From Sphaerochaeta sp. (lineage in GTDB: Bacteria > Spirochaetota > Spirochaetia > Sphaerochaetales > Sphaerochaetaceae), in assembly GCA_016342655.1 (NCBI GenBank), contig JAEINL010000001.1:62001-126000 (forward strand): a stretch of DNA of 64,000 nt, given 5' to 3'. Every line of letters begins with the position of its first letter. The stretch's first letter is position 1. Both the position numbers and the translations under genes were made by a program. Under the pieces are notes generated by a model. It ran no database searches and was not told the origin of the DNA. It was given only the letters and a program-made list of their open reading frames with translations. Positions 1-64,000 of the stretch are shown here, one piece after another.

Positions 1-336
1 CAAGAAGGTAGCATCAACTTTTCCAGAAAAGTATCCAGCGATAAAACCTAGAAGCACACCCAATACTGTTGAGACAATGGAGGTCATGAGGGCAACAGTA
101 AGGATTGACCTGCTTCCATATACAATTCTCGATAGGATATCACGACCCATGCTGTCGGTGCCCAACAGGTGTCCAGCTTTACCAGGGGCTGTCATCTGAT
201 TAGCAGAATCCATGGCTGTATGCGTATGACTCACAATAAGCGGGCCAAAAATTGCTATACCTATCCATAGGACTAAAATTGTAATCCCTATAATTGCAAG
301 GGGGTTTTTTTTCAATTGAAACATAAAGTATTTCAT
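1..336 (-). CDS. ABC transporter permease, DppC/OppC type (partial, cut by window edge)
   Basis: This is the first 112 codons of an inner-membrane permease subunit of a peptide/nickel-type ABC importer; the rest lies left of the window. It opens with a short basic segment (MKYFMFQLKKN) and one strongly hydrophobic helix at about residues 13-32. A periplasmic stretch with LLGTDSMGRDILSR follows, which is the conserved GTDxxGRD block of the DppC/OppC family just before the transmembrane permease domain, and a second helix begins near residue 80. Its ATG shares one base with the TAA of the upstream permease gene (TAATG), so the two are translationally coupled in one operon. Family assignment is firm; the substrate cannot be read from the sequence. 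Confidence 0.88.
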   Translation of the reverse strand, partial: MKYFMFQLKKNPLAIIGITILVLWIGIAIFGPLIVSHTHTAMDSANQMTAPGKAGHLLGTDSMGRDILSRIVYGSRSILTVALMTSIVSTVLGVLLGFIAGYFSGKVDATFL

Positions 337-1304
337 TATTTCTGACCTCCTTGTAATCGGACTCTTGGATTGAGATAGCTGTACAGGATATCTGTCGTCA
401 TTGTTGAAAGGGAGAAGATGACGGTAATCAACAGGACGCACGCCTCAATGAGGGGAACGTCTCGCGTCTTGATCGCAGTCATCAGCAAACTGCCCATCCC
501 TGGGAATCCAAAGAGCGTTTCCACGACGACAAGGCCTCCGAACAACCAACCCATATTCATGCCAATGATCGTGATCGTAGGCAATAGGGCGTTCTTCAGG
601 GCATGTCTGAAGATTACATACTTGCGTGGCATTCCCTTCAGTACGGCTGCCCTGATATAGTCAGAATGCATAACCTGGATCATGGAGGAACGTTGCATTC
701 TGGATACATACCCAAACATGACAAAGGTTATGGATAGGGCAGGCATTATCAGAATTTCCAGGTTGCTGAACAGGCTTTCCCCTATGGGGATGACACTGAC
801 TATGGGTAACCATTTCAGCTGTACACCGAAGACGGTGATAAGGAAAACTCCGGAGACAAACTCTGGTAAGGCCATGGTAGCCAAACCAAAGAACGAAATT
901 ATTGAGTCTGTGGGTTTGTTCTCCTTTACTCCTGCCAACACGCCAAAAAACATGGAGAGCGGTACAAAGATAAGAAATGCTGCCAAGGCGAGAATCATGG
1001 AATGTCCTACCCGACGCCAGAGAATCGAATTGATCGAAACCCCTTGCATATAGATGGAATCGCCAAGATCACCGGTGACAACCCCTCCAACCCAACGAAA
1101 GTACCGTTGGAGTACAGGATCGTTAAGCCCCCTTGCTTCACGAAGGGCAGCGACTGCCTCGTCAGTGGCACTCTGTCCCAAAATCATCTGGGCGACATCT
1201 CCTGGCATGATCTCTACCAGCATGAAGATGATGAAGGACATAACGGCCAGGGTCACAAGTAGTGACCCCAGCCTCTTTATAAGAATACTTAGTGTTCTGT
1301 TCAT
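336..1304 (-). CDS. ABC transporter permease, DppB/OppB type
   Basis: Integral membrane permease (322 aa) of a peptide/nickel-type ABC importer, forming the channel with the DppC-type partner encoded next. It has an N-terminal helix at about 13-33, the family block GLNDPVLQRYFRW, and then about five further helices. The cytoplasmic loop SRMQRSSMIQVMHSDYIRAAVLKGM followed by RHALKNALLP is the EAA-type motif that docks the ATPase. Length is normal for the family. The start ATG overlaps the TGA of the upstream binding-protein gene by four bases (ATGA), and its stop overlaps the next permease start. No ATPase gene lies in the window; one is expected beyond position 1. The substrate is unknown, although peptides or oligosaccharides are typical for this family. 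Confidence 0.93.
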   Translation of the reverse strand: MNRTLSILIKRLGSLLVTLAVMSFIIFMLVEIMPGDVAQMILGQSATDEAVAALREARGLNDPVLQRYFRWVGGVVTGDLGDSIYMQGVSINSILWRRVGHSMILALAAFLIFVPLSMFFGVLAGVKENKPTDSIISFFGLATMALPEFVSGVFLITVFGVQLKWLPIVSVIPIGESLFSNLEILIMPALSITFVMFGYVSRMQRSSMIQVMHSDYIRAAVLKGMPRKYVIFRHALKNALLPTITIIGMNMGWLFGGLVVVETLFGFPGMGSLLMTAIKTRDVPLIEACVLLITVIFSLSTMTTDILYSYLNPRVRLQGGQK

Positions 1305-2812
1305 TTTATATCTGTGTATTTGTACTGAGGAATCATTGTCAATGGTTGTTTGTAGTCAATGATACTATCGTTGATAGCTACAAGGTAAGGTACCTGCAAA
1401 TTCAACAGTGAACCTTCCTCATAGAAAACTTCCTGTAAGTCGTGGTAGAACCCAAGTCTTTTCGCTTCATCACTCTCGGCAGTAATCTTATCAATAAGAG
1501 TATTGATACGAGGATTATCCAAGTGTGATTCATTCCAAGGCCCACCGCCTCTGAAGGCAAGTGCCAAGAGCATGGAGGGATCTATCCGTCCACCCCATCC
1601 AGTGATGGATGTAGGGACATTGAGCCAGTACTGGGAAAGGTACACGTCTCGAGTAAAACCCTTGAGATCTAAATTAAAACCTGCAGGAGCAGCGAGTTCC
1701 TTAAGGGTCTGAGCAAGTTCCTTTCCAAATGGGTGATCAGAAGCATAATACACTTCAACTTTTACCCCATTGGGATACCCTGCTTCAGCGAGCAAGGCCT
1801 TGGCTTTCTCAATGTCACGTCCTCGTAGGGGAATTTCCTTATACTCTGCAAGCATGTTCATGATGGGAGTCTCATTGTATTCGGCCCCTGAACCAAGATC
1901 CATCTGTGTCACACTCTTAGCAAGAATCTGAGGATCCATAGCATATTTGAGGGCAAGACGGACACGGTTGTCATCCCAAGGCTTCATATCAACATTCATG
2001 GCAATGAATCGTTGTTCCTGATAAGGGGAGATAACGCTTAGGCCCTCAATCTCAGAAAGCCTTTTCTTTATGACTGGGGTTAAAAAGGGGACCACGTCTA
2101 CACGGTCAGCTTCCAACATTGATACACTGGCATCGATGTCACCTACAAAATAGATCTGGATCTTATCGACTTTAGGAAGGGTGGGGTCCCAGTAGTTGGG
2201 GTTTTTCACCATGACGATAGACTCTTTGGGAATATACTGGCTTTTCATGAACGGACCGGTTCCCATCGGGTTTGATTCGCCAGATTGGGCGTAATCATAG
2301 TCACTGGAAAGCATAGCCATGTTGTAGTCAGTCATCAGATAGATGAAGGTAGGCCGTGCTTCCTTCAGATTCATGATTACTGTGTACTTGTCTGGAGTCT
2401 CAATTGATCCGACAACACTAAAGTCATTTTTCTTCAGGTGTCCAATTGCAGGGTCCTGTGTGCGTTCGATGGTATACCTGACATCATCAGCATCGAAGGC
2501 CGATCCATCATGGAAGGTGACTCCTTCACGCAATTTGAAAGTCCATTTTTTCCCGCCATCTGTCGACCATTCTGTTGCCAACACAGGATCAAGTTCTCCT
2601 GTTTCGGCATTGATCTCTACAAGATACTCGTACATCGAGCTGTTCATGGAAAAGACCTGACCATCCCAGACGCCAGGAGTTATAAGCCCTGGTACCTGTT
2701 CAGCTATCCTTATGACTTTTTCTGTGGATTTTACTTCCTTATCACCTTTAGCAAATACGGGAAGAGCTATTAGCACAACAATTAGAAACACAAATAGTGC
2801 TTTTCGTTTCAT
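1301..2812 (-). CDS. Extracellular solute-binding protein, family 5 (peptide/nickel type), copy 1
   Basis: Periplasmic substrate-capture protein (503 aa) for the adjoining DppBC-type permeases. It has a Sec signal peptide (MKRKALFVFLIVVLIALPVFA) with no lipobox cysteine. The SBP_bac_5 core follows, including WTFKLREGVTFHDGSAFDADDV near residue 95 and the NPNYWDP block near 205. An ATG twelve bases upstream gives MEVY, but the GGAGGT ribosome site lies inside those codons, so I choose the ATG at 2812. The protein is closely similar along its whole length to the product encoded just upstream (3536-5050). Its promoter and ribosome site are also nearly copied, which points to tandem duplication. 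The gene ends in an ATGA overlap with the permease gene, so this copy is the one coupled to the transporter. Confidence 0.93.
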   Translation of the reverse strand: MKRKALFVFLIVVLIALPVFAKGDKEVKSTEKVIRIAEQVPGLITPGVWDGQVFSMNSSMYEYLVEINAETGELDPVLATEWSTDGGKKWTFKLREGVTFHDGSAFDADDVRYTIERTQDPAIGHLKKNDFSVVGSIETPDKYTVIMNLKEARPTFIYLMTDYNMAMLSSDYDYAQSGESNPMGTGPFMKSQYIPKESIVMVKNPNYWDPTLPKVDKIQIYFVGDIDASVSMLEADRVDVVPFLTPVIKKRLSEIEGLSVISPYQEQRFIAMNVDMKPWDDNRVRLALKYAMDPQILAKSVTQMDLGSGAEYNETPIMNMLAEYKEIPLRGRDIEKAKALLAEAGYPNGVKVEVYYASDHPFGKELAQTLKELAAPAGFNLDLKGFTRDVYLSQYWLNVPTSITGWGGRIDPSMLLALAFRGGGPWNESHLDNPRINTLIDKITAESDEAKRLGFYHDLQEVFYEEGSLLNLQVPYLVAINDSIIDYKQPLTMIPQYKYTDIK

Positions 2813-2929
2813 ATATACCTCCATAAAACGTTTGTAGGTTCCAGAGCATGTACTAGTATAGATATTGGAAATTTGAAAATATTTCCTATTCGTACATGGT
2901 TAGTCTCAAGAACTGAAACCGACAACTTA

Positions 2930-2958
2930 ATTAAACTTGGAGAATGGCACTTTGTCAA
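2930..2958 (-). promoter_or_regulatory. Sigma70 promoter of SBP copy 1 with conserved operator half-site
   Basis: On the minus strand, TTGACA (2953-2958) is followed by a 17-base spacer and TTTAAT (2930-2935). Directly downstream is GTTGTCGGTTTCAG (about 2913-2926), which is identical at the same place in the promoter of copy 2 although much of the surrounding intergenic sequence differs. Conservation of that block beyond the core promoter suggests a regulator site overlapping the transcription start. An AAACGTTT palindrome (2826-2833) sits just before the ribosome site in both copies. Confidence 0.7.
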
Positions 2959-3463
2959 GCCCATACAATGTATAAAATAAGTCAATTTTAAGGTAAAAAT
3001 ACATCAGTATATGAAGCTTGAAAAACAGTATTCTCTTCGTGTTTGTACGTGCATTATTTCTTGTATTTTTTTGTGTTTACCTGATAAAACGGAAAATATT
3101 TTACTTGGATTGAATCTTTAGTAGAAACAACACCTTGCATTACAATGAATAAAAAAAGCTATCTTATGTAAGGATATCCTATTACTACTAATTGCAAGAA
3201 AAAATTATCTCTACTCTCCAAAAAAAGTATTACACTACGTATTGCAGAGAATAATCGCATATAATTCTTAAAAAAATGAGCCACAAAAATATTCAAAAAA
3301 CAACAATAGTGTTGAGATGCTTGTACTATTTTTAAGGTTGTGTTCAAACAATGCAGGGTTAAGAATGTTGCATTCAGTCATGGATGATTCTCGTATTGCC
3401 CACCCACAACTTGGTATATCTGTTGTTTTGGTGAGTTTTTGCTCGGAAACCCTAGATGAAACA

Positions 3464-3497
3464 ACAGCTCAAACCCAACGAGGCAGGTCTGAGCTGT
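3464..3497 (-). terminator. Probable terminator after SBP copy 2
   Basis: The perfect 8-base arms ACAGCTCA (3464-3471) and TGAGCTGT (3490-3497) can be extended inward by a few pairs. On the minus strand the stem is followed by a moderately T-rich stretch (TGTTTC). It lies about 40 bases past the stop of SBP copy 2, so it probably separates the two binding-protein transcription units. Confidence 0.5.
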
Positions 3498-3535
3498 GAG
3501 AGTATTCCTACGACAAGCGTAAGAAACCCTGTGAA

Positions 3536-5050
3536 TTACTCAATGATATCTGTGTACTTGAGCTGTGTAATGAATGTGACTGGCTGAATAAACTCAGAAA
3601 TACGGGTATTGATTGCGACTAGGTAAGGAACCTGCAAGCTCATCAACCCACCTTCCGCATAGAAGATATCCTGAATCTCATCATAATAGACCTGTCGTTT
3701 ATCCTTATCAACTTCCATAGATATCTTATCTATGAGGTCGTTTACCTTAGGATCATCAATATGCAGCTCATTCCAAGGGGCCCCACCTCTGAAAGCGTAT
3801 GAAAGGAACATATAGGGATCGATGCGACCACCCCAACCGGTGAGCATGATAGGCACATCAAGCCAGTACTGGGAGAGGTAGACATCACGGGTGAATCCCT
3901 TGAGCTTGATATCAATGCCAGCAGGAGCAGCCAGTTCCTTGACGGTCTGGGCCATATCCTTGCTGAAAGGGTGGTCAGTGGCGTAGTACAGTTCACTGGT
4001 GACCCCGTTGGGGTAACCGGCTTCTGCAAGCAGTGCCTTTGACTTCGCGATATCACGCTGTCGCAACGGAAGTTCCTTGTACTCGGCAAGCATGTTCATG
4101 ATGGGGGTTTCACAGTATTCGGTTCCCTGTCCAAGGTTCATCTGCGTAACGATTTTAGCTAATACATTGGGATCCATTGCATATTTGAATGCAAGGCGAG
4201 CCCGTTTGTCATCCCAAGGTTTCTCATCATAGTTCAATGCAACGAGTCGCATTTCCTGGAATGGACTTATGACGGTAAGCTCATCAACTTTTTCAAGACG
4301 ATTGCTTATTATCGGGGTAACATAGGTGACAATATCTACCTTATCAGCTTCAAGCATGGATATGCTTGCCTCAATGTCAGCTACAAAATAGATAAGCACC
4401 TTATCGGTCTTAGGAAGGGCAGGATCCCAATAGTTGGGATTCTTCACCATGGCAATAGATTCCTTGGGAATGTACTGGCTGTTCATGAATGGGCCTGTTC
4501 CCATTGGCTTTGATTCGCCTAACTTGGCATAATCATAGTCACTGGAAAGCATGGGCATGTTGTAGTCAGTCATCAGATAGATGAAGGTAGGTCGTGCTTC
4601 CTTCAGGTTAAGGATTACTGTGTACTTGTCTGGCGTGTCAATTGATTCTACAACAGCAAAGTCATTTTTCTTCAGGTGGCCAATGGCTGGGTCTTGAGTG
4701 CGTTCAATGGTGAACCTGACATCATCAGCATCGAAGGCCGATCCATCATGGAAGGTGACTCCCTCACGTAGCTTGAAGGTCCACTGTTTCCCGTCAGGAG
4801 TTGACCACTTGGTAGCAAGCAAAGGTTCTAGTTCACCAGTCTTTCCATTGATCTGGACAAGATACTCATAGATTGAACTATTTAGGGAGAAGGTTTGCCC
4901 ATCCCAAACACCAGGGGTAATTAGGCCTGGAACATTTTCTGCTATACGAATGACCTTTTCAGCTTTTTTAGCTTCCTTGTCACCTGCTGCAAAAGCTGGC
5001 ATGGCTATCAAGATAGCCAATAGTAAGATGATCAGAGTTTTTCGTTTCAT
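3536..5050 (-). CDS. Extracellular solute-binding protein, family 5 (peptide/nickel type), copy 2
   Basis: Periplasmic binding protein (504 aa) of the same family as its downstream neighbour, with long identical blocks (for example around FHDGSAFDADDV and the KNPNYWDP region). The Sec signal peptide is MKRKTLIILLLAILIAMPAFA. The start is the ATG at 5050, six bases past GGAGG; the in-frame ATG at 5062 would put the ribosome site inside the coding sequence. No permease genes follow this copy directly. It has its own promoter and a probable terminator, so it looks like an additional receptor for the one permease pair, perhaps with a different ligand. Divergence is spread along the gene rather than clustered, which suggests both copies are under selection. 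Confidence 0.92.
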   Translation of the reverse strand: MKRKTLIILLLAILIAMPAFAAGDKEAKKAEKVIRIAENVPGLITPGVWDGQTFSLNSSIYEYLVQINGKTGELEPLLATKWSTPDGKQWTFKLREGVTFHDGSAFDADDVRFTIERTQDPAIGHLKKNDFAVVESIDTPDKYTVILNLKEARPTFIYLMTDYNMPMLSSDYDYAKLGESKPMGTGPFMNSQYIPKESIAMVKNPNYWDPALPKTDKVLIYFVADIEASISMLEADKVDIVTYVTPIISNRLEKVDELTVISPFQEMRLVALNYDEKPWDDKRARLAFKYAMDPNVLAKIVTQMNLGQGTEYCETPIMNMLAEYKELPLRQRDIAKSKALLAEAGYPNGVTSELYYATDHPFSKDMAQTVKELAAPAGIDIKLKGFTRDVYLSQYWLDVPIMLTGWGGRIDPYMFLSYAFRGGAPWNELHIDDPKVNDLIDKISMEVDKDKRQVYYDEIQDIFYAEGGLMSLQVPYLVAINTRISEFIQPVTFITQLKYTDIIE

Positions 5051-5145
5051 ATATACCTCCATAAAACGTTTGGAAGTTTCAGGACAACATACCTACTGTA
5101 GGTAAAAAGGATGACCTACGTATCAAATGTGTTGTTGTCTACTGA

Positions 5146-5187
5146 AACCGACAACTTTATTAAACAAGTAGTATGTCGGTTTGTCAA
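5146..5187 (-). promoter_or_regulatory. Sigma70 promoter of SBP copy 2 inside an inverted-repeat operator
   Basis: Minus strand TTGACA (5182-5187), 17-base spacer, TTTAAT (5159-5164). The 8-base inverted repeat AACCGACA/TGTCGGTT (5146-5153 and 5174-5181) brackets the -10 element: one arm abuts the -35 and the other lies at the start point, with arm centres 28 bp apart. Copy 1 keeps the downstream arm (with flanking GTTGTCGGTTTCAG) but not the upstream one. The geometry suits repression by a dimer pair or a spaced tetramer. The regulator is unknown. Confidence 0.72.
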
Positions 5188-5590
5188 GCCTATATAATAT
5201 AATATTTAAGCAGTATAGACACTGTGAATACTAGGTTTTCCTATGGTAGAAATACGTAAAGAATACCGATTGTCCATGGGGTACATGTTCACATTCCTAT
5301 TCGCAATTTTTGAAGGATATTTTTTCCTTCGAATGGGAAATATATTGTAAAATTCATATAAAAACATATAATAAAACAAAATATAGTTATGAGTTTATCC
5401 ATAAGAAAGAAATGCTAAAAAATCCGGGCAAAATACTTACGAAAATTCTGGAATCTAAAATAGTTGAGCCAAAAATAAACATATCACGGGTATCATGTGC
5501 ATAAGAATGCAGGCCTGAAAAATAAGGTCATTATTATTTTTTATCTTTCACCATTGGCTCTAGTAGCCTGTAAAACCTAATTCTTCAAGG
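5188..5590. other. Intergenic region without a recognisable gene
   Basis: AT-rich sequence upstream of the SBP copy 2 promoter. A short open frame at 5310-5504 is lysine/isoleucine-rich, has no ribosome site and resembles nothing I know. I treat the stretch as non-coding or decayed sequence flanking the transposase remnant. Confidence 0.5.
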
Positions 5591-5948
5591 GGAGGTATCC
5601 GCTTAGCTCCTACTACGTTGCATTCCAGACGCATCTGGTAGCAGCCTACAGTCGTGTGTATGTGATGCGGTTGCACCTAGCTCGATGGTACATACCGATG
5701 GGTGGGGTGGTTACAACAAATTGACGGAACTTGGATATCCACATGAAGTAACAGACATGTCTTCTTCTGATGATCCTGCCCATATTTCCATGCCGGGGGG
5801 GTCATCGGATTGCAAGTCTGTTGAAACGGTGGCTTCTAGGCACTCACTAGGAATCTGTAGCCCAGGGACATCTGCAATCCTATCTTGAAGAGTTCACGTT
5901 CCGATTCAATCGATGTACTTCACGTAGTCGAGGACTTGTTTCCCTATA
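5591..5948 (+). pseudogene. ISXO2/IS1595-family transposase remnant
   Basis: The C-terminal part of a DDE transposase of the ISXO2 (IS1595) type is readable only by changing frame. The frame beginning near 5610 reads CIPDAS...VAPSS, then VHTDGWGGYNKL with an HEV block at 5688-5760, the family's hallmark. After a run of seven G at about 5795-5801 the reading continues one frame over as HRIASLLKRWLLGTH, where a TAG stop replaces the expected glutamine. It then runs through EEFTFRFNR and SRSRG to about 5948. A further frame slip (GIRL) lies near 5594-5605. The N-terminal half and the terminal repeats were not found. The gene is dead; at least two frameshifts and one nonsense codon are visible. 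Confidence 0.85.
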
Positions 5949-5962
5949 TATGGAAACGTGTG

Positions 5963-6607
5963 CTAATCCAAGAGATCTTTTGTCTTTGCAAGGGTATCCT
6001 GATTGCCCACTAGGATAAGAATGTCCAGAACCTCCAAATACAAGTCAGGACCGGGAGACAGTAGGATGGATCCTTGACGGCGTATTGCTATGACAGTTCC
6101 ACCGGTCTTTTGCCAGAATTGTAACGCTCCAAGGCTTTCTCCCACTGCCAATGAACCTTCTTTGATGGTGTACTCATAGGTGGGAAAGGGGTTGCTTGCA
6201 GAGAATCTGTCATTTGCTTCAATGAGATCCTTGGCAAGGGTGAAGAGCTCTTTGTCGACCTGTTCCCTTTCACCCAAGACATGACGAAGCTGGGAGAGCA
6301 ATTTGCGGTTCTCATTGCTCTTTCCATATTTGGTTATAAACTTTTTCGCATTATCACGGGAAACGACAGAAACGCCCTTGCTGTGCTTTACTTCGACAAC
6401 CTCCATCTCTTCCAGTAGGGAGAAGGAGCGGCGGATCGTCTCAGGTGATACCCCATATTCACTGGACATGACAGACCGGCCAGAGAGTCTGACACCCTCG
6501 GCAATCTCACGCCTTACGATACGATTGGCGATATCAAGGGCTATTTTTTCATATACAGCCATGCTCTCATGACGTTTGCGTGGGGAAGGAAGGATGTTGG
6601 TTTCCAT
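5963..6607 (-). CDS. GntR-type regulator with C-terminal RCK_C (TrkA-C) domain, BusR-like
   Basis: Transcription regulator of 214 aa. Residues about 17-78 form a GntR winged helix (YEKIALDIANRI..., EYGVSPETIRRSFSLLEEMEVV). A helical linker at about 85-125 (KKFITKYG... LLSQLRHVLGEREQVDKELF) looks like a coiled coil. The C-terminal ~75 residues (EGSLAVGESLGALQFWQKTGGTVIAIRRQGSILLSPGPD) match the RCK_C/TrkA-C fold. The same order of modules is known from BusR, the c-di-AMP-responsive repressor of osmolyte uptake in Gram-positive bacteria. That homology supports a small-ligand sensor here, but the ligand is inference. The start may be the internal ATG at 6562 (MAVYEK). It lies 42 bases downstream of mazG on the same strand and is probably cotranscribed. 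Confidence 0.8.
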   Translation of the reverse strand: METNILPSPRKRHESMAVYEKIALDIANRIVRREIAEGVRLSGRSVMSSEYGVSPETIRRSFSLLEEMEVVEVKHSKGVSVVSRDNAKKFITKYGKSNENRKLLSQLRHVLGEREQVDKELFTLAKDLIEANDRFSASNPFPTYEYTIKEGSLAVGESLGALQFWQKTGGTVIAIRRQGSILLSPGPDLYLEVLDILILVGNQDTLAKTKDLLD

Positions 6608-6649
6608 TTTCTGTAGTATAGCAGTTAGTCCTTATGGGGGCAATATACG

Positions 6650-7477
6650 CTATTTTTCGCCTTCCTTTACTTCGTCCCAGATTGCATCCATCTCTAAAAA
6701 ATGTGCAGTATCAAGCGGAATATCCCGAGTATTACAGATTTTACTCAATGCATTGAACCGTCTTTTCATCTTCATATTGGAGCGGTGCAACGCTACAGAG
6801 GGAGATATCTTCAGATAGCGTGCAAGGTTTACCACAGCAAAGAGAAGGTCGCCAACTTCCATCTCCACTTCTTCCTGGTTACGATTGAGCTCTGTATCGG
6901 CCTCTATGACTTCATCAAGCTCTTCGCGCACCTTATCTATGACTCCTAGCTGGTCTGGCCAATCAAAGCCCACCTTGCGTATTTTCTTCTGTATCTCGTT
7001 GGCCATCTCCAAGGGAGGCAGTGAAGAGGGAACCCGGCTGAAGAAATCATCCTCGTTGGCTGTCTTTCCTTCCACCTCAACTTTGATCTTGTTCCAGAGG
7101 TCTAGCACTTCAGTGCTGTTTTCAGCCTGCGCATCACCAAAGACATGGGGATGTCTCCTGATGAGTTTCTGACAGACATCATTGATCGCCCCAACAATGG
7201 AGAAGTCCTCATGTTCGTGGTGTATCTCCAGGAGCATCATGACATTGAGGGCGACATCTCCAATTTCCTCTTGCTGCTCAGCCTTGTTGCCTGTAAGGAC
7301 GGCATCAAGATACTCGTACGTCTCGTCCAACAGGGAGGTTGCAACGGTCTTGTTGTCTTGCTCACGGTCCCACGGACAGCCGTCTTTACTTCTGAGCAAG
7401 GTTACAATGGTAAAGAGCTGCATAAGTGCAGAACTCAAGTCTGTGGTTTGTTTGTAGGTATATTCGATCATGTGCAA
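6650..7477 (-). CDS. mazG: Nucleoside triphosphate pyrophosphohydrolase MazG
   Basis: House-cleaning NTP pyrophosphatase of 275 aa, hydrolysing (d)NTPs to monophosphates plus pyrophosphate. Two tandem MazG domains are visible. The first holds LRSKDGCPWDREQ, the helical metal-binding pattern DETYEYLDAV and EEIGDVALNVMML; the second has EELDEVIEAD and EEVEMEVGDLLFAVVNLAR. These acidic clusters are the catalytic EExxE/ExxD motifs. Length is normal for the two-domain form. An ATG two codons in (7471, MIEY) is an alternative start. The gene is transcribed divergently from the YtrA-type regulator and is followed by the GntR/RCK_C gene. Confidence 0.93.
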   Translation of the reverse strand: MHMIEYTYKQTTDLSSALMQLFTIVTLLRSKDGCPWDREQDNKTVATSLLDETYEYLDAVLTGNKAEQQEEIGDVALNVMMLLEIHHEHEDFSIVGAINDVCQKLIRRHPHVFGDAQAENSTEVLDLWNKIKVEVEGKTANEDDFFSRVPSSLPPLEMANEIQKKIRKVGFDWPDQLGVIDKVREELDEVIEADTELNRNQEEVEMEVGDLLFAVVNLARYLKISPSVALHRSNMKMKRRFNALSKICNTRDIPLDTAHFLEMDAIWDEVKEGEK

Positions 7478-7502
7478 CAGTATACCTAAAACAAACTAAA
7501 GG

Positions 7503-7540
7503 TTGCAATCAGATTCAATACGTTTATACTGTATATATAC
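7503..7540 (+). promoter_or_regulatory. Promoter of the YtrA-type regulator with GTATATATAC palindrome
   Basis: TTGCAA (7503-7508), 16-base spacer and TATACT (7525-7530) give a plausible sigma70 promoter. The 10-base palindrome GTATATATAC (7531-7540) covers the expected start point, directly before the GGAG ribosome site. That is the usual place for an autorepression site of a GntR-family regulator. Confidence 0.5.
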
Positions 7541-7552
7541 GGAGTAAGTACA

Positions 7553-7939
7553 ATGAATCTATTGCCGAAGACAGAAGACAACAAGCCCATCTATCAACAG
7601 ATTGTAGACCATGTAAAGAAACTGATTACAACAGGAGAAATGGGTATAGGGTCCAAACTTCCCTCGATCCGCCACCTGGCCAGAGAACTGGAAGTCAGCT
7701 CCATCACCACAAAACGTGCGTATGAGGAATTGGAAAGGGAAAACTTCATCACTACAGTTCCCAGCAAAGGAAGCTTTGTGGCTGAAAGGGACCTGGACCA
7801 GGTCAAGGAAGAGTACCTGAAGAAGATTGAGATACTCTTGAGAAAGATTATGCTGCTGAGCGAGTTCTGTGGCCTGACTGAAGGAGAGCTGGCGATGATG
7901 TTCCATCTGTTGAGGGTTAAGGATGGGAAGGCACTCTAA
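7553..7939 (+). CDS. GntR-family regulator, YtrA subfamily
   Basis: Small transcription regulator of 128 aa. The winged-helix domain fills residues 10-76 (KPIYQQIVDHVKKLI, GSKLPSIRHLARELEVSS, TTKRAYEELERENFI, GKGSFVAE-like turn). A short helical tail of about 45 residues follows, instead of the large FadR or HutC ligand domain, and this defines the YtrA subfamily. GGAG lies eight bases before the ATG. YtrA-type genes usually lead an ABC-exporter operon, but here the gene is alone, with a minus-strand lipoprotein gene after it. Its regulon is therefore not evident; self-regulation is the simplest reading. Confidence 0.9.
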   Translation: MNLLPKTEDNKPIYQQIVDHVKKLITTGEMGIGSKLPSIRHLARELEVSSITTKRAYEELERENFITTVPSKGSFVAERDLDQVKEEYLKKIEILLRKIMLLSEFCGLTEGELAMMFHLLRVKDGKAL

Positions 7940-8035
7940 GGATAATGGGTATTCTTTGTTGTGTGATTGGTTTCTAGTTAACAGAATATATATTATTCAC
8001 AAGTAAGCATCTTTTTTGAAACGTAAATAATCAGG

Positions 8036-8869
8036 CTATTGTAAAGTGATGGGTATTGCACCTAGGTATAGTAGATCACTCCAAAAGTAATTAGAGAATG
8101 GTCCAGCGATAAAGAATGCTGCAAAAAGATGGATTTGAATGTTTGAAGGATTGTCTCCTACATAATTGTATTCGTGATTATTAGGGTCATCAATCTTATT
8201 TTGAACAGCTGATCGACTTGAAGTGAATGGTTGTCCATCGAAGGCATAGAGCTTATTTAGAGGAGCTGTTGCATTGGAAATAAATGCTGGAGATGTCGAC
8301 GCTTTCGTCCTGCTGAGGTCTAGAGTATACGTATTAGCTGGGGTAACCAAATCTGTCTTTGTGAGCGAAAAGGAATCTAGTGCTGCGAGATTTGCAGTCT
8401 TACTTGGTAAGTTTTGTGAATAGAGAACATACTGTCCACTCGCATTGAAGTTGGTCCCTGCACTGTTGTTGACTCCGTACAGAAAGATCTTGTCAGTATT
8501 TTTTGTGATGGAGAGCAGTTCATTTGGATTAGAAACAGGAATTCCTTCATAGGTATTCTTTATGAAAGTCCTCTTAAATTCTGATTGAATTGTACCAATA
8601 CTACTGGTCAGGTCGTAACTTGTTGCTAATTCTCCACCAAAGGTATAAAAGAACATCAAAGAAGGGCCTTCAACCGAAGAATCTTCAAGCAAATCAAAGT
8701 TGGGCCCGGCATTGAGTTGCATAGCAAGGTTTCCCTCAACTTTATCAGTATCAGAATTATCAATCGACTGTAAAGAATATTCACTTGTACTAAGGTTAAA
8801 TATCGTCGGCATCCCGCAGGACACAAAAAAGACAGATGCCAAAAGAAGAAAGGTTAATTTCATCTTCAT
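8036..8869 (-). CDS. Putative lipoprotein of unknown function
   Basis: A 277-residue secreted protein I do not recognise. The N-terminus MKMKLTFLLLASVFFVSC is a lipoprotein signal peptide with the lipobox FVSC, so the mature protein should begin at Cys18 and be membrane-anchored. The rest is rich in Ser, Thr and Asn with many short hydrophobic runs, consistent with a beta-rich extracytoplasmic fold. No catalytic motif stands out. AGGAG lies eight bases upstream of the ATG. It is convergent with the YtrA-type gene and follows the TPR-protein gene after about 50 bases, so it may be the last gene of that unit. Confidence 0.65.
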   Translation of the reverse strand: MKMKLTFLLLASVFFVSCGMPTIFNLSTSEYSLQSIDNSDTDKVEGNLAMQLNAGPNFDLLEDSSVEGPSLMFFYTFGGELATSYDLTSSIGTIQSEFKRTFIKNTYEGIPVSNPNELLSITKNTDKIFLYGVNNSAGTNFNASGQYVLYSQNLPSKTANLAALDSFSLTKTDLVTPANTYTLDLSRTKASTSPAFISNATAPLNKLYAFDGQPFTSSRSAVQNKIDDPNNHEYNYVGDNPSNIQIHLFAAFFIAGPFSNYFWSDLLYLGAIPITLQ

Positions 8870-8919
8870 TGCATCTGTCTCCTTATATCAGTGGGCTCTC
8901 TCCACCCTACCCTGTTTAC

Positions 8920-9609
8920 TTAGAGCAAAGCAAGCCTGTTCTGGGCAAGTTTACCAAACTCAGAACTGGGGAACTGGTCAGCAAGCTGTTGGAATGTGGC
9001 CTTGGCCAATTCCAGGTTACCACTAGTCTCCTGTAGTCGCCCCTGGGCAAAGAGTGCTTTTGGTGCTTCAGCAGCAGAGAAACCGAACTCATCGATGAGC
9101 TTGGTGTAGTACTCGAGGGCAAGGGTAGTGTCTTTCAACTCTTCAGCGGCTGCTGCAGCGTTTGAAAGGGACAAAGAGCCCATGTAGGTCTCCTTGGATT
9201 TCCCATACACTGAGTAGAAACTCTCAAGAGCCTTCTGATACTCCCCTTTCTCAAATGCAATCATGCCCAACAGATACTCTGCCTTAAAGGCAGAATAGTT
9301 GGCGCTCTTGCCAGAGAGGTCTTGAAGTTGAGCAAGAAGCTCGTCGTACTTCGTCTGGTAGTCAGCTGCCTCACTGTCCATAGACTGTATCTCAGCATAG
9401 GTAGCCTCAAGCTCGTCAATCAGATTGAACTGCTTGTTAAGGTTACTCTTGGAAACACTGCTTCCAATGCCTAAACCTATCAGGGCAACAACAATTACAA
9501 TAAGAACTATGAGAAAAACCTTCCTGTTCTTGCCAAGCAATGAATTCAGTGATTTTTCCAAGCGTTCAGCAATCGTGAGCTTTGTTTCAACCTTTTTTTT
9601 ATCAATCAT
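8920..9609 (-). CDS. Membrane-anchored tetratricopeptide-repeat protein
   Basis: Protein of 229 aa with a cytoplasmic basic start, one transmembrane helix at about residues 30-50 (KVFLIVLIVIVVALIGLGIG) and an extracytoplasmic helical domain. A coiled-coil-like segment covers about 60-95. TPR-type helices follow: AEYLLGMIAFEKGEYQKALESFYSVY, ALEYYTKLIDEFG, ALFAQGRLQETSGNLELAKATFQQLADQFP. The layout (N-terminal anchor, C-terminal TPRs) resembles YfgM/BamD-like periplasmic scaffolds, but I cannot assign a partner. GGAG lies eight bases before the ATG. It follows rpsA, from which it is separated by a perfect palindrome, and precedes the lipoprotein gene. Confidence 0.8.
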   Translation of the reverse strand: MIDKKKVETKLTIAERLEKSLNSLLGKNRKVFLIVLIVIVVALIGLGIGSSVSKSNLNKQFNLIDELEATYAEIQSMDSEAADYQTKYDELLAQLQDLSGKSANYSAFKAEYLLGMIAFEKGEYQKALESFYSVYGKSKETYMGSLSLSNAAAAAEELKDTTLALEYYTKLIDEFGFSAAEAPKALFAQGRLQETSGNLELAKATFQQLADQFPSSEFGKLAQNRLALL

Positions 9610-9637
9610 GCTATATTCTCCGTTTCAAGGGTTATAC

Positions 9638-9663
9638 ATACAGGCGGCTTAAGCCGCCTGTAT
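9638..9663. terminator. Perfect 26-bp palindrome between rpsA and the TPR gene
   Basis: The 26-base stretch is completely self-complementary, centred on CTTAAG with GC-rich arms (CAGGCGGC/GCCGCCTG). As RNA it would form a very stable hairpin just after the rpsA stop codon (9681-9683). No T-run follows on either strand, so a Rho-independent terminator is only one option. Stabilisation of the rpsA transcript end or partial read-through control is equally possible. Confidence 0.5.
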
Positions 9664-9680
9664 CAATCAAAAGGTAAGGC

Positions 9681-11405
9681 CTAGTTATCGGCTTTCTCTT
9701 TGCCCTCGTCCTTGTAACGCATCATATCTGCAAGAGAGTATGTATCACCATTATCATTGTCGTCATGGATGTACTTGGCAATTTCAGACTGCTGAGAGCG
9801 TTTTACCATCTCTTTAACGGAGAGGGAGAGCTTCTGCGTGCTGGGATTGCACTCTACAACAACGGCGGTGATTGGGTCTCCGACGGTAAACTTCTTCAGA
9901 ACTTCATCAGTAAACTCTTCATCTGGTCCGATGAGGTTGTACTTGCTGATAAGACCTTCAATTTCACCTGGAACCTTCACGAACACACCGAAGTCGGTGA
10001 CGTTCGTAATGACGCCGCTGATCTGACTGAACTTGGGATAGTCATGACGCAAGGTCTGCCAAGGGTTTCCCTCAAGCTGCTTCACACCAAGACGGATCCG
10101 TCGGTTTTCAGGTTCGACACGGGTTACCACAACATCGATTACATCGCCCTCTGCACAGAAGGAAGCCATGTTCTTGACTTTCTTTGTCCAGGAAATGTCG
10201 TCGATGTGCAAGAAACCATCAATACCATCTTCAAGGTTGACGAAGGCACCACTGTTGGTGATCTTCACAACTGGCTTGGAAAGGGTCATTCCGGTAGGAT
10301 ATCTTGCATCGATTGAATCCCAAGGGTTGTCCTCAAGCTGTTTCAAGCCAAGAGAGACACGCTTCTTGTCCAAGTCATACCCGAGGATCTTTGCTTCAAC
10401 CACGTCACCAACATCCAACACTTCCTTGGGGTTGTTGATTCTCTTGGTCCAAGAGAGTTCGGAAATATGGGCAAGGCCCTCGATTCCAGCTTCAATCTCA
10501 ATGAAAGCACCAAAGGTTGTAATCTTGGTGACAGGGGCCTTGATGACATCGCCTACATTGAACTTTTGTTCGAAGGTTGTCCAAGGGTCTTCCTGCATGT
10601 GCTTCAGTGAAAGGTTGATCTTCTGAGTCTCTGAATCGATATTGATGAGGCGGAGTTGTACGACCTGTCCCTTCTTGACGAAATCCTTGGGACGGGTAAC
10701 ATGACCCCAGCTCATGTCATTGATATGTAAAAGTCCGTCAAAGCCACCCAGGTCAATGAATGCACCGAAGGAAGTGAAAGATTTCACTACACCCTCAATA
10801 ACATCGCCAATCTGAACAGTTGAGAAGAACTTCTCTTTATTCTCTTTAATCTTAAGGTCAAGGTACTCACGTCTATTCACCACGCTCTTGAGCTTGGTGC
10901 CACCATGGAACTTGTCAATGATGAAGTAATCGGAAATTCCGATCAACGTTTCTGGGTCTTCAACACGTACGACGTCGGCTTTGGAAAGAGGGCAGAAACC
11001 CTTGTACTCACCACCGAGATCAACTTCAAACCCACCCTTGATAACCTTGTCAAACTTACCCATCACAGGAGACCTGGTCTCTGATGCAGCTTTCAATTCA
11101 TCCGTGCGTTCCTTAAAGTCTGCACGTTTCTTTGAAACTATAATCTGACCGCCCTTGCCTTCCTTACTGATGATGACAACTTTTACTTCGTCACCAACCT
11201 CTGGAACCGATGGGAATTCATCAAGAGAGATGCGTCCCTCACTCTTGTAACCGACATCCACAAACACAAACTCGTTGTTTACCTGGACAACAGTACCGGT
11301 CACGAGCTGACCGTCTTCGATTCCATCAAGAGATTTAAGATACTCCTCCTGCAGTAAATTCTGCATTTTGGTCTTTTTTTCATCCATTTCTTTTTCTTCA
11401 GCCAC
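9681..11405 (-). CDS. rpsA: 30S ribosomal protein S1
   Basis: Ribosomal protein S1 (574 aa), the mRNA-binding protein of the small subunit. Six S1/OB repeats are readable: VTGTVVQVNNEFVFVDVG (about residue 36); a second, divergent repeat with KVIKGGFEVDLGG; then four regular repeats with the FGAFIDLGG, FGAFIEIEAG, SGAFVNLEDG and FGVFVKVPG signatures. I choose the GTG at 11405 (MAEEKEMDEKK after formyl-Met) because AGGAG lies seven bases before it. The longer open frame would run into cmk. The cmk-rpsA order, with a 22-base gap here, is the same as in many bacteria. The acidic/lysine N-terminal lead is short and the C-terminal ~45 residues are charged. Confidence 0.95.
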   Translation of the reverse strand: MAEEKEMDEKKTKMQNLLQEEYLKSLDGIEDGQLVTGTVVQVNNEFVFVDVGYKSEGRISLDEFPSVPEVGDEVKVVIISKEGKGGQIIVSKKRADFKERTDELKAASETRSPVMGKFDKVIKGGFEVDLGGEYKGFCPLSKADVVRVEDPETLIGISDYFIIDKFHGGTKLKSVVNRREYLDLKIKENKEKFFSTVQIGDVIEGVVKSFTSFGAFIDLGGFDGLLHINDMSWGHVTRPKDFVKKGQVVQLRLINIDSETQKINLSLKHMQEDPWTTFEQKFNVGDVIKAPVTKITTFGAFIEIEAGIEGLAHISELSWTKRINNPKEVLDVGDVVEAKILGYDLDKKRVSLGLKQLEDNPWDSIDARYPTGMTLSKPVVKITNSGAFVNLEDGIDGFLHIDDISWTKKVKNMASFCAEGDVIDVVVTRVEPENRRIRLGVKQLEGNPWQTLRHDYPKFSQISGVITNVTDFGVFVKVPGEIEGLISKYNLIGPDEEFTDEVLKKFTVGDPITAVVVECNPSTQKLSLSVKEMVKRSQQSEIAKYIHDDNDNGDTYSLADMMRYKDEGKEKADN

Positions 11406-11427
11406 TTGATTTCTCCTGATCCTAAAT

Positions 11428-12081
11428 TTACCTATTTGCTTCGCTTTTGAGCGCAAAAATAGCAGATAACACTTTCTCACAAACTTGACCTATAGTCAAG
11501 TGTGAGGTATCGATGTACAGGGCATCATCAGCAATTCTGAGAGCCCCAAATTTCTTGTTTCGGTCGATGGAATCACGCTCGATAATCTGTTTGAGCACCG
11601 ACTCATAGCTTTGTGCACCGGGATGTTGTTTGAACCTCCTTTCGGCACGAACCTCCGGGGTTGCATCAAAATAACACTTGAGTTCTGCATCAGGGAAAAC
11701 GACAGTGGTTATGTCCCTACCCTCAATGACAACATCAAGGTCTTTGGCTATATCTCGTAGTTGAGCATCAACATGTTCCCGGAGGAGTGGATTTGCAGAT
11801 ACTTGAGCCACCACAGCGTCTACTTCTGGGGTATGTAGTTTATCTTCTACACTGATCCCGCCAATGCATATCAAGCTATCCTCTACAGTTAGAGGTGTCT
11901 TTCTTGCAGTTTCCAAGACCCCTTCATTGTCAAAGGGATCTTTGCCTGCCTTCTGGTGGGCATAGGTATAAGCCCTATAAAAGGAGCCTGAATTGAGGTA
12001 GTAGAAATCACACTTTTCAGCGATCATCTTTGCAATGGAGCTTTTCCCCACACCTGCGGGTCCGTCGATGGCAACAACCAT
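11428..12081 (-). CDS. cmk: Cytidylate kinase
   Basis: CMP/dCMP kinase of 217 aa, making CDP from CMP and ATP. Walker A is GPAGVGKSS at residues 7-15. The NMP-binding NSGSFYRAYTYA segment is near 31-42, and EGRDITTVVFPDA near 119 and RAERRFKQ of the lid are present. The length fits the bacterial type I enzyme. The start ATG shares one base with the stop of the pseudouridine synthase gene (TAATG), and rpsA follows 22 bases after, so expression is coupled. Confidence 0.95.
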   Translation of the reverse strand: MVVAIDGPAGVGKSSIAKMIAEKCDFYYLNSGSFYRAYTYAHQKAGKDPFDNEGVLETARKTPLTVEDSLICIGGISVEDKLHTPEVDAVVAQVSANPLLREHVDAQLRDIAKDLDVVIEGRDITTVVFPDAELKCYFDATPEVRAERRFKQHPGAQSYESVLKQIIERDSIDRNKKFGALRIADDALYIDTSHLTIGQVCEKVLSAIFALKSEANR

Positions 12082-12830
12082 TATCGGGTTCGTCCTTTCT
12101 TTGGGTTTTCAGTGGCGCCGCTGAGCATAGTTTGTATCTCTGTAGAGGTTACCGAACGAAATTGGCCCATTGGAAGATCGCTCAATTCAAGGTTCCCAAT
12201 CCTCACCCTAATAAGCTGTTTCACATCATACCCAAAATAACTGAATATTTTTCTGATTTCCCTATTTTTCCCTTCAGTGAGCACAATCCTCACCCACCTC
12301 TTGGAAAGGATGTCAAAGCGTTTTATCCTGTAAGGCTGGGGTATGTCTATGTATATCCCCTTCAGTGCGTCCTCCAGGTCTAACCGCCTGACTTCAGTGC
12401 TGCAGTTGACCATATATTCCTTCTCAATCTCTTTGGAAGGGTGCATGATCTTCTGGGCAACATCCCCATCATTGGTGAAGAGGACCAAGCCTGTGGACTC
12501 CTTGTCCAGCCTGCCGATATTGAAGAGCAGATTCTTGTCTGCAATCGTAATGAGATCCCGTGCATAAAGCTTCTCATTGGGGTCGTAGTTTGTGCAGACA
12601 TACCCCTTGGGCTTGTTCAGGGCATAGTAGTAAGTCCTGTCACTGGGCTCTACTAGATCATCGTCAACCATGACCACGTCATCAGCTTCAACCTTTGTCC
12701 CCAACTCGGTAACACGCTTGGTGTTTACCGTAACCCTACCGGCGGTGATGAGTGTTTCACAAAACCGACGGGAACCACAACCACTCTTTGCCATATATAC
12801 TTGCAAACGGATCGGATATTCTAATTTCAT
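12081..12830 (-). CDS. rRNA pseudouridine synthase, RsuA/RluB/RluE family
   Basis: RNA-modifying enzyme of 249 aa. An S4 RNA-binding domain spans residues about 7-55 (RLQVYMAKSGCGSRRFCETLI). The RsuA-type catalytic domain contains LNKPKGYVCT (about 70) and GRLDKESTGLVLFTNDG (about 106), where the aspartate is the catalytic residue. EGKNREIRKIF is near 185. The length and the S4 domain fit RluB (23S rRNA position 2605) best, but RsuA or RluE specificity cannot be excluded. It overlaps scpB by four bases (ATGA) and cmk by one. Confidence 0.9.
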   Translation of the reverse strand: MKLEYPIRLQVYMAKSGCGSRRFCETLITAGRVTVNTKRVTELGTKVEADDVVMVDDDLVEPSDRTYYYALNKPKGYVCTNYDPNEKLYARDLITIADKNLLFNIGRLDKESTGLVLFTNDGDVAQKIMHPSKEIEKEYMVNCSTEVRRLDLEDALKGIYIDIPQPYRIKRFDILSKRWVRIVLTEGKNREIRKIFSYFGYDVKQLIRVRIGNLELSDLPMGQFRSVTSTEIQTMLSGATENPKKGRTR

Positions 12831-13444
12831 ACTCTTTTTTTCTCCTGTTCATCGTCCCATTCGAACCGTTGCCGATCTATGTCGGAGAGCTTTGGCAATG
12901 CGCTGATGCTGCTCAAGTTAAATTCGAAAAGAAACTTCCTGGATGTCCCGTACAAGCAGGGGTGACCGGGGACATCTTTCCGGCCTACCACCTTGATATA
13001 TTCACGGTCGCGCAACAGCCTGACGATAGTATCGCTGGAAACCCCTCTGATATTGTCAATCTCTCGACGGGTAACCGGCTGGCTGTAGGCGACAATGGAG
13101 AGTGTCTCCAAGGCAGCCTTGGACAGGCGTCTGTCAACACGCTTGCCATAAAACGCCTTGAGCCTGTCATGCATATCGCCTGAAGGCACAAACTGGTAGG
13201 AACCCTGGCTTTCGACAAGATCCATGCCATGCATGAAAAGGCTATAGTGTTCCTTGAGTTCAGAAAGCGCCCCCGATACCTGCTCTTGGGTCAACGATCC
13301 CATCCTCATAAGTTTTTCCAAGGATACCGGTTCGTTTTCCAAAAAGAGAAAGGCTTCGGCAAGCCTTGCCTCCATGCTGAGTATAGGACCACTTTCCCTC
13401 TGGACAAGTGGAAGTTGCGCACCCTTTTTCTTCAAATCAGACAA
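12827..13444 (-). CDS. scpB: Segregation and condensation protein B
   Basis: Non-SMC subunit of the bacterial condensin (205 aa); it dimerises and binds ScpA near the SMC heads. It contains two winged-helix domains, with MEARLAEAFLFLENEPVSLEKL early and the conserved LSIVAYSQPVTRREIDNIRGV block near residue 113, followed by GRKDVPGHPCLYGTS. There is no ATG at the N-terminus; a TTG at 13444, seven bases after GGAG, is the most likely start. It follows scpA by 14 bases and overlaps the next gene by four, so scpA-scpB-rluB-like-cmk-rpsA form one unit. Confidence 0.93.
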   Translation of the reverse strand: MSDLKKKGAQLPLVQRESGPILSMEARLAEAFLFLENEPVSLEKLMRMGSLTQEQVSGALSELKEHYSLFMHGMDLVESQGSYQFVPSGDMHDRLKAFYGKRVDRRLSKAALETLSIVAYSQPVTRREIDNIRGVSSDTIVRLLRDREYIKVVGRKDVPGHPCLYGTSRKFLFEFNLSSISALPKLSDIDRQRFEWDDEQEKKRV

Positions 13445-13458
13445 ATTTCAGCTCCATA

Positions 13459-14418
13459 CTAATCCTCATCAAAGAGGATCTGTTCATCTTCGCTCTCCTC
13501 ATCATACAGAATTATCCGACCATCGTCAGCAGTTGCAACCCTACTTTCGTCATCTTGTACGATATCTTCTTGGAAAAATTCCCTTTCTTCTTCCTCGCTG
13601 ATGGGATAAAGGTCTTCAGCATCCAATTCATCCTCATCGTAGGCATCCTCCAAAGACTCCTCATCACCATCGGTACGCTTACGAATGAGTATCTGGGAAT
13701 AGCCCTCTGACTGCTCCAAACCGATTAGATGAAATTTGCATGCATCAAGGATTGCCATGAATGCGCACACAATGTGCAATATCTGGTCCAGATGAACGAT
13801 GACCTCTTCCAGGGTGATATACGCTTTTGTCTCAAAAAGCTCAAGCATCAGGGCAATCTTCTCGTTAACTGTCACAGACTCATAGACATTGAATACCTTG
13901 CTTGGGGTGATGCTGGTCATCATTCTGGTAAATGAAGAGAGAAGATCCTGCAAGGTGACCCCGACGAAGATCTCCTCATCACCAAAAGGAAGCATAAATT
14001 GTGAATCCTTGCGCATGATGAACATTTCTGAACTTCCACCGGTGTTGGTGAGCAATTCGGTATATTTACGAAATTTCTGATACTCAAGCAACCGTTCTAC
14101 CAGCTCCTGACGGGGATCTTCATACTCCTCATCGAACTCAAGGTCGACAGGAAGCAACATCCTGCTCTTAATGAAGAGAAGGTCAGCTGCCATCTTGTAG
14201 AATTGGGTAAGGTTGCCCAAATCAAGATTTTTTGCACTCTTTAAGTATGCCAGGTACTGTTCAGTTATCTCAGAGATAGGGATGTCATAGATGTTTACCT
14301 CTGATTTTTGGATAAGATATAACAGTACATCTAAAGGGCCCTCGAAGGATTCAAGGAAGAAAGCTGTCCCATCGGGTTCTTTTTGTGTGGTTTCTGTTTC
14401 CTGCACTATCTGAGCCAT
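13459..14418 (-). CDS. scpA: Segregation and condensation protein A with long acidic tail
   Basis: Kleisin subunit of the SMC-ScpAB complex (319 aa), bridging SMC heads in chromosome segregation. The N-terminal domain FFLESFEGPLDVLLYLIQKSEVNIYDIPI (about 20-48) and KMAADLLFIKSRMLLP are typical. The C-terminal winged helix (VNEKIALMLELFET to about residue 250) follows. Beyond that is a tail of about 70 residues made largely of Glu and Asp, ending ILFDED, which is longer than usual for ScpA. No strong ribosome site precedes the ATG. The upstream gene is recA, from which a terminator separates it. Confidence 0.93.
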   Translation of the reverse strand: MAQIVQETETTQKEPDGTAFFLESFEGPLDVLLYLIQKSEVNIYDIPISEITEQYLAYLKSAKNLDLGNLTQFYKMAADLLFIKSRMLLPVDLEFDEEYEDPRQELVERLLEYQKFRKYTELLTNTGGSSEMFIMRKDSQFMLPFGDEEIFVGVTLQDLLSSFTRMMTSITPSKVFNVYESVTVNEKIALMLELFETKAYITLEEVIVHLDQILHIVCAFMAILDACKFHLIGLEQSEGYSQILIRKRTDGDEESLEDAYDEDELDAEDLYPISEEEEREFFQEDIVQDDESRVATADDGRIILYDEESEDEQILFDED

Positions 14419-14456
14419 GTTTGCTTGAGTATATCCAACGATTGCCTGTATGGCAA

Positions 14457-14482
14457 GAAAGCGGGCAGACTGCCCGCTTCCT
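14457..14482 (-). terminator. Terminator after recA
   Basis: On the minus strand the arms AAGCGGGCA and TGCCCGCTT pair around a three-base loop (14459-14479) and are followed by TCTTG. It lies about 25 bases past the recA stop codon and before scpA, so it separates the recA unit from the scpA unit. Confidence 0.75.
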
Positions 14483-14503
14483 TACACTGTATAATCTTCT
14501 TGC

Positions 14504-15589
14504 TCAATCTTTTTTCTTCGATTCCGTTTGCAAAGCAACTTCCAAGACAGGGACTGCACCCTTTGGTGGGAACATCAGAGCCCTGAGCTTCTTGTCCAAG
14601 TCAATGGCAATGTCAGTGTTCTGCTTGAGGAATTCTATGGACTTGTCCCTTCCCTGCCCGATCTTTTCCCCATTGTAGGAATACCATGAACCGCTTTTCT
14701 CGATAAGGTCGTATTTTACTGAGGCGTCAAGAATGCTGGCGACATAACTGATACCCTCTCCAAACATCAGATCGACCTCCACCTTCTTGAACGGGGGTGC
14801 AACCTTGTTCTTGACAATCTTGATCCTGATGCGGTTACCGACGATGTCATCGGCTCCCTTGCTCAAGGTCTCTATCTTGCGGACCTCAATTCTCACCGAA
14901 GCATAGAACTTGAGGGCGTTTCCTCCGGTAGTTGTCTCTGGGTTTCCAAACATGACCCCGATTTTCATACGGATTTGGTTTATGAAGACAATGGTGGTTT
15001 TGCTCTTGGAGAGCAATCCGGTTAGCTTGCGCAAGGCCTGGCTCATCAGACGGGCCTGAAGGCCCATGTGACTGTCTCCCATATCCCCGTCGATCTCAGC
15101 CTGGGGAGTGAGGGCCGCAACAGAGTCGACGACTATCATGTCCACTGCACCGCTACGGACCAGTGACTCACAGATCTCCAGTGCCTGTTCACCACTATCG
15201 GGCTGGCTGATCCAGAGCTCGTCAATGTTGACCCCAAGCTTTTTTGCATAGGTAGGGTCTAAGGCATGCTCGGCATCGATGAAGGCTGCAATGCCTCCGG
15301 CCTTCTGGCTCTCAGCAATGGCATGGAGTGCCAGTGTCGTCTTTCCGCTGCTCTCTGGTCCGTAGATTTCAATCACACGCCCCTTAGGATAACCACCTAC
15401 CCCAAGAGCCTCGTCAAGCAACAGGGAACCTGAGGAAATCGACTCGATATCCAAGGAATCCTTATTGTCGCCCAACCTCATCAACGAGCCTTTTCCAAAC
15501 TGCTTGTCTATCTGGACTCTAGCGGCTTCCAAGGCCTCTTGCTTTTGGGAGGTATCCGAAGGAAAACTTTTTTCCTTATTTTTTGCCAT
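14504..15589 (-). CDS. recA: Recombinase RecA
   Basis: DNA strand-exchange protein (361 aa) of homologous recombination and SOS induction. Walker [10 protein letters not shown] is at residues 77-85, Walker [13 protein letters not shown] near 150, and loop L1/L2 sequences ([36 protein letters not shown]) are complete. Length is normal. AGGAGC lies five bases before the ATG. It follows dtd after a 74-base AT-rich gap that may hold a promoter (TATAGT near 15612), although the -35 is poor. I saw no obvious LexA-like palindrome there. Confidence 0.97.
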
Positions 15590-15663
15590 GCTATGCTCCT
15601 ACTCAAAACTATATTTTTATATTCTTATTCTCTAAGGTTGTATCCTGTTCCGGTCGCTTCAGC

Positions 15664-16101
15664 TCAGGCTTCAAGCAACATCGTAACAGGACCGTCATTG
15701 GTGTAGATTACATGCATATGCGCACCAAATATCCCTTTTTCAACTGGAAAACCTAACTGCCTAAAAGTTTCCAACGCTTTTTCGTACAGTAGAGAGGCTT
15801 CTTCGGGATTGGCCGCATCATTGTATGAAGGCCTGTTTCCCTTGTGCAGGTTAGCACACAGGGTAAACTGGCTTATCACCAAAAGAGAACCGTCCACTTC
15901 CCTGAGGCTCAGATTCATCTTTCCCTCACTGTCGGCAAAGATCCTCAACTTGGTAATCTTTGAGCAGAGCCACGCCAGTTTTTCTTCAGTGTCATCTTTC
16001 TCAACTCCCAGGTAGACCAGAAGCCCCTTTGCAATACGACCGACCACTTCCCCATCAACGCTCACAGAGGCATCTGTGACCCGTTGAATGACACTTTTCA
16101 T
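15664..16101 (-). CDS. dtd: D-aminoacyl-tRNA deacylase
   Basis: Chiral proofreading enzyme (145 aa) that hydrolyses D-aminoacyl-tRNA. The family signature MKSVIQRVTDASVSVDG is at the start, SQFTLCANLHKGNRPSYNDAA (the SQFTL active-site motif) is near residue 77, and the cross-subunit Gly-Pro motif near the C-terminus reads NDGPVTMLLEA. The length is standard. It overlaps rpe by four bases (ATGA), so it is coupled to it, and recA follows. Confidence 0.95.
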   Translation of the reverse strand: MKSVIQRVTDASVSVDGEVVGRIAKGLLVYLGVEKDDTEEKLAWLCSKITKLRIFADSEGKMNLSLREVDGSLLVISQFTLCANLHKGNRPSYNDAANPEEASLLYEKALETFRQLGFPVEKGIFGAHMHVIYTNDGPVTMLLEA

Positions 16102-16778
16102 CGCTCTTGCCCAAGAGTTCCCGCTTGGACCATGTCTGTAACAAATTGGGAGCGGTCCTCTGCCGAAAAGAAAGCGTTGCCACAGACAACCACATCGGTA
16201 CCACAGGAAGCCACATCCCTTACTGTCCGTAAATTAATTCCTCCATCCACATTGATGAGAAAGTCATAGCCCTCTTCCCTGCGGATCTGATCAAGTTCGG
16301 AAATCTTCCGCAAGGTTGATGGGATCAACTGCTGACCGCCATAGCCTGGGTTGACGCTCATGACCAGCACAAGGTCGACAATATCCAGTACCTGCTCTAT
16401 CATGCTTACAGGGGTGGAAGGGACTATGCTTACCCCTGCCTTGCATCCACAGCTTCTGATAAGCTGCAATGTCCTATGCAGATGGACCGTCGCTTCGGCG
16501 TGGACGGTGATGTAGTCACAACCACTCTGGGCAAAGATCTCCACATGTTTTTCAGGGTTTACCACCATCAGGTGGGTATCGAACACCAAGGGCGAACAAG
16601 GTCGCAAATCCTTGATGAACTTATGCCCAAAACTTATGTTAGGCACAAAAGACCCGTCCATCACATCCAAATGTACCCATGAGGCTCCACTTGAATTAAC
16701 TGTTTCCACTTCCTCTGCGATACGGGAAAAATCTGCAGAAAGCATACTTGGTGCTATTAGTAAGGGTGCTCTGTTCAT
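16098..16778 (-). CDS. rpe: Ribulose-phosphate 3-epimerase
   Basis: Pentose-phosphate pathway enzyme interconverting ribulose 5-phosphate and xylulose 5-phosphate (226 aa). The TIM barrel carries IAPSMLSADF at the start and the metal/catalytic blocks WVHLDVMDGSFVPN and FDTHLMV. VMSVNPGYGGQ and INVDGGINLRT follow near the phosphate site. I choose the ATG at 16778, which gives the usual family length. An in-frame TTG twelve codons upstream exists, and no clear ribosome site precedes either. It is divergent from greA and leads the rpe-dtd unit. Confidence 0.93.
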   Translation of the reverse strand: MNRAPLLIAPSMLSADFSRIAEEVETVNSSGASWVHLDVMDGSFVPNISFGHKFIKDLRPCSPLVFDTHLMVVNPEKHVEIFAQSGCDYITVHAEATVHLHRTLQLIRSCGCKAGVSIVPSTPVSMIEQVLDIVDLVLVMSVNPGYGGQQLIPSTLRKISELDQIRREEGYDFLINVDGGINLRTVRDVASCGTDVVVCGNAFFSAEDRSQFVTDMVQAGTLGQER

Positions 16779-16876
16779 ATCATTTGTTATAGCAGGAAAC
16801 AGGCCCTTTTGCAACGTATACCATCTTCAGCAATGCATCTAACCATAATCATATTCGTATCTTACATGTATAACGA

Positions 16877-16905
16877 TTGCTAAGGGGCGCAATTTATGGT
16901 ATAGT
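16877..16905 (+). promoter_or_regulatory. Promoter of greA
   Basis: TTGCTA (16877-16882), a 17-base spacer and TATAGT (16900-16905) form a good sigma70 promoter. The predicted start near 16912 leaves a leader of about 90 bases before the greA ATG, including the terminator-like hairpin at 16931-16968. Confidence 0.65.
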
Positions 16906-16930
16906 ATTGCCAGTGAAATGAAACAAAAAT

Positions 16931-16968
16931 CCGAGCAGGCTGAGTCCCGGTCTGCCCGGTTTTCTTTT
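16931..16968 (+). terminator. Terminator-like hairpin in the greA leader (attenuator candidate)
   Basis: Within the leader, CCG-A-GCAG-GCTG pairs with CGGT-CTGC-C-CGG (16931-16959; about 11 pairs including two G-U pairs and one mismatch, five-base loop). TTTTCTTTT (16960-16968) follows at once. That is the full signature of an intrinsic terminator, placed between the promoter and the greA ribosome site at 16994-16998. It should reduce greA transcription unless polymerase reads through. Confidence 0.6.
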
Positions 16969-17003
16969 ACGTTATAGATTTTACGTATATTTTGGAGGAA
17001 GGC

Positions 17004-19724
17004 ATGGGTTTCCAGGAAATTGAGAACTTGCTTAAAGAAGAGCAGTGGACACGGTCCACTATTACAAATTACACAACTCAGAGTTTTGACGAGCTGGACA
17101 AACAGATCAGCGAGTTGGATGATGAAGAGAAAACAGAAGCTAAGAATCTCTGTGATACCCATCTGACGGATAAGGAAAGAAACAGCATCGTAGCGATGTA
17201 TGTCAGCGGTTCGGTCCAACTTGAGCGCAGGGGCTCTGAGGACTACCTTCTTTTGCTCAACCTCATTGAACTGTTCGCAGAGAACAAGAAATGGACTCTC
17301 GTCGATTTCCTTTGCCAAAAGATCCTACGCAAGACAGAGAACAAGCATGCCTTGAGGTTGCTTGCAAACAGTTATGCACAAAACGGAAAGGAAGAAGAAA
17401 AATTCTCCGTCTGGGAACGCTTGGTCAAGGTAGACTATGATGAGATAGATATTGTCAAACAGATAGCAGCCCATGCCCAACAGAAGGGCAATACCGATAA
17501 GGCCATCTCCATGTACCGGAAAGCTGTGCACCGTCTTATCAAGAGAAAGGACACCTCCCCTATTCGTACCATCTTCAATACCCTGCTGGAGCTTGATGTG
17601 GAGAACTTTGAATACTTCATGGGCCTTGCTGACCAGGTGAGCTCTTTGAGCCGCAGTACTGCAGTAGCATTGTTACGTGACCTTGAGGCTGCAAACAAGA
17701 ACAATGTGGATAACCAGATCGAGGCACAGAAAAAGACTCTCCAGTATGACCGTGAGGACATATATGCTAAGGAGAACCTCATCAAGAGCTATAAGGCCAA
17801 GTATAAGAAACATTCGCGCCTTTCCAGTTGTCTTGAATCCAGTGCGCTTACCAGCAATATGGTGCGTGACGTTTTGCACAGCATTGAAGATTTTGAAACC
17901 AACATTGCCTTTGACAAGGGAACCTTCGTGTTCCAGAACAGCACTGGCAAGATGGGCAGGATACGTTCAATTGATGAGACTGATGTAATCGTCGACTTTG
18001 CCGGACAAAAGGGCAAGGATGGCAACCGCCTCTCCACTGCAATGGCCTTCAAAAGCCTGATGCCCCTTGCAAAGAGCCACATCTGGGTGCTCAAAAGCGC
18101 TCTTCCCAAGGAAAAGCTCAGCAAGAAGGTCCTTGAGGATATTCCTTGGACCCTAACCACATTACTGACCAGCAATGGAGGCAAAAGCTCCCTCAAAGAC
18201 ATGAAGGCCGAACTGGTGCCTTCCATCCTTGAGGCAAAGCAGTGGACCACTTGGTCTAACCATGCCAAGAAAGAACTGATGAACAACCCTGTATTTGACC
18301 TTTCGGCACAAGACGTAGACACTTACATCCTCAGGTCGACTCCTGTCAGTTACGAGGAGAAGCAGCTTGCTGTCTTCCGAAGTGAAAAGCAGTTCTACGA
18401 TAAGATAAAGAGACTGAAAGAGTACCTTACCTCAAAAGGTGATGTTGAAAGCGATTTCTTTTATGAGATGGTCAAGTATTTCAGCGATATGTTCCTCGAA
18501 GAAAATGGAGCCATCAAGCCCATGGGTGAGGTCACCGACTATACCTTCAGCGCATTCCTCTTGCTAGAGGATCTGGTACAGAAGCAGAATATGAATTTCA
18601 TCAACCGTGTTGAGGGAATTTCCTTCAAGGAACTTTTTGAACGGACAGATGATATTGAAGCTACTTTTAATGCAATCAAGGATCCTGAACTGAAAAAAAG
18701 CTTCATCGATCATGTGGTCTCTGAAATCCCAGGCTGGAGCAAGGTCCTCTCTTCACTCTTCCCATACTATCTCACCAGCTATATTCCAGAAATCTTCCGA
18801 CACAACAAGAAGACCGCTGAATTCAACAAGGTCTACAAGGATGTTGTGGATAATTTCAAGGAAAAGGCCTCGACGCTCATATATCTCATCAAGAACTCCG
18901 AGGAAAAGCAGTGGAATAAGGCTGGCGTATCTTCTGAACAACTGTTGTTCACCGAGTTGCAGCTTCTTGACTATACCAACCGCTGTATCGACTCCCGTAA
19001 GGATGTCCAGGAAAATCGAAAGAATACCAAGACTCTGATGACCATTCTGTTCAGTGAGAAGAAGGCCCTTACCTATATTGAGGAAGGGACTGAGGAGACA
19101 GCACAGAAGATCTACAGCCTGGTAGCCAACGTCTTTGACCTTCCCGGAGGGAAAAAGATTGAGATCAAGCACGCCATAAGCGAGAAGTATCCTGAATTCC
19201 GTTTCTTCGATGAGATCAGCCCCATCAATAGGGAGACGCTGGTTCCCACCGGGCTTTTCTGTACCGCTTCTGCCCTTGAGGCCAAGAAGAAGGAGATGGA
19301 GCATATCCAGCACGTTGAGCTGATTGAAGTAGCCAAGGAGATCGGCCAGGCCCGTGATATGGGAGACCTTCGTGAGAACAGCGAGTACAAGTATGGCAAG
19401 GAAAAGCAGGCCATGCTTAACAATACGCTGCGTCGTCTCAGTGAGGAGGTCGACAGGGCTACTGTCATCACCAAGGATAAGGTTGACCCTACCCGCATAG
19501 GGTTCGGTACCAAGGTGGTGTTGTTTGATAACCTCAATGGTGAAAGTATCACCTACACCATCATGGGGCCTTGGGAATCCAATCCCAATGAGAACATCAT
19601 CAACATGCTTGCCCCATTTGGAAGGGCTTTGCTCTACCATCAGGTTAACGAGAGGTTTGTGTTCAAACTAAACGAACAGGCCTATGACTTCACGGTGAAG
19701 AGCCTCGAGGTCATTGATCTCTAG
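17004..19724 (+). CDS. greA: Transcription elongation factor GreA, long spirochaete-type fusion
   Basis: Protein of 906 aa whose last ~155 residues are a complete GreA. The coiled coil runs AKKKEMEHIQHVELIEVAKEI...LRRLSEEVDRA, with the catalytic acidic tip GDLRENSEY, and a C-terminal FKBP-like domain ends EVIDL. The first ~750 residues are helical; TPR-like pairs are seen around 80-165, the rest matches no family I know. GreA rescues backtracked RNA polymerase by stimulating transcript cleavage. The same layout is known from other spirochaetes. The ATG at 17004 lies five bases after GGAGG; the TTG at 16992 would sit before that site. The gene is alone between its own promoter and a strong terminator. 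Confidence 0.93.
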   Translation: MGFQEIENLLKEEQWTRSTITNYTTQSFDELDKQISELDDEEKTEAKNLCDTHLTDKERNSIVAMYVSGSVQLERRGSEDYLLLLNLIELFAENKKWTLVDFLCQKILRKTENKHALRLLANSYAQNGKEEEKFSVWERLVKVDYDEIDIVKQIAAHAQQKGNTDKAISMYRKAVHRLIKRKDTSPIRTIFNTLLELDVENFEYFMGLADQVSSLSRSTAVALLRDLEAANKNNVDNQIEAQKKTLQYDREDIYAKENLIKSYKAKYKKHSRLSSCLESSALTSNMVRDVLHSIEDFETNIAFDKGTFVFQNSTGKMGRIRSIDETDVIVDFAGQKGKDGNRLSTAMAFKSLMPLAKSHIWVLKSALPKEKLSKKVLEDIPWTLTTLLTSNGGKSSLKDMKAELVPSILEAKQWTTWSNHAKKELMNNPVFDLSAQDVDTYILRSTPVSYEEKQLAVFRSEKQFYDKIKRLKEYLTSKGDVESDFFYEMVKYFSDMFLEENGAIKPMGEVTDYTFSAFLLLEDLVQKQNMNFINRVEGISFKELFERTDDIEATFNAIKDPELKKSFIDHVVSEIPGWSKVLSSLFPYYLTSYIPEIFRHNKKTAEFNKVYKDVVDNFKEKASTLIYLIKNSEEKQWNKAGVSSEQLLFTELQLLDYTNRCIDSRKDVQENRKNTKTLMTILFSEKKALTYIEEGTEETAQKIYSLVANVFDLPGGKKIEIKHAISEKYPEFRFFDEISPINRETLVPTGLFCTASALEAKKKEMEHIQHVELIEVAKEIGQARDMGDLRENSEYKYGKEKQAMLNNTLRRLSEEVDRATVITKDKVDPTRIGFGTKVVLFDNLNGESITYTIMGPWESNPNENIINMLAPFGRALLYHQVNERFVFKLNEQAYDFTVKSLEVIDL

Positions 19725-19757
19725 GTTCTGCAAACCAGGCTATACATTCCTATACCA

Positions 19758-19794
19758 ACAATGCCCTGCTTCTTAAAAAGAAGCAGGGCATTGT
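19758..19794 (+). terminator. Strong terminator after greA
   Basis: A perfect 17-base stem (ACAATGCCCTGCTTCTT pairing with its complement) closes a three-base AAA loop about 35 bases past the greA stop. The T-run is weak, but stem length and GC content make termination likely. Confidence 0.8.
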
Positions 19795-19851
19795 CATTCC
19801 TAGCATACTAGGATAGTACACTCGAAAACCTCTATATCAACTAATATTGCA

Positions 19852-19895
19852 TTGACAGGCAATATGATATCATGCATTAATGAACTATGTTCATT
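19852..19895 (+). promoter_or_regulatory. tetR promoter with palindromic operator AATGAACnnnGTTCATT
   Basis: TTGACA (19852-19857) and ATTAAT (19876-19881, 18-base spacer) make a promoter. The perfect 17-base palindrome AATGAAC-TAT-GTTCATT (19879-19895) overlaps the -10 and the start point. The same palindrome with centre ACT recurs at 20510-20526 before the next gene, so it is very likely the binding site of the TetR protein encoded here. Confidence 0.75.
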
Positions 19896-19906
19896 TTGAG
19901 ATTGCA

Positions 19907-20464
19907 ATGAAGACACAGCACATTTCACAAGAGGCCATACTCTCGGTTGCTAAGGAAATTGTCTCCCGATCAGGTATCAATGCTCTGAATATCAGGACCA
20001 TTGCACAGCGATGTTCCATATCAGTGGGTTCTGTCTATAATTACTTCCCTTCAAAAGGAGACCTGGTCATTGCAACAATTGGATCAATTTGGCGGGAAAT
20101 ACTGTTCGATTCGAAAAGTTCCCAACCAAAGCTTGGTTTCATAGAAAATATACAATGGTTGTTTGATAAAATTCACAAAGGATCAGAAACATATCCCTCA
20201 TTCTTCAGTGTTCATCCCATGAGTCTGGCAAATGTATATAAAAAAACCGGTCGAGATGTAATGCATCAGTATTTTCTGTATATGAAGCAAGGATTGCTGA
20301 CTGCCCTTGAACAAGACCCCTATGTCAAGAAAGATGTTTTTTCAGATACATTTACTCAAGTTTCCTTCGTAGATTTTGTCTTCTCCAATATTCTCACCTT
20401 GCTTACGAATGGAAAGAAATCTTGTACCTATCTTTCGGAAATCGTTCGACATATTCTCTATTGA
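19907..20464 (+). CDS. TetR-family transcriptional regulator
   Basis: Repressor of 185 aa. The N-terminal TetR helix-turn-helix spans residues about 8-55 (AILSVAKEIVSRSGINALNIRTIAQRCSISVGSVYNYFPSKGDLV). The C-terminal ~125 residues are helical and form the usual variable ligand/dimer domain, for which no ligand can be named. An in-frame ATG at 19880 lies inside the operator palindrome, so the ATG at 19907 is the better start. The matching operator before the downstream membrane-protein gene suggests that it represses both itself and that gene. Confidence 0.9.
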   Translation: MKTQHISQEAILSVAKEIVSRSGINALNIRTIAQRCSISVGSVYNYFPSKGDLVIATIGSIWREILFDSKSSQPKLGFIENIQWLFDKIHKGSETYPSFFSVHPMSLANVYKKTGRDVMHQYFLYMKQGLLTALEQDPYVKKDVFSDTFTQVSFVDFVFSNILTLLTNGKKSCTYLSEIVRHILY

Positions 20465-20475
20465 GCTAATCTCAG

Positions 20476-20495
20476 TACCCACCTGATGGTGGGTA
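20476..20495 (+). terminator. Short hairpin between tetR and the membrane-protein gene
   Basis: TACCCACC and GGTGGGTA (8 perfect pairs, loop TGAT) lie 11 bases after the tetR stop. No T-run follows, so it may be a weak terminator or a transcript-end stabiliser rather than a full stop. Confidence 0.4.
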
Positions 20496-20509
20496 TATGC
20501 AGAAATAAA

Positions 20510-20526
20510 AATGAACACTGTTCATT
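20510..20526 (+). promoter_or_regulatory. Second copy of the TetR-type operator palindrome
   Basis: AATGAAC-ACT-GTTCATT is a perfect 17-base palindrome identical in both arms to the one at 19879-19895. It stands 19 bases before the ATG of the membrane-protein gene, next to its GGAGG ribosome site, where a bound repressor would block initiation or early elongation. Confidence 0.75.
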
Positions 20527-20545
20527 ACAAATTTGGAGGCTACGA

Positions 20546-21238
20546 ATGCAAGCGTTAATGGAAACTCTCTTTGATGTGGTATATCTTACCACGGTCATTA
20601 CTCTGGGAATTCTTATGGTCAGAGGTTCACAAGGCAACAAGCAATACCTGTTGTTTGGCATAATGGCAGTCGTGCTTGGATGTGGTGATGCATTTCATCT
20701 CATTCCTCGGGCTATAGCCTTATCAACAACTGGACTTGAAAATTTCACCGTTGCCCTTGGCATTGGCAAATGCATCACGTCCCTTACCATGACTGCCTTT
20801 TATATCCTCCTCTATTATGTCTGGAGAAAACGGTACGACATAGTAGGGAAAAATGAACTTACACTTACAGTGTATCTTCTTGCTGCTCTGAGAGTAGCAC
20901 TTATCCTCTCACCACAGAATGCCTGGACAAGTGCCAATGCTCCCTTATCTTGGGGAATATATCGCAACATACCCTTTGCAATCTTGGGGCTGCTTGTCAT
21001 CGTACTGTTTTACAAGAGTGCAAAAGAACATACGGATCATTCCTTTCGGTTCATGTGGCTGACCATTGTCCTGAGTTTCGCCTTCTACATTCCGGTAGTC
21101 TTATGGGCGGATACATATCCTCTTGTTGGGGCATTGATGATACCCAAGACCTGTGCCTATGTCTGGTCAGTCTGGATTGGTTTTTGCGATATGAACAGGA
21201 GTATGAAACGAGAAATAGCAAACAAGTTGATAGCATAA
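20546..21238 (+). CDS. Membrane protein of unknown function, about seven helices
   Basis: Integral membrane protein of 230 aa that I cannot assign to a named family. Hydrophobic helices are visible at about 8-24, 33-50, 67-90, 102-118, 135-155, 168-188 and 192-212. Positively charged loops (YYVWRKRYD, RSMKREIANK at the C-terminus) suggest a cytoplasmic C-terminus. Features such as GCGDAFHLIPR near 48 and WGIYRNIPFA near 132 could help a search. I start it at the ATG at 20546, which has TTTGGAGG seven bases before it; the longer frame from 20486 would read through the operator. It lies under the control of the tetR palindrome. Confidence 0.75.
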   Translation: MQALMETLFDVVYLTTVITLGILMVRGSQGNKQYLLFGIMAVVLGCGDAFHLIPRAIALSTTGLENFTVALGIGKCITSLTMTAFYILLYYVWRKRYDIVGKNELTLTVYLLAALRVALILSPQNAWTSANAPLSWGIYRNIPFAILGLLVIVLFYKSAKEHTDHSFRFMWLTIVLSFAFYIPVVLWADTYPLVGALMIPKTCAYVWSVWIGFCDMNRSMKREIANKLIA

Positions 21239-21260
21239 ATCATGAGGGATTGTGCTTTTT

Positions 21261-21312
21261 CTATCATGTGGATGAACCAAGAGCCTTGGATCATCCACGC
21301 ATGCCATGATAG
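21261..21312. terminator. Bidirectional terminator between convergent genes
   Basis: A long imperfect hairpin: CTATCATG, GTGGATGA and CCAAG segments pair in order with CTTGG, TCATCCAC and CATGATAG, with one six-base bulge. T-rich sequence follows on both sides (TTCTGTTCTT on plus; on minus the flank is A-rich, AAAAAGC). It sits midway between the membrane-protein gene and the end of murJ. Confidence 0.65.
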
Positions 21313-21330
21313 TTCTGTTCTTGATACCTT

Positions 21331-22875
21331 TCACTTTCCCTTAAGCATCCGAAGAAACGGTATGTTGGCAATGGTATAAGAAAGAAGCGTTACCCCTACC
21401 CCCACTCCTCCAAGGAGGGTCACCAAGCCCAGGTTTTTTAGTGTTGAACCGCTTACATACCACCTCAGTCCAAGAGTGCTGTAGAGGATACAGAGGGCCG
21501 ACAGGGGGATGTTTGCCAACACTACGCGCACCAGGCCCTTTGCGAGTGCCTTGTCCCTGTACAGGGGATAGCGATCACGCAGGATGTAGGCAAGCCATAC
21601 AAAGCAGAGGCTGAACGAAATGATTGATGCCAGGGGAAGGGCGATTATTCCAAGCCCTCTTCTGATGAAGAGCCACATCAGGGCAATATCAAGGATGCTC
21701 ATGAAGGCAGTTACCTCAGTCATGGTCTTATGGCGTTCTACGCTGTAGCCCACCCTCTGCATAAGGCCAAACCAAGCGGCGCTGGTCATGCCCAACAGGT
21801 AGTACCTGAGCACCTTTGCTGTGAGGTTTGCATCAGCGAGGGTATAGTTTCCAGTCTGTAAGACTGCAGATACACTTTCATTGCTGAGGGCGAACAGGAG
21901 AATAGTGCTTGGAAGGAGAAACGTGAGGAGGTTAATCAGCGCCTCACGTGATATTTTCTGCAATTCATCATGCCTTCCTAGACCATAGGCTCGACTCATC
22001 AGAGGGAAAGAGACCGCTACTATCGCATTGAAGAAGATACCGTAGGGAGCCTGCCAAAATATCAGTGAGTTACTGAACGCTGTCACACTGCCTTCCGATA
22101 GGGAGGATGCATACCAGAAGGCGACCATCTGGGCAATGACCACAATGATCGAACTGAACACCATCTGGACCCAAGATTTCATCAACGGTTTGAAAGGGGT
22201 GCCCCTCGTATCGAAAGCAACGTTCAGATGATAGCCATAGCGGCGTACGACAAGATACGAATAGGCCCCTTGCAGCACTCCCCCTGCAAGGGCGGAGTAC
22301 GCCATGCTCATAGCTCCAAAATAGGGATGCAGGAACTGCACACCAAAAATGACAGAGAAGGAAAACAGCAAAGGGGCTGCATGGGAGTGGAAGAAACTCT
22401 TATGGCAGTGCAACAGCCCATTGAAGATGGAACCCACGCTTATAGTGAGAAGATAGACCATAAAGAAAGGGAGCAAACGGGCCCCGAGGATGAGCTGCCC
22501 TGCGTCAAAGTCAGAGAAAAAAGCCAGGAGAGGCTCCCCATACAGGTAAGAGACCAGTACCAGAGGCAGGAGAATAAGGGTCTGATACGTGCACAGCAGG
22601 GCAAAAAGACGTTTGGAAGTTTTTGTATCCTCACTTTCGATGAGACGGCTGAAAAAGGGGATGATCGAAGCGTTGATAGCACCCTCTGCAAAGATCTTAC
22701 GGAAGTTGTTGGGGATGTTGAAGGTGAAGTTGATCACATCAGCGGTGCCGCTGGCCCCGAAAACTGAACCAATGACTCTAGCCCTGACAATACCGAGCAC
22801 CCTACTGGTGAGGGTGCAAAGCATCACTATGACGCTGCTTCTTGCCGCAGCCTTATCTTGCGTAGAATCTTGCAA
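21331..22875 (-). CDS. murJ: Lipid II flippase MurJ
   Basis: Inner-membrane flippase of about 514 aa, moving lipid II outward for peptidoglycan synthesis (MviN family). The N-terminal family block SSVIVMLCTLTSRVLGIVRARVIGSVFG is followed by FNIPNNFRKIFAEGAINASIIPFFSR. About fourteen hydrophobic helices are visible to the C-terminus. No ATG lies at the N-terminus. The TTG at 22875, six bases after AGAGGG, suits the family start; a TTG at 22914 is the alternative. The gene overlaps tgt by 23 bases and closes the long minus-strand operon. Presence of murJ indicates that a cell wall is made. Confidence 0.92.
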   Translation of the reverse strand: MQDSTQDKAAARSSVIVMLCTLTSRVLGIVRARVIGSVFGASGTADVINFTFNIPNNFRKIFAEGAINASIIPFFSRLIESEDTKTSKRLFALLCTYQTLILLPLVLVSYLYGEPLLAFFSDFDAGQLILGARLLPFFMVYLLTISVGSIFNGLLHCHKSFFHSHAAPLLFSFSVIFGVQFLHPYFGAMSMAYSALAGGVLQGAYSYLVVRRYGYHLNVAFDTRGTPFKPLMKSWVQMVFSSIIVVIAQMVAFWYASSLSEGSVTAFSNSLIFWQAPYGIFFNAIVAVSFPLMSRAYGLGRHDELQKISREALINLLTFLLPSTILLFALSNESVSAVLQTGNYTLADANLTAKVLRYYLLGMTSAAWFGLMQRVGYSVERHKTMTEVTAFMSILDIALMWLFIRRGLGIIALPLASIISFSLCFVWLAYILRDRYPLYRDKALAKGLVRVVLANIPLSALCILYSTLGLRWYVSGSTLKNLGLVTLLGGVGVGVTLLSYTIANIPFLRMLKGK

Positions 22876-23977
22876 GGTAGTCCCTCTTAAAAGAGGAGAA
22901 CCTGTCTTCGGCAATTGCGAGACGAACCTTCTCCATCAGACGGTAGAAATACGTCAGGTTGTGTTCGGTTGCAAGCATGCCACCTAGCATCTCCCCTGTC
23001 TTAATCATATGATGCATATAGGATCGAGAATACTGCGTACAAGCGGTACAGGGACAACCCTCCTCCAGAGGGGAATGGTCAAACTTATGCACTGCTTTCT
23101 TAAGGACTACTACCCCATCATCGGTGAAGATGGCACCATTACGGGCCATACGGGTAGCCAGTACACAGTCAAACATATCAATGCCGTTCTCAACTGCCTC
23201 CAGAATATAGTCAGGGCTTCCGATGCCCATGACGTAGCGAGGCTTCTCCCTTGTCACCAAATCTGCAGTATAGGCAAGAAATTCGCTGAACTGTTCGGAA
23301 CTCTCTCCAACAGAAAGGCCTCCGATGGCAATGCCAGGAAAATCCATGCTGTTGAAAAACTCAGAGCTCTCCTTCCTGAGTTCCTTGTAGAAGTTGCCCT
23401 GCACAATACCAAAGAGATTACCCCTAAACCCCTCGCCGAGACTCTCCCTATGGTTTAAGGCACGCTGTGCCCAGCTATGGGTTATGCGCATTGCCTCGGC
23501 AGCCGCTTTCAGGCTGATATCAGGTGGGGTGCAGACATCGAGACACATGGCAATATCACTGCCGATGACCCTTTGTATGTCGACCACTTTCTCTGGGGTG
23601 AAAAGATGCTTTGACCCGTCGATATGGCTTTGGAAGTTGACCCCATTCTGGCTGATCTTTCGCAATCCTGAAAGGGAGAATACCTGGAAGCCCCCACTGT
23701 CAGTGAGCAGGTTATGTTCCCAATGGGAGAAGTTGTGCAGGCCCCCAAACTGCTCAAGAACCTCAAGACCGGGGCGAAGGTAAAGGTGGTAGGTATTTCC
23801 CAGGATAAGCTTGTACCCGATCTTAGCCACATCCTGATGATACATACCCTTGACGGTACCATTCGTGCCTACAGGCATGAATACCGGGGTCTGTACCACC
23901 CCATGGCCAAGGTCCAGCAGACCAAGCCTTGCATTACTGTTTTTGTCCTTATGTGTCTCTCTGAAAATATTCTGCAT
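22853..23977 (-). CDS. tgt: tRNA-guanine transglycosylase
   Basis: Enzyme of 374 aa exchanging guanine-34 for preQ1 in tRNAs with GUN anticodons. The nucleophile/base-binding blocks TDSGGFQVFSL (about 93) and DVCTPPDIS (about 148) are present. GGLSVGE near 217 and the zinc site CPCTACTQYSRSYMHH (about 308) are intact. GAGG lies just before the ATG, inside the end of lptG. Together with queA further right (49346-50380) it provides the last two steps of queuosine precursor insertion and maturation. Confidence 0.96.
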   Translation of the reverse strand: MQNIFRETHKDKNSNARLGLLDLGHGVVQTPVFMPVGTNGTVKGMYHQDVAKIGYKLILGNTYHLYLRPGLEVLEQFGGLHNFSHWEHNLLTDSGGFQVFSLSGLRKISQNGVNFQSHIDGSKHLFTPEKVVDIQRVIGSDIAMCLDVCTPPDISLKAAAEAMRITHSWAQRALNHRESLGEGFRGNLFGIVQGNFYKELRKESSEFFNSMDFPGIAIGGLSVGESSEQFSEFLAYTADLVTREKPRYVMGIGSPDYILEAVENGIDMFDCVLATRMARNGAIFTDDGVVVLKKAVHKFDHSPLEEGCPCTACTQYSRSYMHHMIKTGEMLGGMLATEHNLTYFYRLMEKVRLAIAEDRFSSFKRDYLARFYAR

Positions 23978-23983
23978 ACTGCC

Positions 23984-25069
23984 TCAACGAAGAACGAGTC
24001 GTTCTGATATTGCTATCGATACTATCACAATCATGGGGATTACCATACCCCAAACAGGTTCTATGATCCCCTGTTTTGCCATGATAAGGCTCATCATCTG
24101 CACCACATAATAGATGACTGCAATGAACAGGCTGGTGATGATGCTAAATAGTAGTACGTTTTTCTTATACCTGTAGTTAATCGTACAAGCTATGAAAATC
24201 AGGACAAGGGGGGTGAAGGATCCAAGGATCCTAGTGGCAAAATCAGTGGCAGCCTCATACCAGAGCTTGGTATTGAGGACATGGATTTTCTTCAAATAGT
24301 CCAAGGCTGCTGAAATCTCCATCGTCTTTATGTCGCTGGATATGTTTCTGAAATACCTGGGTTCCAGGTCAAAGCCATCGATGACCATAGAGTTCTCTCT
24401 TCTTGAATCAACACGATGTTCTTTGGAATTAATGGTATGGATGACTACATCAGATAGCGTCCATACCCTACTCTTCTCATCCCAAGAGGCACTGGTGGCG
24501 TCGATACGAGTGAGCAGTCGCCCTCCCTCATCTTGTAGAACCAGTACCAGGGCCCTGAGGGTTTGGGTCTCATCATTGTAGCGGGAGGCATGGACAACAA
24601 ACCTCCCTTCAGGGTCACTGAGGGTGATGTTCCGATTGTCAAAGGTGCTGCGCAATCCAAAGAGCTCATCTTGGGTGACCTTTTTGCTTCTGGAAGAGGG
24701 AATGGCCACAAGTTCATTGAAACCGAATTGGAAGAGTGAAAAAAGGAATCCCAGGAGGAGAATGGGAATAATGATTTTCCTATAGCTGATTCCGGCATTA
24801 TAGAGGGAAATAAGCTCATTGTTGGCCTGCATCTGTGAAAGGTGGTAGGTGGCAGAAAAGAGTAATGATGGTGCAAGGGCAAATAAAAGGGCTTCTGGCC
24901 CATAGAGCAGAGTGAGCTTGAATATGGTGAAGGCAGGAACCTCACTTTGTACATAGGAGTCAAGATGCGTGAAGAGGTCGACACTGACTAGCATCAAGGT
25001 ACAGAGGACCAAGGTGATGAACCCAACCTTTGCAACTGAGCTGATGATATGCCTGTTGAGCAGTCTCAT
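23984..25069 (-). CDS. lptG: LPS-export-type permease LptG (YjgQ family)
   Basis: Inner-membrane protein of 361 aa, the LptG partner in the LptB2FG extractor, YjgP/YjgQ family. Hydrophobic helices lie at about 14-34 and 62-83, then a cytoplasmic coupling segment and a further helix near 100-118. A long periplasmic jellyroll-like region covers about 135-275, and three C-terminal helices close the protein. The start ATG at 25069 forms an ATGA overlap with lptF, so the long upstream frame is not used. Family assignment is firm. Which glycolipid a Sphaerochaeta-like cell exports with it is unclear, since many spirochaetes lack classical LPS. Confidence 0.85.
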   Translation of the reverse strand: MRLLNRHIISSVAKVGFITLVLCTLMLVSVDLFTHLDSYVQSEVPAFTIFKLTLLYGPEALLFALAPSLLFSATYHLSQMQANNELISLYNAGISYRKIIIPILLLGFLFSLFQFGFNELVAIPSSRSKKVTQDELFGLRSTFDNRNITLSDPEGRFVVHASRYNDETQTLRALVLVLQDEGGRLLTRIDATSASWDEKSRVWTLSDVVIHTINSKEHRVDSRRENSMVIDGFDLEPRYFRNISSDIKTMEISAALDYLKKIHVLNTKLWYEAATDFATRILGSFTPLVLIFIACTINYRYKKNVLLFSIITSLFIAVIYYVVQMMSLIMAKQGIIEPVWGMVIPMIVIVSIAISERLVLR

Positions 25070-26316
25070 AGGCGCCTCGTAAAGAACAACAGCAAAACAC
25101 CTACTGAAAACAGCAGTACATTGGGAGCCCATATGAGGAAAGCTGGGTTGAAGGAAACGGAGAATATCTGCATCTGGGCAAAAAAGAGCAAATACCAGTA
25201 TACGACTGCAACCAGCATGGAGAGGCCGAATCCTATCAGTCTCCCATGCTTCACCCTGAAGAAGGAAATTGAAAAAGTCAAAAAAACCAGCATGAAGCAT
25301 GCCGCAGAGAGGGCATATTTCTTGTTAAGCTCAGCCCTGTAGTACTGGTAGTAGAAATTAATGGGTTTGTCATTGTTCAGCTCAGTGATCTTGTTTTGCA
25401 ATTCTTCTCTGTGAACCGATTCTCCTACTGCCTGCACCCGAGTCAACTCCTCTTCTAAAGAGAGTATCTTTGTCTTGTAGATCTTGAGGTCTTCCAGCAT
25501 TGCAATCCTATACGTAGCAATGCGTTCCCTCAGTTCTCGTATGGAGAGTTGGGAGGGAAGGGCTGTAGCCAAGGAGGCCACCTGACCTGAGAAGTTCAGA
25601 TAGAACTGTGCCTGGTTTGCCTCCGAGAGGGTCCATGAAAAGATGTCCTTCTCATTCGAACTGAAAATGACTGGTTTTTCGAGGTCGAGGCGGTAGATGA
25701 AGTTCTGGAGGTCTATAAGGGTAACCTCCCCTTTAGGGGAGCTGAGGACCTGGCTGTCACCCTTCTTTGCAAGGTCGAAGAGGATGATGTCGTTGACGGT
25801 GGATCCATAGACTTCCTTGTTGACCATTACACGGTCTCCTATGGTGTTTGAAGTGTTGCTGATCAATTCCAATGTGGGCAGGTCACGCATCAGATTTGCA
25901 TAGAGCTCCTTATACTGGCGAGTGCTCCAAGGAAGGGCCTTGTCGGCGGTGAGGAACGTCGCAAAGGAGAAGCCTATTGAGATTATGATAATGGGGATGA
26001 AGATGCGCCTCATAGAGATGCCTGAGGATCGCATGGCAAGTATCTCATTGCTGCTGGACAGATCACCAATGACCATGCTGGAGGCGGTCAGTGAGCTGAA
26101 GGGAAAGGTATACAGCAAGAACTGGGGAATGGAAAGAAGTATAAGCTGGAATACAGCAAAGAAATTTACATCCTTCATCAGGATTCTCTGGGCAATGAGC
26201 AGGATTTGGTTGATGAAAAAAATAAAGAAAAAAAACATGAACGCCACAACAAAGGAGAGCAGATATTCCCTTCCTACATGTCGGTACACCAACATATGGC
26301 GTGCATTTCTAGCCAC
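25066..26316 (-). CDS. lptF: LPS-export-type permease LptF (YjgP family)
   Basis: Inner-membrane protein of 416 aa, partner of LptG. The N-terminal helices (about 18-45 and 60-85) surround FVVAFMFFFFIFFINQ. The conserved cytoplasmic EILAMRSSGISMRRI segment (about 100) couples to the ATPase. A periplasmic domain follows, containing a charged coiled-coil insertion (residues about 265-320), and three helices end the protein. The start is the GTG at 26316, six bases after AGGAG; the ribosome site lies in the last codons of dut, whose TAA is one base upstream. The lptF-lptG pair sits between dut and tgt; no lptA/B/C is in view. Confidence 0.85.
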   Translation of the reverse strand: MARNARHMLVYRHVGREYLLSFVVAFMFFFFIFFINQILLIAQRILMKDVNFFAVFQLILLSIPQFLLYTFPFSSLTASSMVIGDLSSSNEILAMRSSGISMRRIFIPIIIISIGFSFATFLTADKALPWSTRQYKELYANLMRDLPTLELISNTSNTIGDRVMVNKEVYGSTVNDIILFDLAKKGDSQVLSSPKGEVTLIDLQNFIYRLDLEKPVIFSSNEKDIFSWTLSEANQAQFYLNFSGQVASLATALPSQLSIRELRERIATYRIAMLEDLKIYKTKILSLEEELTRVQAVGESVHREELQNKITELNNDKPINFYYQYYRAELNKKYALSAACFMLVFLTFSISFFRVKHGRLIGFGLSMLVAVVYWYLLFFAQMQIFSVSFNPAFLIWAPNVLLFSVGVLLLFFTRRL

Positions 26317-26317
26317 G

Positions 26318-26761
26318 TTAAACTCCTGTTGAACCGAAGCCCCCTTGCCCCCGTTCAGTGGTTTCAAGGCTGTCTTTACGCACGAACGATACCTGAGCAT
26401 ATTGGGCGATCACCAGCTGGGCAATACGGTCGCCATGGTGGACGGTAAAATCCTGTTTGCCATGGTTGATAAGCAGAACCTGTATCTCCCCACGATAGTC
26501 AGCATCGATGGTACCCGGGCTATTGAGCACAGTAATGCCAAACTTTGCGGCAAGCCCAGAACGCGGTCGAACCTGCGCCTCATACCCTAAGGGAAGGGCA
26601 ATGTTGAGGCCGGTTGGAACCTTTGCATAGGAGCCGCTGGAAATGACAATATCCTGTTCAAGACAGGCGCAGAGATCTGCGCCTGAACTGAACTGGGTAG
26701 CATACGCCGGAGCTTTTGCTCCGGCTTGCAAGGTGATAGAAACGATCTCTTCTGTGGTCAT
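26318..26761 (-). CDS. dut: dUTP diphosphatase
   Basis: Trimeric dUTPase of 147 aa converting dUTP to dUMP and pyrophosphate. All five motifs are visible: [14 protein letters not shown] (1), RPRSGLA (2), [13 protein letters not shown] (3), [11 protein letters not shown] (4) and the C-terminal [10 protein letters not shown] arm (5). The length is standard. The start ATG overlaps the pnp stop codon (ATGA). Confidence 0.96.
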
Positions 26762-28863
26762 TTTGAGGTAAGAGCATCAACATAACTGAGGTTAAGCCTG
26801 TTCTGACGGTCAATTTCCATCAGCTTGACAGGAATTACCTGACCGACAGTCAAGACATCCTCTACATGCTGAACCCTCTCCTTGGAGAGCTTGGAAATAT
26901 GACAAAGGCCTTCCTTTCCAGGAAGAATTTCGATAAAAGCACCAAAGTCCATGATGCGTTTTACCGTACCTTCATAAATTCTGCCGACTTCAGGCTCCTC
27001 AATGATTGACTTGACCAGTTCCTTGGCGAGGTTAGCTGCTGCACTGGTCCGTCCGTAGATGGTTATTGTGCCGTCATCAGCGATATTGACCTCAGCACCA
27101 CTTTGGGCAGCGATTGCCTTGATGGTCTTGCCTCCGGTACCGATTACCGCACCAATCTTCTCTTCGTCAACCTTCATGGTCAAAATCTTAGGGGCAAGCT
27201 CACTGATTTCCTTTCTGGGAACCTTGAGCACCTCTTCCATTTTGCCGAGGATATGCATCCTGCCCTCTTTAGCTTGGGCGAGGGCTTTGGTCATGATCTC
27301 AGGGGTGACTCCGGCAATCTTGATGTCCATCTGGAAGGCTGTGATGCCGTCCTTCGTACCAGTTACCTTGAAGTCCATGTCGCCGAGGTGATCTTCCTCA
27401 CCGAGGATATCTGAAAGCACAACGTATTTGGCATAGTCAGCACCTTCGGTAATGAGACCCATGGCGATACCTGCAACAGGTTTCTTGATGGGAACACCAG
27501 CATCCATCAGGGAGAGACACCCACCACAAACGGAAGCCATTGAGGATGAACCGTTTGATTCCATGATATCGCTGACCACACGAATGGTATACGGGAACTG
27601 CTCTTTGGTTGGGATGACGGCCTGCAAGGCGCGCTGAGCAAGATGGCCGTGACCAATCTCCCTTCTGCCGGTTCCAAGACGACCAGTCTCTCCTACACTG
27701 TAGGGAGGGAAGTTGTAATGAAGCATGAAATTGCTGAAGTACTTATCCCCATCGATGGTATCGAACATCTGCTCGTCTCTGGAAGTACCCAAGGTTGTGG
27801 TTGCAAGACTCTGGGTCTCTCCACGGGTGAACAAGGCCGAACCGTGGGTTCTGGCAAGAAGGCCAACTTCACAGCTGATAGGTCTGATCGTATCGACAGA
27901 GCGACCATCAGTTCTCAGACCGTGGTTGAGAATAGAATCACGGAGAATTTCATACTCAAGTTCCTCAAACAGGTTCGCAAGCTGTCCATCCCTCTTGGGA
28001 TCCTCTTCCAACTCTGCTGCAAACTTTTCCTTTACTTCGTTTTGGGCAACTGCAAGAGCAGCATAGCGCTCCATCTTACCTTTAACAAATGAGGCAGTCT
28101 TGATCAGGGGTTCTGCAAAAGCCTTTACAGGAGTGAGCCAAGAAAGGTCTACCTTGCTTACGATGACAGGAAGCTTTTCCTTGCCTGCAAGTTTCTGCAG
28201 CTCTAGCTGGGCGTTACAAATGTCTACAATGACAGGTTGTGCTGTTGCAATGGCAGCAAGCATAAGCTCTTCACTGACCTCTTTGCCTCCGCCTTCAACC
28301 ATGGTGATGCCACCGCGGGTTCCCGCTACAACAATATCCAGAGTTGATTTCTCAATCTCAGAAAAGGTTGGATTCACTACATATGCGCCATCGACCATGG
28401 CTATCCTTACTGCGGCTATAGGGCCGTTGAAAGGGATATCACTGATGGTAACTGCAGCAGAAGCTGCATTCATGGCAATGATATCGGGAGTGTTGTTCAT
28501 GTCAGAGGAGACTACGGTCGGTACAATCTGGATCTCCCGACCAAAAGCCTTGTCAAACAGGGGACGCATAGGACGGTCAATCAGGCGGCAGACAAGAATT
28601 TCCTTGTCCTTAGGTCTTCCTTCCCTTTTGAGGAATCCACCGGGGATTTTTCCGGCCGCATAGTATTTTTCATTATATTCTACACTGAGGGGTACATAAT
28701 CGAGGGGTTCGGAAGGCTGGCGACCACTACAGACAGTTGCTATGACTGCACTTCCTTCGTAGTGTGCGTAAACAGTACCACTGGTCTGCTTTGCAATCTT
28801 ACCGGTTTCAAATACCAGTTCTCCCCTACCAATCTTTACGGAAACTTTTTTTACTTCTTGCAT
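26758..28863 (-). CDS. pnp: Polyribonucleotide nucleotidyltransferase (PNPase)
   Basis: Phosphorolytic 3'-5' exoribonuclease of 701 aa. Two RNase PH domains are present (first about 10-145; second about 310-540, with [13 protein letters not shown] and catalytic [16 protein letters not shown]). They are joined by a helical domain and followed by a KH domain ([12 protein letters not shown], about 565) and an S1 domain ([18 protein letters not shown], about 625). Length is normal. AAGGG precedes the ATG. The position after rpsO with a hairpin between is the common bacterial arrangement, where the hairpin is often a processing or autoregulation site. Confidence 0.97.
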
Positions 28864-28909
28864 TCTTTTTCCCTTCTTTGTTCTTTTTCCTACTTCGAAA
28901 AATGAAAAC

Positions 28910-28940
28910 AGCTCCTACAACCTGTTTGGTTGCCGGAGCT
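28910..28940 (-). terminator. Hairpin between rpsO and pnp
   Basis: On the minus strand AGCTCC and CAACC pair with GGTTG and GGAGCT around a five-base loop, with a two-base internal loop. TGTTTTCATTTTT follows. It fits a partial intrinsic terminator, or an RNase processing site controlling pnp. Confidence 0.7.
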
Positions 28941-28972
28941 ATCTAACTATTTTTTAGAGAATACCACCAACA

Positions 28973-29239
28973 CTACTTTCTTATCCCGAGATCTGCGATA
29001 AGGGAACGGTAAGCGTTGATATCATTGTTTCTCAAATATTTGAGCAGTCTTCTGCGCTTTCCTACCATCTGCAAGAGTCCACGGGTACCGGCATGATCCT
29101 TGGGGTTTCTCTTGAAATGGGGCTGAAGCTCATTGATGCGAGTGGTAAGCAAGGCAATCTGTGCCTGTGTCGAACCGGTGTTTGCAGCATCACCACCATA
29201 CTTGATGATAATTTCTTGTTTTTCTTCTTTCGAGATCAT
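28973..29239 (-). CDS. rpsO: 30S ribosomal protein S15
   Basis: Ribosomal protein S15, 88 aa. The family signature [22 protein letters not shown] lies at about 46-67, preceded by [12 protein letters not shown] and [13 protein letters not shown] stands eight bases before the ATG. The start overlaps the ribF stop (ATGA). It binds the central domain of 16S rRNA early in 30S assembly and in many bacteria represses its own translation. Confidence 0.97.
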
Positions 29240-30069
29240 AAAACACTCCTCTTAGCAATGCTAAGACATTTTGTACGTACTGCAGTGGTGTCCCACATTC
29301 CCTCTTCTGACTTGATCAGCAAGGAAGATTCTTCAAACAATGCAAGAACCTCCCATCTCTGACCATCAGAGAGGAGTATGGTAGCCTCATACAAGCCTGC
29401 CATAGGCAGAAGCTGCATGAATGAAGCGGTACGATACAGCAGGCCGTCTTCAGTGAATTTGGAAGGGTAAGCAACCAGATCCAGGGCATAGGGTCTGCCG
29501 AGCATACTTTGGACTTCTTCCAAAGCGCCCTCTAGAAGTTTTTGTCGCATCAATGTACTACTAGCAATCTCCCCTTTTGCCGTACGGACAAACGGGGGGA
29601 CTTCCACAATAGCACTAGGTGCTAATCGGGACAAATATTCCTGCAGCTGAACAGGTCCGGCGCTTGAAACCGGGGCACCGCAGCGGAAATCTTCTCCGAC
29701 AACCATCGCTTTCACCTGACAAAAAGAGCAGACGAATGCTAGGAACTCCTTAGCTGTGAGTTTACTGAATTCAGCAGAAAAGTCAATGACAACCAAATGA
29801 TCGATACCAAGTTTTGCCAAAATTTCCTCAAATTGCACATCAGAGGTGAGTCTGCTGTGTGCCGTTTGGCTTTTCATGAACATCTTGGGGTTTTTATTGA
29901 ACGTTATTGCCATGGTCTGCCAACCATGTTCTTTCGCCAGTTCAATATTGCGATTGAGAATCTTCAGATGACCCGCATGCAATCCGTCAAACACCCCTAC
30001 AGAGACACACATATCAGTTTGCCAGAGGACTGGGTGTCCGCAAAGATGCATGAAATCATACTTCTTCAT
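29236..30069 (-). CDS. ribF: FAD synthetase (RibF) with atypical C-terminal half
   Basis: Protein of 277 aa. The N-terminal nucleotidyltransferase domain is clear: [17 protein letters not shown] (about 22-38, with the HxGH-like GLHAGH), FNKNPKMF near 57, VVGEDFRCG near 123 and [13 protein letters not shown]-like [13 protein letters not shown] near 170. This part makes FAD from FMN and ATP. The C-terminal ~95 residues lie where riboflavin kinase should be, but the kinase signature (GxPTAN type) is not seen and the region is shorter than usual. So the gene may supply only FMN adenylyltransferase activity. It lies between truB and rpsO, abutting one and overlapping the other. Confidence 0.85.
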
Positions 30070-30960
30070 CTAGGACCTCACTTGTTCACGATAAATTTGT
30101 GCAATGATACGCTTCTCAACCAAATCAAGCACACAATAAAGTATACCTGTTGGTGAGTACACAGCGCCATACCGTCCATTACCAACTTCCCTGATAGTCG
30201 TATAGCTCTCAGGATACTTGCCGTTTACAAGAGAGAAAAGACGAGCATCCTCAATTTCCAACAAAGCCATATCCTCTATGCTTTTGATAAGGGTGTCAGT
30301 TCTGTCAACTGAAGCCAAAAGGGCCTCAGTATCCGCCGAAGGGACCGCATCCTGTAGGAGAAAGGGCCCTATCTGCGTACGCACCAGGTCTACCAGATAC
30401 CCGCGAGAGTTGCACGCCAGTGCAAGGTCCCTTGCCAAGGATCGTATGTAGGTGCCCTTGGAAACATGGATATCTGCTACAAGACGTTTGTTTGCAAAGG
30501 AGACCACCTCAAAGGAGTAGACACTGACAGGACGTTTTTCCATGACAACGACTTTGCCTTCCCTTGCTAGTTTTGAGGCACGTTTGCCTCCAATGTGTAG
30601 TGCGCTATACTGGGGAGGGCTCTGTTGGATATCACCAATGAATTGGGGAATGGCGTCTTGGATTTGTTCTAGGTTTGGTACAGCAGCTGTCGCAATGACT
30701 TCTCCCTCAGGATCGAGGGTATCTGTCTCCTTGCCAAATTCGATGGTTGCACGATAGCGCTTGTCCATGGTTGAGAAAACCTGGTTCAGCTTGGTCATGC
30801 TTCCAGTCAAAACAATCATGAGGCCCTGTGCAAACTTATCAAGCGTACCGGCGTGCCCTACTTTTGGGTCGACAATACGCTTGATGGTGCCAAGAGAGGT
30901 AAAACTGGTTACCCCGCTTGGCTTGTTAACTAGGAGTATGCTCGCTCTATTTCCCATCAT
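30070..30960 (-). CDS. truB: tRNA pseudouridine-55 synthase
   Basis: TruB (296 aa) makes pseudouridine 55 in the tRNA T-loop. Motif ILLVNKPSGVTSF is at the start and HAGTLDKFAQGLMIVL contains the catalytic aspartate in GTLD. YRATIEFGKETDTLDPEGE, SPPQYSALHIGGKRA and GTYIRSLARDL are all present. The ATG at 30960 is preferred to a TTG at 30975; either overlaps the end of rbfA by more than ten bases. Its stop is followed at once by the ribF ATG. Confidence 0.95.
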   Translation of the reverse strand: MMGNRASILLVNKPSGVTSFTSLGTIKRIVDPKVGHAGTLDKFAQGLMIVLTGSMTKLNQVFSTMDKRYRATIEFGKETDTLDPEGEVIATAAVPNLEQIQDAIPQFIGDIQQSPPQYSALHIGGKRASKLAREGKVVVMEKRPVSVYSFEVVSFANKRLVADIHVSKGTYIRSLARDLALACNSRGYLVDLVRTQIGPFLLQDAVPSADTEALLASVDRTDTLIKSIEDMALLEIEDARLFSLVNGKYPESYTTIREVGNGRYGAVYSPTGILYCVLDLVEKRIIAQIYREQVRS

Positions 30961-31303
30961 TGACCAGCGAATCAATCAGTGCATTAATCTTCTGGCCATC
31001 TCGAAGAGAAGTATCTGCCTTGAACTTGAGCACCGGCGTATTACGGGTCTTAAGGAAAGATCCCACACGTTTCTGGATAAAGCCACTGGCACTTTGTAAC
31101 CCTTCGACACTCTTGTGAAGATTATCCTCATCCAATACAGAGGAAATGAAAACCGTCGCAAAGGAGTTGTCGACTGAAAGCTCAACACGACTTACCGAGC
31201 AGAGGGTGCTCACATTCGGGTTCTTAACCTCCCCTTTGACTATCAGAGTGCTGATAGCCTCAGAGAGTTTAGCTTCTATACGTTTCTGGCTATATTCACT
31301 CAT
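30947..31303 (-). CDS. rbfA: Ribosome-binding factor A
   Basis: Small KH-like protein of 118 aa that helps mature the 5' end of 16S rRNA. The sequence shows the N-terminal RIEAKLSEAISTLIVKGEVKNP, the central VSRVELSVDNSFATVFIS and GFIQKRVGSFLKTRNTPVLKFKAD blocks of the family. The ATG shares one base with the infB stop (TAATG). Confidence 0.94.
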   Translation of the reverse strand: MSEYSQKRIEAKLSEAISTLIVKGEVKNPNVSTLCSVSRVELSVDNSFATVFISSVLDEDNLHKSVEGLQSASGFIQKRVGSFLKTRNTPVLKFKADTSLRDGQKINALIDSLVNDGK

Positions 31304-34137
31304 TACTTGACCTTCGTCTCCAATTTGCGGGCAACTTCTTCTGTCTCTACAATTTCCAGGATGTCTCCAGCCTGAAGATCATGGAAATCTTCCAGTCCGA
31401 TACCACATTCGAAGCCTTCTGCAACTTCCTTGGCATCATCCTTGAAACGTTTAAGACTTGAAATCTTGACCATCTTGGGATTGAGTTGGATAGAGTCACG
31501 GATGACCTTGACCAGACTGTTGCGCTTGACCTTACCACTGGTGACCATAGCCCCTGCAATGGTACCAATCTTGGGCACCTTGAAGGTTTCACGAACCTCA
31601 AGAGTTCCAATCTCAACTTCTCGAATTTCTGGAGCAAGCATACCTTCCATGGCATCACGTACATCGTCTACCGCATCATAAATGATGTTGTACTTGCGTA
31701 TCTCAACCTTCTCTTTGTCAGCAAGGGCCTGCGCACGAGGAGTAGGTCTGACATTAAATCCGATGACCAACGCATTGGATGCACTGGCAAGGGTGATGTC
31801 GCTCTCAATGATCGCACCGGCCGAAGCACGGATGACATTGAGATGAATCTCATCGTTCGAAAGCGCATCAAGGGTTCCCTGCAATGCTTCAACTGAACCT
31901 TGCACATCACCTTTGATAATGACATTGTATTCCTGGATAGACCCTTCCTTGATTCTTGAATAGAGGTTGTCCAAGGTAATCTTCTTGACGTTCCGGCTAT
32001 CGCCTACCCTTTCAAGTTCCTGTCTCTTGTTACCAACCAGACGGGCCTGTTTTTCATCCGCTGTTACCTGGAATGGATCTCCAGCACCGGGGATATTGGA
32101 TAGTCCAATAATCTCAACTGGTGTTGCAGGTCCTGCCACATCAATCTTGTTGCCCTTGTCATCAAACATCGCCCTGACTCTACCAGGGTAGACACCTGCC
32201 ACATAGTGATCGCCCTGACGCAGCGTACCGCGTTCGATAAGCACACTAGCGACAATACCACGTCCCTGGTCAATGCGGCTTTCAATAACCTTTCCTTCTG
32301 CCCTGCAGTTGGCGTTTACCTTCAGCTCAAGCATTTCAGCCTGCAACAGTACGGTATCGAGCAACTCATCAATTCCTATCTTTTTCAAGGCGGAAATCTG
32401 GCAGTAGAGTGTTGTCCCACCCCAGGCTTCGGGCATGAGGCCAAGGTCACTGAGCTGTTGCATTACCCTTTCGGGTTTTGCTTCAGGAAGGTCAATCTTG
32501 TTTATTGCAACGATGATGGGAACATTAGCAGCTCGTGCATGGTCGATAGCCTCACGGGTCTGTGGCATAACGCCATCATTGGCAGCAACGACAAGAATGA
32601 CAATATCGGTAACTTGTGCTCCACGGGCACGCATCATGGAAAATGCTGAGTGTCCAGGAGTATCAAGGAATACCACTTCGCCCTTACCTTCGAGAGCAAC
32701 CTTGTATGCACCGATATGCTGGGTTATTCCCCCAAACTCACCTTCAGCTACATTAGTGGAGCGAATGGCATCGAGCAACTTGGTCTTACCATGGTCAACG
32801 TGACCCATTACCGTAACGATAGGTGCACGATCGACCATATCCATGTCGGTTTCAGGTTCACGAGTGATAAGTGTCTCATCATACAAGGATACAAGATGTA
32901 CTCCACAGTTGTAATCACTACAGACAATCTCAGCCGTCTCAAAGTCAATCTGCTGGTTAATCGTCACCATCATACCCATCTTGAACAGTTTGGCAATAAT
33001 CTCACCAGCCTTAAGATTCATCTTCTTGGCAAGGTCTGAGACAGAGATGACTTCCATCATATCTATTTGCTTGGGAACAGAAGCGAGCTTTGCAGCTGCC
33101 TGCTCCTTTCTTCTCTGGATCTGGAACTCTTTTTCCTCTTCGGCATTTCTCTTCTTGTAGGAAGCGGAATTTCTCTTCTTGAAAGATTTCTTAGGAGTTC
33201 TCTCGTTCAGTTCGAGTTCTTGTCCACCACTACCAGGTCTTGGACCACTGCCACCCTGTCGATTGAAAGGAGGACGTCCGGGACCACCACCTTGTGGTCT
33301 GAAACCACCGGGACGGGGCTGGTATCCACCAGTACGGGGCTGATAGCCAGTTGTACCGGCAGGACGGGGGTTGTTACCCTGGTAGCCTGTACCGGCAGGA
33401 CGGGGGTTATTACCCTGGTAGCCTGTACCGGCAGGACGGGGATTATAACCCTGGTAGCCTGTTCCGGCAGGACGGGGGTTATTACCCTGGTAGCCTGTTC
33501 CGGCAGGACGGGGGTTATTACCTTGGTAGCCTGTTCCGGCAGGACGGGGGTTGTTTCCCTGATATCCTCCAGTTCTTGGAGCACCACCAGCCTGACCTTG
33601 GTATCCACTACCACCTTGGCGGTTACCCTGATAGGGAGGACGGGAACCTGGAGCAGGTCTACCCCCTACCGTCCCAGCAATACGAGGGCCATTGGAAGGT
33701 GGCGCCGGTGTCGGAGCGACCCCATTAGGGTTCTTGCTCTGCCATTCGGCATGATCTTTCACGGTCTGACCTTGGTTAGGTACCGGAGGAAGGTTGATAG
33801 GCCTTATTACAATGGGACCGGTATGCAGTGGGGAGGTGATAATCTTGTCCCCGGTAGAACGTACAGTTTTTCTTAATGTACCTATACGTTTCTGTCCAGC
33901 CGGTTTTTGTTCAGTGGTGGAAGTTGATGAATCAGTGCTTGAGCTTGACGCAACGGGCCGAGCTTGCGGTTTGACAACCACAACCTTCTTCTTCACCACA
34001 ACTACCCTTCTCTTTTCAGGAGACTTGGGTTTGGTTTCGGGTTCCTTAGGAGAAGTGTTCTTCTCTTCCTTGGCTTCCGATGGATGTACTACATGTTTGA
34101 TCAACGTTGCTTTTGGCTTGTTATTCTCTTCCGTCAT
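31303..34137 (-). CDS. infB: Translation initiation factor IF-2 with repeat-rich N-terminus
   Basis: IF-2 (944 aa), the GTPase that brings initiator tRNA to the ribosome. The G domain starts near residue 450: GHVDHGKTK (G1), DTPGHSAF (G3), NKIDLPEA (G4). The EF-Tu-like domain II, IF2 domain and C-terminal domain II follow to [12 protein letters not shown]2_N ([20 protein letters not shown]) is near 355. The first ~330 residues are low complexity: a Lys/Pro part, then a Gly/Tyr/Asn/Pro/Arg part with six tandem 12-residue units ([12 protein letters not shown]) encoded by 36-bp repeats at 33355-33570. Length is at the long end for IF-2 because of this. Confidence 0.97.
33355..33570 (-). repeat. 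Six tandem 36-bp repeats inside infB
   Basis: Units start at 33355, 33391, 33427, 33463, 33499 and 33535 and encode a 12-residue Gly/Tyr/Pro/Arg-rich peptide each. Units differ at only one to a few bases, so copy number is probably variable by slippage. The reading frame is kept because 36 is a multiple of three. Confidence 0.92.
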
Positions 34138-34156
34138 TCTTCCCTCTTGGATAATA

Positions 34157-35662
34157 TTACTCTACCTCAAATGCAAGACCTGTACCACAGGTCGGGCACA
34201 CAGTCATATCGATGGTGATTGCCGAACCGCAGCTGGGGCATACATATTCGGTATCTTCATTTTCTTCATCTTCAACGATATCGACATACTCGTTGATAGT
34301 ATCCTTAATTGCAATGACCTCTTCCCCACTCAAATCTGAGAAAGAAGAGATATCATCCTCGGTGAGATTGATGAACTCCTCAACGCTGTACACATCATGG
34401 AACTGCAGTTTCTGCAACAATCGTGCATCCATTGGGAGGTCTGAAAGCGCAATCTCGTCTTCATCGACAAGACTCTCTTCAAGTACAGGGGGAGCCTCTT
34501 CCAAATCAGCTACTGTAACAGGGAACTGTTCATCAAACCTTGGAATCTCACCAAATTCATCAGGTTTCCCAAAGAAACTCTCTGCACGTGAACGGGCTTC
34601 GATAGCGATGTCCAACTCATTGAACTGGGCCTGGGTCTTCACATCAATGATCCAGTCCACAAGCTTGTTCGCAAGCCTGACGTTCAGACCTTGCTTTCCA
34701 ATTGCCAAGGAGAGCTGACTTTCGTCGACTATTGCCACTGCATGGAAAATGTTCTTGTCCAACACCACAACATCTTTTACCTGAGCTGGGGATAAGGCGT
34801 TGCGGATATAGTTCAGCGGGTTAGTGTCATAGCGAAGAATGTCAATCTTCTCCCCTTCTATTTCACCCATGATAGTCTGAATTCTATTTCCCTTCAACCC
34901 GACGCATGCACCAACAGGGTCGATTTCATTGTCGCGGGATGCAACAGCGACCTTGGATCGATAGCCGGCTTCTCTGACAATCTTGATAATATCAATCTGA
35001 TTCTGGGCAATTTCAGGAATCTCAACCTCAAATAGGTGTCTGATCAATTCGGTACTTGTCCTGGAAAGTACGACACGCACACCGCGTTCTGCCTTTTCCA
35101 CAGTCTCGACATAGCACTTGATCTTATCGTTGCTGCCATAGCTTTCACGGCTGGACTGATAACGTCTGGGTAGGATGCCTTCAGTTGAACCAATATCGAC
35201 ATAGATGTCACCATTGGGAACTTGACGGCGGAAGTATCCGATGATCAGCTGGCCTTCCTTAGCCTTGAACTCACTATAGAGGGTGTCCTTCTGAATATCC
35301 CTGAAGCTCTGGCGAGCCCTCTGTTTGGCGCTCTGAACACTGATACGGTCAAAATCCTTCAGGTCTACAGGGATGAGCAGCTCATCGCCAATTTCACACT
35401 CCTCATGAATTTCCTTGGCATCGCTTAGGGCAATTTCAGTAACTTCGTTGTACCAGTCATCATCATCGACAATCTTGCGTCTAGAACTAAGCTCAACAGA
35501 TGAGAAATCCTCATTGAATTCAATGACTGCATTCTCCTCTGTGCCAAACTTGCGCTTATAGGCAGCACGAAGAATCTCTTCAATAGTGTTAAGTACCAAA
35601 TCTTCTGAAATATTCTTTTCCGCTACCATGCTTCGGATAGCGTCACCTAAATCAGTTGCCAT
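34157..35662 (-). CDS. nusA: Transcription termination/antitermination factor NusA with C-terminal zinc ribbon
   Basis: NusA (501 aa) binds RNA polymerase and modulates pausing and termination. The N-terminal RNAP-binding domain covers about 1-125. An S1 domain is near 135-200 (GQLIIGYFRRQVPNGDIYVDIG) and two KH domains follow (PVGACVGLKGNRIQTI; SLAIGKQGLNVRLA). A helix-hairpin-helix acidic-repeat-like segment lies at about 415-475 (LPMDARLLQKLQFHDVYSVEEFI...). The very end is a zinc ribbon, CPSC-10-CPTC, not usual in NusA. GGAGG stands nine bases before the ATG at 35662; the longer frame would run further into rimP, which overlaps by 11 bases. Confidence 0.95.
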   Translation of the reverse strand: MATDLGDAIRSMVAEKNISEDLVLNTIEEILRAAYKRKFGTEENAVIEFNEDFSSVELSSRRKIVDDDDWYNEVTEIALSDAKEIHEECEIGDELLIPVDLKDFDRISVQSAKQRARQSFRDIQKDTLYSEFKAKEGQLIIGYFRRQVPNGDIYVDIGSTEGILPRRYQSSRESYGSNDKIKCYVETVEKAERGVRVVLSRTSTELIRHLFEVEIPEIAQNQIDIIKIVREAGYRSKVAVASRDNEIDPVGACVGLKGNRIQTIMGEIEGEKIDILRYDTNPLNYIRNALSPAQVKDVVVLDKNIFHAVAIVDESQLSLAIGKQGLNVRLANKLVDWIIDVKTQAQFNELDIAIEARSRAESFFGKPDEFGEIPRFDEQFPVTVADLEEAPPVLEESLVDEDEIALSDLPMDARLLQKLQFHDVYSVEEFINLTEDDISSFSDLSGEEVIAIKDTINEYVDIVEDEENEDTEYVCPSCGSAITIDMTVCPTCGTGLAFEVE

Positions 35663-36152
35663 GTGAATCGTCCTCCCATCTATAGTCGAGCTTTGCTTTC
35701 TGAATTCTTGCAAAGGGCACGACCATTGTCTCAATCAAATCTTGTGAATCGCCGATATAGGCAGTACTAAGGGTAACTGAACTATCATCGCTCGTTGTGA
35801 TCAGACCACTGACCCAATCACCATGCTCTGTATCATAGACACGTACTCGCTTACCCTCTAGAAGGGTGAATTCATACACATCCCTGATGGTTCTCTGCAA
35901 GCCTGGGGTGGATACCTCAAGTTCGAGATCACGTTCGTCTAGCTGCAACTCCATACGTGGATAGACGAGCTTATAGACTTTCGAACAATCAGATACATCC
36001 ACTTCACGGCCCTTGGTCATGATCGTAATATGCACCCCGACACTGAAGCCGCGGTCAACCCTGCTGATATCAACAAGGGTTATCCCTAAGGCTTCCAACA
36101 GCGGAGCATACTCCGCAAATAAACTTGTATTTTGTATTCCTGTTCCTAACAT
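35652..36152 (-). CDS. rimP: Ribosome maturation factor RimP
   Basis: RimP (166 aa), needed for 30S maturation. The N-terminal domain holds PLLEALGITLVDISRV, and the middle EVDVSDCSKVYKLVYPRMELQ and LELEVSTPGLQRTIRD (family motif EVSSPGLxRxL-like). The C-terminal SH3-like domain has GKRVRVYD. It is the first gene of the rimP-nusA-infB unit, as in most bacteria. GGAAAGG lies directly before the ATG, and a terminator hairpin lies 17 bases upstream. Confidence 0.92.
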   Translation of the reverse strand: MLGTGIQNTSLFAEYAPLLEALGITLVDISRVDRGFSVGVHITIMTKGREVDVSDCSKVYKLVYPRMELQLDERDLELEVSTPGLQRTIRDVYEFTLLEGKRVRVYDTEHGDWVSGLITTSDDSSVTLSTAYIGDSQDLIETMVVPFARIQKAKLDYRWEDDSHGN

Positions 36153-36169
36153 ACCTTTCCAATTGTCAT

Positions 36170-36198
36170 AAAAAAGGGATTCGCTTTCTAGCGATCCC
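36170..36198 (-). terminator. Intrinsic terminator in the rimP-nusA leader (attenuator candidate)
   Basis: On the minus strand GGGATCGC pairs with GCGAATCCC (one bulge, loop TAGAAA; 36176-36198) and is followed by six T (36170-36175). This complete terminator lies downstream of the rimP promoter and only 17 bases before the rimP ATG, so transcription of the whole operon must read through it. It could also end transcripts arriving from comF. Confidence 0.75.
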
Positions 36199-36224
36199 CC
36201 AATAATCAGACATATCCTACATGT

Positions 36225-36253
36225 ATAGTAAGCGGAACCCCCCCTCTTGTCAA
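36225..36253 (-). promoter_or_regulatory. Consensus sigma70 promoter of the rimP-nusA-infB operon
   Basis: Minus strand TTGACA (36248-36253), exactly 17 bases, TACTAT (36225-36230). The predicted start near 36218 gives a leader of about 65 bases that consists mainly of the terminator hairpin and the ribosome site. The spacer carries a run of seven G. Confidence 0.8.
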
Positions 36254-36325
36254 TCAGAAGGGTAATCTTACTGATAAAAGAATAACTATTGTTTGAACAA
36301 ATTTGCTATAAACAGTTACCTATAT

Positions 36326-36973
36326 TCAAACCATCGCTATAACTAAAGATCGTGCTTCAATGCCATACCCTTGTGCGAGCAAGGCCCTGCCGGTTGCTAG
36401 AGTGGAGCCTGAGGTACAGATATCATCCAACAATACAAAGGTATACCCAGCATTCTTATACATTTGTACGCTCGTATCAAGGTGAAGCAATGTTAGTGTA
36501 TGGCGTTCTTTTCTTTCAGCTAGGGAGAGGAATTTACTCTGGCCCTCCCCTTTCTGTACTAATAATCGAAGAGTGGGGTATCCTATTCTTTTAGTCAGCA
36601 TTCTGCAAATGAGCAGCATTTGGTCAAATCCCCGGTCAGAAAATCCCTTTTTGCTGGCAGGTATGGGAATGAGCAAGGGTTTTTCAATGGTTGCAAGCAT
36701 GGGCATGTACAGGGGGGCGAATACCCTTGACAGAAGCTTCTCCTCCCCTGCCTTGAACTGGTTGAGCAGATTAGAGACAATGCCTGTATAGGAGCCATAG
36801 GCTTGGAAACCGGTAAGACAGAATGGACAGGGGTACGCCACATCCTGTAGAGGTCGGGAACAGGAAGGACATCTTTCTGAATATCTGTATGCATAGGACT
36901 GCCTTCGCAACTCCTCAGAGCAGATTGGACAGAGCAAAGCATCGCTGAAACGTCCGCAAGAGATACACACCAT
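36326..36973 (-). CDS. comF: ComF-family phosphoribosyltransferase-like protein
   Basis: Protein of 215 aa. An N-terminal zinc-finger region has cysteine pairs (CISCGRF, CPICSEEL, CPSCSRPL, CPFC). The PRT domain follows, with PIPASKKGFSDRGFDQ (about 100) and the PRPP-binding loop VLLDDICTSGSTL (about 180). ComF is linked to DNA uptake and processing in competent bacteria; in others its role is not settled. It follows mutS by 23 bases on the same strand. The PRPP loop looks intact. Confidence 0.9.
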   Translation of the reverse strand: MVCISCGRFSDALLCPICSEELRRQSYAYRYSERCPSCSRPLQDVAYPCPFCLTGFQAYGSYTGIVSNLLNQFKAGEEKLLSRVFAPLYMPMLATIEKPLLIPIPASKKGFSDRGFDQMLLICRMLTKRIGYPTLRLLVQKGEGQSKFLSLAERKERHTLTLLHLDTSVQMYKNAGYTFVLLDDICTSGSTLATGRALLAQGYGIEARSLVIAMV

Positions 36974-36996
36974 ACCCTATACAGAAGCGGTGGTAC

Positions 36997-39594
36997 TCAA
37001 GTCGCTTCAAGCAGAGCCTTGAGTTCCTCCAAGAGTACCAGAGCAGAAAGAGGCGAGGAGCTCTCTACAGGGAAGTCGCGTATCCTGTCCAGAACAGTTT
37101 CCTCTCCAGCTGTCAGGGAAGGGAGGTCTGTATCGCTTTGTTGCTCGCAATCGGCAAACAGTTCAAGTTGGGGACTCGCTATCCCATACTCTGCAAAGTG
37201 CCTCTTCTGGAAATACTGTGCCTTGCGCAGGGATGTTGTAGGAATCCCTGCCATCTTTGCAACATTGAGACCATAGGAACTGTTGGCGATCCCCTTGATG
37301 ACTTTACGCACAAACATAATCTTTCCCCCCTGGTCAAGGACCTGAAGGGTAAGTAGCTGTAGACGCGAGTTGTCAAGGTGGGCTAGCTCATGGTAGTGGG
37401 TGGCGAACAGGGTTTTCGATCCAATCTCCAGAAGGGACTGCATCATAGCGTACGCAATGGACATTCCATCCTGGGTACTGGTTCCCCGACCAAGCTCATC
37501 AACGATGACCAGCGAGTGTCTTGTGGCGCTTCTGAGGATATGTGCAGCCTCCTGCATCTCCACCAAAAATGTCGATTCCCCCCGGGCAAGATTATCACTC
37601 GCCCCTACCCTACAGAACAGGCTGTCCACAACACCCAGCTCAACATTTCTTGCCGGGACGAAACTCCCTATCTGGCTCAACAGGACTATCAGGGCATTCT
37701 GACGCAGGTACGTGGATTTTCCCGCCATATTTGGTCCGGTGATAAGGCAGAAACGCTGTCCATCCTCCTCGATGGTTAGGTCATTGGGGACAAAGTTCCC
37801 TATGCCCAGCTGTTGTTCCACAACAGGATGTCTACCCCCTTCAATGGTAAGACAGTTGGCGGTAACAAAATGTGGGGCTGTGTAGTCATGCTTGGTTGCA
37901 GTTGTGGAAAATCCCTGCAGACAGTCGACCCTACTGAGAAGAGATGCAATGGCCAAAAGGACGCCTTGCATGGCTCGCGTTTTCTCCAGAAGAGTCTCAT
38001 ACACCATCCTTTCCCGTTTTTCAGCCTCTGAAGAGCTTTGAAGAATCTTTTGCTCACACGCAATGAGTTCATCACTGGTATACCTTTCTGCGTTGACCAG
38101 CGTCTGTTTCCTATAGAAAGAGGAAGGAACCTTATCGACTTGACCTTTGGATACTTCCAGATAGTGACCTAGAATCTTATTGGAGGAGAGCTTCAGGGTG
38201 GTGATACCGGTCTCTTCGCGAATCTTGGCAAGGTAGGTAGCAAGCAGCTGCTTGCCTCCCCCCTTGATGGAACGTAGTTGGTCTAGGATTGCATCAAACC
38301 CATCTAGGATGACTTGCCCCTCCTGAAAAGGTCCCTGATGCTCTTCATTGATTGATGCATCAAGTTCCTTAATCAAGTCCACCAGGCTCAGAAGTTCCTC
38401 TTCTGAAATGCTCTTGTCCAGAAGCGGTTGGTAGTGTTCGTTAAACAGGGCGAAAAAGGCATGCACGGTCTGAGACACTCCCACAAGGTCACTGCTTACC
38501 GAACGGCCCATGGCTATGCGTGAGGTAAGTCTCTCCATATCAAGGGCGCTCTTGAGAATTGAGCGTACGCGCTCGAGTTCCTTTCTGTCATCGCAGAAGA
38601 AGGAGACCCACCGCTGTCTCTCAAGAATCCTTGGCACATCGACCAGGGGAAAGGTGATCCACTTCTTCAGAAGGCGCGATCCCGCACTGGTAAGGGTGGC
38701 GTTGATCGCTGAGTAGAGGGAGAATTTGGCAGATCCGTCAGAGTTGTTGGCTAAAAGCTCCAAGCCCTTGCGACTTGCCTCATCGATACGAAGATACGTA
38801 TCTTCACTCTCCACAGTGAAATGGGTGATATGGGCAAGGACAGTCTTTGCAGAATCCTTGAGATAGCGCAACAGAGCACCTCCGCTGGCTATCTCCAAAG
38901 AATTACTCTCCAATGAAAATGCCTTCAAGGAGGAGGTCTCCACCTGGGAACACATCAGAACAAAACCATCCTTGATCTTGAAGTACCAGGGAGGAAGTTT
39001 TGTAACCATCGCCTGATGACCATCAATGACAAGCTTGAAATCTGGATTTGAAAAATAATCATCCTCGTCGACAAGCACTTCTCGAGGTCCTACCTGCTCC
39101 AAGACCGAGAGCAGGGAGGTGAACTGCTTCTCGAAGGGTACGGTCCGCAACACAAACTCCCCGCTGGTGATGTCAGCATAGCTAAGGGCGATTGTGCGTT
39201 TTTGCAAGGATACGCACAGCACATAGCTATTACTTGTCGCATCAAGGAAGTCATCGTCTATGACAGTGGCAGGTGAGACAATCTGGACGACCTCCCTCGT
39301 GGCTATCTCCTTGGCGTTTTGGGGAAGGTCGATCTGTTCACAGATGGCAATCTTTTTCCCAGCATCCAGGAGACGCTTGATATAAATCTTTGAGGCATGG
39401 TGAGGGATACCACACATCAGTTGGTCCCCACGCTTGGTCAACGTTATGTTGAGCAGGCGTGAGACCTCAACAGCATCGGATTCGAACATCTCGTAAAAGT
39501 CCCCAAGTCGAAAAAAGAGTACCTTATCCTGATGCTGCTCCTTTATCTTATGGTACTGCGCCATCATCGGAGTGACGCGCTTTTCACTGTCCAT
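36997..39594 (-). CDS. mutS: DNA mismatch repair protein MutS
   Basis: MutS (865 aa) recognises mismatches. The N-terminal mismatch-binding motif FFRLGDFYEMFESDA (about 23) contains the Phe-x-Glu wedge. Connector, core and clamp domains follow. The C-terminal ATPase has Walker A TGPNMAGKSTYLRQ (about 610), Walker B with DELGRGTST, and the ATHYHEL switch. The ATG at 39594 is preferred to a TTG at 39603 that overlaps the bamA stop. No mutL is in the window. Confidence 0.96.
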   Translation of the reverse strand: MDSEKRVTPMMAQYHKIKEQHQDKVLFFRLGDFYEMFESDAVEVSRLLNITLTKRGDQLMCGIPHHASKIYIKRLLDAGKKIAICEQIDLPQNAKEIATREVVQIVSPATVIDDDFLDATSNSYVLCVSLQKRTIALSYADITSGEFVLRTVPFEKQFTSLLSVLEQVGPREVLVDEDDYFSNPDFKLVIDGHQAMVTKLPPWYFKIKDGFVLMCSQVETSSLKAFSLESNSLEIASGGALLRYLKDSAKTVLAHITHFTVESEDTYLRIDEASRKGLELLANNSDGSAKFSLYSAINATLTSAGSRLLKKWITFPLVDVPRILERQRWVSFFCDDRKELERVRSILKSALDMERLTSRIAMGRSVSSDLVGVSQTVHAFFALFNEHYQPLLDKSISEEELLSLVDLIKELDASINEEHQGPFQEGQVILDGFDAILDQLRSIKGGGKQLLATYLAKIREETGITTLKLSSNKILGHYLEVSKGQVDKVPSSFYRKQTLVNAERYTSDELIACEQKILQSSSEAEKRERMVYETLLEKTRAMQGVLLAIASLLSRVDCLQGFSTTATKHDYTAPHFVTANCLTIEGGRHPVVEQQLGIGNFVPNDLTIEEDGQRFCLITGPNMAGKSTYLRQNALIVLLSQIGSFVPARNVELGVVDSLFCRVGASDNLARGESTFLVEMQEAAHILRSATRHSLVIVDELGRGTSTQDGMSIAYAMMQSLLEIGSKTLFATHYHELAHLDNSRLQLLTLQVLDQGGKIMFVRKVIKGIANSSYGLNVAKMAGIPTTSLRKAQYFQKRHFAEYGIASPQLELFADCEQQSDTDLPSLTAGEETVLDRIRDFPVESSSPLSALVLLEELKALLEAT

Positions 39595-39599
39595 ACCTA

Positions 39600-42143
39600 T
39601 CAATAGAACGAGGTGGTGATGGCCAGCACCAAGCTCAACCCGCTGTCAGGATTTGAACTGCTCTGGAACAGGGTGTTGTTCTGACTCCAGGCAAAAGTAT
39701 TGTCGATGTAGGTGGCGTTCTTTACCAGATAGAGGCCCAGGGGGAACCCAGGGATCTTCAGCTTGATGCCTGCTCCCATGGAATAGTACCAGCCCAAGGA
39801 GTTCAAGCCAGAGAAATCTCCCAGAGTTGAGATGACCCCGGTCGCACTGGTATAGATCTCAGCGGACAGCACATTGTGTGCCAAAGGCCAACTGATGGAT
39901 AGCTGGTTGTCAAACAGAAGAGACTGGTCGTAGACCACGCTGAAGCCCCTACCGATATTCATGCCGTCGATGTAGAGCATCTCATAGCGTGTCGCACCCT
40001 CTTTCGCTGCTCTCCAGGCCCATTCTTTATCGTAGTAGTACTGGGGAAGCATGATATTAAGGGTGGAGGTAGCACCTAGGACCACATTGGCCTTCTTCTC
40101 GTCAAGGGTAAAGGTGAAGAGGGTAACATACCCACTCGCACTGCTAGAGGAACGGATATAGTTGGATAGTCCTCTTAGGACTCCACCTGCATAGGCAAAG
40201 CTCTGCGAGAAGAGATACCCCTTGGAGGTGTTCTCGATACGGTCCCGCCCATCCCAGGTCAAGCCCAATGAGATGCGGTTGGAAAACTGCCAACTGTCTG
40301 CATATTTCTTGATTAGCAATTCAAACGGGTCATAGAGGTCCCGGTCATAGGTTGCATGGTTCAATCCGATGGAGACCCCTCCCGAGAGGATAAGCGCACC
40401 TGGACGGAACATGAAGGTATACCCTGAGTTGTATCCGATGGAAAAACGCTGGTAGTCGTAAGTCATCAGATCTTTGCTTGCCGGAAGGGCTTTCTCAGAA
40501 GCAAGATAGCTTGCATAGCTGCTATATCCTAAAGGATAGGCTGTATCTGTGGTTGCCAGTCCGTAGTAGTCACTTCCTGTTCCCCTCTGCAGGGAGGAAT
40601 CCTTGATGCTCCGTTCAAAGGAAAGGCTGAGGCCGTTGGACCACCGCCTATTGCCAACCCACCCGTCGTTGAAGGAGATTGAGACGTTCTGAGTGTCAGG
40701 GCTCAAGGTGGTGGAGATGGACAGGTCGCGGCCGGTTCCCGCAAGGTTCTTGTCAGACCACTGTAGGAAGCCACTTACCGGGAAGCCCTCGACATTGCCA
40801 CCGAAGGTAGCTCCAAACTGGATATCCATCTGGTTTCCCTCAACTACGGTAAAGACGGGAATGACCATTCCGTCTTTGCTCCCATTGATGATATCAAACT
40901 GGACGTCGGTTACTATAAGGGTGTTGTAGATGTTCTGGGCACTCTTTATCAGTTGTTCTTTGCTGAAGATATCACCTTTGGCGAACGTGAGCTCCCGTAG
41001 GAAGACATACTCTTTGGTCTTTGTCGTACCTTCGAGACGGATATCTTCAATGATAGCCTGCTGGTTCTCCTTCACATTCAGGACATAGGAGATGATCAGA
41101 TTCTCTTCGTCACGGACCTCCTCTGTGGACATGAGGTTGAAGATATAGCCATTGTTCCAGTAGAGGTCAGCCACATTGGCTATCTGTGCCTGCACTCGGC
41201 CTTGGTCGAGTACGGCACCCTTCTTCATGGCAATGAGGTCTTGGAACTCCTCATTGGTGAAGACCGTGTTTCCTTCGACTGTTATGCCACCAAAGAACCA
41301 CTGTCTGCCCTCTTCAATGCTATAGGTAATACGGAGACGGGAGAACTTGTCCCCCTCCTCACTGATATCTTCTGTACGTACTTCCTTGATCTTCGCTTCA
41401 ATGTATCCGTTGCTGCCGTAGTAGGAGAGCAGGTTTCTTTTGTCTGTCTCGATGGTCAGTGGATTGTAGTAGCCGGAATTGAAATACGTTATGGCCTTGC
41501 TTTCCACCTGTTTCTTCAGCAGGTCAGAGGGAAACACCACATTTTCCTCGAAGACTATCTCACCTATTCTCTTTTGGGCATTTTCGGTAATGGTATAGGT
41601 AATGGTAGCTTTATTGCTTGTCTCATCAACACTGTACTCACTGTCGACAGTCGCCTCTGCATACCCCTTCTTCTGATAGAGGTCAATGATGGCTTCCTTG
41701 GAGAGAACGATTGCCTGTTCCTGGAGGAAGGAACCTGTCTTTGCGGTGATTGCTTCGGTGATATCCTTATTCTTAATATTCTCATTGCCGACCAAGACTA
41801 CGGTATCCACATAGGGTAGCTCAAAGAAACTCATCTCAATGACAAGGGCATTTGCATCAGTTTCTCCTCTCCTGGCTTCTGCCAGGAAATAGAGAAAGTT
41901 GTCCATGGCATACAGTTTTCCCTGTAACTCGTTGAACAATTCATCAGAGAATGTCTTTCCTATAAAGGGGTACTGTACGTTGGCGACGATGTTCTCATCA
42001 ACATTCTGTAAGCCAATATTGGTAAAGGATGTAATTTTCTTACCTACATACCAAGCTTGCTCATCTGCTGCGCCTAGGATGGCTAGCGTGGCTACAAGTA
42101 AAATTATGATCAAAAATATCCGTTCTATCTTCCGATTGCCCAT
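39600..42143 (-). CDS. bamA: Outer membrane protein assembly factor BamA
   Basis: BamA (847 aa), the Omp85 barrel that inserts outer-membrane proteins. A signal peptide (MGNRKIERIFLIIILLVATLAILGA) is followed by five POTRA domains over about residues 30-420 (for example RIGEIVFEENVVFP, FGGITVEGNTVF, IEDIRLEGTTKTKEYVFLREL). A 16-strand barrel region begins near TFGGNVEGFPVSGFLQW and contains the lid-loop-type NIGRGFSVVYDQSLLFDNQ and a C-terminal aromatic, ending LAITTSFY. AGGAG stands five bases before the ATG at 42143. An IS605-type element lies directly upstream, separating it from tamB. Confidence 0.94.
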   Translation of the reverse strand: MGNRKIERIFLIIILLVATLAILGAADEQAWYVGKKITSFTNIGLQNVDENIVANVQYPFIGKTFSDELFNELQGKLYAMDNFLYFLAEARRGETDANALVIEMSFFELPYVDTVVLVGNENIKNKDITEAITAKTGSFLQEQAIVLSKEAIIDLYQKKGYAEATVDSEYSVDETSNKATITYTITENAQKRIGEIVFEENVVFPSDLLKKQVESKAITYFNSGYYNPLTIETDKRNLLSYYGSNGYIEAKIKEVRTEDISEEGDKFSRLRITYSIEEGRQWFFGGITVEGNTVFTNEEFQDLIAMKKGAVLDQGRVQAQIANVADLYWNNGYIFNLMSTEEVRDEENLIISYVLNVKENQQAIIEDIRLEGTTKTKEYVFLRELTFAKGDIFSKEQLIKSAQNIYNTLIVTDVQFDIINGSKDGMVIPVFTVVEGNQMDIQFGATFGGNVEGFPVSGFLQWSDKNLAGTGRDLSISTTLSPDTQNVSISFNDGWVGNRRWSNGLSLSFERSIKDSSLQRGTGSDYYGLATTDTAYPLGYSSYASYLASEKALPASKDLMTYDYQRFSIGYNSGYTFMFRPGALILSGGVSIGLNHATYDRDLYDPFELLIKKYADSWQFSNRISLGLTWDGRDRIENTSKGYLFSQSFAYAGGVLRGLSNYIRSSSSASGYVTLFTFTLDEKKANVVLGATSTLNIMLPQYYYDKEWAWRAAKEGATRYEMLYIDGMNIGRGFSVVYDQSLLFDNQLSISWPLAHNVLSAEIYTSATGVISTLGDFSGLNSLGWYYSMGAGIKLKIPGFPLGLYLVKNATYIDNTFAWSQNNTLFQSSSNPDSGLSLVLAITTSFY

Positions 42144-42212
42144 GTTGACTCCTATCAAATTGTTTAACCTCTCGGATGAGAAATTCCAGTCCTCTTAAGG
42201 GGCTGGGATGAA

Positions 42213-42615
42213 TCAGCCTTGATTTTCTATGTATTTACGTATTACTTCTGTGGAAGCATCACCTACAGAACAAGCAATTTAACCATCAGACCAAAAAGTG
42301 CGTTCATTCTAAAAGTGCTTCGTACATACATATTCATAGTACTTCCAAACTCAATAGGTTGCTAGTGACTTAAGCCTAGAAATTATCATTGAGATACTGA
42401 TTTGAGGTTCATATGATAGCAAAATATGTATGATCTTTATCCGACTCAATTGTATCCATGTTAAACTTAGAGTTTAAAGCAATGTTCTCTATCCCGGATA
42501 TTATGCACTTGGTAAGATTTACTGTAAGTAACCACTTTCTTTACATATGGACAAGGGTACTATGTACTTTTAGAGACAACTTGCAGTGTGATTTTGTATT
42601 ATATTTAGTCGTCAT
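42213..42615 (-). pseudogene. IS200/IS605 Y1 transposase TnpA remnant
   Basis: The frame from the ATG at 42615 reads HCKLSLKVHSTLV, then a stop, then RKWLLTVNLTKCIISGIENIA and ESDKDHTYFAII. This is the TnpA pattern, where the HUH motif (HxH) has become HTY. Several more stops and shifts follow. The last part reads ERTFWSDG-stop-IACSVGDASTEVIRKYIENQG, the family C-terminus, with a TAA at the position expected for the catalytic-region tyrosine. The protein cannot be functional. Confidence 0.85.
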
Positions 42616-42679
42616 CGTGTGAGATATTTTCTTGTATTTTCCTGTACTTATCTAGTTTATATTTGTATACTAAACAAAT

Positions 42680-43885
42680 ATGAAGTGGTATAAAGCATTG
42701 AAAGTTAGGGTTTATCCAAATGCAAAGCAAACCGAACAGCTCAATAAGACTCTCGGCTGTGCAAGAGCTATCTATAATATGATGCTTCACGAAAGGATTA
42801 CTGTCTTTGAAGAGAATAAGGATGATAGACAGAAATTGTATGGGTATACCTATAAGGAAGTGTCTGCCTACAAAAAAGAGTACGAGTGGTTGAAGGAAGC
42901 AGACTCACAGGCATTGGCTTGGGAAAAAGTAAACCTGTTACATGCTTATTCCAACTTCTTCACATCATTGAAGGGGGAGCGTAAGGGTGAGGATGTGGGT
43001 TTCCCCAAATATAAGAAAAAGAAAACAAAAAACAGTTATACATCCTCTCTTGTGAATAGGAATATGGCGATTGATTTCAATCTCAAAAGAGTCAAACTCC
43101 CCAAGCTCGGTTGGATACAGTATAGGGATCAGAGATCCTCAGCCGAAGGCAAGATCAAGTCAGTTACAGTCTCGAGATCCACAACAGGGAAGTATTTCGC
43201 TTCGTTTCTATTTGAATACGAAGCCCCTGTGGTCATTAAGAAAGTTGTGACTGATCCTGAAAAAGTCGTCGGGCTCGATATGGCTCTGGAAAACTTCTAT
43301 GTTGACCACGAGGGGAATACTCCTGGATTCACCAGGAATACACGAAGATATGAAACTCACCTTGCTCAAGCCCAAAGGAGACTAAGCAAGAAGAAAAAAG
43401 GTTCACAAAACTGGTACAAAGCGAAGCACAGAGTTGCTCTTGTGCACGAGACGATAGCCAACGCTCGTGCCGATTTCAACAGGAAGCTCGCAACCGAATT
43501 GTGTTCCAAATATGATGCAGTTTGCATCGAGACCCTTTCGTTGAAAGGTATGTCACGAGCCTTGAACTTGGGGAAATCAGTTCATGATCTTGGCTATGCC
43601 AACTTTGTCTCAAGATTGAAACAGAAAGCTGCTGAGACAGGAACAAATGTCATCCAAGTGGACAAATGGTATCCAAGCTCAAAACTCTGCAGCAATTGTG
43701 GGTATAAGAACAAAGCGCTCGGCCTTACAGATCGCAACTGGACATGCCCCAATTGTGGAGAAGAGCTCTCTCGTGATGAAAATGCAGGGAAAAACTTGCG
43801 CAATGTAGGTTTGGATCTTTTGGGGCTGGGCAAGCCCTCAAAGCTTGTGGAGAAGATAGTAAGTCTTAGTAACTTCGGTTCCTAG
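42680..43885 (+). CDS. tnpB: TnpB, RNA-guided transposon-associated nuclease (IS605 OrfB)
   Basis: Full-length TnpB of 401 aa, an ancestor-type relative of Cas12. The N-terminal helix-turn-helix/REC part begins KALKVRVYPNAKQTEQLNKTLG. The RuvC catalytic triad is complete: Asp200 (GLDMAL), Glu284 (CIETLSLKG), Asp366 (SRDENAGKN). A zinc finger of Cys337, Cys340, Cys356 and Cys359 lies between the last two. Nothing is truncated. Known TnpB proteins cut DNA guided by an RNA from the element's right end, which favours retention of the element at its site. No ribosome site is visible before the ATG, so translation may be weak. Confidence 0.93.
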   Translation: MKWYKALKVRVYPNAKQTEQLNKTLGCARAIYNMMLHERITVFEENKDDRQKLYGYTYKEVSAYKKEYEWLKEADSQALAWEKVNLLHAYSNFFTSLKGERKGEDVGFPKYKKKKTKNSYTSSLVNRNMAIDFNLKRVKLPKLGWIQYRDQRSSAEGKIKSVTVSRSTTGKYFASFLFEYEAPVVIKKVVTDPEKVVGLDMALENFYVDHEGNTPGFTRNTRRYETHLAQAQRRLSKKKKGSQNWYKAKHRVALVHETIANARADFNRKLATELCSKYDAVCIETLSLKGMSRALNLGKSVHDLGYANFVSRLKQKAAETGTNVIQVDKWYPSSKLCSNCGYKNKALGLTDRNWTCPNCGEELSRDENAGKNLRNVGLDLLGLGKPSKLVEKIVSLSNFGS

Positions 43886-43930
43886 GCCGTCTTCTGTGAA
43901 GCAAGAAACCCATCGGCCTTTACTGATGGG
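43790..43930 (+). ncRNA. Candidate omega RNA scaffold of the TnpB system
   Basis: In characterised IS605 elements the omega RNA spans the 3' end of tnpB and the right end, with the guide taken from flanking DNA. Here the stretch holds structured sequence after the stop codon (GGTTCCTAGGCC region) and the terminal CCCATC/GATGGG hairpin. The guide would then be the bases right of 43930-43937, that is, the tamB 3' end. The left boundary is a guess. Confidence 0.5.
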
Positions 43931-43934
43931 TAAG

Positions 43935-46900
43935 TCACCGCAAAACTATCCGCTTGGTTACACTGAAACCAATGGTATCGAAAATATTATATATCGACAA
44001 CTCATTCGGTTGCGTGAAAAATGAGATTCTAGCCAGAGGATTGGTCCATTCCATGGAAAGCTCCAGATTGATAGCAAGGTCTGGGGCTACAAACGAGCGT
44101 TTTATCTTCGACCTGTCGGTGGCGCTCAGATGGATCAGTGCCTGGAGAAAATAATCCTTTCCAATGTATTTTCCCATAAAGATGGTGGTATTGTTCAAAT
44201 ATCTGGCAAGGGGGCTGAAACTTGTGCTCAGAGAACTCCCAGGCAGAGCATCAAAAAGAATGTTCTGCACAATGTTGCTTCTCAGGCTAAAGAGGTCCAG
44301 ACCCAAGGAGATGCGGATGGACTCTGTCAGGCCCCCGTTGTTTGTCGTGTTCAGATACCCAAGCTTTCCCGCCACATCGGTGGCAGCCGCTGCAAGGGAA
44401 ACTACGCTGTAGAGATTGACCTCTCCGTAGGCACCGGTAGGTAAGATGCTCTGGCCCATAATTTCCAAAATCTCATTGATATCCTTATTCGGGATACTTT
44501 CAAACTGCGGATTGAGGTTATTCAGGCTAGAGTCCCTGAGTATCAGAAAGATATCCACACGATTGCCCTGACGGTCAAAGTCGGTCAGTTTTGCTCGTAG
44601 GTTAATCCTGGGCTGAATGGTGGAGAAGCCTGAGAGCGCATCGGTATGTAGGCCAAGAGACCCCTCAGTTATGAAGAAGTTTTTCTGGAAGTAGTAGATC
44701 TCACCGCTTCTGAAGGCGAAGGTCCCATCGAGGGCGATATCCCCAGTCGTGTGATCATACAAAATATCAATGCTCTGGTTTTCTGTAAGTGTCGCCTTGA
44801 GAAAGGGATTCGTTGGGTTAGGATAGTAGAACGAAACATTCTTGCCTGTTGTGAGTGTGAAGTCTGTGCTGGTCTTGCCAGTGGGCACATACCAGGGAGG
44901 AAGGTCACGAAGCCCTAGGCTGATGATGGCGTTCTCCATTGTAGCCACACCCGATAGCCATATCTGCATTCCAATCCCAAAGAGGTTGAAGGTTCCTTCT
45001 GCGTAGGATTGTATTTCTGTATCAATACTTAGTATGGGAATAAACAAGAAGACCTGTCCCTCAGTTGAACGTGCGTCTATCTCATAGCTTCTAAGATTGA
45101 GACCATCGAAATCAGCTCTCGCACGTACAAGTCCCCGTACGGTAACACCGGTTTCCCTATTTGTAGAAAAGAAGGGGATAGTCGGGCTCGTTGCCCTAGA
45201 TCCATCGATGGTCACAGTAGCTCCTCTGACTGAAAGGATATCGTTGGGAAGCCAGAAAAGCTCCATGGAAGAGGAGTCAAGGGAGAGTTGTCCATATGCC
45301 TTGGGTTTTGCCAAGGTACCTCCAAGGATGACCTCTCCCTGAGCTATCCCATCCTTGAAACTGAAGATGGGTTTGACAAAAAGCCTATTCAACAACGTAA
45401 GGGGGAAGTATATGTTCTCAGCCTTAAGGTTGAGCTCATCTGGGCGGATCCATCCTTCAAGATCGATTCCGATGCCAAAATCCTTGTCCACGTTCGCTTT
45501 GACCATTCCATCATGTGCGTCATAGCTAAGGGAGAGCAAGGAACTGGACACGGTTGCTTTGCCATCCTTGTATTTGAAGCTGTAGCTTCCATCAGCAATA
45601 CCCTTTTCACTGAAGATCAACAGGTCCTCAATGGTAATGTTCCCACTCAAGCCATTACTTGGCAAATCCCGAATGACCCTTTGCATATCAAATAAGGAAC
45701 CAGGTGACATAAAGGGTATGGAGAGAGAGAGGATAGCCTGTGAATTCTGCACAGTATAGGAGAGGATCCTGCTATGATTTATCCTTCCCCGAGAGAGAAG
45801 TATTCCTTCCTTGGCATCCAGACTGAGCTCGATATCCTTGAAAACGAAGGTCCCCTGTTCGTAAAGTCCATGCTCAATCTTCCATTGCGTATCGGTCGCA
45901 CTCAGATCAGAGGAGAAGGAGAACAACGGGCCTTCCAGACCAAGCTTCCCATCCATGCTGACCATATTTTTAAAATTGGTGTACCCGTATGCTGTAAGGT
46001 CGAGAGAAACCCCTGATAAAAGGGAATTAAACCGCTGCAACCCTACTTGGCGTATCTCGAAAAGGGTTTCTACCCTTTCGGAGCTCCCCGTCAGTGCAAG
46101 GGATATCTTGGGGACGTTCTCCTCTGCAAGGACAAACGTAAAGGAAAAGGGTGCTAGTCCTTCAGCCCTATATGTTTCGAGAAGCTCACTGCCCTTGTAC
46201 ATGGCTTCGATATCAAACTGGGAAGAGCCTTGGTTCAGCTTGAGATTGCTTGTCGTAAGGGAGGAGGGAAAGACGAATACCGACCCACCAAGGGAATACT
46301 CTGTTTCCTGGAAAAACAGAGAATCAAGGTTGAAATCAGTGGCTTCAATCTTCCAATCATTGGCTTTGTTGAACTGTAGAATCAGATGTCCGTCTAAAGA
46401 GGACCCACGCAAGAGCCCTATCCTTGGCAATGCTAGTTTCTTAGCAACAATATTTGCCCGGTAAGGAGGAGCGAGGTATGCTTGCAATAACAGATTCTCC
46501 TGGCTAGTGACTTCAATCTGCAAGGAAGGGAGCAAAAAGGTAAAATCCAAGGGATAGGCCTGTCCGTATACAGAAAAATCAGCGGTTCCAATGAGATTCT
46601 TCAGTCCTTCCCGGGCTATGACCCCTTCAAGGGTAAGGGAAGGTACAAAGGGAGTGGTAATATCATACCGATACTTGTTGGGTGGCAGTGGGGAAAAATT
46701 TGCTGAGATGAGCAGTGCCCCTTTCTCAGTATCGAAAAGTTGCAAATTCCCAGAGGGAAGCCAATAGTTGAGTTCTGTCGATCCACTGTAGGCCAGACGC
46801 AAATCAGCGGTAGAGAGGTTAAGCGAATCGACTACAACTGAGTCTCCTTCTATGCCTGCAAGGACGGTAAAACCTGCATTGAGGTTCCTGTTACCCAAAG

Positions 46901-48590
46901 AGGCGTTCAGCAGCACCAGATCAGAGGAGAAGGTACCGTCGAACCCAAGGATGGTCCCTGTGCCTTGTGTTGATTGAAAGGAGAGGTTCCCTGTAAGACG
47001 TGTCGTATCGGAATAGAAAGGTTTGAGAAAGGGTGCGTAGCGTTCAAGGGTTGGCCTTGCCAGGCCAATGGTGAAATCCTGCATCCTGCCAAGGATTGAG
47101 AAGGTCCCCTTCTCATCCTTAGGCAGATTGTACAGGGCGTTGAGTAACAGTTGGTTCTTATGGGAGAGACTTGCCTGGAGCTGTCCTCCCTGAAGATTCT
47201 GTTGGTAGGCCAACAAACCGGAGAAAGGCTCCTCCACCAAGTCAGAGGTGAGGGAAGGAAGGGAGAGTGAACTGGAGAGTGTGGTGAAATCATCAGAAAG
47301 ATTCAAGGAAGCAGATAGGGGGGACCTAAGATGAATATCGGCATCGCCAAAGACTACAGATGCCATGGATTCCAAGGAAAGGGAAACATTTTCAATTCCT
47401 TCAGGAGCAAGGGATGCCTCAGAAAGCAGCTGTATCTGATCGAGGTTGATGAAGATATCAGCAAGATTTGTCTGCACATTATGCAAGGAGAGCCTAGCAT
47501 AGAGCTTCCCACCCTCCTCTAGCTGGGCGGATCCTATCAGAGTATCGGTCTGAAGTGAGGCTAAAGCCTCATTCTGCAGGGTAAGGGGAGACCCTTCCTT
47601 GGTGGCAAACCCTAGCAACAAGGACCCTTCATCCTGGGTAAGGTTGAAGGTAGACGTGGGGGCCTGCAGAACATACTCACCAGAAATCAGCTCAAGCTGG
47701 TCGTAGGAAGCCTCCAAAGTGGAGAATGCAAGGCTGTCCAGAGTAAGGCGGGAAGAAAGTTTTGGTATGGAAGCCTCGAGCACAGGATGGAGGACCGTGA
47801 GGTTTGCCAAAGAGAAATCTATACCCAGCTCCCCTTGAGAAATGTCCAGGGACGAGAGTTGGCTTGCTAAAGCAAGTTGCTCATATTGGGCTGTTGCCCC
47901 TGCAAAGGCAAGCATCCCTGTATCGGCTTCAGCTTGTACCTCCAGATCGGAATTGATGTTCAGGTTGATCGTATCCAACTGCAGAAGTCCCTGCCCGAAT
48001 TGAGCCTTTGCAGACTCAATGCTTCCCTTGAAGGATTCAAGAGCAAGCTCGGATGCAAGCGAAAGAGAAAGGTCAGCCTGGTGTATTGAGGCCGTAAAGG
48101 AAGGTCCTGAAAGTTTTGCGTTCAGCGAGTTTGCTGCGAATCCTAGGGAATTGCGTGCAAGCCAATTGGAGAGCAGCTCAGAGCTTTTAGGCTCTAAGCC
48201 TCCACCTAGCGATTCCAAATCTGCTAGGGAAATGTCAACAGTGGGTTGTTCCAAGGTGAAGGTGAATTTCTTGCCCTTGCCAAAGAACGAGTAGACAAGC
48301 TGCCCTATTCCCCTATCCATGATCAGGGTATCAGAGACGACCGGGGATTTTTCATCAAGCGTTATGGAGAAGCCCTTTAGTTCGACTTCCTTAAAGAAAG
48401 ACCTCGTAAGGCTACTAGCCCTGAAGGACAATGAAGAACCTCTGTCAAGATTGGCTACAAGAAAATCGGCAAAAGGTTGGGCGGGATTGATGACACTGAA
48501 AAAGAGCATCCCATACAGGCAGATGCCGGAACAAGCTAACACCACAAGGATGGAAACTGCTATGTCTTTGAACGTAGTATGATATCTCAC
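43935..48590 (-). CDS. tamB: Translocation and assembly module protein TamB (DUF490 family)
   Basis: Very large periplasm-spanning protein of 1551 aa. An N-terminal signal-anchor helix at about 10-35 (IAVSILVVLACSGICLYGMLFF) is followed by well over a thousand residues of beta-helical, Ser/Leu-rich repeats. The conserved C-terminal DUF490 domain (from about 1150) includes GEIYYFQKNFFITEGSL and the family-like end SLGLDLFSLRSN ... GKYIGKDYFLQALIHLS. TamB forms a hydrophobic groove that carries phospholipids to the outer membrane. The start is GTG at 48590. The stop codon abuts the IS605 element, so the last residues (KRIVLR) may have been altered by the insertion. Confidence 0.9.
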   Translation of the reverse strand: MRYHTTFKDIAVSILVVLACSGICLYGMLFFSVINPAQPFADFLVANLDRGSSLSFRASSLTRSFFKEVELKGFSITLDEKSPVVSDTLIMDRGIGQLVYSFFGKGKKFTFTLEQPTVDISLADLESLGGGLEPKSSELLSNWLARNSLGFAANSLNAKLSGPSFTASIHQADLSLSLASELALESFKGSIESAKAQFGQGLLQLDTINLNINSDLEVQAEADTGMLAFAGATAQYEQLALASQLSSLDISQGELGIDFSLANLTVLHPVLEASIPKLSSRLTLDSLAFSTLEASYDQLELISGEYVLQAPTSTFNLTQDEGSLLLGFATKEGSPLTLQNEALASLQTDTLIGSAQLEEGGKLYARLSLHNVQTNLADIFINLDQIQLLSEASLAPEGIENVSLSLESMASVVFGDADIHLRSPLSASLNLSDDFTTLSSSLSLPSLTSDLVEEPFSGLLAYQQNLQGGQLQASLSHKNQLLLNALYNLPKDEKGTFSILGRMQDFTIGLARPTLERYAPFLKPFYSDTTRLTGNLSFQSTQGTGTILGFDGTFSSDLVLLNASLGNRNLNAGFTVLAGIEGDSVVVDSLNLSTADLRLAYSGSTELNYWLPSGNLQLFDTEKGALLISANFSPLPPNKYRYDITTPFVPSLTLEGVIAREGLKNLIGTADFSVYGQAYPLDFTFLLPSLQIEVTSQENLLLQAYLAPPYRANIVAKKLALPRIGLLRGSSLDGHLILQFNKANDWKIEATDFNLDSLFFQETEYSLGGSVFVFPSSLTTSNLKLNQGSSQFDIEAMYKGSELLETYRAEGLAPFSFTFVLAEENVPKISLALTGSSERVETLFEIRQVGLQRFNSLLSGVSLDLTAYGYTNFKNMVSMDGKLGLEGPLFSFSSDLSATDTQWKIEHGLYEQGTFVFKDIELSLDAKEGILLSRGRINHSRILSYTVQNSQAILSLSIPFMSPGSLFDMQRVIRDLPSNGLSGNITIEDLLIFSEKGIADGSYSFKYKDGKATVSSSLLSLSYDAHDGMVKANVDKDFGIGIDLEGWIRPDELNLKAENIYFPLTLLNRLFVKPIFSFKDGIAQGEVILGGTLAKPKAYGQLSLDSSSMELFWLPNDILSVRGATVTIDGSRATSPTIPFFSTNRETGVTVRGLVRARADFDGLNLRSYEIDARSTEGQVFLFIPILSIDTEIQSYAEGTFNLFGIGMQIWLSGVATMENAIISLGLRDLPPWYVPTGKTSTDFTLTTGKNVSFYYPNPTNPFLKATLTENQSIDILYDHTTGDIALDGTFAFRSGEIYYFQKNFFITEGSLGLHTDALSGFSTIQPRINLRAKLTDFDRQGNRVDIFLILRDSSLNNLNPQFESIPNKDINEILEIMGQSILPTGAYGEVNLYSVVSLAAAATDVAGKLGYLNTTNNGGLTESIRISLGLDLFSLRSNIVQNILFDALPGSSLSTSFSPLARYLNNTTIFMGKYIGKDYFLQALIHLSATDRSKIKRSFVAPDLAINLELSMEWTNPLARISFFTQPNELSIYNIFDTIGFSVTKRIVLR

Positions 48591-48744
48591 CTATTAAAAC
48601 CTTTTGGCTAGTATACCTTATTGTACCTTCTTTGCCACCACTTGCTTCACAGCAAAGGGCGTGTAATCCCGCTTCTTCCTAACAAAAACTGATTTACGCT
48701 ACGCCTACTTTACAGTACCATAAGGAGGTGTAAGGAGAACAGTA

Positions 48745-49356
48745 ATGTCACCAATATTTGAGAATCTTGTAGTTTTTGAAGGTCTTGATGGGTCGGGGAC
48801 GACCACACAGATGCAGTTGTTGGCTGAGAGATGCGACAAGGACCTCAGAGCCTGTCGTGCGACGTTCGAACCTACAGACAAGCCGATAGGGCGTCTTGTT
48901 CGGGCAGTCCTGCAAAAGCAGATTGTAACGACTCCTCTTGCCTTGGCAATGCTCTATGCGGCAGACCGCGAGGATCATCTCTATAATCCGATATATGGCA
49001 TGGCCAGCGAGCTAAAGGAAGGCAAGCTTGTCATCTGTGACCGTTATATCTACTCCTCTCTCGCATACCAAGGGGTGGAATGTCCCCTTGAGAAGGTACA
49101 GGAGCTGAATCAGTTCCCTGCACCCCAGTACTTGTTTTTCATTGATACCCCTGTTGAGGAGTGTATCAGAAGAATAGAGTCCAGGGGTGGAAACTCAGAA
49201 CTCTTTGACCGCCATGAGTTTCTGGAACAGGTCAAGACGAACTATGAAAGGCTGTTCAGCTCCCTACCTCAAGAGGTCAAGTTTTTCCGTATCGATGGAA
49301 TGCAAAGCAAGGAAGCGATCGCCCTTGAGATTAGGAACGCTCTTTTCACAGAATAA
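48745..49356 (+). CDS. tmk: Thymidylate kinase
   Basis: dTMP kinase of 203 aa. The P-loop EGLDGSGTTTQ is at residues 12-22, where the usual Lys of GSGKST is replaced by Thr (GSGTTT). The DR(Y/H/F) motif VICDRYIYSSLAYQG is near 95 and FIDTPVEECIRRI near 132, with a lid region rich in Arg. AAGGAG lies seven bases before the ATG, with an additional GGAGG upstream. The gene is divergent from tamB and overlaps the end of queA by 11 bases tail to tail. The P-loop substitution is unusual for Tmk. Confidence 0.9.
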   Translation: MSPIFENLVVFEGLDGSGTTTQMQLLAERCDKDLRACRATFEPTDKPIGRLVRAVLQKQIVTTPLALAMLYAADREDHLYNPIYGMASELKEGKLVICDRYIYSSLAYQGVECPLEKVQELNQFPAPQYLFFIDTPVEECIRRIESRGGNSELFDRHEFLEQVKTNYERLFSSLPQEVKFFRIDGMQSKEAIALEIRNALFTE

Positions 49357-50380
49357 GCATTGCATCCCCATAGCTGAAGAAATGATATCGCTCATCGATG
49401 GCCTGCTGGTAAGCCCTGTCGATGAGCGTTTTTCCGGCAAAGGTTGAGACCAATACCAACAGGGTTGATTCCGGGGTGTGGAAGTTGGTCAGAAGATGGT
49501 CAACGACCCTCCACTTGTAGCCTGGTTTGATAAAGAGGTTGGTCCGGTTCAAGCCTGAGAGGACCATACCAGTTTTCTCATCAAAAGCGCTTTCCAGAGT
49601 CCTTACGCTTGTGGTTCCGGTAGCGACAATTGGAATTCCTGCACGTTTTGCCTCATTGATGACATGTGCGCTTTCGCTGCTTATCTCAAAGCGCTCAAAG
49701 TGCATATGATGGTCATCGAGATCTTCGGTACGGACAGGCAAGAAGGTCCCTGGTCCTACATGGAGCGTAATGGGAACTACAGTGCAACCTTTTGCCTCAA
49801 CCTTTGCCATAATCTCATCGGTAAAGTGCAAACCTGCAGTGGGAGCAGCAACAGAGCCTTCATTTTTAGCGTAGATGGTCTGGTAGCGCTTCTCATCGTG
49901 GAAATCATCATCACGTTTGATGTAGGGAGGAAGTGGCACATGCCCTAGCTTCTGGAAAAAGTCCTCAGTGATCGCCTCATCAAACTGAACTGTACGTGTT
50001 CCATCATCATTTTCTGAGATAATCTGTGCATGAAAGAGGAATGGATCAGAACCAAATGTATAGTGCTTACCTACATGCTGCCTTTTTGCCTTGGTAACCA
50101 TGGCTTGCCAGCTTCTGTCAAGATTCTCCTCCAGAAAGAGAAATTCAACGGTTCCTCCCGTTTCACTGCAAGCGTAGAGGCGAGCTTTACGTACCTTACT
50201 GTTGTTCACCACCAGAAGGCAGCCGCTAGGAAGATAGTCGACAAAGGCTGACATTTCTGAGTTGACAACGGTGCCTGTTGTCCTTTCTACAACCATAAGC
50301 CGGTCAGAACCACGCTTGTCAGCGGGTGTCTGTGCGATCAGCTCGGGGGGTAGATCAAAAGAGAATTCCTTGATTTTCAT
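49346..50380 (-). CDS. queA: S-adenosylmethionine:tRNA ribosyltransferase-isomerase
   Basis: QueA (344 aa) adds the cyclopentene unit from SAM to preQ1-tRNA, making epoxyqueuosine. Conserved [21 protein letters not shown] at the start, [23 protein letters not shown] (about 167), [12 protein letters not shown] and TSVRTLES are all present. AAGGA lies six bases before the ATG at 50380, inside the end of ruvB (26-base overlap). It acts after Tgt (22853-23977) in queuosine synthesis. Confidence 0.96.
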
Positions 50381-51425
50381 CCATATTCCTTTTGCAGGGC
50401 AGGCCCAGCAAGTCATAAGCCTTCTTGGTCGTCATTCTTCCACGGGGCGTGCGCTTGAGATACCCCTTCTGGATAAGATATGGTTCATAGAAATCCTCTA
50501 GGGACTCTATGGCCTCCCCAACAGATATGGAGAGAGTCTCAGCCCCTACAGGTCCGCCGTCATAAAACTCGATGATGGTCCTAAGTATGTTTCTGTCTTG
50601 GGTCTCCAGGCCTGTGTTGTCGATGCCCAGCCTTTCCAAACCATGATTTACAATCTCCATGGTGATTATGCCATCGCCCATTACCGTGGCAAAGTCCCTC
50701 AGGCGTTTCAGCAGGCGGTTGGCAATTCTTGGGGTTCCCCTACTGCACTTTGCCAGTTGGATAATAGCTTTCTTTTCGATGGATATGTCCATGATGTGTG
50801 CAGACCGTTCAATGATCTGGGAGAGTTCCTTCTCGGTATAGAATTCGATGTGTGCTGTGATACCAAAGCGTGAGGCTAGCGGGCTGGAGACCGAGCCAGC
50901 CTTGGTTGTGGCACCGATGAGAGTGAATCGTGGCAGAGGAATGCGCATGGTCCTTGCAGCAGGCCCCTGGCCGATGACCCAGTCAATCTCAAAATCCTCC
51001 ATGGCGATGTAGAGCATCTCTTCCAAGGCGGGCTTGAGACGGTGGATCTCATCGATGAAGAAGACGGAGTTCTCGGTCACATTGGTCAGTATCCCTGCAA
51101 GGTCCTTTGGCTTATCCAAGGCAGGGGCGCTGGTCATGCGTATCTCTGATCCCATCTCATTGGCAATTATCGAAGCAAGAGTGGTCTTTCCCAAGCCTGG
51201 GGGCCCTATGAGAAAGGTGTGGTCAAGGGGTTCTCCCCTTCCCCGGGCAGCTTGGACAAAGACAGCAAGATTGTCCTTCAGTCTCTGCTGGCCTTGGAAG
51301 TCACACAGCATTTTAGGCCTGAGGATGTTCTCCTGCTTGTCCACTTCCTGCTGAAAGGTGGTTGAGACTACAGAACTATGCTGCAGTGCATCAAGTTCAC
51401 TCATATTGGTTTCCATACTATCCAT
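50355..51425 (-). CDS. ruvB: Holliday junction branch-migration ATPase RuvB
   Basis: RuvB (356 aa), AAA+ motor that drives branch migration with RuvA. Walker [10 protein letters not shown] is at 74-82. Walker B FIDEIHRL is near 120, sensor 1 GATTKAG near 169, and the arginine-finger region and C-terminal winged helix with [10 protein letters not shown] follow. The first ~38 residues form an unstructured lead that could be shortened by starting at 51416 or 51404. It follows ruvA by three bases. Confidence 0.97.
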
Positions 51426-51428
51426 ACG

Positions 51429-52061
51429 TTACCCCAGTGCAATGATTGCACTTCGGAAAATGAACTCTTCCGTCTCGTGGTGGCTGAGCCCGGCAAGTTT
51501 CTCCTGCTTATCAGTCACCAGTTTTTCTACAACATCTTCCACTCTCCGGCGTTCATACCCCATATCAACGAGGGCATTGAGAATGTCATTCCACTCCCTG
51601 AGTGCCGCTCTCTTGCTTGAAGAAGGAGAAGGCCCCTGTTCTTCTTCCAAGACCAGGACATTGCGCAGGGCTAGGATCATCTTCTGGCCTGTTTTGGGAC
51701 CAACTCCTGGGATGGAAGAGAGCAACTTCACATTACCACTGTCCAATGCTTGGGCCAAATGCTTCACGCTGATGCCAGAGAGAATGCGTAGTGCCTGCTT
51801 CGATCCAATGCCGGAGACTGTCTGCAGCTGTTTGAAGGCCTCACGTTCGGCCTCATCAAAAAACCCGAACAACGTCATGCTGTCTTCACGATGGATTAGG
51901 GTGGTAAGCAGACGCAGGTCCGAACGGTCGTCGCCTGAAAGCTGACTCAAACGACTTGCACTCTGGGCTGATACATTCAGAGAGTACTCAATACCATTGC
52001 ACCGTAACACAACCACCCCTTCGGTGATGGAGATAATATCTCCGATAATTGCATGGATCAT
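51429..52061 (-). CDS. ruvA: Holliday junction binding protein RuvA
   Basis: RuvA (210 aa), tetramer that holds the four-way junction. Domain I has the OB fold (MIHAIIGDIISITEGVVVLRCNGIEY). Domain II shows the double helix-hairpin-helix (LQTVSGIGSKQALRIL; LSSIPGVGPKTGQKMI). Domain III (ALVDMGYERRRVEDVVEKL), which contacts RuvB, is present after a charged linker. It overlaps ruvC by four bases. Confidence 0.96.
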   Translation of the reverse strand: MIHAIIGDIISITEGVVVLRCNGIEYSLNVSAQSASRLSQLSGDDRSDLRLLTTLIHREDSMTLFGFFDEAEREAFKQLQTVSGIGSKQALRILSGISVKHLAQALDSGNVKLLSSIPGVGPKTGQKMILALRNVLVLEEEQGPSPSSSKRAALREWNDILNALVDMGYERRRVEDVVEKLVTDKQEKLAGLSHHETEEFIFRSAIIALG

Positions 52062-52552
52062 ACGCTGTTCATCCTTGACTGTGTAGCATTAAAAACCGCA
52101 TAACAGAGCGCTGCTGCCAAGGCATCAGCGCTGTGGTCGGGTTTCGGAATTGTCTGAAAACCCAACAGGAGACGAACCATCTCCTGAACCTGTTTCTTGT
52201 CCGCCCCCCCATATCCTGTGACTGCACTCTTGATAGCCATGGGACTGAAAAGCTTCACCTCAATGGATTGTAAAGAGAGCTGGTGTATTGCAGCACCGAT
52301 TACCTTGGCTACATTGATGGCGGAACTTACATTCTTGGTAAAGAATATGTCCTCCATGCTGCATACGGTAACCTGTTGGGCAAGGGCAATCTCCCCAATG
52401 GACTTGGCAATAAAATGGATACGGTCATTGTCAGCCATAGTGGGCATCGTGTTGATCACGCCAAAAGAAACAGGCCGGTTGAGTTGTCCAGTGGACTCGA
52501 CAACACCCCAGCCTGTCTTTGCATATCCTGGATCAATACCTAGGATACGCAT
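52058..52552 (-). CDS. ruvC: Holliday junction endonuclease RuvC
   Basis: RuvC (164 aa) cuts Holliday junctions. The catalytic acids are visible: Asp7 in ILGIDPGYAKTGWGV, Glu near 67 in CSMEDIFF, and the C-terminal DHSADALAAALC pair near 140. GYGGADKKQVQEMV is conserved. It follows the yebC-type gene by three bases and overlaps ruvA by four, so yebC-ruvCAB-queA is one tight unit. Confidence 0.96.
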   Translation of the reverse strand: MRILGIDPGYAKTGWGVVESTGQLNRPVSFGVINTMPTMADNDRIHFIAKSIGEIALAQQVTVCSMEDIFFTKNVSSAINVAKVIGAAIHQLSLQSIEVKLFSPMAIKSAVTGYGGADKKQVQEMVRLLLGFQTIPKPDHSADALAAALCYAVFNATQSRMNSV

Positions 52553-52555
52553 GCG

Positions 52556-53305
52556 CTATTCTTCGTCGCTGTCCTCAAAATCATCGGGAAGCTCAAGATT
52601 GGAAGAAACCTGCTGCACATCATCAAGTTCCTCGAGTTTGTCGATAATTTTGAGAACCTTACGTGCTTTCTCAGCCTCAAGGGTCACATTCAGATCAGCC
52701 ACTTTCTCAATCTCAGCACTTTCCTGCTCAAAGCCTGCGCCTTGGAGGGCTTCAAGGACGTTTGCAAAGTCAGTCGGAGCGGTAATGACCTCTATCATCC
52801 CATCGGAAGAGGTAACATCATCAGCACCATATTCCAAAGCAACCTCGAAAATCTGCTCTTCGGTATATTTCTCTGAATCGTACGTGATTATACCTTTTGT
52901 CTGGAACATATAGGAGACGCAACCGGTAGCTCCTAAGGTGCCTCCACTCTTGGTAAGAGTACTACGCACATCACTGGCAGTCCTATTCTTGTTGTCTGTA
53001 AGGGTGTCAATGATCAGAGCGACCCCACCGGGGGCATACCCTTCATAGGTGAGCTCGTAATAAACTGAGCCGTCCATCTCTCCCGAGCCCTTCTTGATTG
53101 CCCGTTCGATATTGTCTTTTGGCATATTTTCAGTTCGTGCCTTCAACATGGCAGTACGCAGTCTGGCATTCGATTCAGGGTCAGCACCTCCCATCTTTGC
53201 CGCAACTGAAATTTCTTTTATCAGTTTGGTGAATTTCTGGCCGCGCTTAGCGTCAGCAAGACCTTTTTTGTGTTTGATGGTAGCCCATTTGCTATGGCCG
53301 GACAT
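52556..53305 (-). CDS. yebC: YebC/PmpR-family protein
   Basis: Protein of 249 aa with the family start MSGHSKWATIKHKKGLADAKRGQKFTK, the central KDNIERAIKKGSG and EGYAPGGVALIIDTLTDNKNRT. The acidic C-terminus ends EDSDEE. YebC proteins were described as DNA-binding regulators, and a role in easing ribosome stalling at proline stretches has been proposed more recently. Position just before ruvCAB is common. GAGG lies before the ATG. Confidence 0.95.
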   Translation of the reverse strand: MSGHSKWATIKHKKGLADAKRGQKFTKLIKEISVAAKMGGADPESNARLRTAMLKARTENMPKDNIERAIKKGSGEMDGSVYYELTYEGYAPGGVALIIDTLTDNKNRTASDVRSTLTKSGGTLGATGCVSYMFQTKGIITYDSEKYTEEQIFEVALEYGADDVTSSDGMIEVITAPTDFANVLEALQGAGFEQESAEIEKVADLNVTLEAEKARKVLKIIDKLEELDDVQQVSSNLELPDDFEDSDEE

Positions 53306-53334
53306 ATTTTGAACCTCTTACATGTGTAGAATAC

Positions 53335-53385
53335 TTGCATATAATGCAACTTGATTAGGTTACCACAGTGATACTTGCCGGTCAA
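53335..53385 (-). promoter_or_regulatory. Promoter of the yebC-ruvCAB-queA unit with a perfect palindrome
   Basis: Minus strand TTGACC (53380-53385), 17 bases, TAACCT (53357-53362). At the predicted start point lies TTGCATTATATGCAA (53335-53349), a perfect 15-base palindrome with a three-base centre. It is a candidate operator for the recombination genes. Confidence 0.5.
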
Positions 53386-53389
53386 GTAG

Positions 53390-54583
53390 TCACAAAACAG
53401 CCAATGCGAAGCGCAAGACCACCTCATCAAGAACCATAAAGCCAATTTCACTCAGTGAAAAACTTTGTTCTGTGGAGAAGTACCAGCTTGAATCCAAAGA
53501 TTCTATGACTGTTGAAAAAAACTTATCAAACAATTGGGAAAACCGCAGCAGAAACAACGTTTTATCGATACCCATATCGGTACGGAGAGCCATCATAAGG
53601 AACTCTTCCAGATGTTCAGAGATGGTGAGGTTTTCCTCACTATACCCTGAAAAGGGAACCCCCTTTGCGTAGGCATACAGCGTCTGGTTCTGACTGATGT
53701 GTAGCAGCCCAGGTCCGCTACGAATAGCCGAAACTGCACTCGACCCCAGTCCCACATAGCTGTCCAGATTCCAATACGTCAGGTTGTGCTTGCATTGGCA
53801 GTTGTTCCGGGAAAAGTTCGATACCTCATAGTGACGGAAGCCCAATTTCTTCAGGTGGGCCCATACCCCCCAAAGGAAGGCTTCCTGACCATCCTCATCC
53901 AAGACAGGGAGAACCCCAGCGGAGACTTGTTCAGAAAGGTCTGTACCCTCCTCCACAGTGAGGCAGTAGAGGCTGATGTGAGACGGTTGTGCAAGGCCCA
54001 TTATTTCATCAATATCTGCAATGGCCATCTGCATGGTCTGTCCTGGCAGGCAGAGCATGAGGTCGAAGGAGAGTTCTACCCCATATGTCTCATGAGCTTC
54101 CCTTGCAAGGGTGATGGCCTTGAGGTTATCCGCCCTACAGGCATTTCTGCCCAATGTCGCCAGCACAGTATCATCCATACTCTGGATACCTATGCTAATC
54201 CTAGAGACAAGCGAATCCTCAAACAGAGGAAATAGTGACCTGCTGAAAGTCTCAGGATTCATTTCAATGGTGCATTCGTCGCTCTTGCCCTTGCTTTGGG
54301 CTAGGCTGAGCATGCTCTTAAGCTGAGCATAGGTAAGGCAACCGGGATTTCCTCCTCCTATGAATATGGAAGAGAAGCCGCTATCCGAAGAAGAGACTAT
54401 AGTCTCCAACTCTATTAGGAGGCGTTGCATATACGCCTCCCTGTAGGGTAACCAACTTGCCTCCTCTTCTGAGTAGAAGGCGCAGTAGGAACAACAGGTT
54501 GTACAGAAAGGGATGTGGATATAGAGGGCTAAGGGAAAGCCTGGCCTGGAGCCAAAGCGATGATCTGAACCAAGGCCTGACAC
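53390..54583 (-). CDS. hemW: HemW-like radical SAM protein
   Basis: Radical SAM protein of 397 aa, related to coproporphyrinogen III dehydrogenase but of the HemW (haem chaperone) type. The cluster motif is C-TTC-C-SY-C (CxxxCxxC) in YIHIPFCTTCCSYCAF near residue 27. GGGNPG near 77 and the SAM-site GIQSMDDTVLATLGR near 133 are conserved. The start is GTG, sharing TAGTG with the lepB stop. The pairing lepB-hemW suggests cotranscription. Whether it acts on haem in this organism is unclear. Confidence 0.88.
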   Translation of the reverse strand: MSGLGSDHRFGSRPGFPLALYIHIPFCTTCCSYCAFYSEEEASWLPYREAYMQRLLIELETIVSSSDSGFSSIFIGGGNPGCLTYAQLKSMLSLAQSKGKSDECTIEMNPETFSRSLFPLFEDSLVSRISIGIQSMDDTVLATLGRNACRADNLKAITLAREAHETYGVELSFDLMLCLPGQTMQMAIADIDEIMGLAQPSHISLYCLTVEEGTDLSEQVSAGVLPVLDEDGQEAFLWGVWAHLKKLGFRHYEVSNFSRNNCQCKHNLTYWNLDSYVGLGSSAVSAIRSGPGLLHISQNQTLYAYAKGVPFSGYSEENLTISEHLEEFLMMALRTDMGIDKTLFLLRFSQLFDKFFSTVIESLDSSWYFSTEQSFSLSEIGFMVLDEVVLRFALAVL

Positions 54584-55590
54584 TACTTGTTTCCCAGATA
54601 GCCTATTCTTGCAAAGGGCCAGAATCGGAATCGTACGCTGCCGTTGATCTTCTTCTGTGAGACAGGACCAAAATAGCGACCGTCTCGGGAATTGTCCCGG
54701 TTGTCTCCAAGGGGGAGGATCTTGCCTGTAGGAATGTAGGTACCCATTCGGTAGCGGGCACTTTCGTTTCGGTAGGAGAAGTTGCTCGGGTCGAACAGGT
54801 TTTGGGTTCGGGTCCTTGATGCTTCAAACTGGTACATGTCGTCAGGGTAGTTGTCATTCTGTACGGATGCATAGGCTGAGGAGAGATACGAAGGAGCGCT
54901 TGTGGAAGGGATGAACACTTCCTTGTAGCCAAATAGCGACCCCCATGCCTTAATTCCAGCATACTGAGAAGATGAAACGCTCCGATGGGGTCCCTCTACT
55001 AGGTCAAGCTCAGATCTGAAGGATTCTTCTGGAACAAAGTCAGCAGAACCAGCCTTACGGATCTGAACATTTCCCTCAGAGAACCGGACAACTTCGCCCG
55101 GGAATCCGACGGCACGTTTTACATAGAGCCGTTCGGCGATAGAGCCATCGGCGTTCTTATCAATATTTACCAGAGAAAAGGTTCCCATATAGAGAATCTG
55201 TGACAGGACATCAAAGAAAGGACCTTTGGAGTCATATTCGGGGTTATAGAAGGTGATGATGTCATCACGCTGGATCTGACGGTTCTTGGAAAGTACCTTA
55301 GGGCCTCCAGGGTAGACCTCAATGCCATAGATGGTCTTGCTTACGAAGACACGGTCACCCACATTCATTGTCGTCTCCATGGAAGGCGAAGGAATGAGGA
55401 AGAGCTGAAAGAGGTACTGGTTAATGAGAAGGACTGCAAAGACTGCAAAGACAAGGGCATCAGCCCACCCCTTTATCTCACCCACAATGGTACGGGGTTT
55501 CTTGCTAGCCAGCTCATAGGCCTTTTCAGCCTTGCGCCGAGTCAGCACCTGTACGGTCTTGTTTTCCAAAAACGTTAGCATTTCATCCAT
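54583..55590 (-). CDS. lepB: Signal peptidase I
   Basis: Signal peptidase I of about 335 aa. One N-terminal transmembrane helix lies near residues 47-66. The catalytic serine is in IPSPSMETTMNVGDRVFV (about 70) and the lysine in YVKRAVGFPGE (about 155). The C-terminal box GDNRDNSRDGRYFGPV is near 300. About 90 residues between the Lys box and the C-terminal box are longer than in short homologues. The frame extends to a TTG at 55626, but the promoter at 55598-55626 and family lengths favour ATG 55590, or 55581, which has GGATGA before it. Confidence 0.93.
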   Translation of the reverse strand: MDEMLTFLENKTVQVLTRRKAEKAYELASKKPRTIVGEIKGWADALVFAVFAVLLINQYLFQLFLIPSPSMETTMNVGDRVFVSKTIYGIEVYPGGPKVLSKNRQIQRDDIITFYNPEYDSKGPFFDVLSQILYMGTFSLVNIDKNADGSIAERLYVKRAVGFPGEVVRFSEGNVQIRKAGSADFVPEESFRSELDLVEGPHRSVSSSQYAGIKAWGSLFGYKEVFIPSTSAPSYLSSAYASVQNDNYPDDMYQFEASRTRTQNLFDPSNFSYRNESARYRMGTYIPTGKILPLGDNRDNSRDGRYFGPVSQKKINGSVRFRFWPFARIGYLGNK

Positions 55591-55597
55591 ACAAAGC

Positions 55598-55648
55598 AAA
55601 CTATCACAATAGGTTCGAGTTGACAAGCAGAGCCTTGCTAGATACCTT
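55598..55648. promoter_or_regulatory. Overlapping divergent promoters of lepB and the FGE-like gene
   Basis: Minus: TTGTCA (55621-55626), 17 bases, TAGTTT (55598-55603), placing the start near the lepB ATG. Plus: TTGACA (55620-55625), 17 bases, TACCTT (55643-55648), placing the start about two bases before the ATG at 55657. The two -35 elements share the same bases, so only one polymerase can bind at a time. Confidence 0.5.
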
Positions 55649-55656
55649 TAGGTATT

Positions 55657-57111
55657 ATGAAAAGACACATTGAACTTCCCCAGGTAAAAGAGGTGCAGCT
55701 TCCTCAGTTTCTGGGAATGAGACCTGGCATATATATAGCTACTCTGCTTATAGTTGTGATCATTGCAGTAATCTTTTTGGTATGCTTTTTGCCTGGGATC
55801 ATCAAGGGCGGACGATATGTCACCTTTACAAGTCCCCTGGCCAATACAGGAATATCTATCAACGGGACGTACCTCGGAGGCACACCTTACCAGTTTTTTG
55901 TCCCAAGCGGAGAACATGAGGTAACTTTTACTAAAGGTGGAACCACCATAGGGAAGACTACACTGAACGTTGGTCATCCTGTTTTCCTTACCTGGCTGTT
56001 CCACAGGACAAACAAGCTGGAATCTGACATAACAGGGCTCACAACCCAAGAGAAAGCTGCCATCAACCTGTTCAACGTGCAAGAGATCATGACCATCAGC
56101 GCCATCACCGACTTCGACACCGTTCACCCCTACCCCCCAGTGTTTTCAAACCTGGTAGAGGACGCCCTTGCTATGGACCTTGATGAGAAGACACAAAATG
56201 ATAGCTTTGCCTTGGCAGCAAATTTCATCACCTCAAATACTATGCTCTCTGATGCCCTTGAAGCAAAAGGGAAAATGAACGCCAAGACTTCTGAGCTCAT
56301 ACGTAAGACCCTAGAAGTTGCACAACGGCTTTTCTCCAACAGCACCACCGAAGAGGTCGGCCTCCTAGAGCAGGACCACTTGGTGAAAGGTACCAGGACA
56401 ACTCTCAAGGCAAACGATTTTGAACAGGCTGGCATAACCTATCCTGCCTCTTCCTTTGTCATGGGAACCAAAGTCCCCCTGATCTTTGCTGAGACCAACA
56501 AAGCCGGGATCGAGGTGCAGACCCAAGGCTTCAGCATAGCCAACACACCGGTCAGCCAGTACCAATGGGCCCTTTTCATTGAAGAGAATCCCCAATGGGA
56601 CAAGAATCAGGTAGAGAACCTGCAACAGGACAATCTTACCGATGAGTACTACCTCAGTGGGATCCTACCCTCAGTCGTGTTTGCCACAGGCAAGCCAGTA
56701 CACAACATCAGCTATAAGGCTGCAGAGGCTTTCTGCACCTGGCTGTCCGACCTTACAGGAAAGGACGTCTTCATACCTACCCAGGAAATGTGGACCCTAG
56801 CTGCCCTTCAGGCCAAGGACAAGGCCTATGCAAGGTCTTTGACCATCACCGATGGGGACAGGACAACACCGCTAGCCATGCTTGGAGGAGTCTGGGAGTT
56901 TACCCAAAGCCCCTACATCCCCCTACAACGCGTTACAGACTACCAAGAGGTAGCAAAGCTGTATCAAACTTTCGCAATCTCAACAGATGTCATTGTCAAG
57001 GGAGGGAGCTATCTTAACAAAGCATCTTCCATTGACGAACATACAGTGGGAGCTGTCGATACTACCGCCTGCGGAGACCTCATTGGTTTTCGCATTGCCT
57101 GGAAAAACTAG
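55657..57111 (+). CDS. Membrane-anchored PEGA/formylglycine-generating-enzyme-like protein
   Basis: Protein of 484 aa. One transmembrane helix lies at about 25-50 (GIYIATLLIVVIIAVIFLVCFLPG). A PEGA-like beta domain follows at about 55-115 (GISINGTYLGGTPYQFFVPSGEHEVTF), then a helical linker. The C-terminal ~210 residues form an FGE/sulfatase-modifying domain (FSIANTPVSQYQWALFIEENPQW, VHNISYKAAEAFCTWLSDLTGKD, GGVWEFTQSP, VKGGSYLN, IGFRIAWKN). The pair of catalytic cysteines of true FGE is not evident, so it is more likely a binding or lectin-like scaffold than an oxidase. smpB starts at the base after its stop codon. Confidence 0.75.
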   Translation: MKRHIELPQVKEVQLPQFLGMRPGIYIATLLIVVIIAVIFLVCFLPGIIKGGRYVTFTSPLANTGISINGTYLGGTPYQFFVPSGEHEVTFTKGGTTIGKTTLNVGHPVFLTWLFHRTNKLESDITGLTTQEKAAINLFNVQEIMTISAITDFDTVHPYPPVFSNLVEDALAMDLDEKTQNDSFALAANFITSNTMLSDALEAKGKMNAKTSELIRKTLEVAQRLFSNSTTEEVGLLEQDHLVKGTRTTLKANDFEQAGITYPASSFVMGTKVPLIFAETNKAGIEVQTQGFSIANTPVSQYQWALFIEENPQWDKNQVENLQQDNLTDEYYLSGILPSVVFATGKPVHNISYKAAEAFCTWLSDLTGKDVFIPTQEMWTLAALQAKDKAYARSLTITDGDRTTPLAMLGGVWEFTQSPYIPLQRVTDYQEVAKLYQTFAISTDVIVKGGSYLNKASSIDEHTVGAVDTTACGDLIGFRIAWKN

Positions 57112-57582
57112 ATGAAACAAAACAAGAATACATTCAAGCTTTTGCAAAAGAATAGGAAGGCCTACTTCAATTATGAGGTCATCGAGGACCTTGAATGCGG
57201 AATCGCCTTGGTAGGTACTGAGGTCAAGTCCATCAGGGACGGCAAGTTCAGCTTCTCTGACAGCTATGTGACAGTCACCAACAATGCTCTGACCCTTGTA
57301 GGACTCACCATCCAGGCCTATACCCATGGGAACCTCAACAACCACGAACCGCTGAGGAACCGGCGACTCCTTGCCCACAAGGCGGAGATCAAGAAGTTCA
57401 AGCGTAAGGTGGACGAGAGAGGCTTCACCCTCATCCCAACCTCCATCTATCTCAGGGGCAACCTGGTTAAGGTCCAGATCTCCCTCTGTAGGGGTAAGCA
57501 AGGCCACGACAAGCGTGCAGATGCCAAGGAAAAGGACATCAACCGTGATACGAGGCGCGAGCTGAAGCAGATGCAGTACTGA
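57112..57582 (+). CDS. smpB: SsrA-binding protein SmpB
   Basis: SmpB (156 aa) brings tmRNA to stalled ribosomes. NRKAYFNYEVIEDLECGIALVGTEVKSIRDGK near the start, the NHEPLRNRRLLAHKAEI block and the Lys/Arg-rich C-terminal tail (KEKDINRDTRRELKQM) are conserved. The ATG follows the previous stop without a gap, so translation is coupled. No tmRNA gene was seen beside it. Confidence 0.96.
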   Translation: MKQNKNTFKLLQKNRKAYFNYEVIEDLECGIALVGTEVKSIRDGKFSFSDSYVTVTNNALTLVGLTIQAYTHGNLNNHEPLRNRRLLAHKAEIKKFKRKVDERGFTLIPTSIYLRGNLVKVQISLCRGKQGHDKRADAKEKDINRDTRRELKQMQY

Positions 57583-57736
57583 TCAAAGGGATAAAGCAAC
57601 AAAGTGAGAACATTTTCTTCCTTGTTCTTGTATGTGCCCCAGTACAGGTGAGGATTTAGGATAAGACTAAAGTCACGTGTATTTCTGCCATATAGTGGGC
57701 GTACTAGGGATATTACCTTGTAACGACGAAAATCAT

Positions 57737-58633
57737 TCAGAGTCCATAGGGGATCCTAAAATAATCAAGATATTGTTTGAAGGTATCCTGCGAAGCGAGG
57801 CAGGTGTCCCGAAGGAATCCTCTCTCCCTGTGCCAATCGCGCAAACCTCGGTAGTAAAACATCTTCATATCATCGGAAATGATGAACGGGACGATGCTGT
57901 TGCAAAGACACTCCTTGAACATGATCAGCCTTCCTACACGTCCGTTGCCATCCTGGAATGGGTGGATGAGCTCAAAGCGAACATGGAAGTCAATGATATC
58001 ATCCAAGGTCTTCTTGTCGATCGCATGGTATGCATCGAGCAGTAATCGGATCTCATTTGAAACATTCTCAGGCAACGTCGTCACGTTTCCTCCGACTTCA
58101 TTGGGCAGCTTCTTGTACTCGCCGACGGCAAACCCTTCTTTGCGGCAGTCGCTCGTCCCATTTTTCAGCAACGAATGCAACTGTTTGATGAATGGCTCAC
58201 TGAGTGTGAAATTAGCCCGGTCGATCATTAGGTCGATGCAACGGAAATGGTTTGTAGTTTCCACGATGTCATCCACATTTATATATGTGTCCTCAAGGCC
58301 TATGGTGTTTGTTTCATACATATAGCGAGTTTGTTCGTGGGTAAGCTGGCTCCCCTCTATATGATTTGAGTTGAAGGTGAGGTCAATTTGGATCTTGTGG
58401 TAGATTCCCCCATGGCGCTTGTCTCGTTTCTCTTCTTTCAGAGTTGATAGGAGTTGTGATGCTTGCATGGAGCCCTTGCTCTTCCTATCGGGTTTGACTG
58501 CGCCCTCGGGAATATTCCAGGTCTTTCCCTGCAAGAAGGCACCTTCAATTTTCCCCTGTGCACAATAATTTCGTACACTCCGATCGCTCATCTCCCATTT
58601 GCGTGCAATTTCTGCTACTGAAAAGTACTTCAT
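57737..58633 (-). CDS. Fic-domain protein with N-terminal helix-turn-helix
   Basis: Fic protein of 298 aa. Residues about 4-45 form a MerR/excisionase-like helix-turn-helix (SVAEIARKWEMSDRSVRNYCAQGKIEGAF). The Fic core carries the complete active motif HPFQDGNGRVGR (His224 counting from the chosen start), which transfers AMP to target hydroxyls. An inhibitory helix motif SNHIEG (residues 89-94, pattern S/TxxxEG) lies before it, the class II arrangement, so the enzyme is probably autoinhibited. GGGG-ATAAGG precedes the ATG at 58633; ATG 58660 is possible. It is convergent with smpB and preceded by repeated palindromic sequence. Confidence 0.9.
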   Translation of the reverse strand: MKYFSVAEIARKWEMSDRSVRNYCAQGKIEGAFLQGKTWNIPEGAVKPDRKSKGSMQASQLLSTLKEEKRDKRHGGIYHKIQIDLTFNSNHIEGSQLTHEQTRYMYETNTIGLEDTYINVDDIVETTNHFRCIDLMIDRANFTLSEPFIKQLHSLLKNGTSDCRKEGFAVGEYKKLPNEVGGNVTTLPENVSNEIRLLLDAYHAIDKKTLDDIIDFHVRFELIHPFQDGNGRVGRLIMFKECLCNSIVPFIISDDMKMFYYRGLRDWHRERGFLRDTCLASQDTFKQYLDYFRIPYGL

Positions 58634-58644
58634 CCTTATCCCCC

Positions 58645-58706
58645 ATTCATATATTATCATAGTATCGGCAAAATAGCCTCTTGATATATTTGAATATTCA
58701 TATATT
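58645..58706 (-). promoter_or_regulatory. Repeated palindromic sites upstream of fic
   Basis: ATTCATATATT occurs twice (58645-58655, 58696-58706). The second copy lies in a 20-base near-palindrome with core TGAATATTCA (58686-58705, one mismatched pair). An inverted pair of CCGAT-containing sequences (ATCGGCAAAA and TTGTGCCGAT) flanks the interval. This looks like a regulator-binding region, plausibly for the DNA-binding N-terminus of the Fic protein itself. Confidence 0.45.
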
Positions 58707-58719
58707 GTGCCGATGTAAA

Positions 58720-59480
58720 CTGATTATTGATACCTTTCATTTTCTTAAGGAATGGTTTTTCTCTTTTCTCTCGGTGTTTCTTAGTACCAACACAAAATCA
58801 AACAGGATCCCAAGCCTACAGTGCAAGGATTAGCTGCAGGACACTACAAAAATACATAGTTCAGGTGATTTCTACATAGAGCTCCTTAAAAGAGAGAATG
58901 AAAGGTATAATAAAATACAAATAACATATTATATAGTAATAAATATGTACTTTTAGTAATAACCTAGGGAAAATATTGCAAAATACAAAGAAAATAACAA
59001 TTTTAAAGATACAATTGTATTGAATGAAAAATATGTCTAGTAACAGTACAGAAAAAAATGTAAATAGCAAATTTGTTTATAGTTGAGTTGTATAAAATAT
59101 TGCATATGCATAAATATAATTAAAATTATGTATATAGATATAAGCTTATTATTATTTTTATAACATTTTATAGAATATATTTAATAAAATATCTAACAAA
59201 ACACCTTTAAAATATTTTAAAAAAGATACTTATAATATTTTAGAGTACTTTAATTACAGAAATTGAAGATACATTATAAAAGTGCACAATGTATTAATGA
59301 TACATATTCAATGCATACATAGCAAATATACATATCAAAATTGTTGTAGTGAGATATACGTACTTACTTTTAAAGAGTAAGAATGTATATAGTAATTCAT
59401 TGACATGAAAAGCTTGATAAAGTACTATTTACAAACAAATAGAAAGCTTTTTATCTATTCATATACGATTGCACTAAATG
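58720..59480. other. Extremely AT-rich non-coding stretch
   Basis: About 760 bases between fic and the recombinase gene without a credible gene. From about 58860 the sequence is dominated by A and T (some 60-base lines have eight G/C or fewer), unlike the moderate GC of the surroundings. Open frames here are short and Ile/Phe/Lys-rich. It may be a recombination or silencing region of the island. Confidence 0.6.
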
Positions 59481-59484
59481 AAAC

Positions 59485-59506
59485 GTTTGAACAAGTGTTT
59501 GAACAA
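59485..59506 (+). repeat. Direct repeat GTTTGAACAA before the recombinase gene
   Basis: Two copies of GTTTGAACAA (59485-59494 and 59497-59506) stand 12 bases apart, start to start, ending 25 bases before the recombinase ATG. They may be arm-type recombinase sites or a repressor site. Confidence 0.45.
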
Positions 59507-59531
59507 ATGCTCTATTTTATGAGGAGAACGC

Positions 59532-60746
59532 ATGGTAACCAGCTCACCCTTCACCCTCTGCAGGATCACCCGATCTGAAAGGACCTATTGGTATGCACTC
59601 TTCAGAAATCCTGAGACAGGAGAGAGGACCAACAAGAAAAGCGTGGAGAAAATCCGTAAGGATCTGGGGATATTCTCATCAGTTCCCATCAAACGTCGTG
59701 ATGAGGCTATCCTCATATGCCAGAAAGCCTTGGATGAGGGTATAATCTTCGGGAAGAAAGAACCCTTGTCCTTCTACTCGTACTTGAAACGCTTCTTTGA
59801 CTGGGATGAAAGCCCCTATGTACAGAGGAGGAACCTACTCGATCCTGGCAGCATATCTAAGGACTACATCGCAACAAGAGAAAACCTCATTTCCAACCAT
59901 ATATTGCCTCGCATCCACACCAATCTGCTCTTATCAGCAGTAACGCTCAACAAATTGGAACAAATCCAGCTCGATTTGGTCAAGGACGGCAAGCTTGCCT
60001 CATCAACCATAAACATCTGCATGGGTGCAGTATCCCTAGCCCTAAAAGAAGCGCAGAGACGGGGACTGCTCAATACACACAATTCCTATACAGTACAGTC
60101 ATTAAAGAGCATGCATAGGATGCGGGGCATTCTCAGTGAGACTGAGTTGAAGACGTGTATGCAGTTCATGAAGAGAGAGGGCGAACAGAGGATATACCTG
60201 GCTTGCCTCCTATCGCTGCTTACGGGTATGCGTAGCGGAGAGTTGCGTGCCCTGCAGTTCACTTCAGTAGGTGAAGACCTCATTACCATTGACCAGGCCT
60301 ATGCTGATAAGGCGGGACTTAAAGTTCCCAAGGGGAAAAAGACGCGGTACGTACCCTGCCCTGCTTTCTTATGTGAACTGTTAAAGGCCCTATCCATATC
60401 CAATCCAAATCCCAATGCATACCATCTGGTTTTCTGGAGCAAACGTGGGGGCCGTTTTGTATCGAGTCACTATTTCAGCGAACGGTTCCAGCAGGAACTC
60501 GTACGATCAAAGGTATTGGAGATGGAAGAGATCAAGGAACGGAACATTACCTTCCATTCCTTGAGGCATATGGCAAATACGCTCTTGCGGGGTTCAGTTG
60601 ATGAGCATGTGCTGCGTATGACCATAGGGCACAGCAGTGAGCAACTCTCCGACCTCTATACCCATCTTAGCCAACGCGGCCTGAAGAGCGTGGCCCTTGC
60701 CCAACAGAACAACATCTTGCCGTTGTTAGACGAAGATACTGTCTAG
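59532..60746 (+). CDS. Tyrosine recombinase / phage-type integrase
   Basis: Site-specific recombinase of 404 aa. An N-terminal arm-binding-like part (about 1-75) and a SAM-like core-binding domain (about 78-190) precede the catalytic domain. The catalytic residues are complete: Arg234 (TGMRSGEL), Lys near 267-270 (KGKKTRY), His342 and Arg345 (HSLRHM), His367 (GHSS) and the nucleophile Tyr376 (DLYTHLS). GAGGAG lies six bases before the ATG. It is intact and likely active. The target site was not found; att repeats were not evident in the window. Confidence 0.93.
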   Translation: MVTSSPFTLCRITRSERTYWYALFRNPETGERTNKKSVEKIRKDLGIFSSVPIKRRDEAILICQKALDEGIIFGKKEPLSFYSYLKRFFDWDESPYVQRRNLLDPGSISKDYIATRENLISNHILPRIHTNLLLSAVTLNKLEQIQLDLVKDGKLASSTINICMGAVSLALKEAQRRGLLNTHNSYTVQSLKSMHRMRGILSETELKTCMQFMKREGEQRIYLACLLSLLTGMRSGELRALQFTSVGEDLITIDQAYADKAGLKVPKGKKTRYVPCPAFLCELLKALSISNPNPNAYHLVFWSKRGGRFVSSHYFSERFQQELVRSKVLEMEEIKERNITFHSLRHMANTLLRGSVDEHVLRMTIGHSSEQLSDLYTHLSQRGLKSVALAQQNNILPLLDEDTV

Positions 60747-60776
60747 TACAGTACCCTTCTGTCCTAAGGTAGCATG

Positions 60777-60793
60777 CAGCCAGGCTGTTTTTT
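60777..60793 (+). terminator. Probable terminator after the recombinase gene
   Basis: CAGC-CAG-GCTG forms a short GC-rich stem followed by six T (60788-60793), about 30 bases past the stop. The stem is only four pairs, so it may be weak. A small palindrome (TACTGT/ACAGTA, 60737-60753) overlaps the stop codon itself. Confidence 0.5.
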
Positions 60794-60866
60794 GTGTCCA
60801 AGATAGTAGGCAAAGGCCTAGAGTACAGCAACTCACCACCCTTATCCCATCTCTTTGGGCCGAGGT

Positions 60867-61340
60867 CTACGATCCAGTCAGCCGTGTATCCATGACCGTT
60901 GCAAGCGGAACAGGGCCTTTGATATCCTTGGAAAGACCCTTATGCTCTGAGAGCCTCCGAAGCAGCATGGTAGAGACACTTTCAAACATACTGGTCTTAG
61001 GAGCCGGTTTGGAAGGATGCAATCCAGTGAATTGTACGCTATCACAACCATACAACAGCAAATTTTGCTGTGCTGCTGATAATACAGCAAGGCTCAGACC
61101 ATCGACAGGGGGAAGCTCATAGAAGGCAAGAGCATCCTTGAAAAGCCCTATCTCATACTCTTTGTAACGATGCTTCCAGAGCTTGATACCCTTTTGGAGC
61201 AAGTTTCTGAATCAAGTGAGTTCATCGGCCAGACGCTTAAACTTCCTTTTCCAGCTTCGGTTCCGTTTTATAAAGTAATTTCCAAAAAGACCTACGAGAC
61301 ACCTAACAAACAGCTCCATAGGAGCCCACAGGAATACCAA
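60867..61340 (-). pseudogene. Decayed coding sequence of unknown function
   Basis: One minus-strand frame is open except for a single TGA. The upstream part reads MLGLVFLWAPMELF...KFKRLADELT and, after the TGA near 61210, continues FRNLLQKGIKLWKHRYKEYEIGLF...LATVMDTRLTGS to 60867. The Ala/Leu-rich middle (DGLSLAVLSAAQQNLLLYG) and the compositional regularity look like real protein, but I recognise no family. The downstream part alone would be 111 aa starting at TTG 61202, with no ribosome site. A broken gene is the simplest explanation. The left end of the upstream part is uncertain. Confidence 0.4.
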
Positions 61341-61678
61341 ACCAAGCATCTTGCTCGTATAGGTCTTGGAGAACATATAACACGAGATGTATGTCTTTCA
61401 TGCATACATGCATTTGGATACTGTACATCTCTTAAGACTGACATCTTTGAGCAAGAACAGTACCTGAACAATGGATGAAAATTGTTACGGAAAAAACATC
61501 ATGCCCAACAACTATCGTAAACAGTGTATCGCTAGGTTTTCTCACAGAAGAGAAATGTCTAGAAACCGCGAATAGCATGCATGAATTGCAGTTTCTTGAG
61601 GGTCAGCTAGTTTCATTGAAAAGTATGACATGGTACAGTTGAGGAAACATTTCAATCGTGACAATATGAGGAGAAGAA
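61341..61678. other. Intergenic region without a recognisable gene
   Basis: About 340 bases between the decayed sequence and the metallophosphoesterase gene. A 55-codon frame starting ATG 61475 exists without a ribosome site and with no family likeness. GAGGAG before 61679 belongs to the next gene. I see nothing else I can support. Confidence 0.5.
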
Positions 61679-62416
61679 ATGAAACTTGCAGTTCTCAGTG
61701 ATGTTCATGGAAATTATAGAGCACTGGAAGCAGTGCTTCTCGATGCTAAATCCCTAGGAGTAGACCATATTCTGTTTCTTGGTGACCTTGTCCTTATGGG
61801 TCTTGACCCACAGCCATGTTTTGACCTTTTGATGGCACATAAGCCCTTGGTTACAATAAAGGGAAATACTGAATCTACCATTGAAGATATAAAATTAGTA
61901 AAGCCCAAAAATGAGCAGGAAAAGCAGTGGCGAAAGCTTGTTCGCTACACTGATATCCGTATGAAACCAGAAGCAAAGGCTCTCATGAAGACCTGGCCAA
62001 TTATGCAGAGAGGCGAGATTGGCAATGATCCATTCATTTTCTGCCACGGTAGTCCATACTCCTATAATGAAGCTATAAAAGAAGATATAGATCCTTCTTC
62101 AGAACTCTATACGAAGCTGATGGCAGAAGATGCCTCAGTTATTCTGTGTGGACATACCCATATTCCTGCAGACTTCACCCTTAGGAATAAGCGCATCATT
62201 AACCCAGGGGCAGTAGGCTATTCCTTTGACGGTGATGTTCGTGCCTCATATGCCTTTATGGATATCCATAGCAATAAAATCAATATGACCATAAGACGTA
62301 TTGAGTATGAACGCGAGTTGTATATTAATGAAGTCAGGCATGCCTGCCATAGCTTCAAGATTTTCTCAAGTGTGCTCTATTCCTTGGAAAACGCCAGACC
62401 AGATCCCAAGTATTAG
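61679..62416 (+). CDS. Calcineurin-like metallophosphoesterase
   Basis: Protein of 245 aa of the metallophosphoesterase superfamily. Metal ligands are all visible: SDVHGN (residues 8-13), FLGDLVLMG (about 33), GNTEST (about 61), CHGSP (about 122) and CGHTHIPADF (about 160), then NPGAVG. This layout fits the YfcE-like/DevT-like single-domain phosphodiesterases. The substrate cannot be told. GAGGAG lies before the ATG. Its end overlaps the exchanger gene by four bases tail to tail. Confidence 0.9.
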   Translation: MKLAVLSDVHGNYRALEAVLLDAKSLGVDHILFLGDLVLMGLDPQPCFDLLMAHKPLVTIKGNTESTIEDIKLVKPKNEQEKQWRKLVRYTDIRMKPEAKALMKTWPIMQRGEIGNDPFIFCHGSPYSYNEAIKEDIDPSSELYTKLMAEDASVILCGHTHIPADFTLRNKRIINPGAVGYSFDGDVRASYAFMDIHSNKINMTIRRIEYERELYINEVRHACHSFKIFSSVLYSLENARPDPKY

Positions 62417-63384
62417 ACTATCACGATTGATTTGATAAGGTAGGAAGTGTAAAGCAGATATACACATACCAAGAAGGCTCCTTCAAAGCGATTTATCCTT
62501 CCCTTCCTACCTCTGAAGCCATATCCAATGATAAACAGGGAAACGGTAAGGATCGCCATGAGTGCCATGTCCCTATAGACAGTGGAACTTTCCACTGCAA
62601 AGGGACTGATCATACCGGCGATTCCTACAACTCCTAAGGTGTTGAAGAGGTTGGACCCTATGACGTTGCCGATGGCGATGTCATGCTCCCCTTTTCTAGA
62701 TGCACTGATCGAGGAAGCAAGTTCTGGAAGGGATGTCCCTATTGCGACTACAGTGAGACCTATGATGGTATCGCTGACGCCGAAATGTTGGGCGATCTCG
62801 ACAGCCCCATATACAAGGACTCTCGAACTTACGATAAGTACAAGCAACCCGGAAATGAGCAACCATATCGATTTTGGAAGGGAGATATCTGAAGATAGTT
62901 CCTTTTCAGTCTGGCTTGCCAAGGCATCTTTGTTATTTTTCATCCCTTGAATTATTGACCAGGTCATAAGAAAGGCAAAGAGCACCAAGAGATAGACAGC
63001 GTTCCAGAATGACAGGTAGAGGTCCATCATCAGAAGAATGGAGATGCCGGTGACAAAGGTAAGGATTGGCAGTTCTTTCCGTAGGATGGCAGAATGGATC
63101 CTGACAGGTCCTATAAGGGCAGTTATGCCTAATATGAGTGCTATATTGACAATGTTCGAACCATAGGCATTACCCAAGGCAATGCCGGAATTCCCCTGCA
63201 AGGATGCAAAAGTAGATACAATCATCTCTGGCATTGATGTTCCAAAGCCCACAACGACCATACCTATGAGAAGAGGTGGCATGCCAAAGTATTTGGCTGA
63301 AATGGATGCACCATTAACAAAACGGTCTGAACTCCACAAGAGAAGCAACAGTCCAACAACTAACAAGACACTGGGTACGAGCAT
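62413..63384 (-). CDS. Sodium/calcium exchanger-type membrane protein (YrbG family)
   Basis: Cation exchanger of 323 aa with two inverted halves of five helices each. The alpha repeats are clear: GFGTSMPEMIVSTFASLQG...GNAYGSNIVNI (about 46-85) in the first half and AIGTSLPELASSISASRKG...GNVIGSNLFNT (about 213-250) in the second. The central loop (about 145-165) is hydrophilic. The family exchanges Ca2+ for Na+ or H+ in the inner membrane; the precise ions are not readable here. No strong ribosome site lies upstream. Confidence 0.93.
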   Translation of the reverse strand: MLVPSVLLVVGLLLLLWSSDRFVNGASISAKYFGMPPLLIGMVVVGFGTSMPEMIVSTFASLQGNSGIALGNAYGSNIVNIALILGITALIGPVRIHSAILRKELPILTFVTGISILLMMDLYLSFWNAVYLLVLFAFLMTWSIIQGMKNNKDALASQTEKELSSDISLPKSIWLLISGLLVLIVSSRVLVYGAVEIAQHFGVSDTIIGLTVVAIGTSLPELASSISASRKGEHDIAIGNVIGSNLFNTLGVVGIAGMISPFAVESSTVYRDMALMAILTVSLFIIGYGFRGRKGRINRFEGAFLVCVYLLYTSYLIKSIVIV

Positions 63385-63606
63385 AAGATTCCTTTATGAA
63401 GAAAAAAGAGTAAGAACGCAACTATACAAGGAGCATTCTTGTCCCCCTATCCTAACACAAGCAGAAGAGGAATCTCAACCAAGAGGGAAAGGGAATCTGA
63501 AGAAAACCAAGGTGACCTCTTAGGTTTTTGGTTGTGCAATCATAATACAGTACCTTCATGAGTTCCCCCTATGGTTTCTAGAGTTCTATAAAAGAGCTCA
63601 ACATCT

Positions 63607-63816
63607 TCAATCTGCGCGGCAAAGCAACTGATCATACATAGCAGATGTATTGTATATTTTTGTCCTCATCATTTTCAGAAACAGGGGCAGTATCTTCTTC
63701 TTATTGGTACAAGAAAAGGCAAATCTGACAAAGAGATCCTTAACATTGTGGGAATACACTTCCTTGTTGACATAGTACAAGAATTGCTTGCTTTTGCTGG
63801 GCAACCTTTGGTTCAT
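63607..63816 (-). CDS. Doubtful small ORF overlapping the end of the GH130-type gene
   Basis: A 69-codon frame whose ATG overlaps the stop of the upstream gene (ATGA), the pattern of a coupled gene. The product is Lys/Phe/Tyr-rich, has no known motif and no ribosome site of its own. It may be chance. Confidence 0.2.
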   Translation of the reverse strand: MNQRLPSKSKQFLYYVNKEVYSHNVKDLFVRFAFSCTNKKKILPLFLKMMRTKIYNTSAMYDQLLCRAD

Positions 63817-64000
63817 GCAAACAAATTTTTGAAGACGACTTTTTGAACCTCAACATCACCTACTCCTAGGTAAAGTATTGAAATATCATTTTTCAGTACA
63901 CACCCACCAGGAAAAATGACATCTTGCAAGTCAGGTCGTTTTGATGGTCCTGGTAACAGGTCTCTACGTTCTAATATTATTGAAGGTTCCTTAACCAGAT
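63813..64000 (-). CDS. GH130-type glycoside phosphorylase, C-terminal end (partial)
   Basis: The last 62 codons of a gene entering from the right. The peptide RRDLLPGPSKRPDLQDVIFPGG followed by ISILYLGVGDVEVQKVVF matches the end of the five-bladed propeller of the GH130 family (beta-mannoside phosphorylases), where a VVFPxG strand and a YYGxAD strand are typical. Here the latter reads LYLGVGD, a slightly different form. The stop TGA is at 63813-63815. Most of the protein, including the catalytic region, lies outside the window, so the substrate is open. Confidence 0.7.
   Translation of the reverse strand, partial: LVKEPSIILERRDLLPGPSKRPDLQDVIFPGGCVLKNDISILYLGVGDVEVQKVVFKNLFA

Follow-up and report, generated by a model that had tools for sequence, protein, structure and literature searches.

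Attenuators upstream of rimP have been described in other bacteria. In the 302-genome survey of Naville and Gautheret (2010), rimP was placed first among the attenuator-bearing genes (PMC2965389). The passages of that survey on the general rimP-leader describe a conserved GGGc...gCCC stem, specific to rimP and with no antiterminator, and name NusA as the best candidate regulator (PMC2965389). According to the relevant part of a 2025 review, NusA of B. subtilis is autoregulated by NusA-stimulated termination in its own 5' leader (PMC12288461). For the rimP-nusA-infB operon of S. agalactiae, termination was reported 31 nt after the start and a negative NusA feedback was suggested, as given in the text on this operon (PMC4448216). 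A study of ProQ also listed the rimP leader among attenuator-derived small RNAs (PMC5391140). For spirochaetes, rimP is absent from the main text of a 3'-end study of B. burgdorferi (PMC10319736). The sequence-only reading of the present DNA had known of no such arrangement in this group, and a literature search outside supplements (that of the 302-genome survey included) likewise found no report of a spirochaete rimP leader.

The analysed stretch of 64,000 nucleotides of Sphaerochaeta DNA is called the window, and the features of the leader and operon found in it are given in Table 1. Judged by sequence and conservation, the element is a spirochaete form of the published kind of attenuator and is not new in kind; as in the definition of the rimP-leader, a predicted terminator lies in the 5' leader of rimP-nusA-infB. 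It is read here, with moderate confidence, as a rimP-leader-type attenuator of transcription that responds to NusA.

Table 1. Positions of the leader elements and operon genes in the window
Feature	Position	Strand	Basis
-35 box TTGACA	36248..36253	-	sequence scan; 65/72 family leaders with matching -10
-10 box TACTAT, spacer 17 nt	36225..36230	-	sequence scan
predicted transcription start (A), 7 nt past the -10 box	36218	-	inferred from spacing alone
5' leader segment AGGAUAUGUCUGAUUAUUGG, 20 nt	36199..36218	-	mostly unpaired in predicted fold
predicted terminator hairpin GGGAUCGCU-AGAA-AGCG-A-AUCCC	36176..36198	-	fold and genus comparison
T6 tract, predicted transcript release site	36170..36175	-	sequence
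ATG abutting the 3' end of the T tract	36167..36169	-	23/23 genus leaders
GGAAAGG, weak Shine-Dalgarno-like stretch	36154..36160	-	by eye
rimP	35652..36152 (ATG 36152-36150)	-	PF02576, 33.9 bits over cut-off; under NCBIfam cut-offs
nusA	34157..35734	-	TIGR01953, 373.8 bits
infB (IF-2)	31303..34137	-	TIGR00487
rbfA	30947..31303	-	TIGR00082
truB	30070..30975	-	TIGR00431
ribF-like FAD synthetase	29236..30069	-	match under curated cut-offs
rpsO (S15)	28973..29239	-	TIGR00952
second terminator-like hairpin, rpsO/pnp gap	28909..28941	-	fold -19.4 kcal/mol, then UUUUCAUU
pnp	26758..28863	-	TIGR03591
dUTPase, two LptF/LptG-family permeases, tgt, murJ (end of 13-gene run)	21331..26761	-	profile matches

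The promoter that had been proposed from the letters (TTGACA-17-TACTAT) is present on the minus strand at 36253-36225. The stem begins 20 bases from the predicted start and 26 bases from the -10 box, so that the earlier statement of a terminator within about 20 bases holds from the start and fails from the box. The six T were confirmed, while the stem, described earlier as having eight pairs, is a 23-nt hairpin in which nine pairs enclose a loop of four bases and a single base bulges from the 3' arm (36181, or 36180 in an alternative register). Its predicted fold of -11.5 kcal/mol (z -4.0) was equalled by 1 of 200 shuffles, and the last two G of the 5' segment are able to form G-U pairs with the T tract in the predicted fold. 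The distance from the T tract to the rimP ATG is 17 bases, as had been claimed, and this ATG lines up with residue 1 of many relatives. From the start placed by spacing to the end of the T tract, the predicted leader RNA is 49 nt long. An upstream open reading frame from the ATG directly after the T tract was considered and rejected by eye; its start is kept in the genus (23 of 23 leaders), and its length and sequence are not. Elsewhere in the window, hairpins with T-rich stretches lie at 63408-63445 (-) and 16931-16959 (+), with the next predicted gene starting 24 and 33 nt further on; these could be chance.

The 13-gene run from rimP to murJ is present. The further claim that every transcript of the run passes the leader is unproven: a single 13-gene transcript is not established because a stronger predicted hairpin, followed by UUUUCAUU, lies between rpsO and pnp. 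By its modelled fold this second hairpin is likely another terminator or a processing site, and it may split the run. On the other side of rimP, a comF-like gene lies 173 bp upstream on the same strand, and the leader could then be an insulator that halts readthrough from this gene and from mutS. The terminator is placed after the rimP promoter, and therefore meets the operon's own transcripts as well; it is also kept where no upstream match to comF was obtained, comF being matched at 29 of 78 loci, some of which are short. The role of an insulator is thus highly unlikely.

The letters of the window by themselves give a thin case against chance, because the counts of promoter-like and terminator-like sites equal those of shuffled sequence. 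Twelve promoter-like sites were found in 12 kb against 12.2 in shuffles, with the promoter of the leader among the two best-scoring (10 of 12), and a simple terminator scan of the window gave 11 sites against 9.9. The comparison of relatives was made in the family Sphaerochaetaceae, where 139 genomes were searched and NusA was found in 131. Leader regions were taken from 80 of these 131; two (L046 and L090) were cut short by the end of their contig and yielded no leader, which left 78 usable and, with the window, 79 leaders of 19 genera. A hairpin of -7 kcal/mol or better with a T tract, at most 75 nt from the rimP start, precedes rimP in 79 of 79 family leaders and in 31 of 790 shuffles. The terminator was again present in all 20 of the family leaders fetched later. 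Three further short family regions stand outside the count of 79; a leader and rimP are seen in two (L177, L178) and no rimP is visible in the third (L176). TTGACA with a matching -10 box was found in 65 of 72 leaders, at a median distance of 27 nt (range 11-35) from the -10 box to the hairpin in these 65. The predicted fold of the 72 leaders is dominated by the hairpin, with a mean pair probability of 0.96 and a lowest value of 0.73. At the level of sequence, this conservation settles the question and indicates that the terminator is not a chance feature. The earlier reading of an attenuator leader is backed by conservation that spans the family and extends to much of the phylum.

The sequence of the stem is specific to this locus. 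Of the 25 genomes of the window's genus, 21 have exactly one match to the pattern GGGATCGC-N5-9-N-ATCCCTTTTT, and the reversed pattern gave none. Twenty of these matches lie just upstream of nusA and the other, on a small contig (G107), directly before rimP, so that all 21 mark the operon. Among the four genomes with no match, three (G099, G103, G105) carry the leader, with an extra C ahead of a T5 tract, and the fourth (G096) also has no NusA match. A different stem (GAGUCG/CGACUC) marks this place in other spirochaete families. Its pattern, GAGTCG-N3-8-CGRCTCYTTTTT, gave 40 matches, falling at 39 sites, among 38 of the 99 genomes searched in the class (reversed control 0); at 38 of the 39 sites a nusA match follows on the same strand about 470-700 nt downstream, the exception being contig 64 of one genome (G405). 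The 99 genomes include nine of the window's family, which have other stems, and the exact GAGUCG pattern is unmatched in 52 of the 90 outside it, being common and not universal.

In the other families rimP was found at 57 of 59 loci, the two exceptions being L133 and L157 (L170 is a stray 201-base fetch). Three more short regions were added from outside the family, two of which were used (L173, L174). The hairpin finder gave nothing in 8 of the 57 leaders, among which three (L132, L135, L162) carry a GAGUCG hairpin farther upstream. The hairpins picked in the 57 leaders include 27 of the GAGUC type and six of the GAGUGG/GGGUGG type; these 57 had no shuffle control, and in several of the 49 with a pick (L115, L139, L143, L148 and L150 among them) the finder took another hairpin than the one nearest rimP. 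In three leaders of two families (L145, L149, L151; families f12 and f4), an upstream U/C-rich stretch could pair by eye with AAGAAGAG at the base of the terminator 5' arm.

The sequence-only reading had asked for hairpin co-variation among relatives; the hairpin is kept in 79 of 79 family leaders, and the covariation inside the family is modest. In an alignment of 22 chosen family leaders (A3), 98.5 percent of the lower-stem cells are paired against a shuffled mean of 93.5. One lower-stem pair is altered on both sides, from G-C to A-U in seven of the 22, and the other pairs vary little. The covariation score of this alignment beats 500 of 500 shuffles. Two of the five measures, the numbers of two-sided pairs and of pair types, do not rise above chance, being equalled in 486 and 500 of the 500 shuffled alignments. 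RNAalifold gives the same helix, and with 29 sequences (A1) it reported three pairs with two-sided change. Since few pairs vary in the family leaders, the stem sequence itself is unusually fixed. The single 3'-arm bulge is found in 23 of 23 leaders of the window's genus. Across the family it occurs in 47 of 74 leaders, spread over 12 of 18 genera, against 2 of 42 leaders of other families. The 74 leaders leave out four in which the wrong hairpin was taken (L076, L077, L078, L101) and one in which a long, odd hairpin was taken (L103); the sets of 72 leave out L104 and L105 as well.

These observations bear on two other explanations. A partial terminator might act as a fixed throttle that sets a constant output fraction with no feedback, and in the window's genus no antiterminator or ligand-binding structure stands out. 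A constant leak has no apparent need of the particular stem sequence and bulge that are conserved, and this explanation is considered unlikely. The stem or bulge might instead be read by another sequence-specific protein, such as IF2, RbfA, S15, PNPase, RimP or an unknown factor, which agrees with a clade-specific stem that occurs once per genome and with a bulge that is general in the genus, frequent in the family and rare in other families. By eye, and in the Rfam search, no ribosomal-protein-like target is apparent in the 49 nt, and RimP as the reader is disfavoured by a genome that keeps the terminator without a RimP_N match (discussed below; a missed gene is possible). Such a reader is accordingly given a low probability.

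The favoured NusA-responsive attenuator would work as follows. RNA polymerase would start near 36218 and meet the intrinsic terminator after about 45-49 nt. Some polymerases would stop there and release an RNA of about 49 nt, and others would read on into rimP-nusA-infB. The decision is proposed to be made by factors bound to the polymerase, because no competing antiterminator is predicted in the window's genus. NusA, the product of the second gene, would raise the fraction that stops, and its own operon would be held at a set point. NusA is a plausible sensor of the leader, feedback by NusA is most likely its function, and the leader probably lets the cell hold its own NusA level steady. The whole arrangement spans only about 50 nt, which makes feedback by NusA testable in one tube.

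Two genomes with no RimP_N match contribute to the question of what is sensed. In the first (G146, which belongs to a different class of the phylum), nusA is directly preceded by a promoter, a hairpin and a run of seven T (L157). A terminator kept without RimP_N speaks against RimP as the sensor and is compatible with NusA or the product of a later gene; the assembly is of 90 contigs and 94% complete, and a missed rimP is possible. In the second (G339, L133), the promoter lies directly before nusA with no terminator. A joint loss of rimP and leader would fit this arrangement, which is neutral or mildly adverse for sensing by NusA. The gene upstream of the latter locus looks comF-like by eye. 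The RimP_N profile misses some divergent RimP (G029 and G330, where our own searches find rimP); our own RimP HMM found no rimP in the 2.2 kb around the nusA start of G146 or of G339.

The evidence is not all on the side of NusA alone. NusA stimulates about 75% of the intrinsic terminators of B. subtilis, according to the relevant part of the review (PMC12288461), and a general effect of this sort would not by itself explain a stem sequence kept through a clade and almost absent elsewhere, which a sequence-specific reader would explain. With a modelled hairpin of -11.5 kcal/mol and a clean U6, the terminator would also not plainly belong among the weak ones that depend on Nus factors.

A structural switch, in which the 5' end of the transcript pairs with the terminator 5' arm as an antiterminator, was analysed in the same leaders. 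In the window's genus no upstream element competes with the hairpin beyond chance (median shuffle p 0.62, 23 leaders), and no signal was found in g12, g13, g14, g16, g17, g18, g21 and g22 (medians 0.5-1.0). In seven sister genera (g2, g7, g8, g10, g11, g15, g18) the predicted transcript starts with AGUUC, AGUUUC or AGAU, and from the second nucleotide on (nt 2-6) it can pair with the terminator 5' arm. With G-U pairs allowed, four to six pairs form in 24 of 29 leaders, three in four leaders (g15, g18) and none in one (L105). The median shuffle p was 0.003 for g11 (12 leaders) and 0.007 for g2 (9 leaders), 0.03-0.16 for g7, g8, g10 and g15, and 0.56 for g18; none of the remaining genera fell below 0.12. 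The g11 leaders are not independent evidence, because their sequence is nearly invariant. Among 20 leaders fetched after this prediction had been made, the 5' element was found in 19, with three to five pairs. At L181 the script chose a later AG than expected, and AGTTC is present there too.

Exchange of the arms gave a divided result. Leaders of the GGAAC type pair at -5.2 kcal/mol with their own arm and at -2.7 with a GGGAUC arm, and those of the GGAAUC type at -2.3 with their own, 0 with AC-type and -3.4 with GGGAUC arms; both types lose most of their pairing with arms of the opposite type (AUC or AC). For GGGAC leaders the own arm (-4.4) was hardly favoured over the others (-4.8 to -3.3), and outside g1 the GGGAUC leaders showed no preference. 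The pairing of AC-type arms is offset by one base from that of AUC-type arms. The predicted antiterminator hairpins are weaker than the terminators, and the whole-leader fold was matched by 5 of 200 shuffles for a g2 example and by 15 of 200 for a g11 example. Pairing of GGAU at the 5' end with AUCC of the 3' arm (only four pairs) was also considered and rejected, since by eye it is missing and uncompensated in L045 and L047. With the pairing of the sister genera on one side, and its absence from the window's genus and the weak arm preference of two leader types on the other, a structural switch is very unlikely to be what the element is.

A combined possibility is that some Sphaerochaetaceae have a leader that acts as a switch sensing the start site, with nucleotides +2 to +6 as half an antiterminator, and that the window's genus, without this half, has a bulged terminator whose reader is NusA or another protein. 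It is clearest in g2 and g11 and hinted at in g7, g8, g10 and g15, and as a whole it is regarded as quite unlikely. If it were true, whether the NusA operon is read in the sister genera would hinge on precisely which nucleotide the transcript starts with, or on its 5' end being trimmed or modified.

For the operon of E. coli, antitermination by a cold-shock protein has been proposed (Bae 2000, cited in PMC6511841); the authors of the citing paper, in the part concerned, disagree. The cold-shock domain (PF00313) was found in 0 of 138 Sphaerochaetaceae genomes, and the same search gave matches in nine of the 14 named control genomes. A role for a different RNA chaperone is conceivable; as an explanation of this leader, the cold-shock protein is extremely improbable.

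The Rfam model of the rimP leader (RF01770, gathering cut-off 47 bits) gave no match above the cut-off in 21 genomes and one among 14 control genomes. The window leader had no Rfam match at gathering level; the best weak match, Yfr19 at 22 bits against a cut-off of 70, was taken as chance. With its lineage-specific stems, the element widens the range of the rimP-leader to spirochaetes at large. The new points are the bulge of the genus, a family without a cold-shock-domain protein, rimP-less genomes with (G146) and without (G339) the terminator, and the possible antiterminator of the sister genera. The genomes lacking RimP_N and the lineage-specific antiterminator are natural experiments on what such leaders sense.

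The rimP-leader as outlined in the survey (PMC2965389) is resembled in the short terminator before rimP-nusA-infB, in the operon-specific stem, in the lack of a larger structure and in the distance of 4-130 nt from the gene start. The window has the GGG...CCC of the published motif GGGc(...)gCCC with a/u at the fourth pair (GGGa...uCCC), and many other spirochaetes have GAGUC or GAGUGG. It also differs from the published description in the conserved bulge of the window's genus and in the antiterminator-like 5' end of the sister genera; no larger structure or antiterminator stands out in the window's genus, from which g2 and g11 differ. With B. subtilis the locus shares a terminator in the leader of the same operon, as the review relates (PMC12288461), while the leader is given as 180 nt there (PMC2965389) and is predicted as 49 nt in the window. 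The compact leader is like that described for S. agalactiae, which belongs to another phylum and has RNA-seq support (PMC4448216). In the metY-rimP-nusA-infB operon of E. coli the same genes, terminators upstream of rimP and NusA feedback are found, according to the account of that operon (PMC6511841); unlike this metY-type leader, the window holds 0 tRNA genes. The sequence-only reading drew its comparison with E. coli alone; the closer precedents are the general rimP-leader and the leaders of B. subtilis and S. agalactiae.
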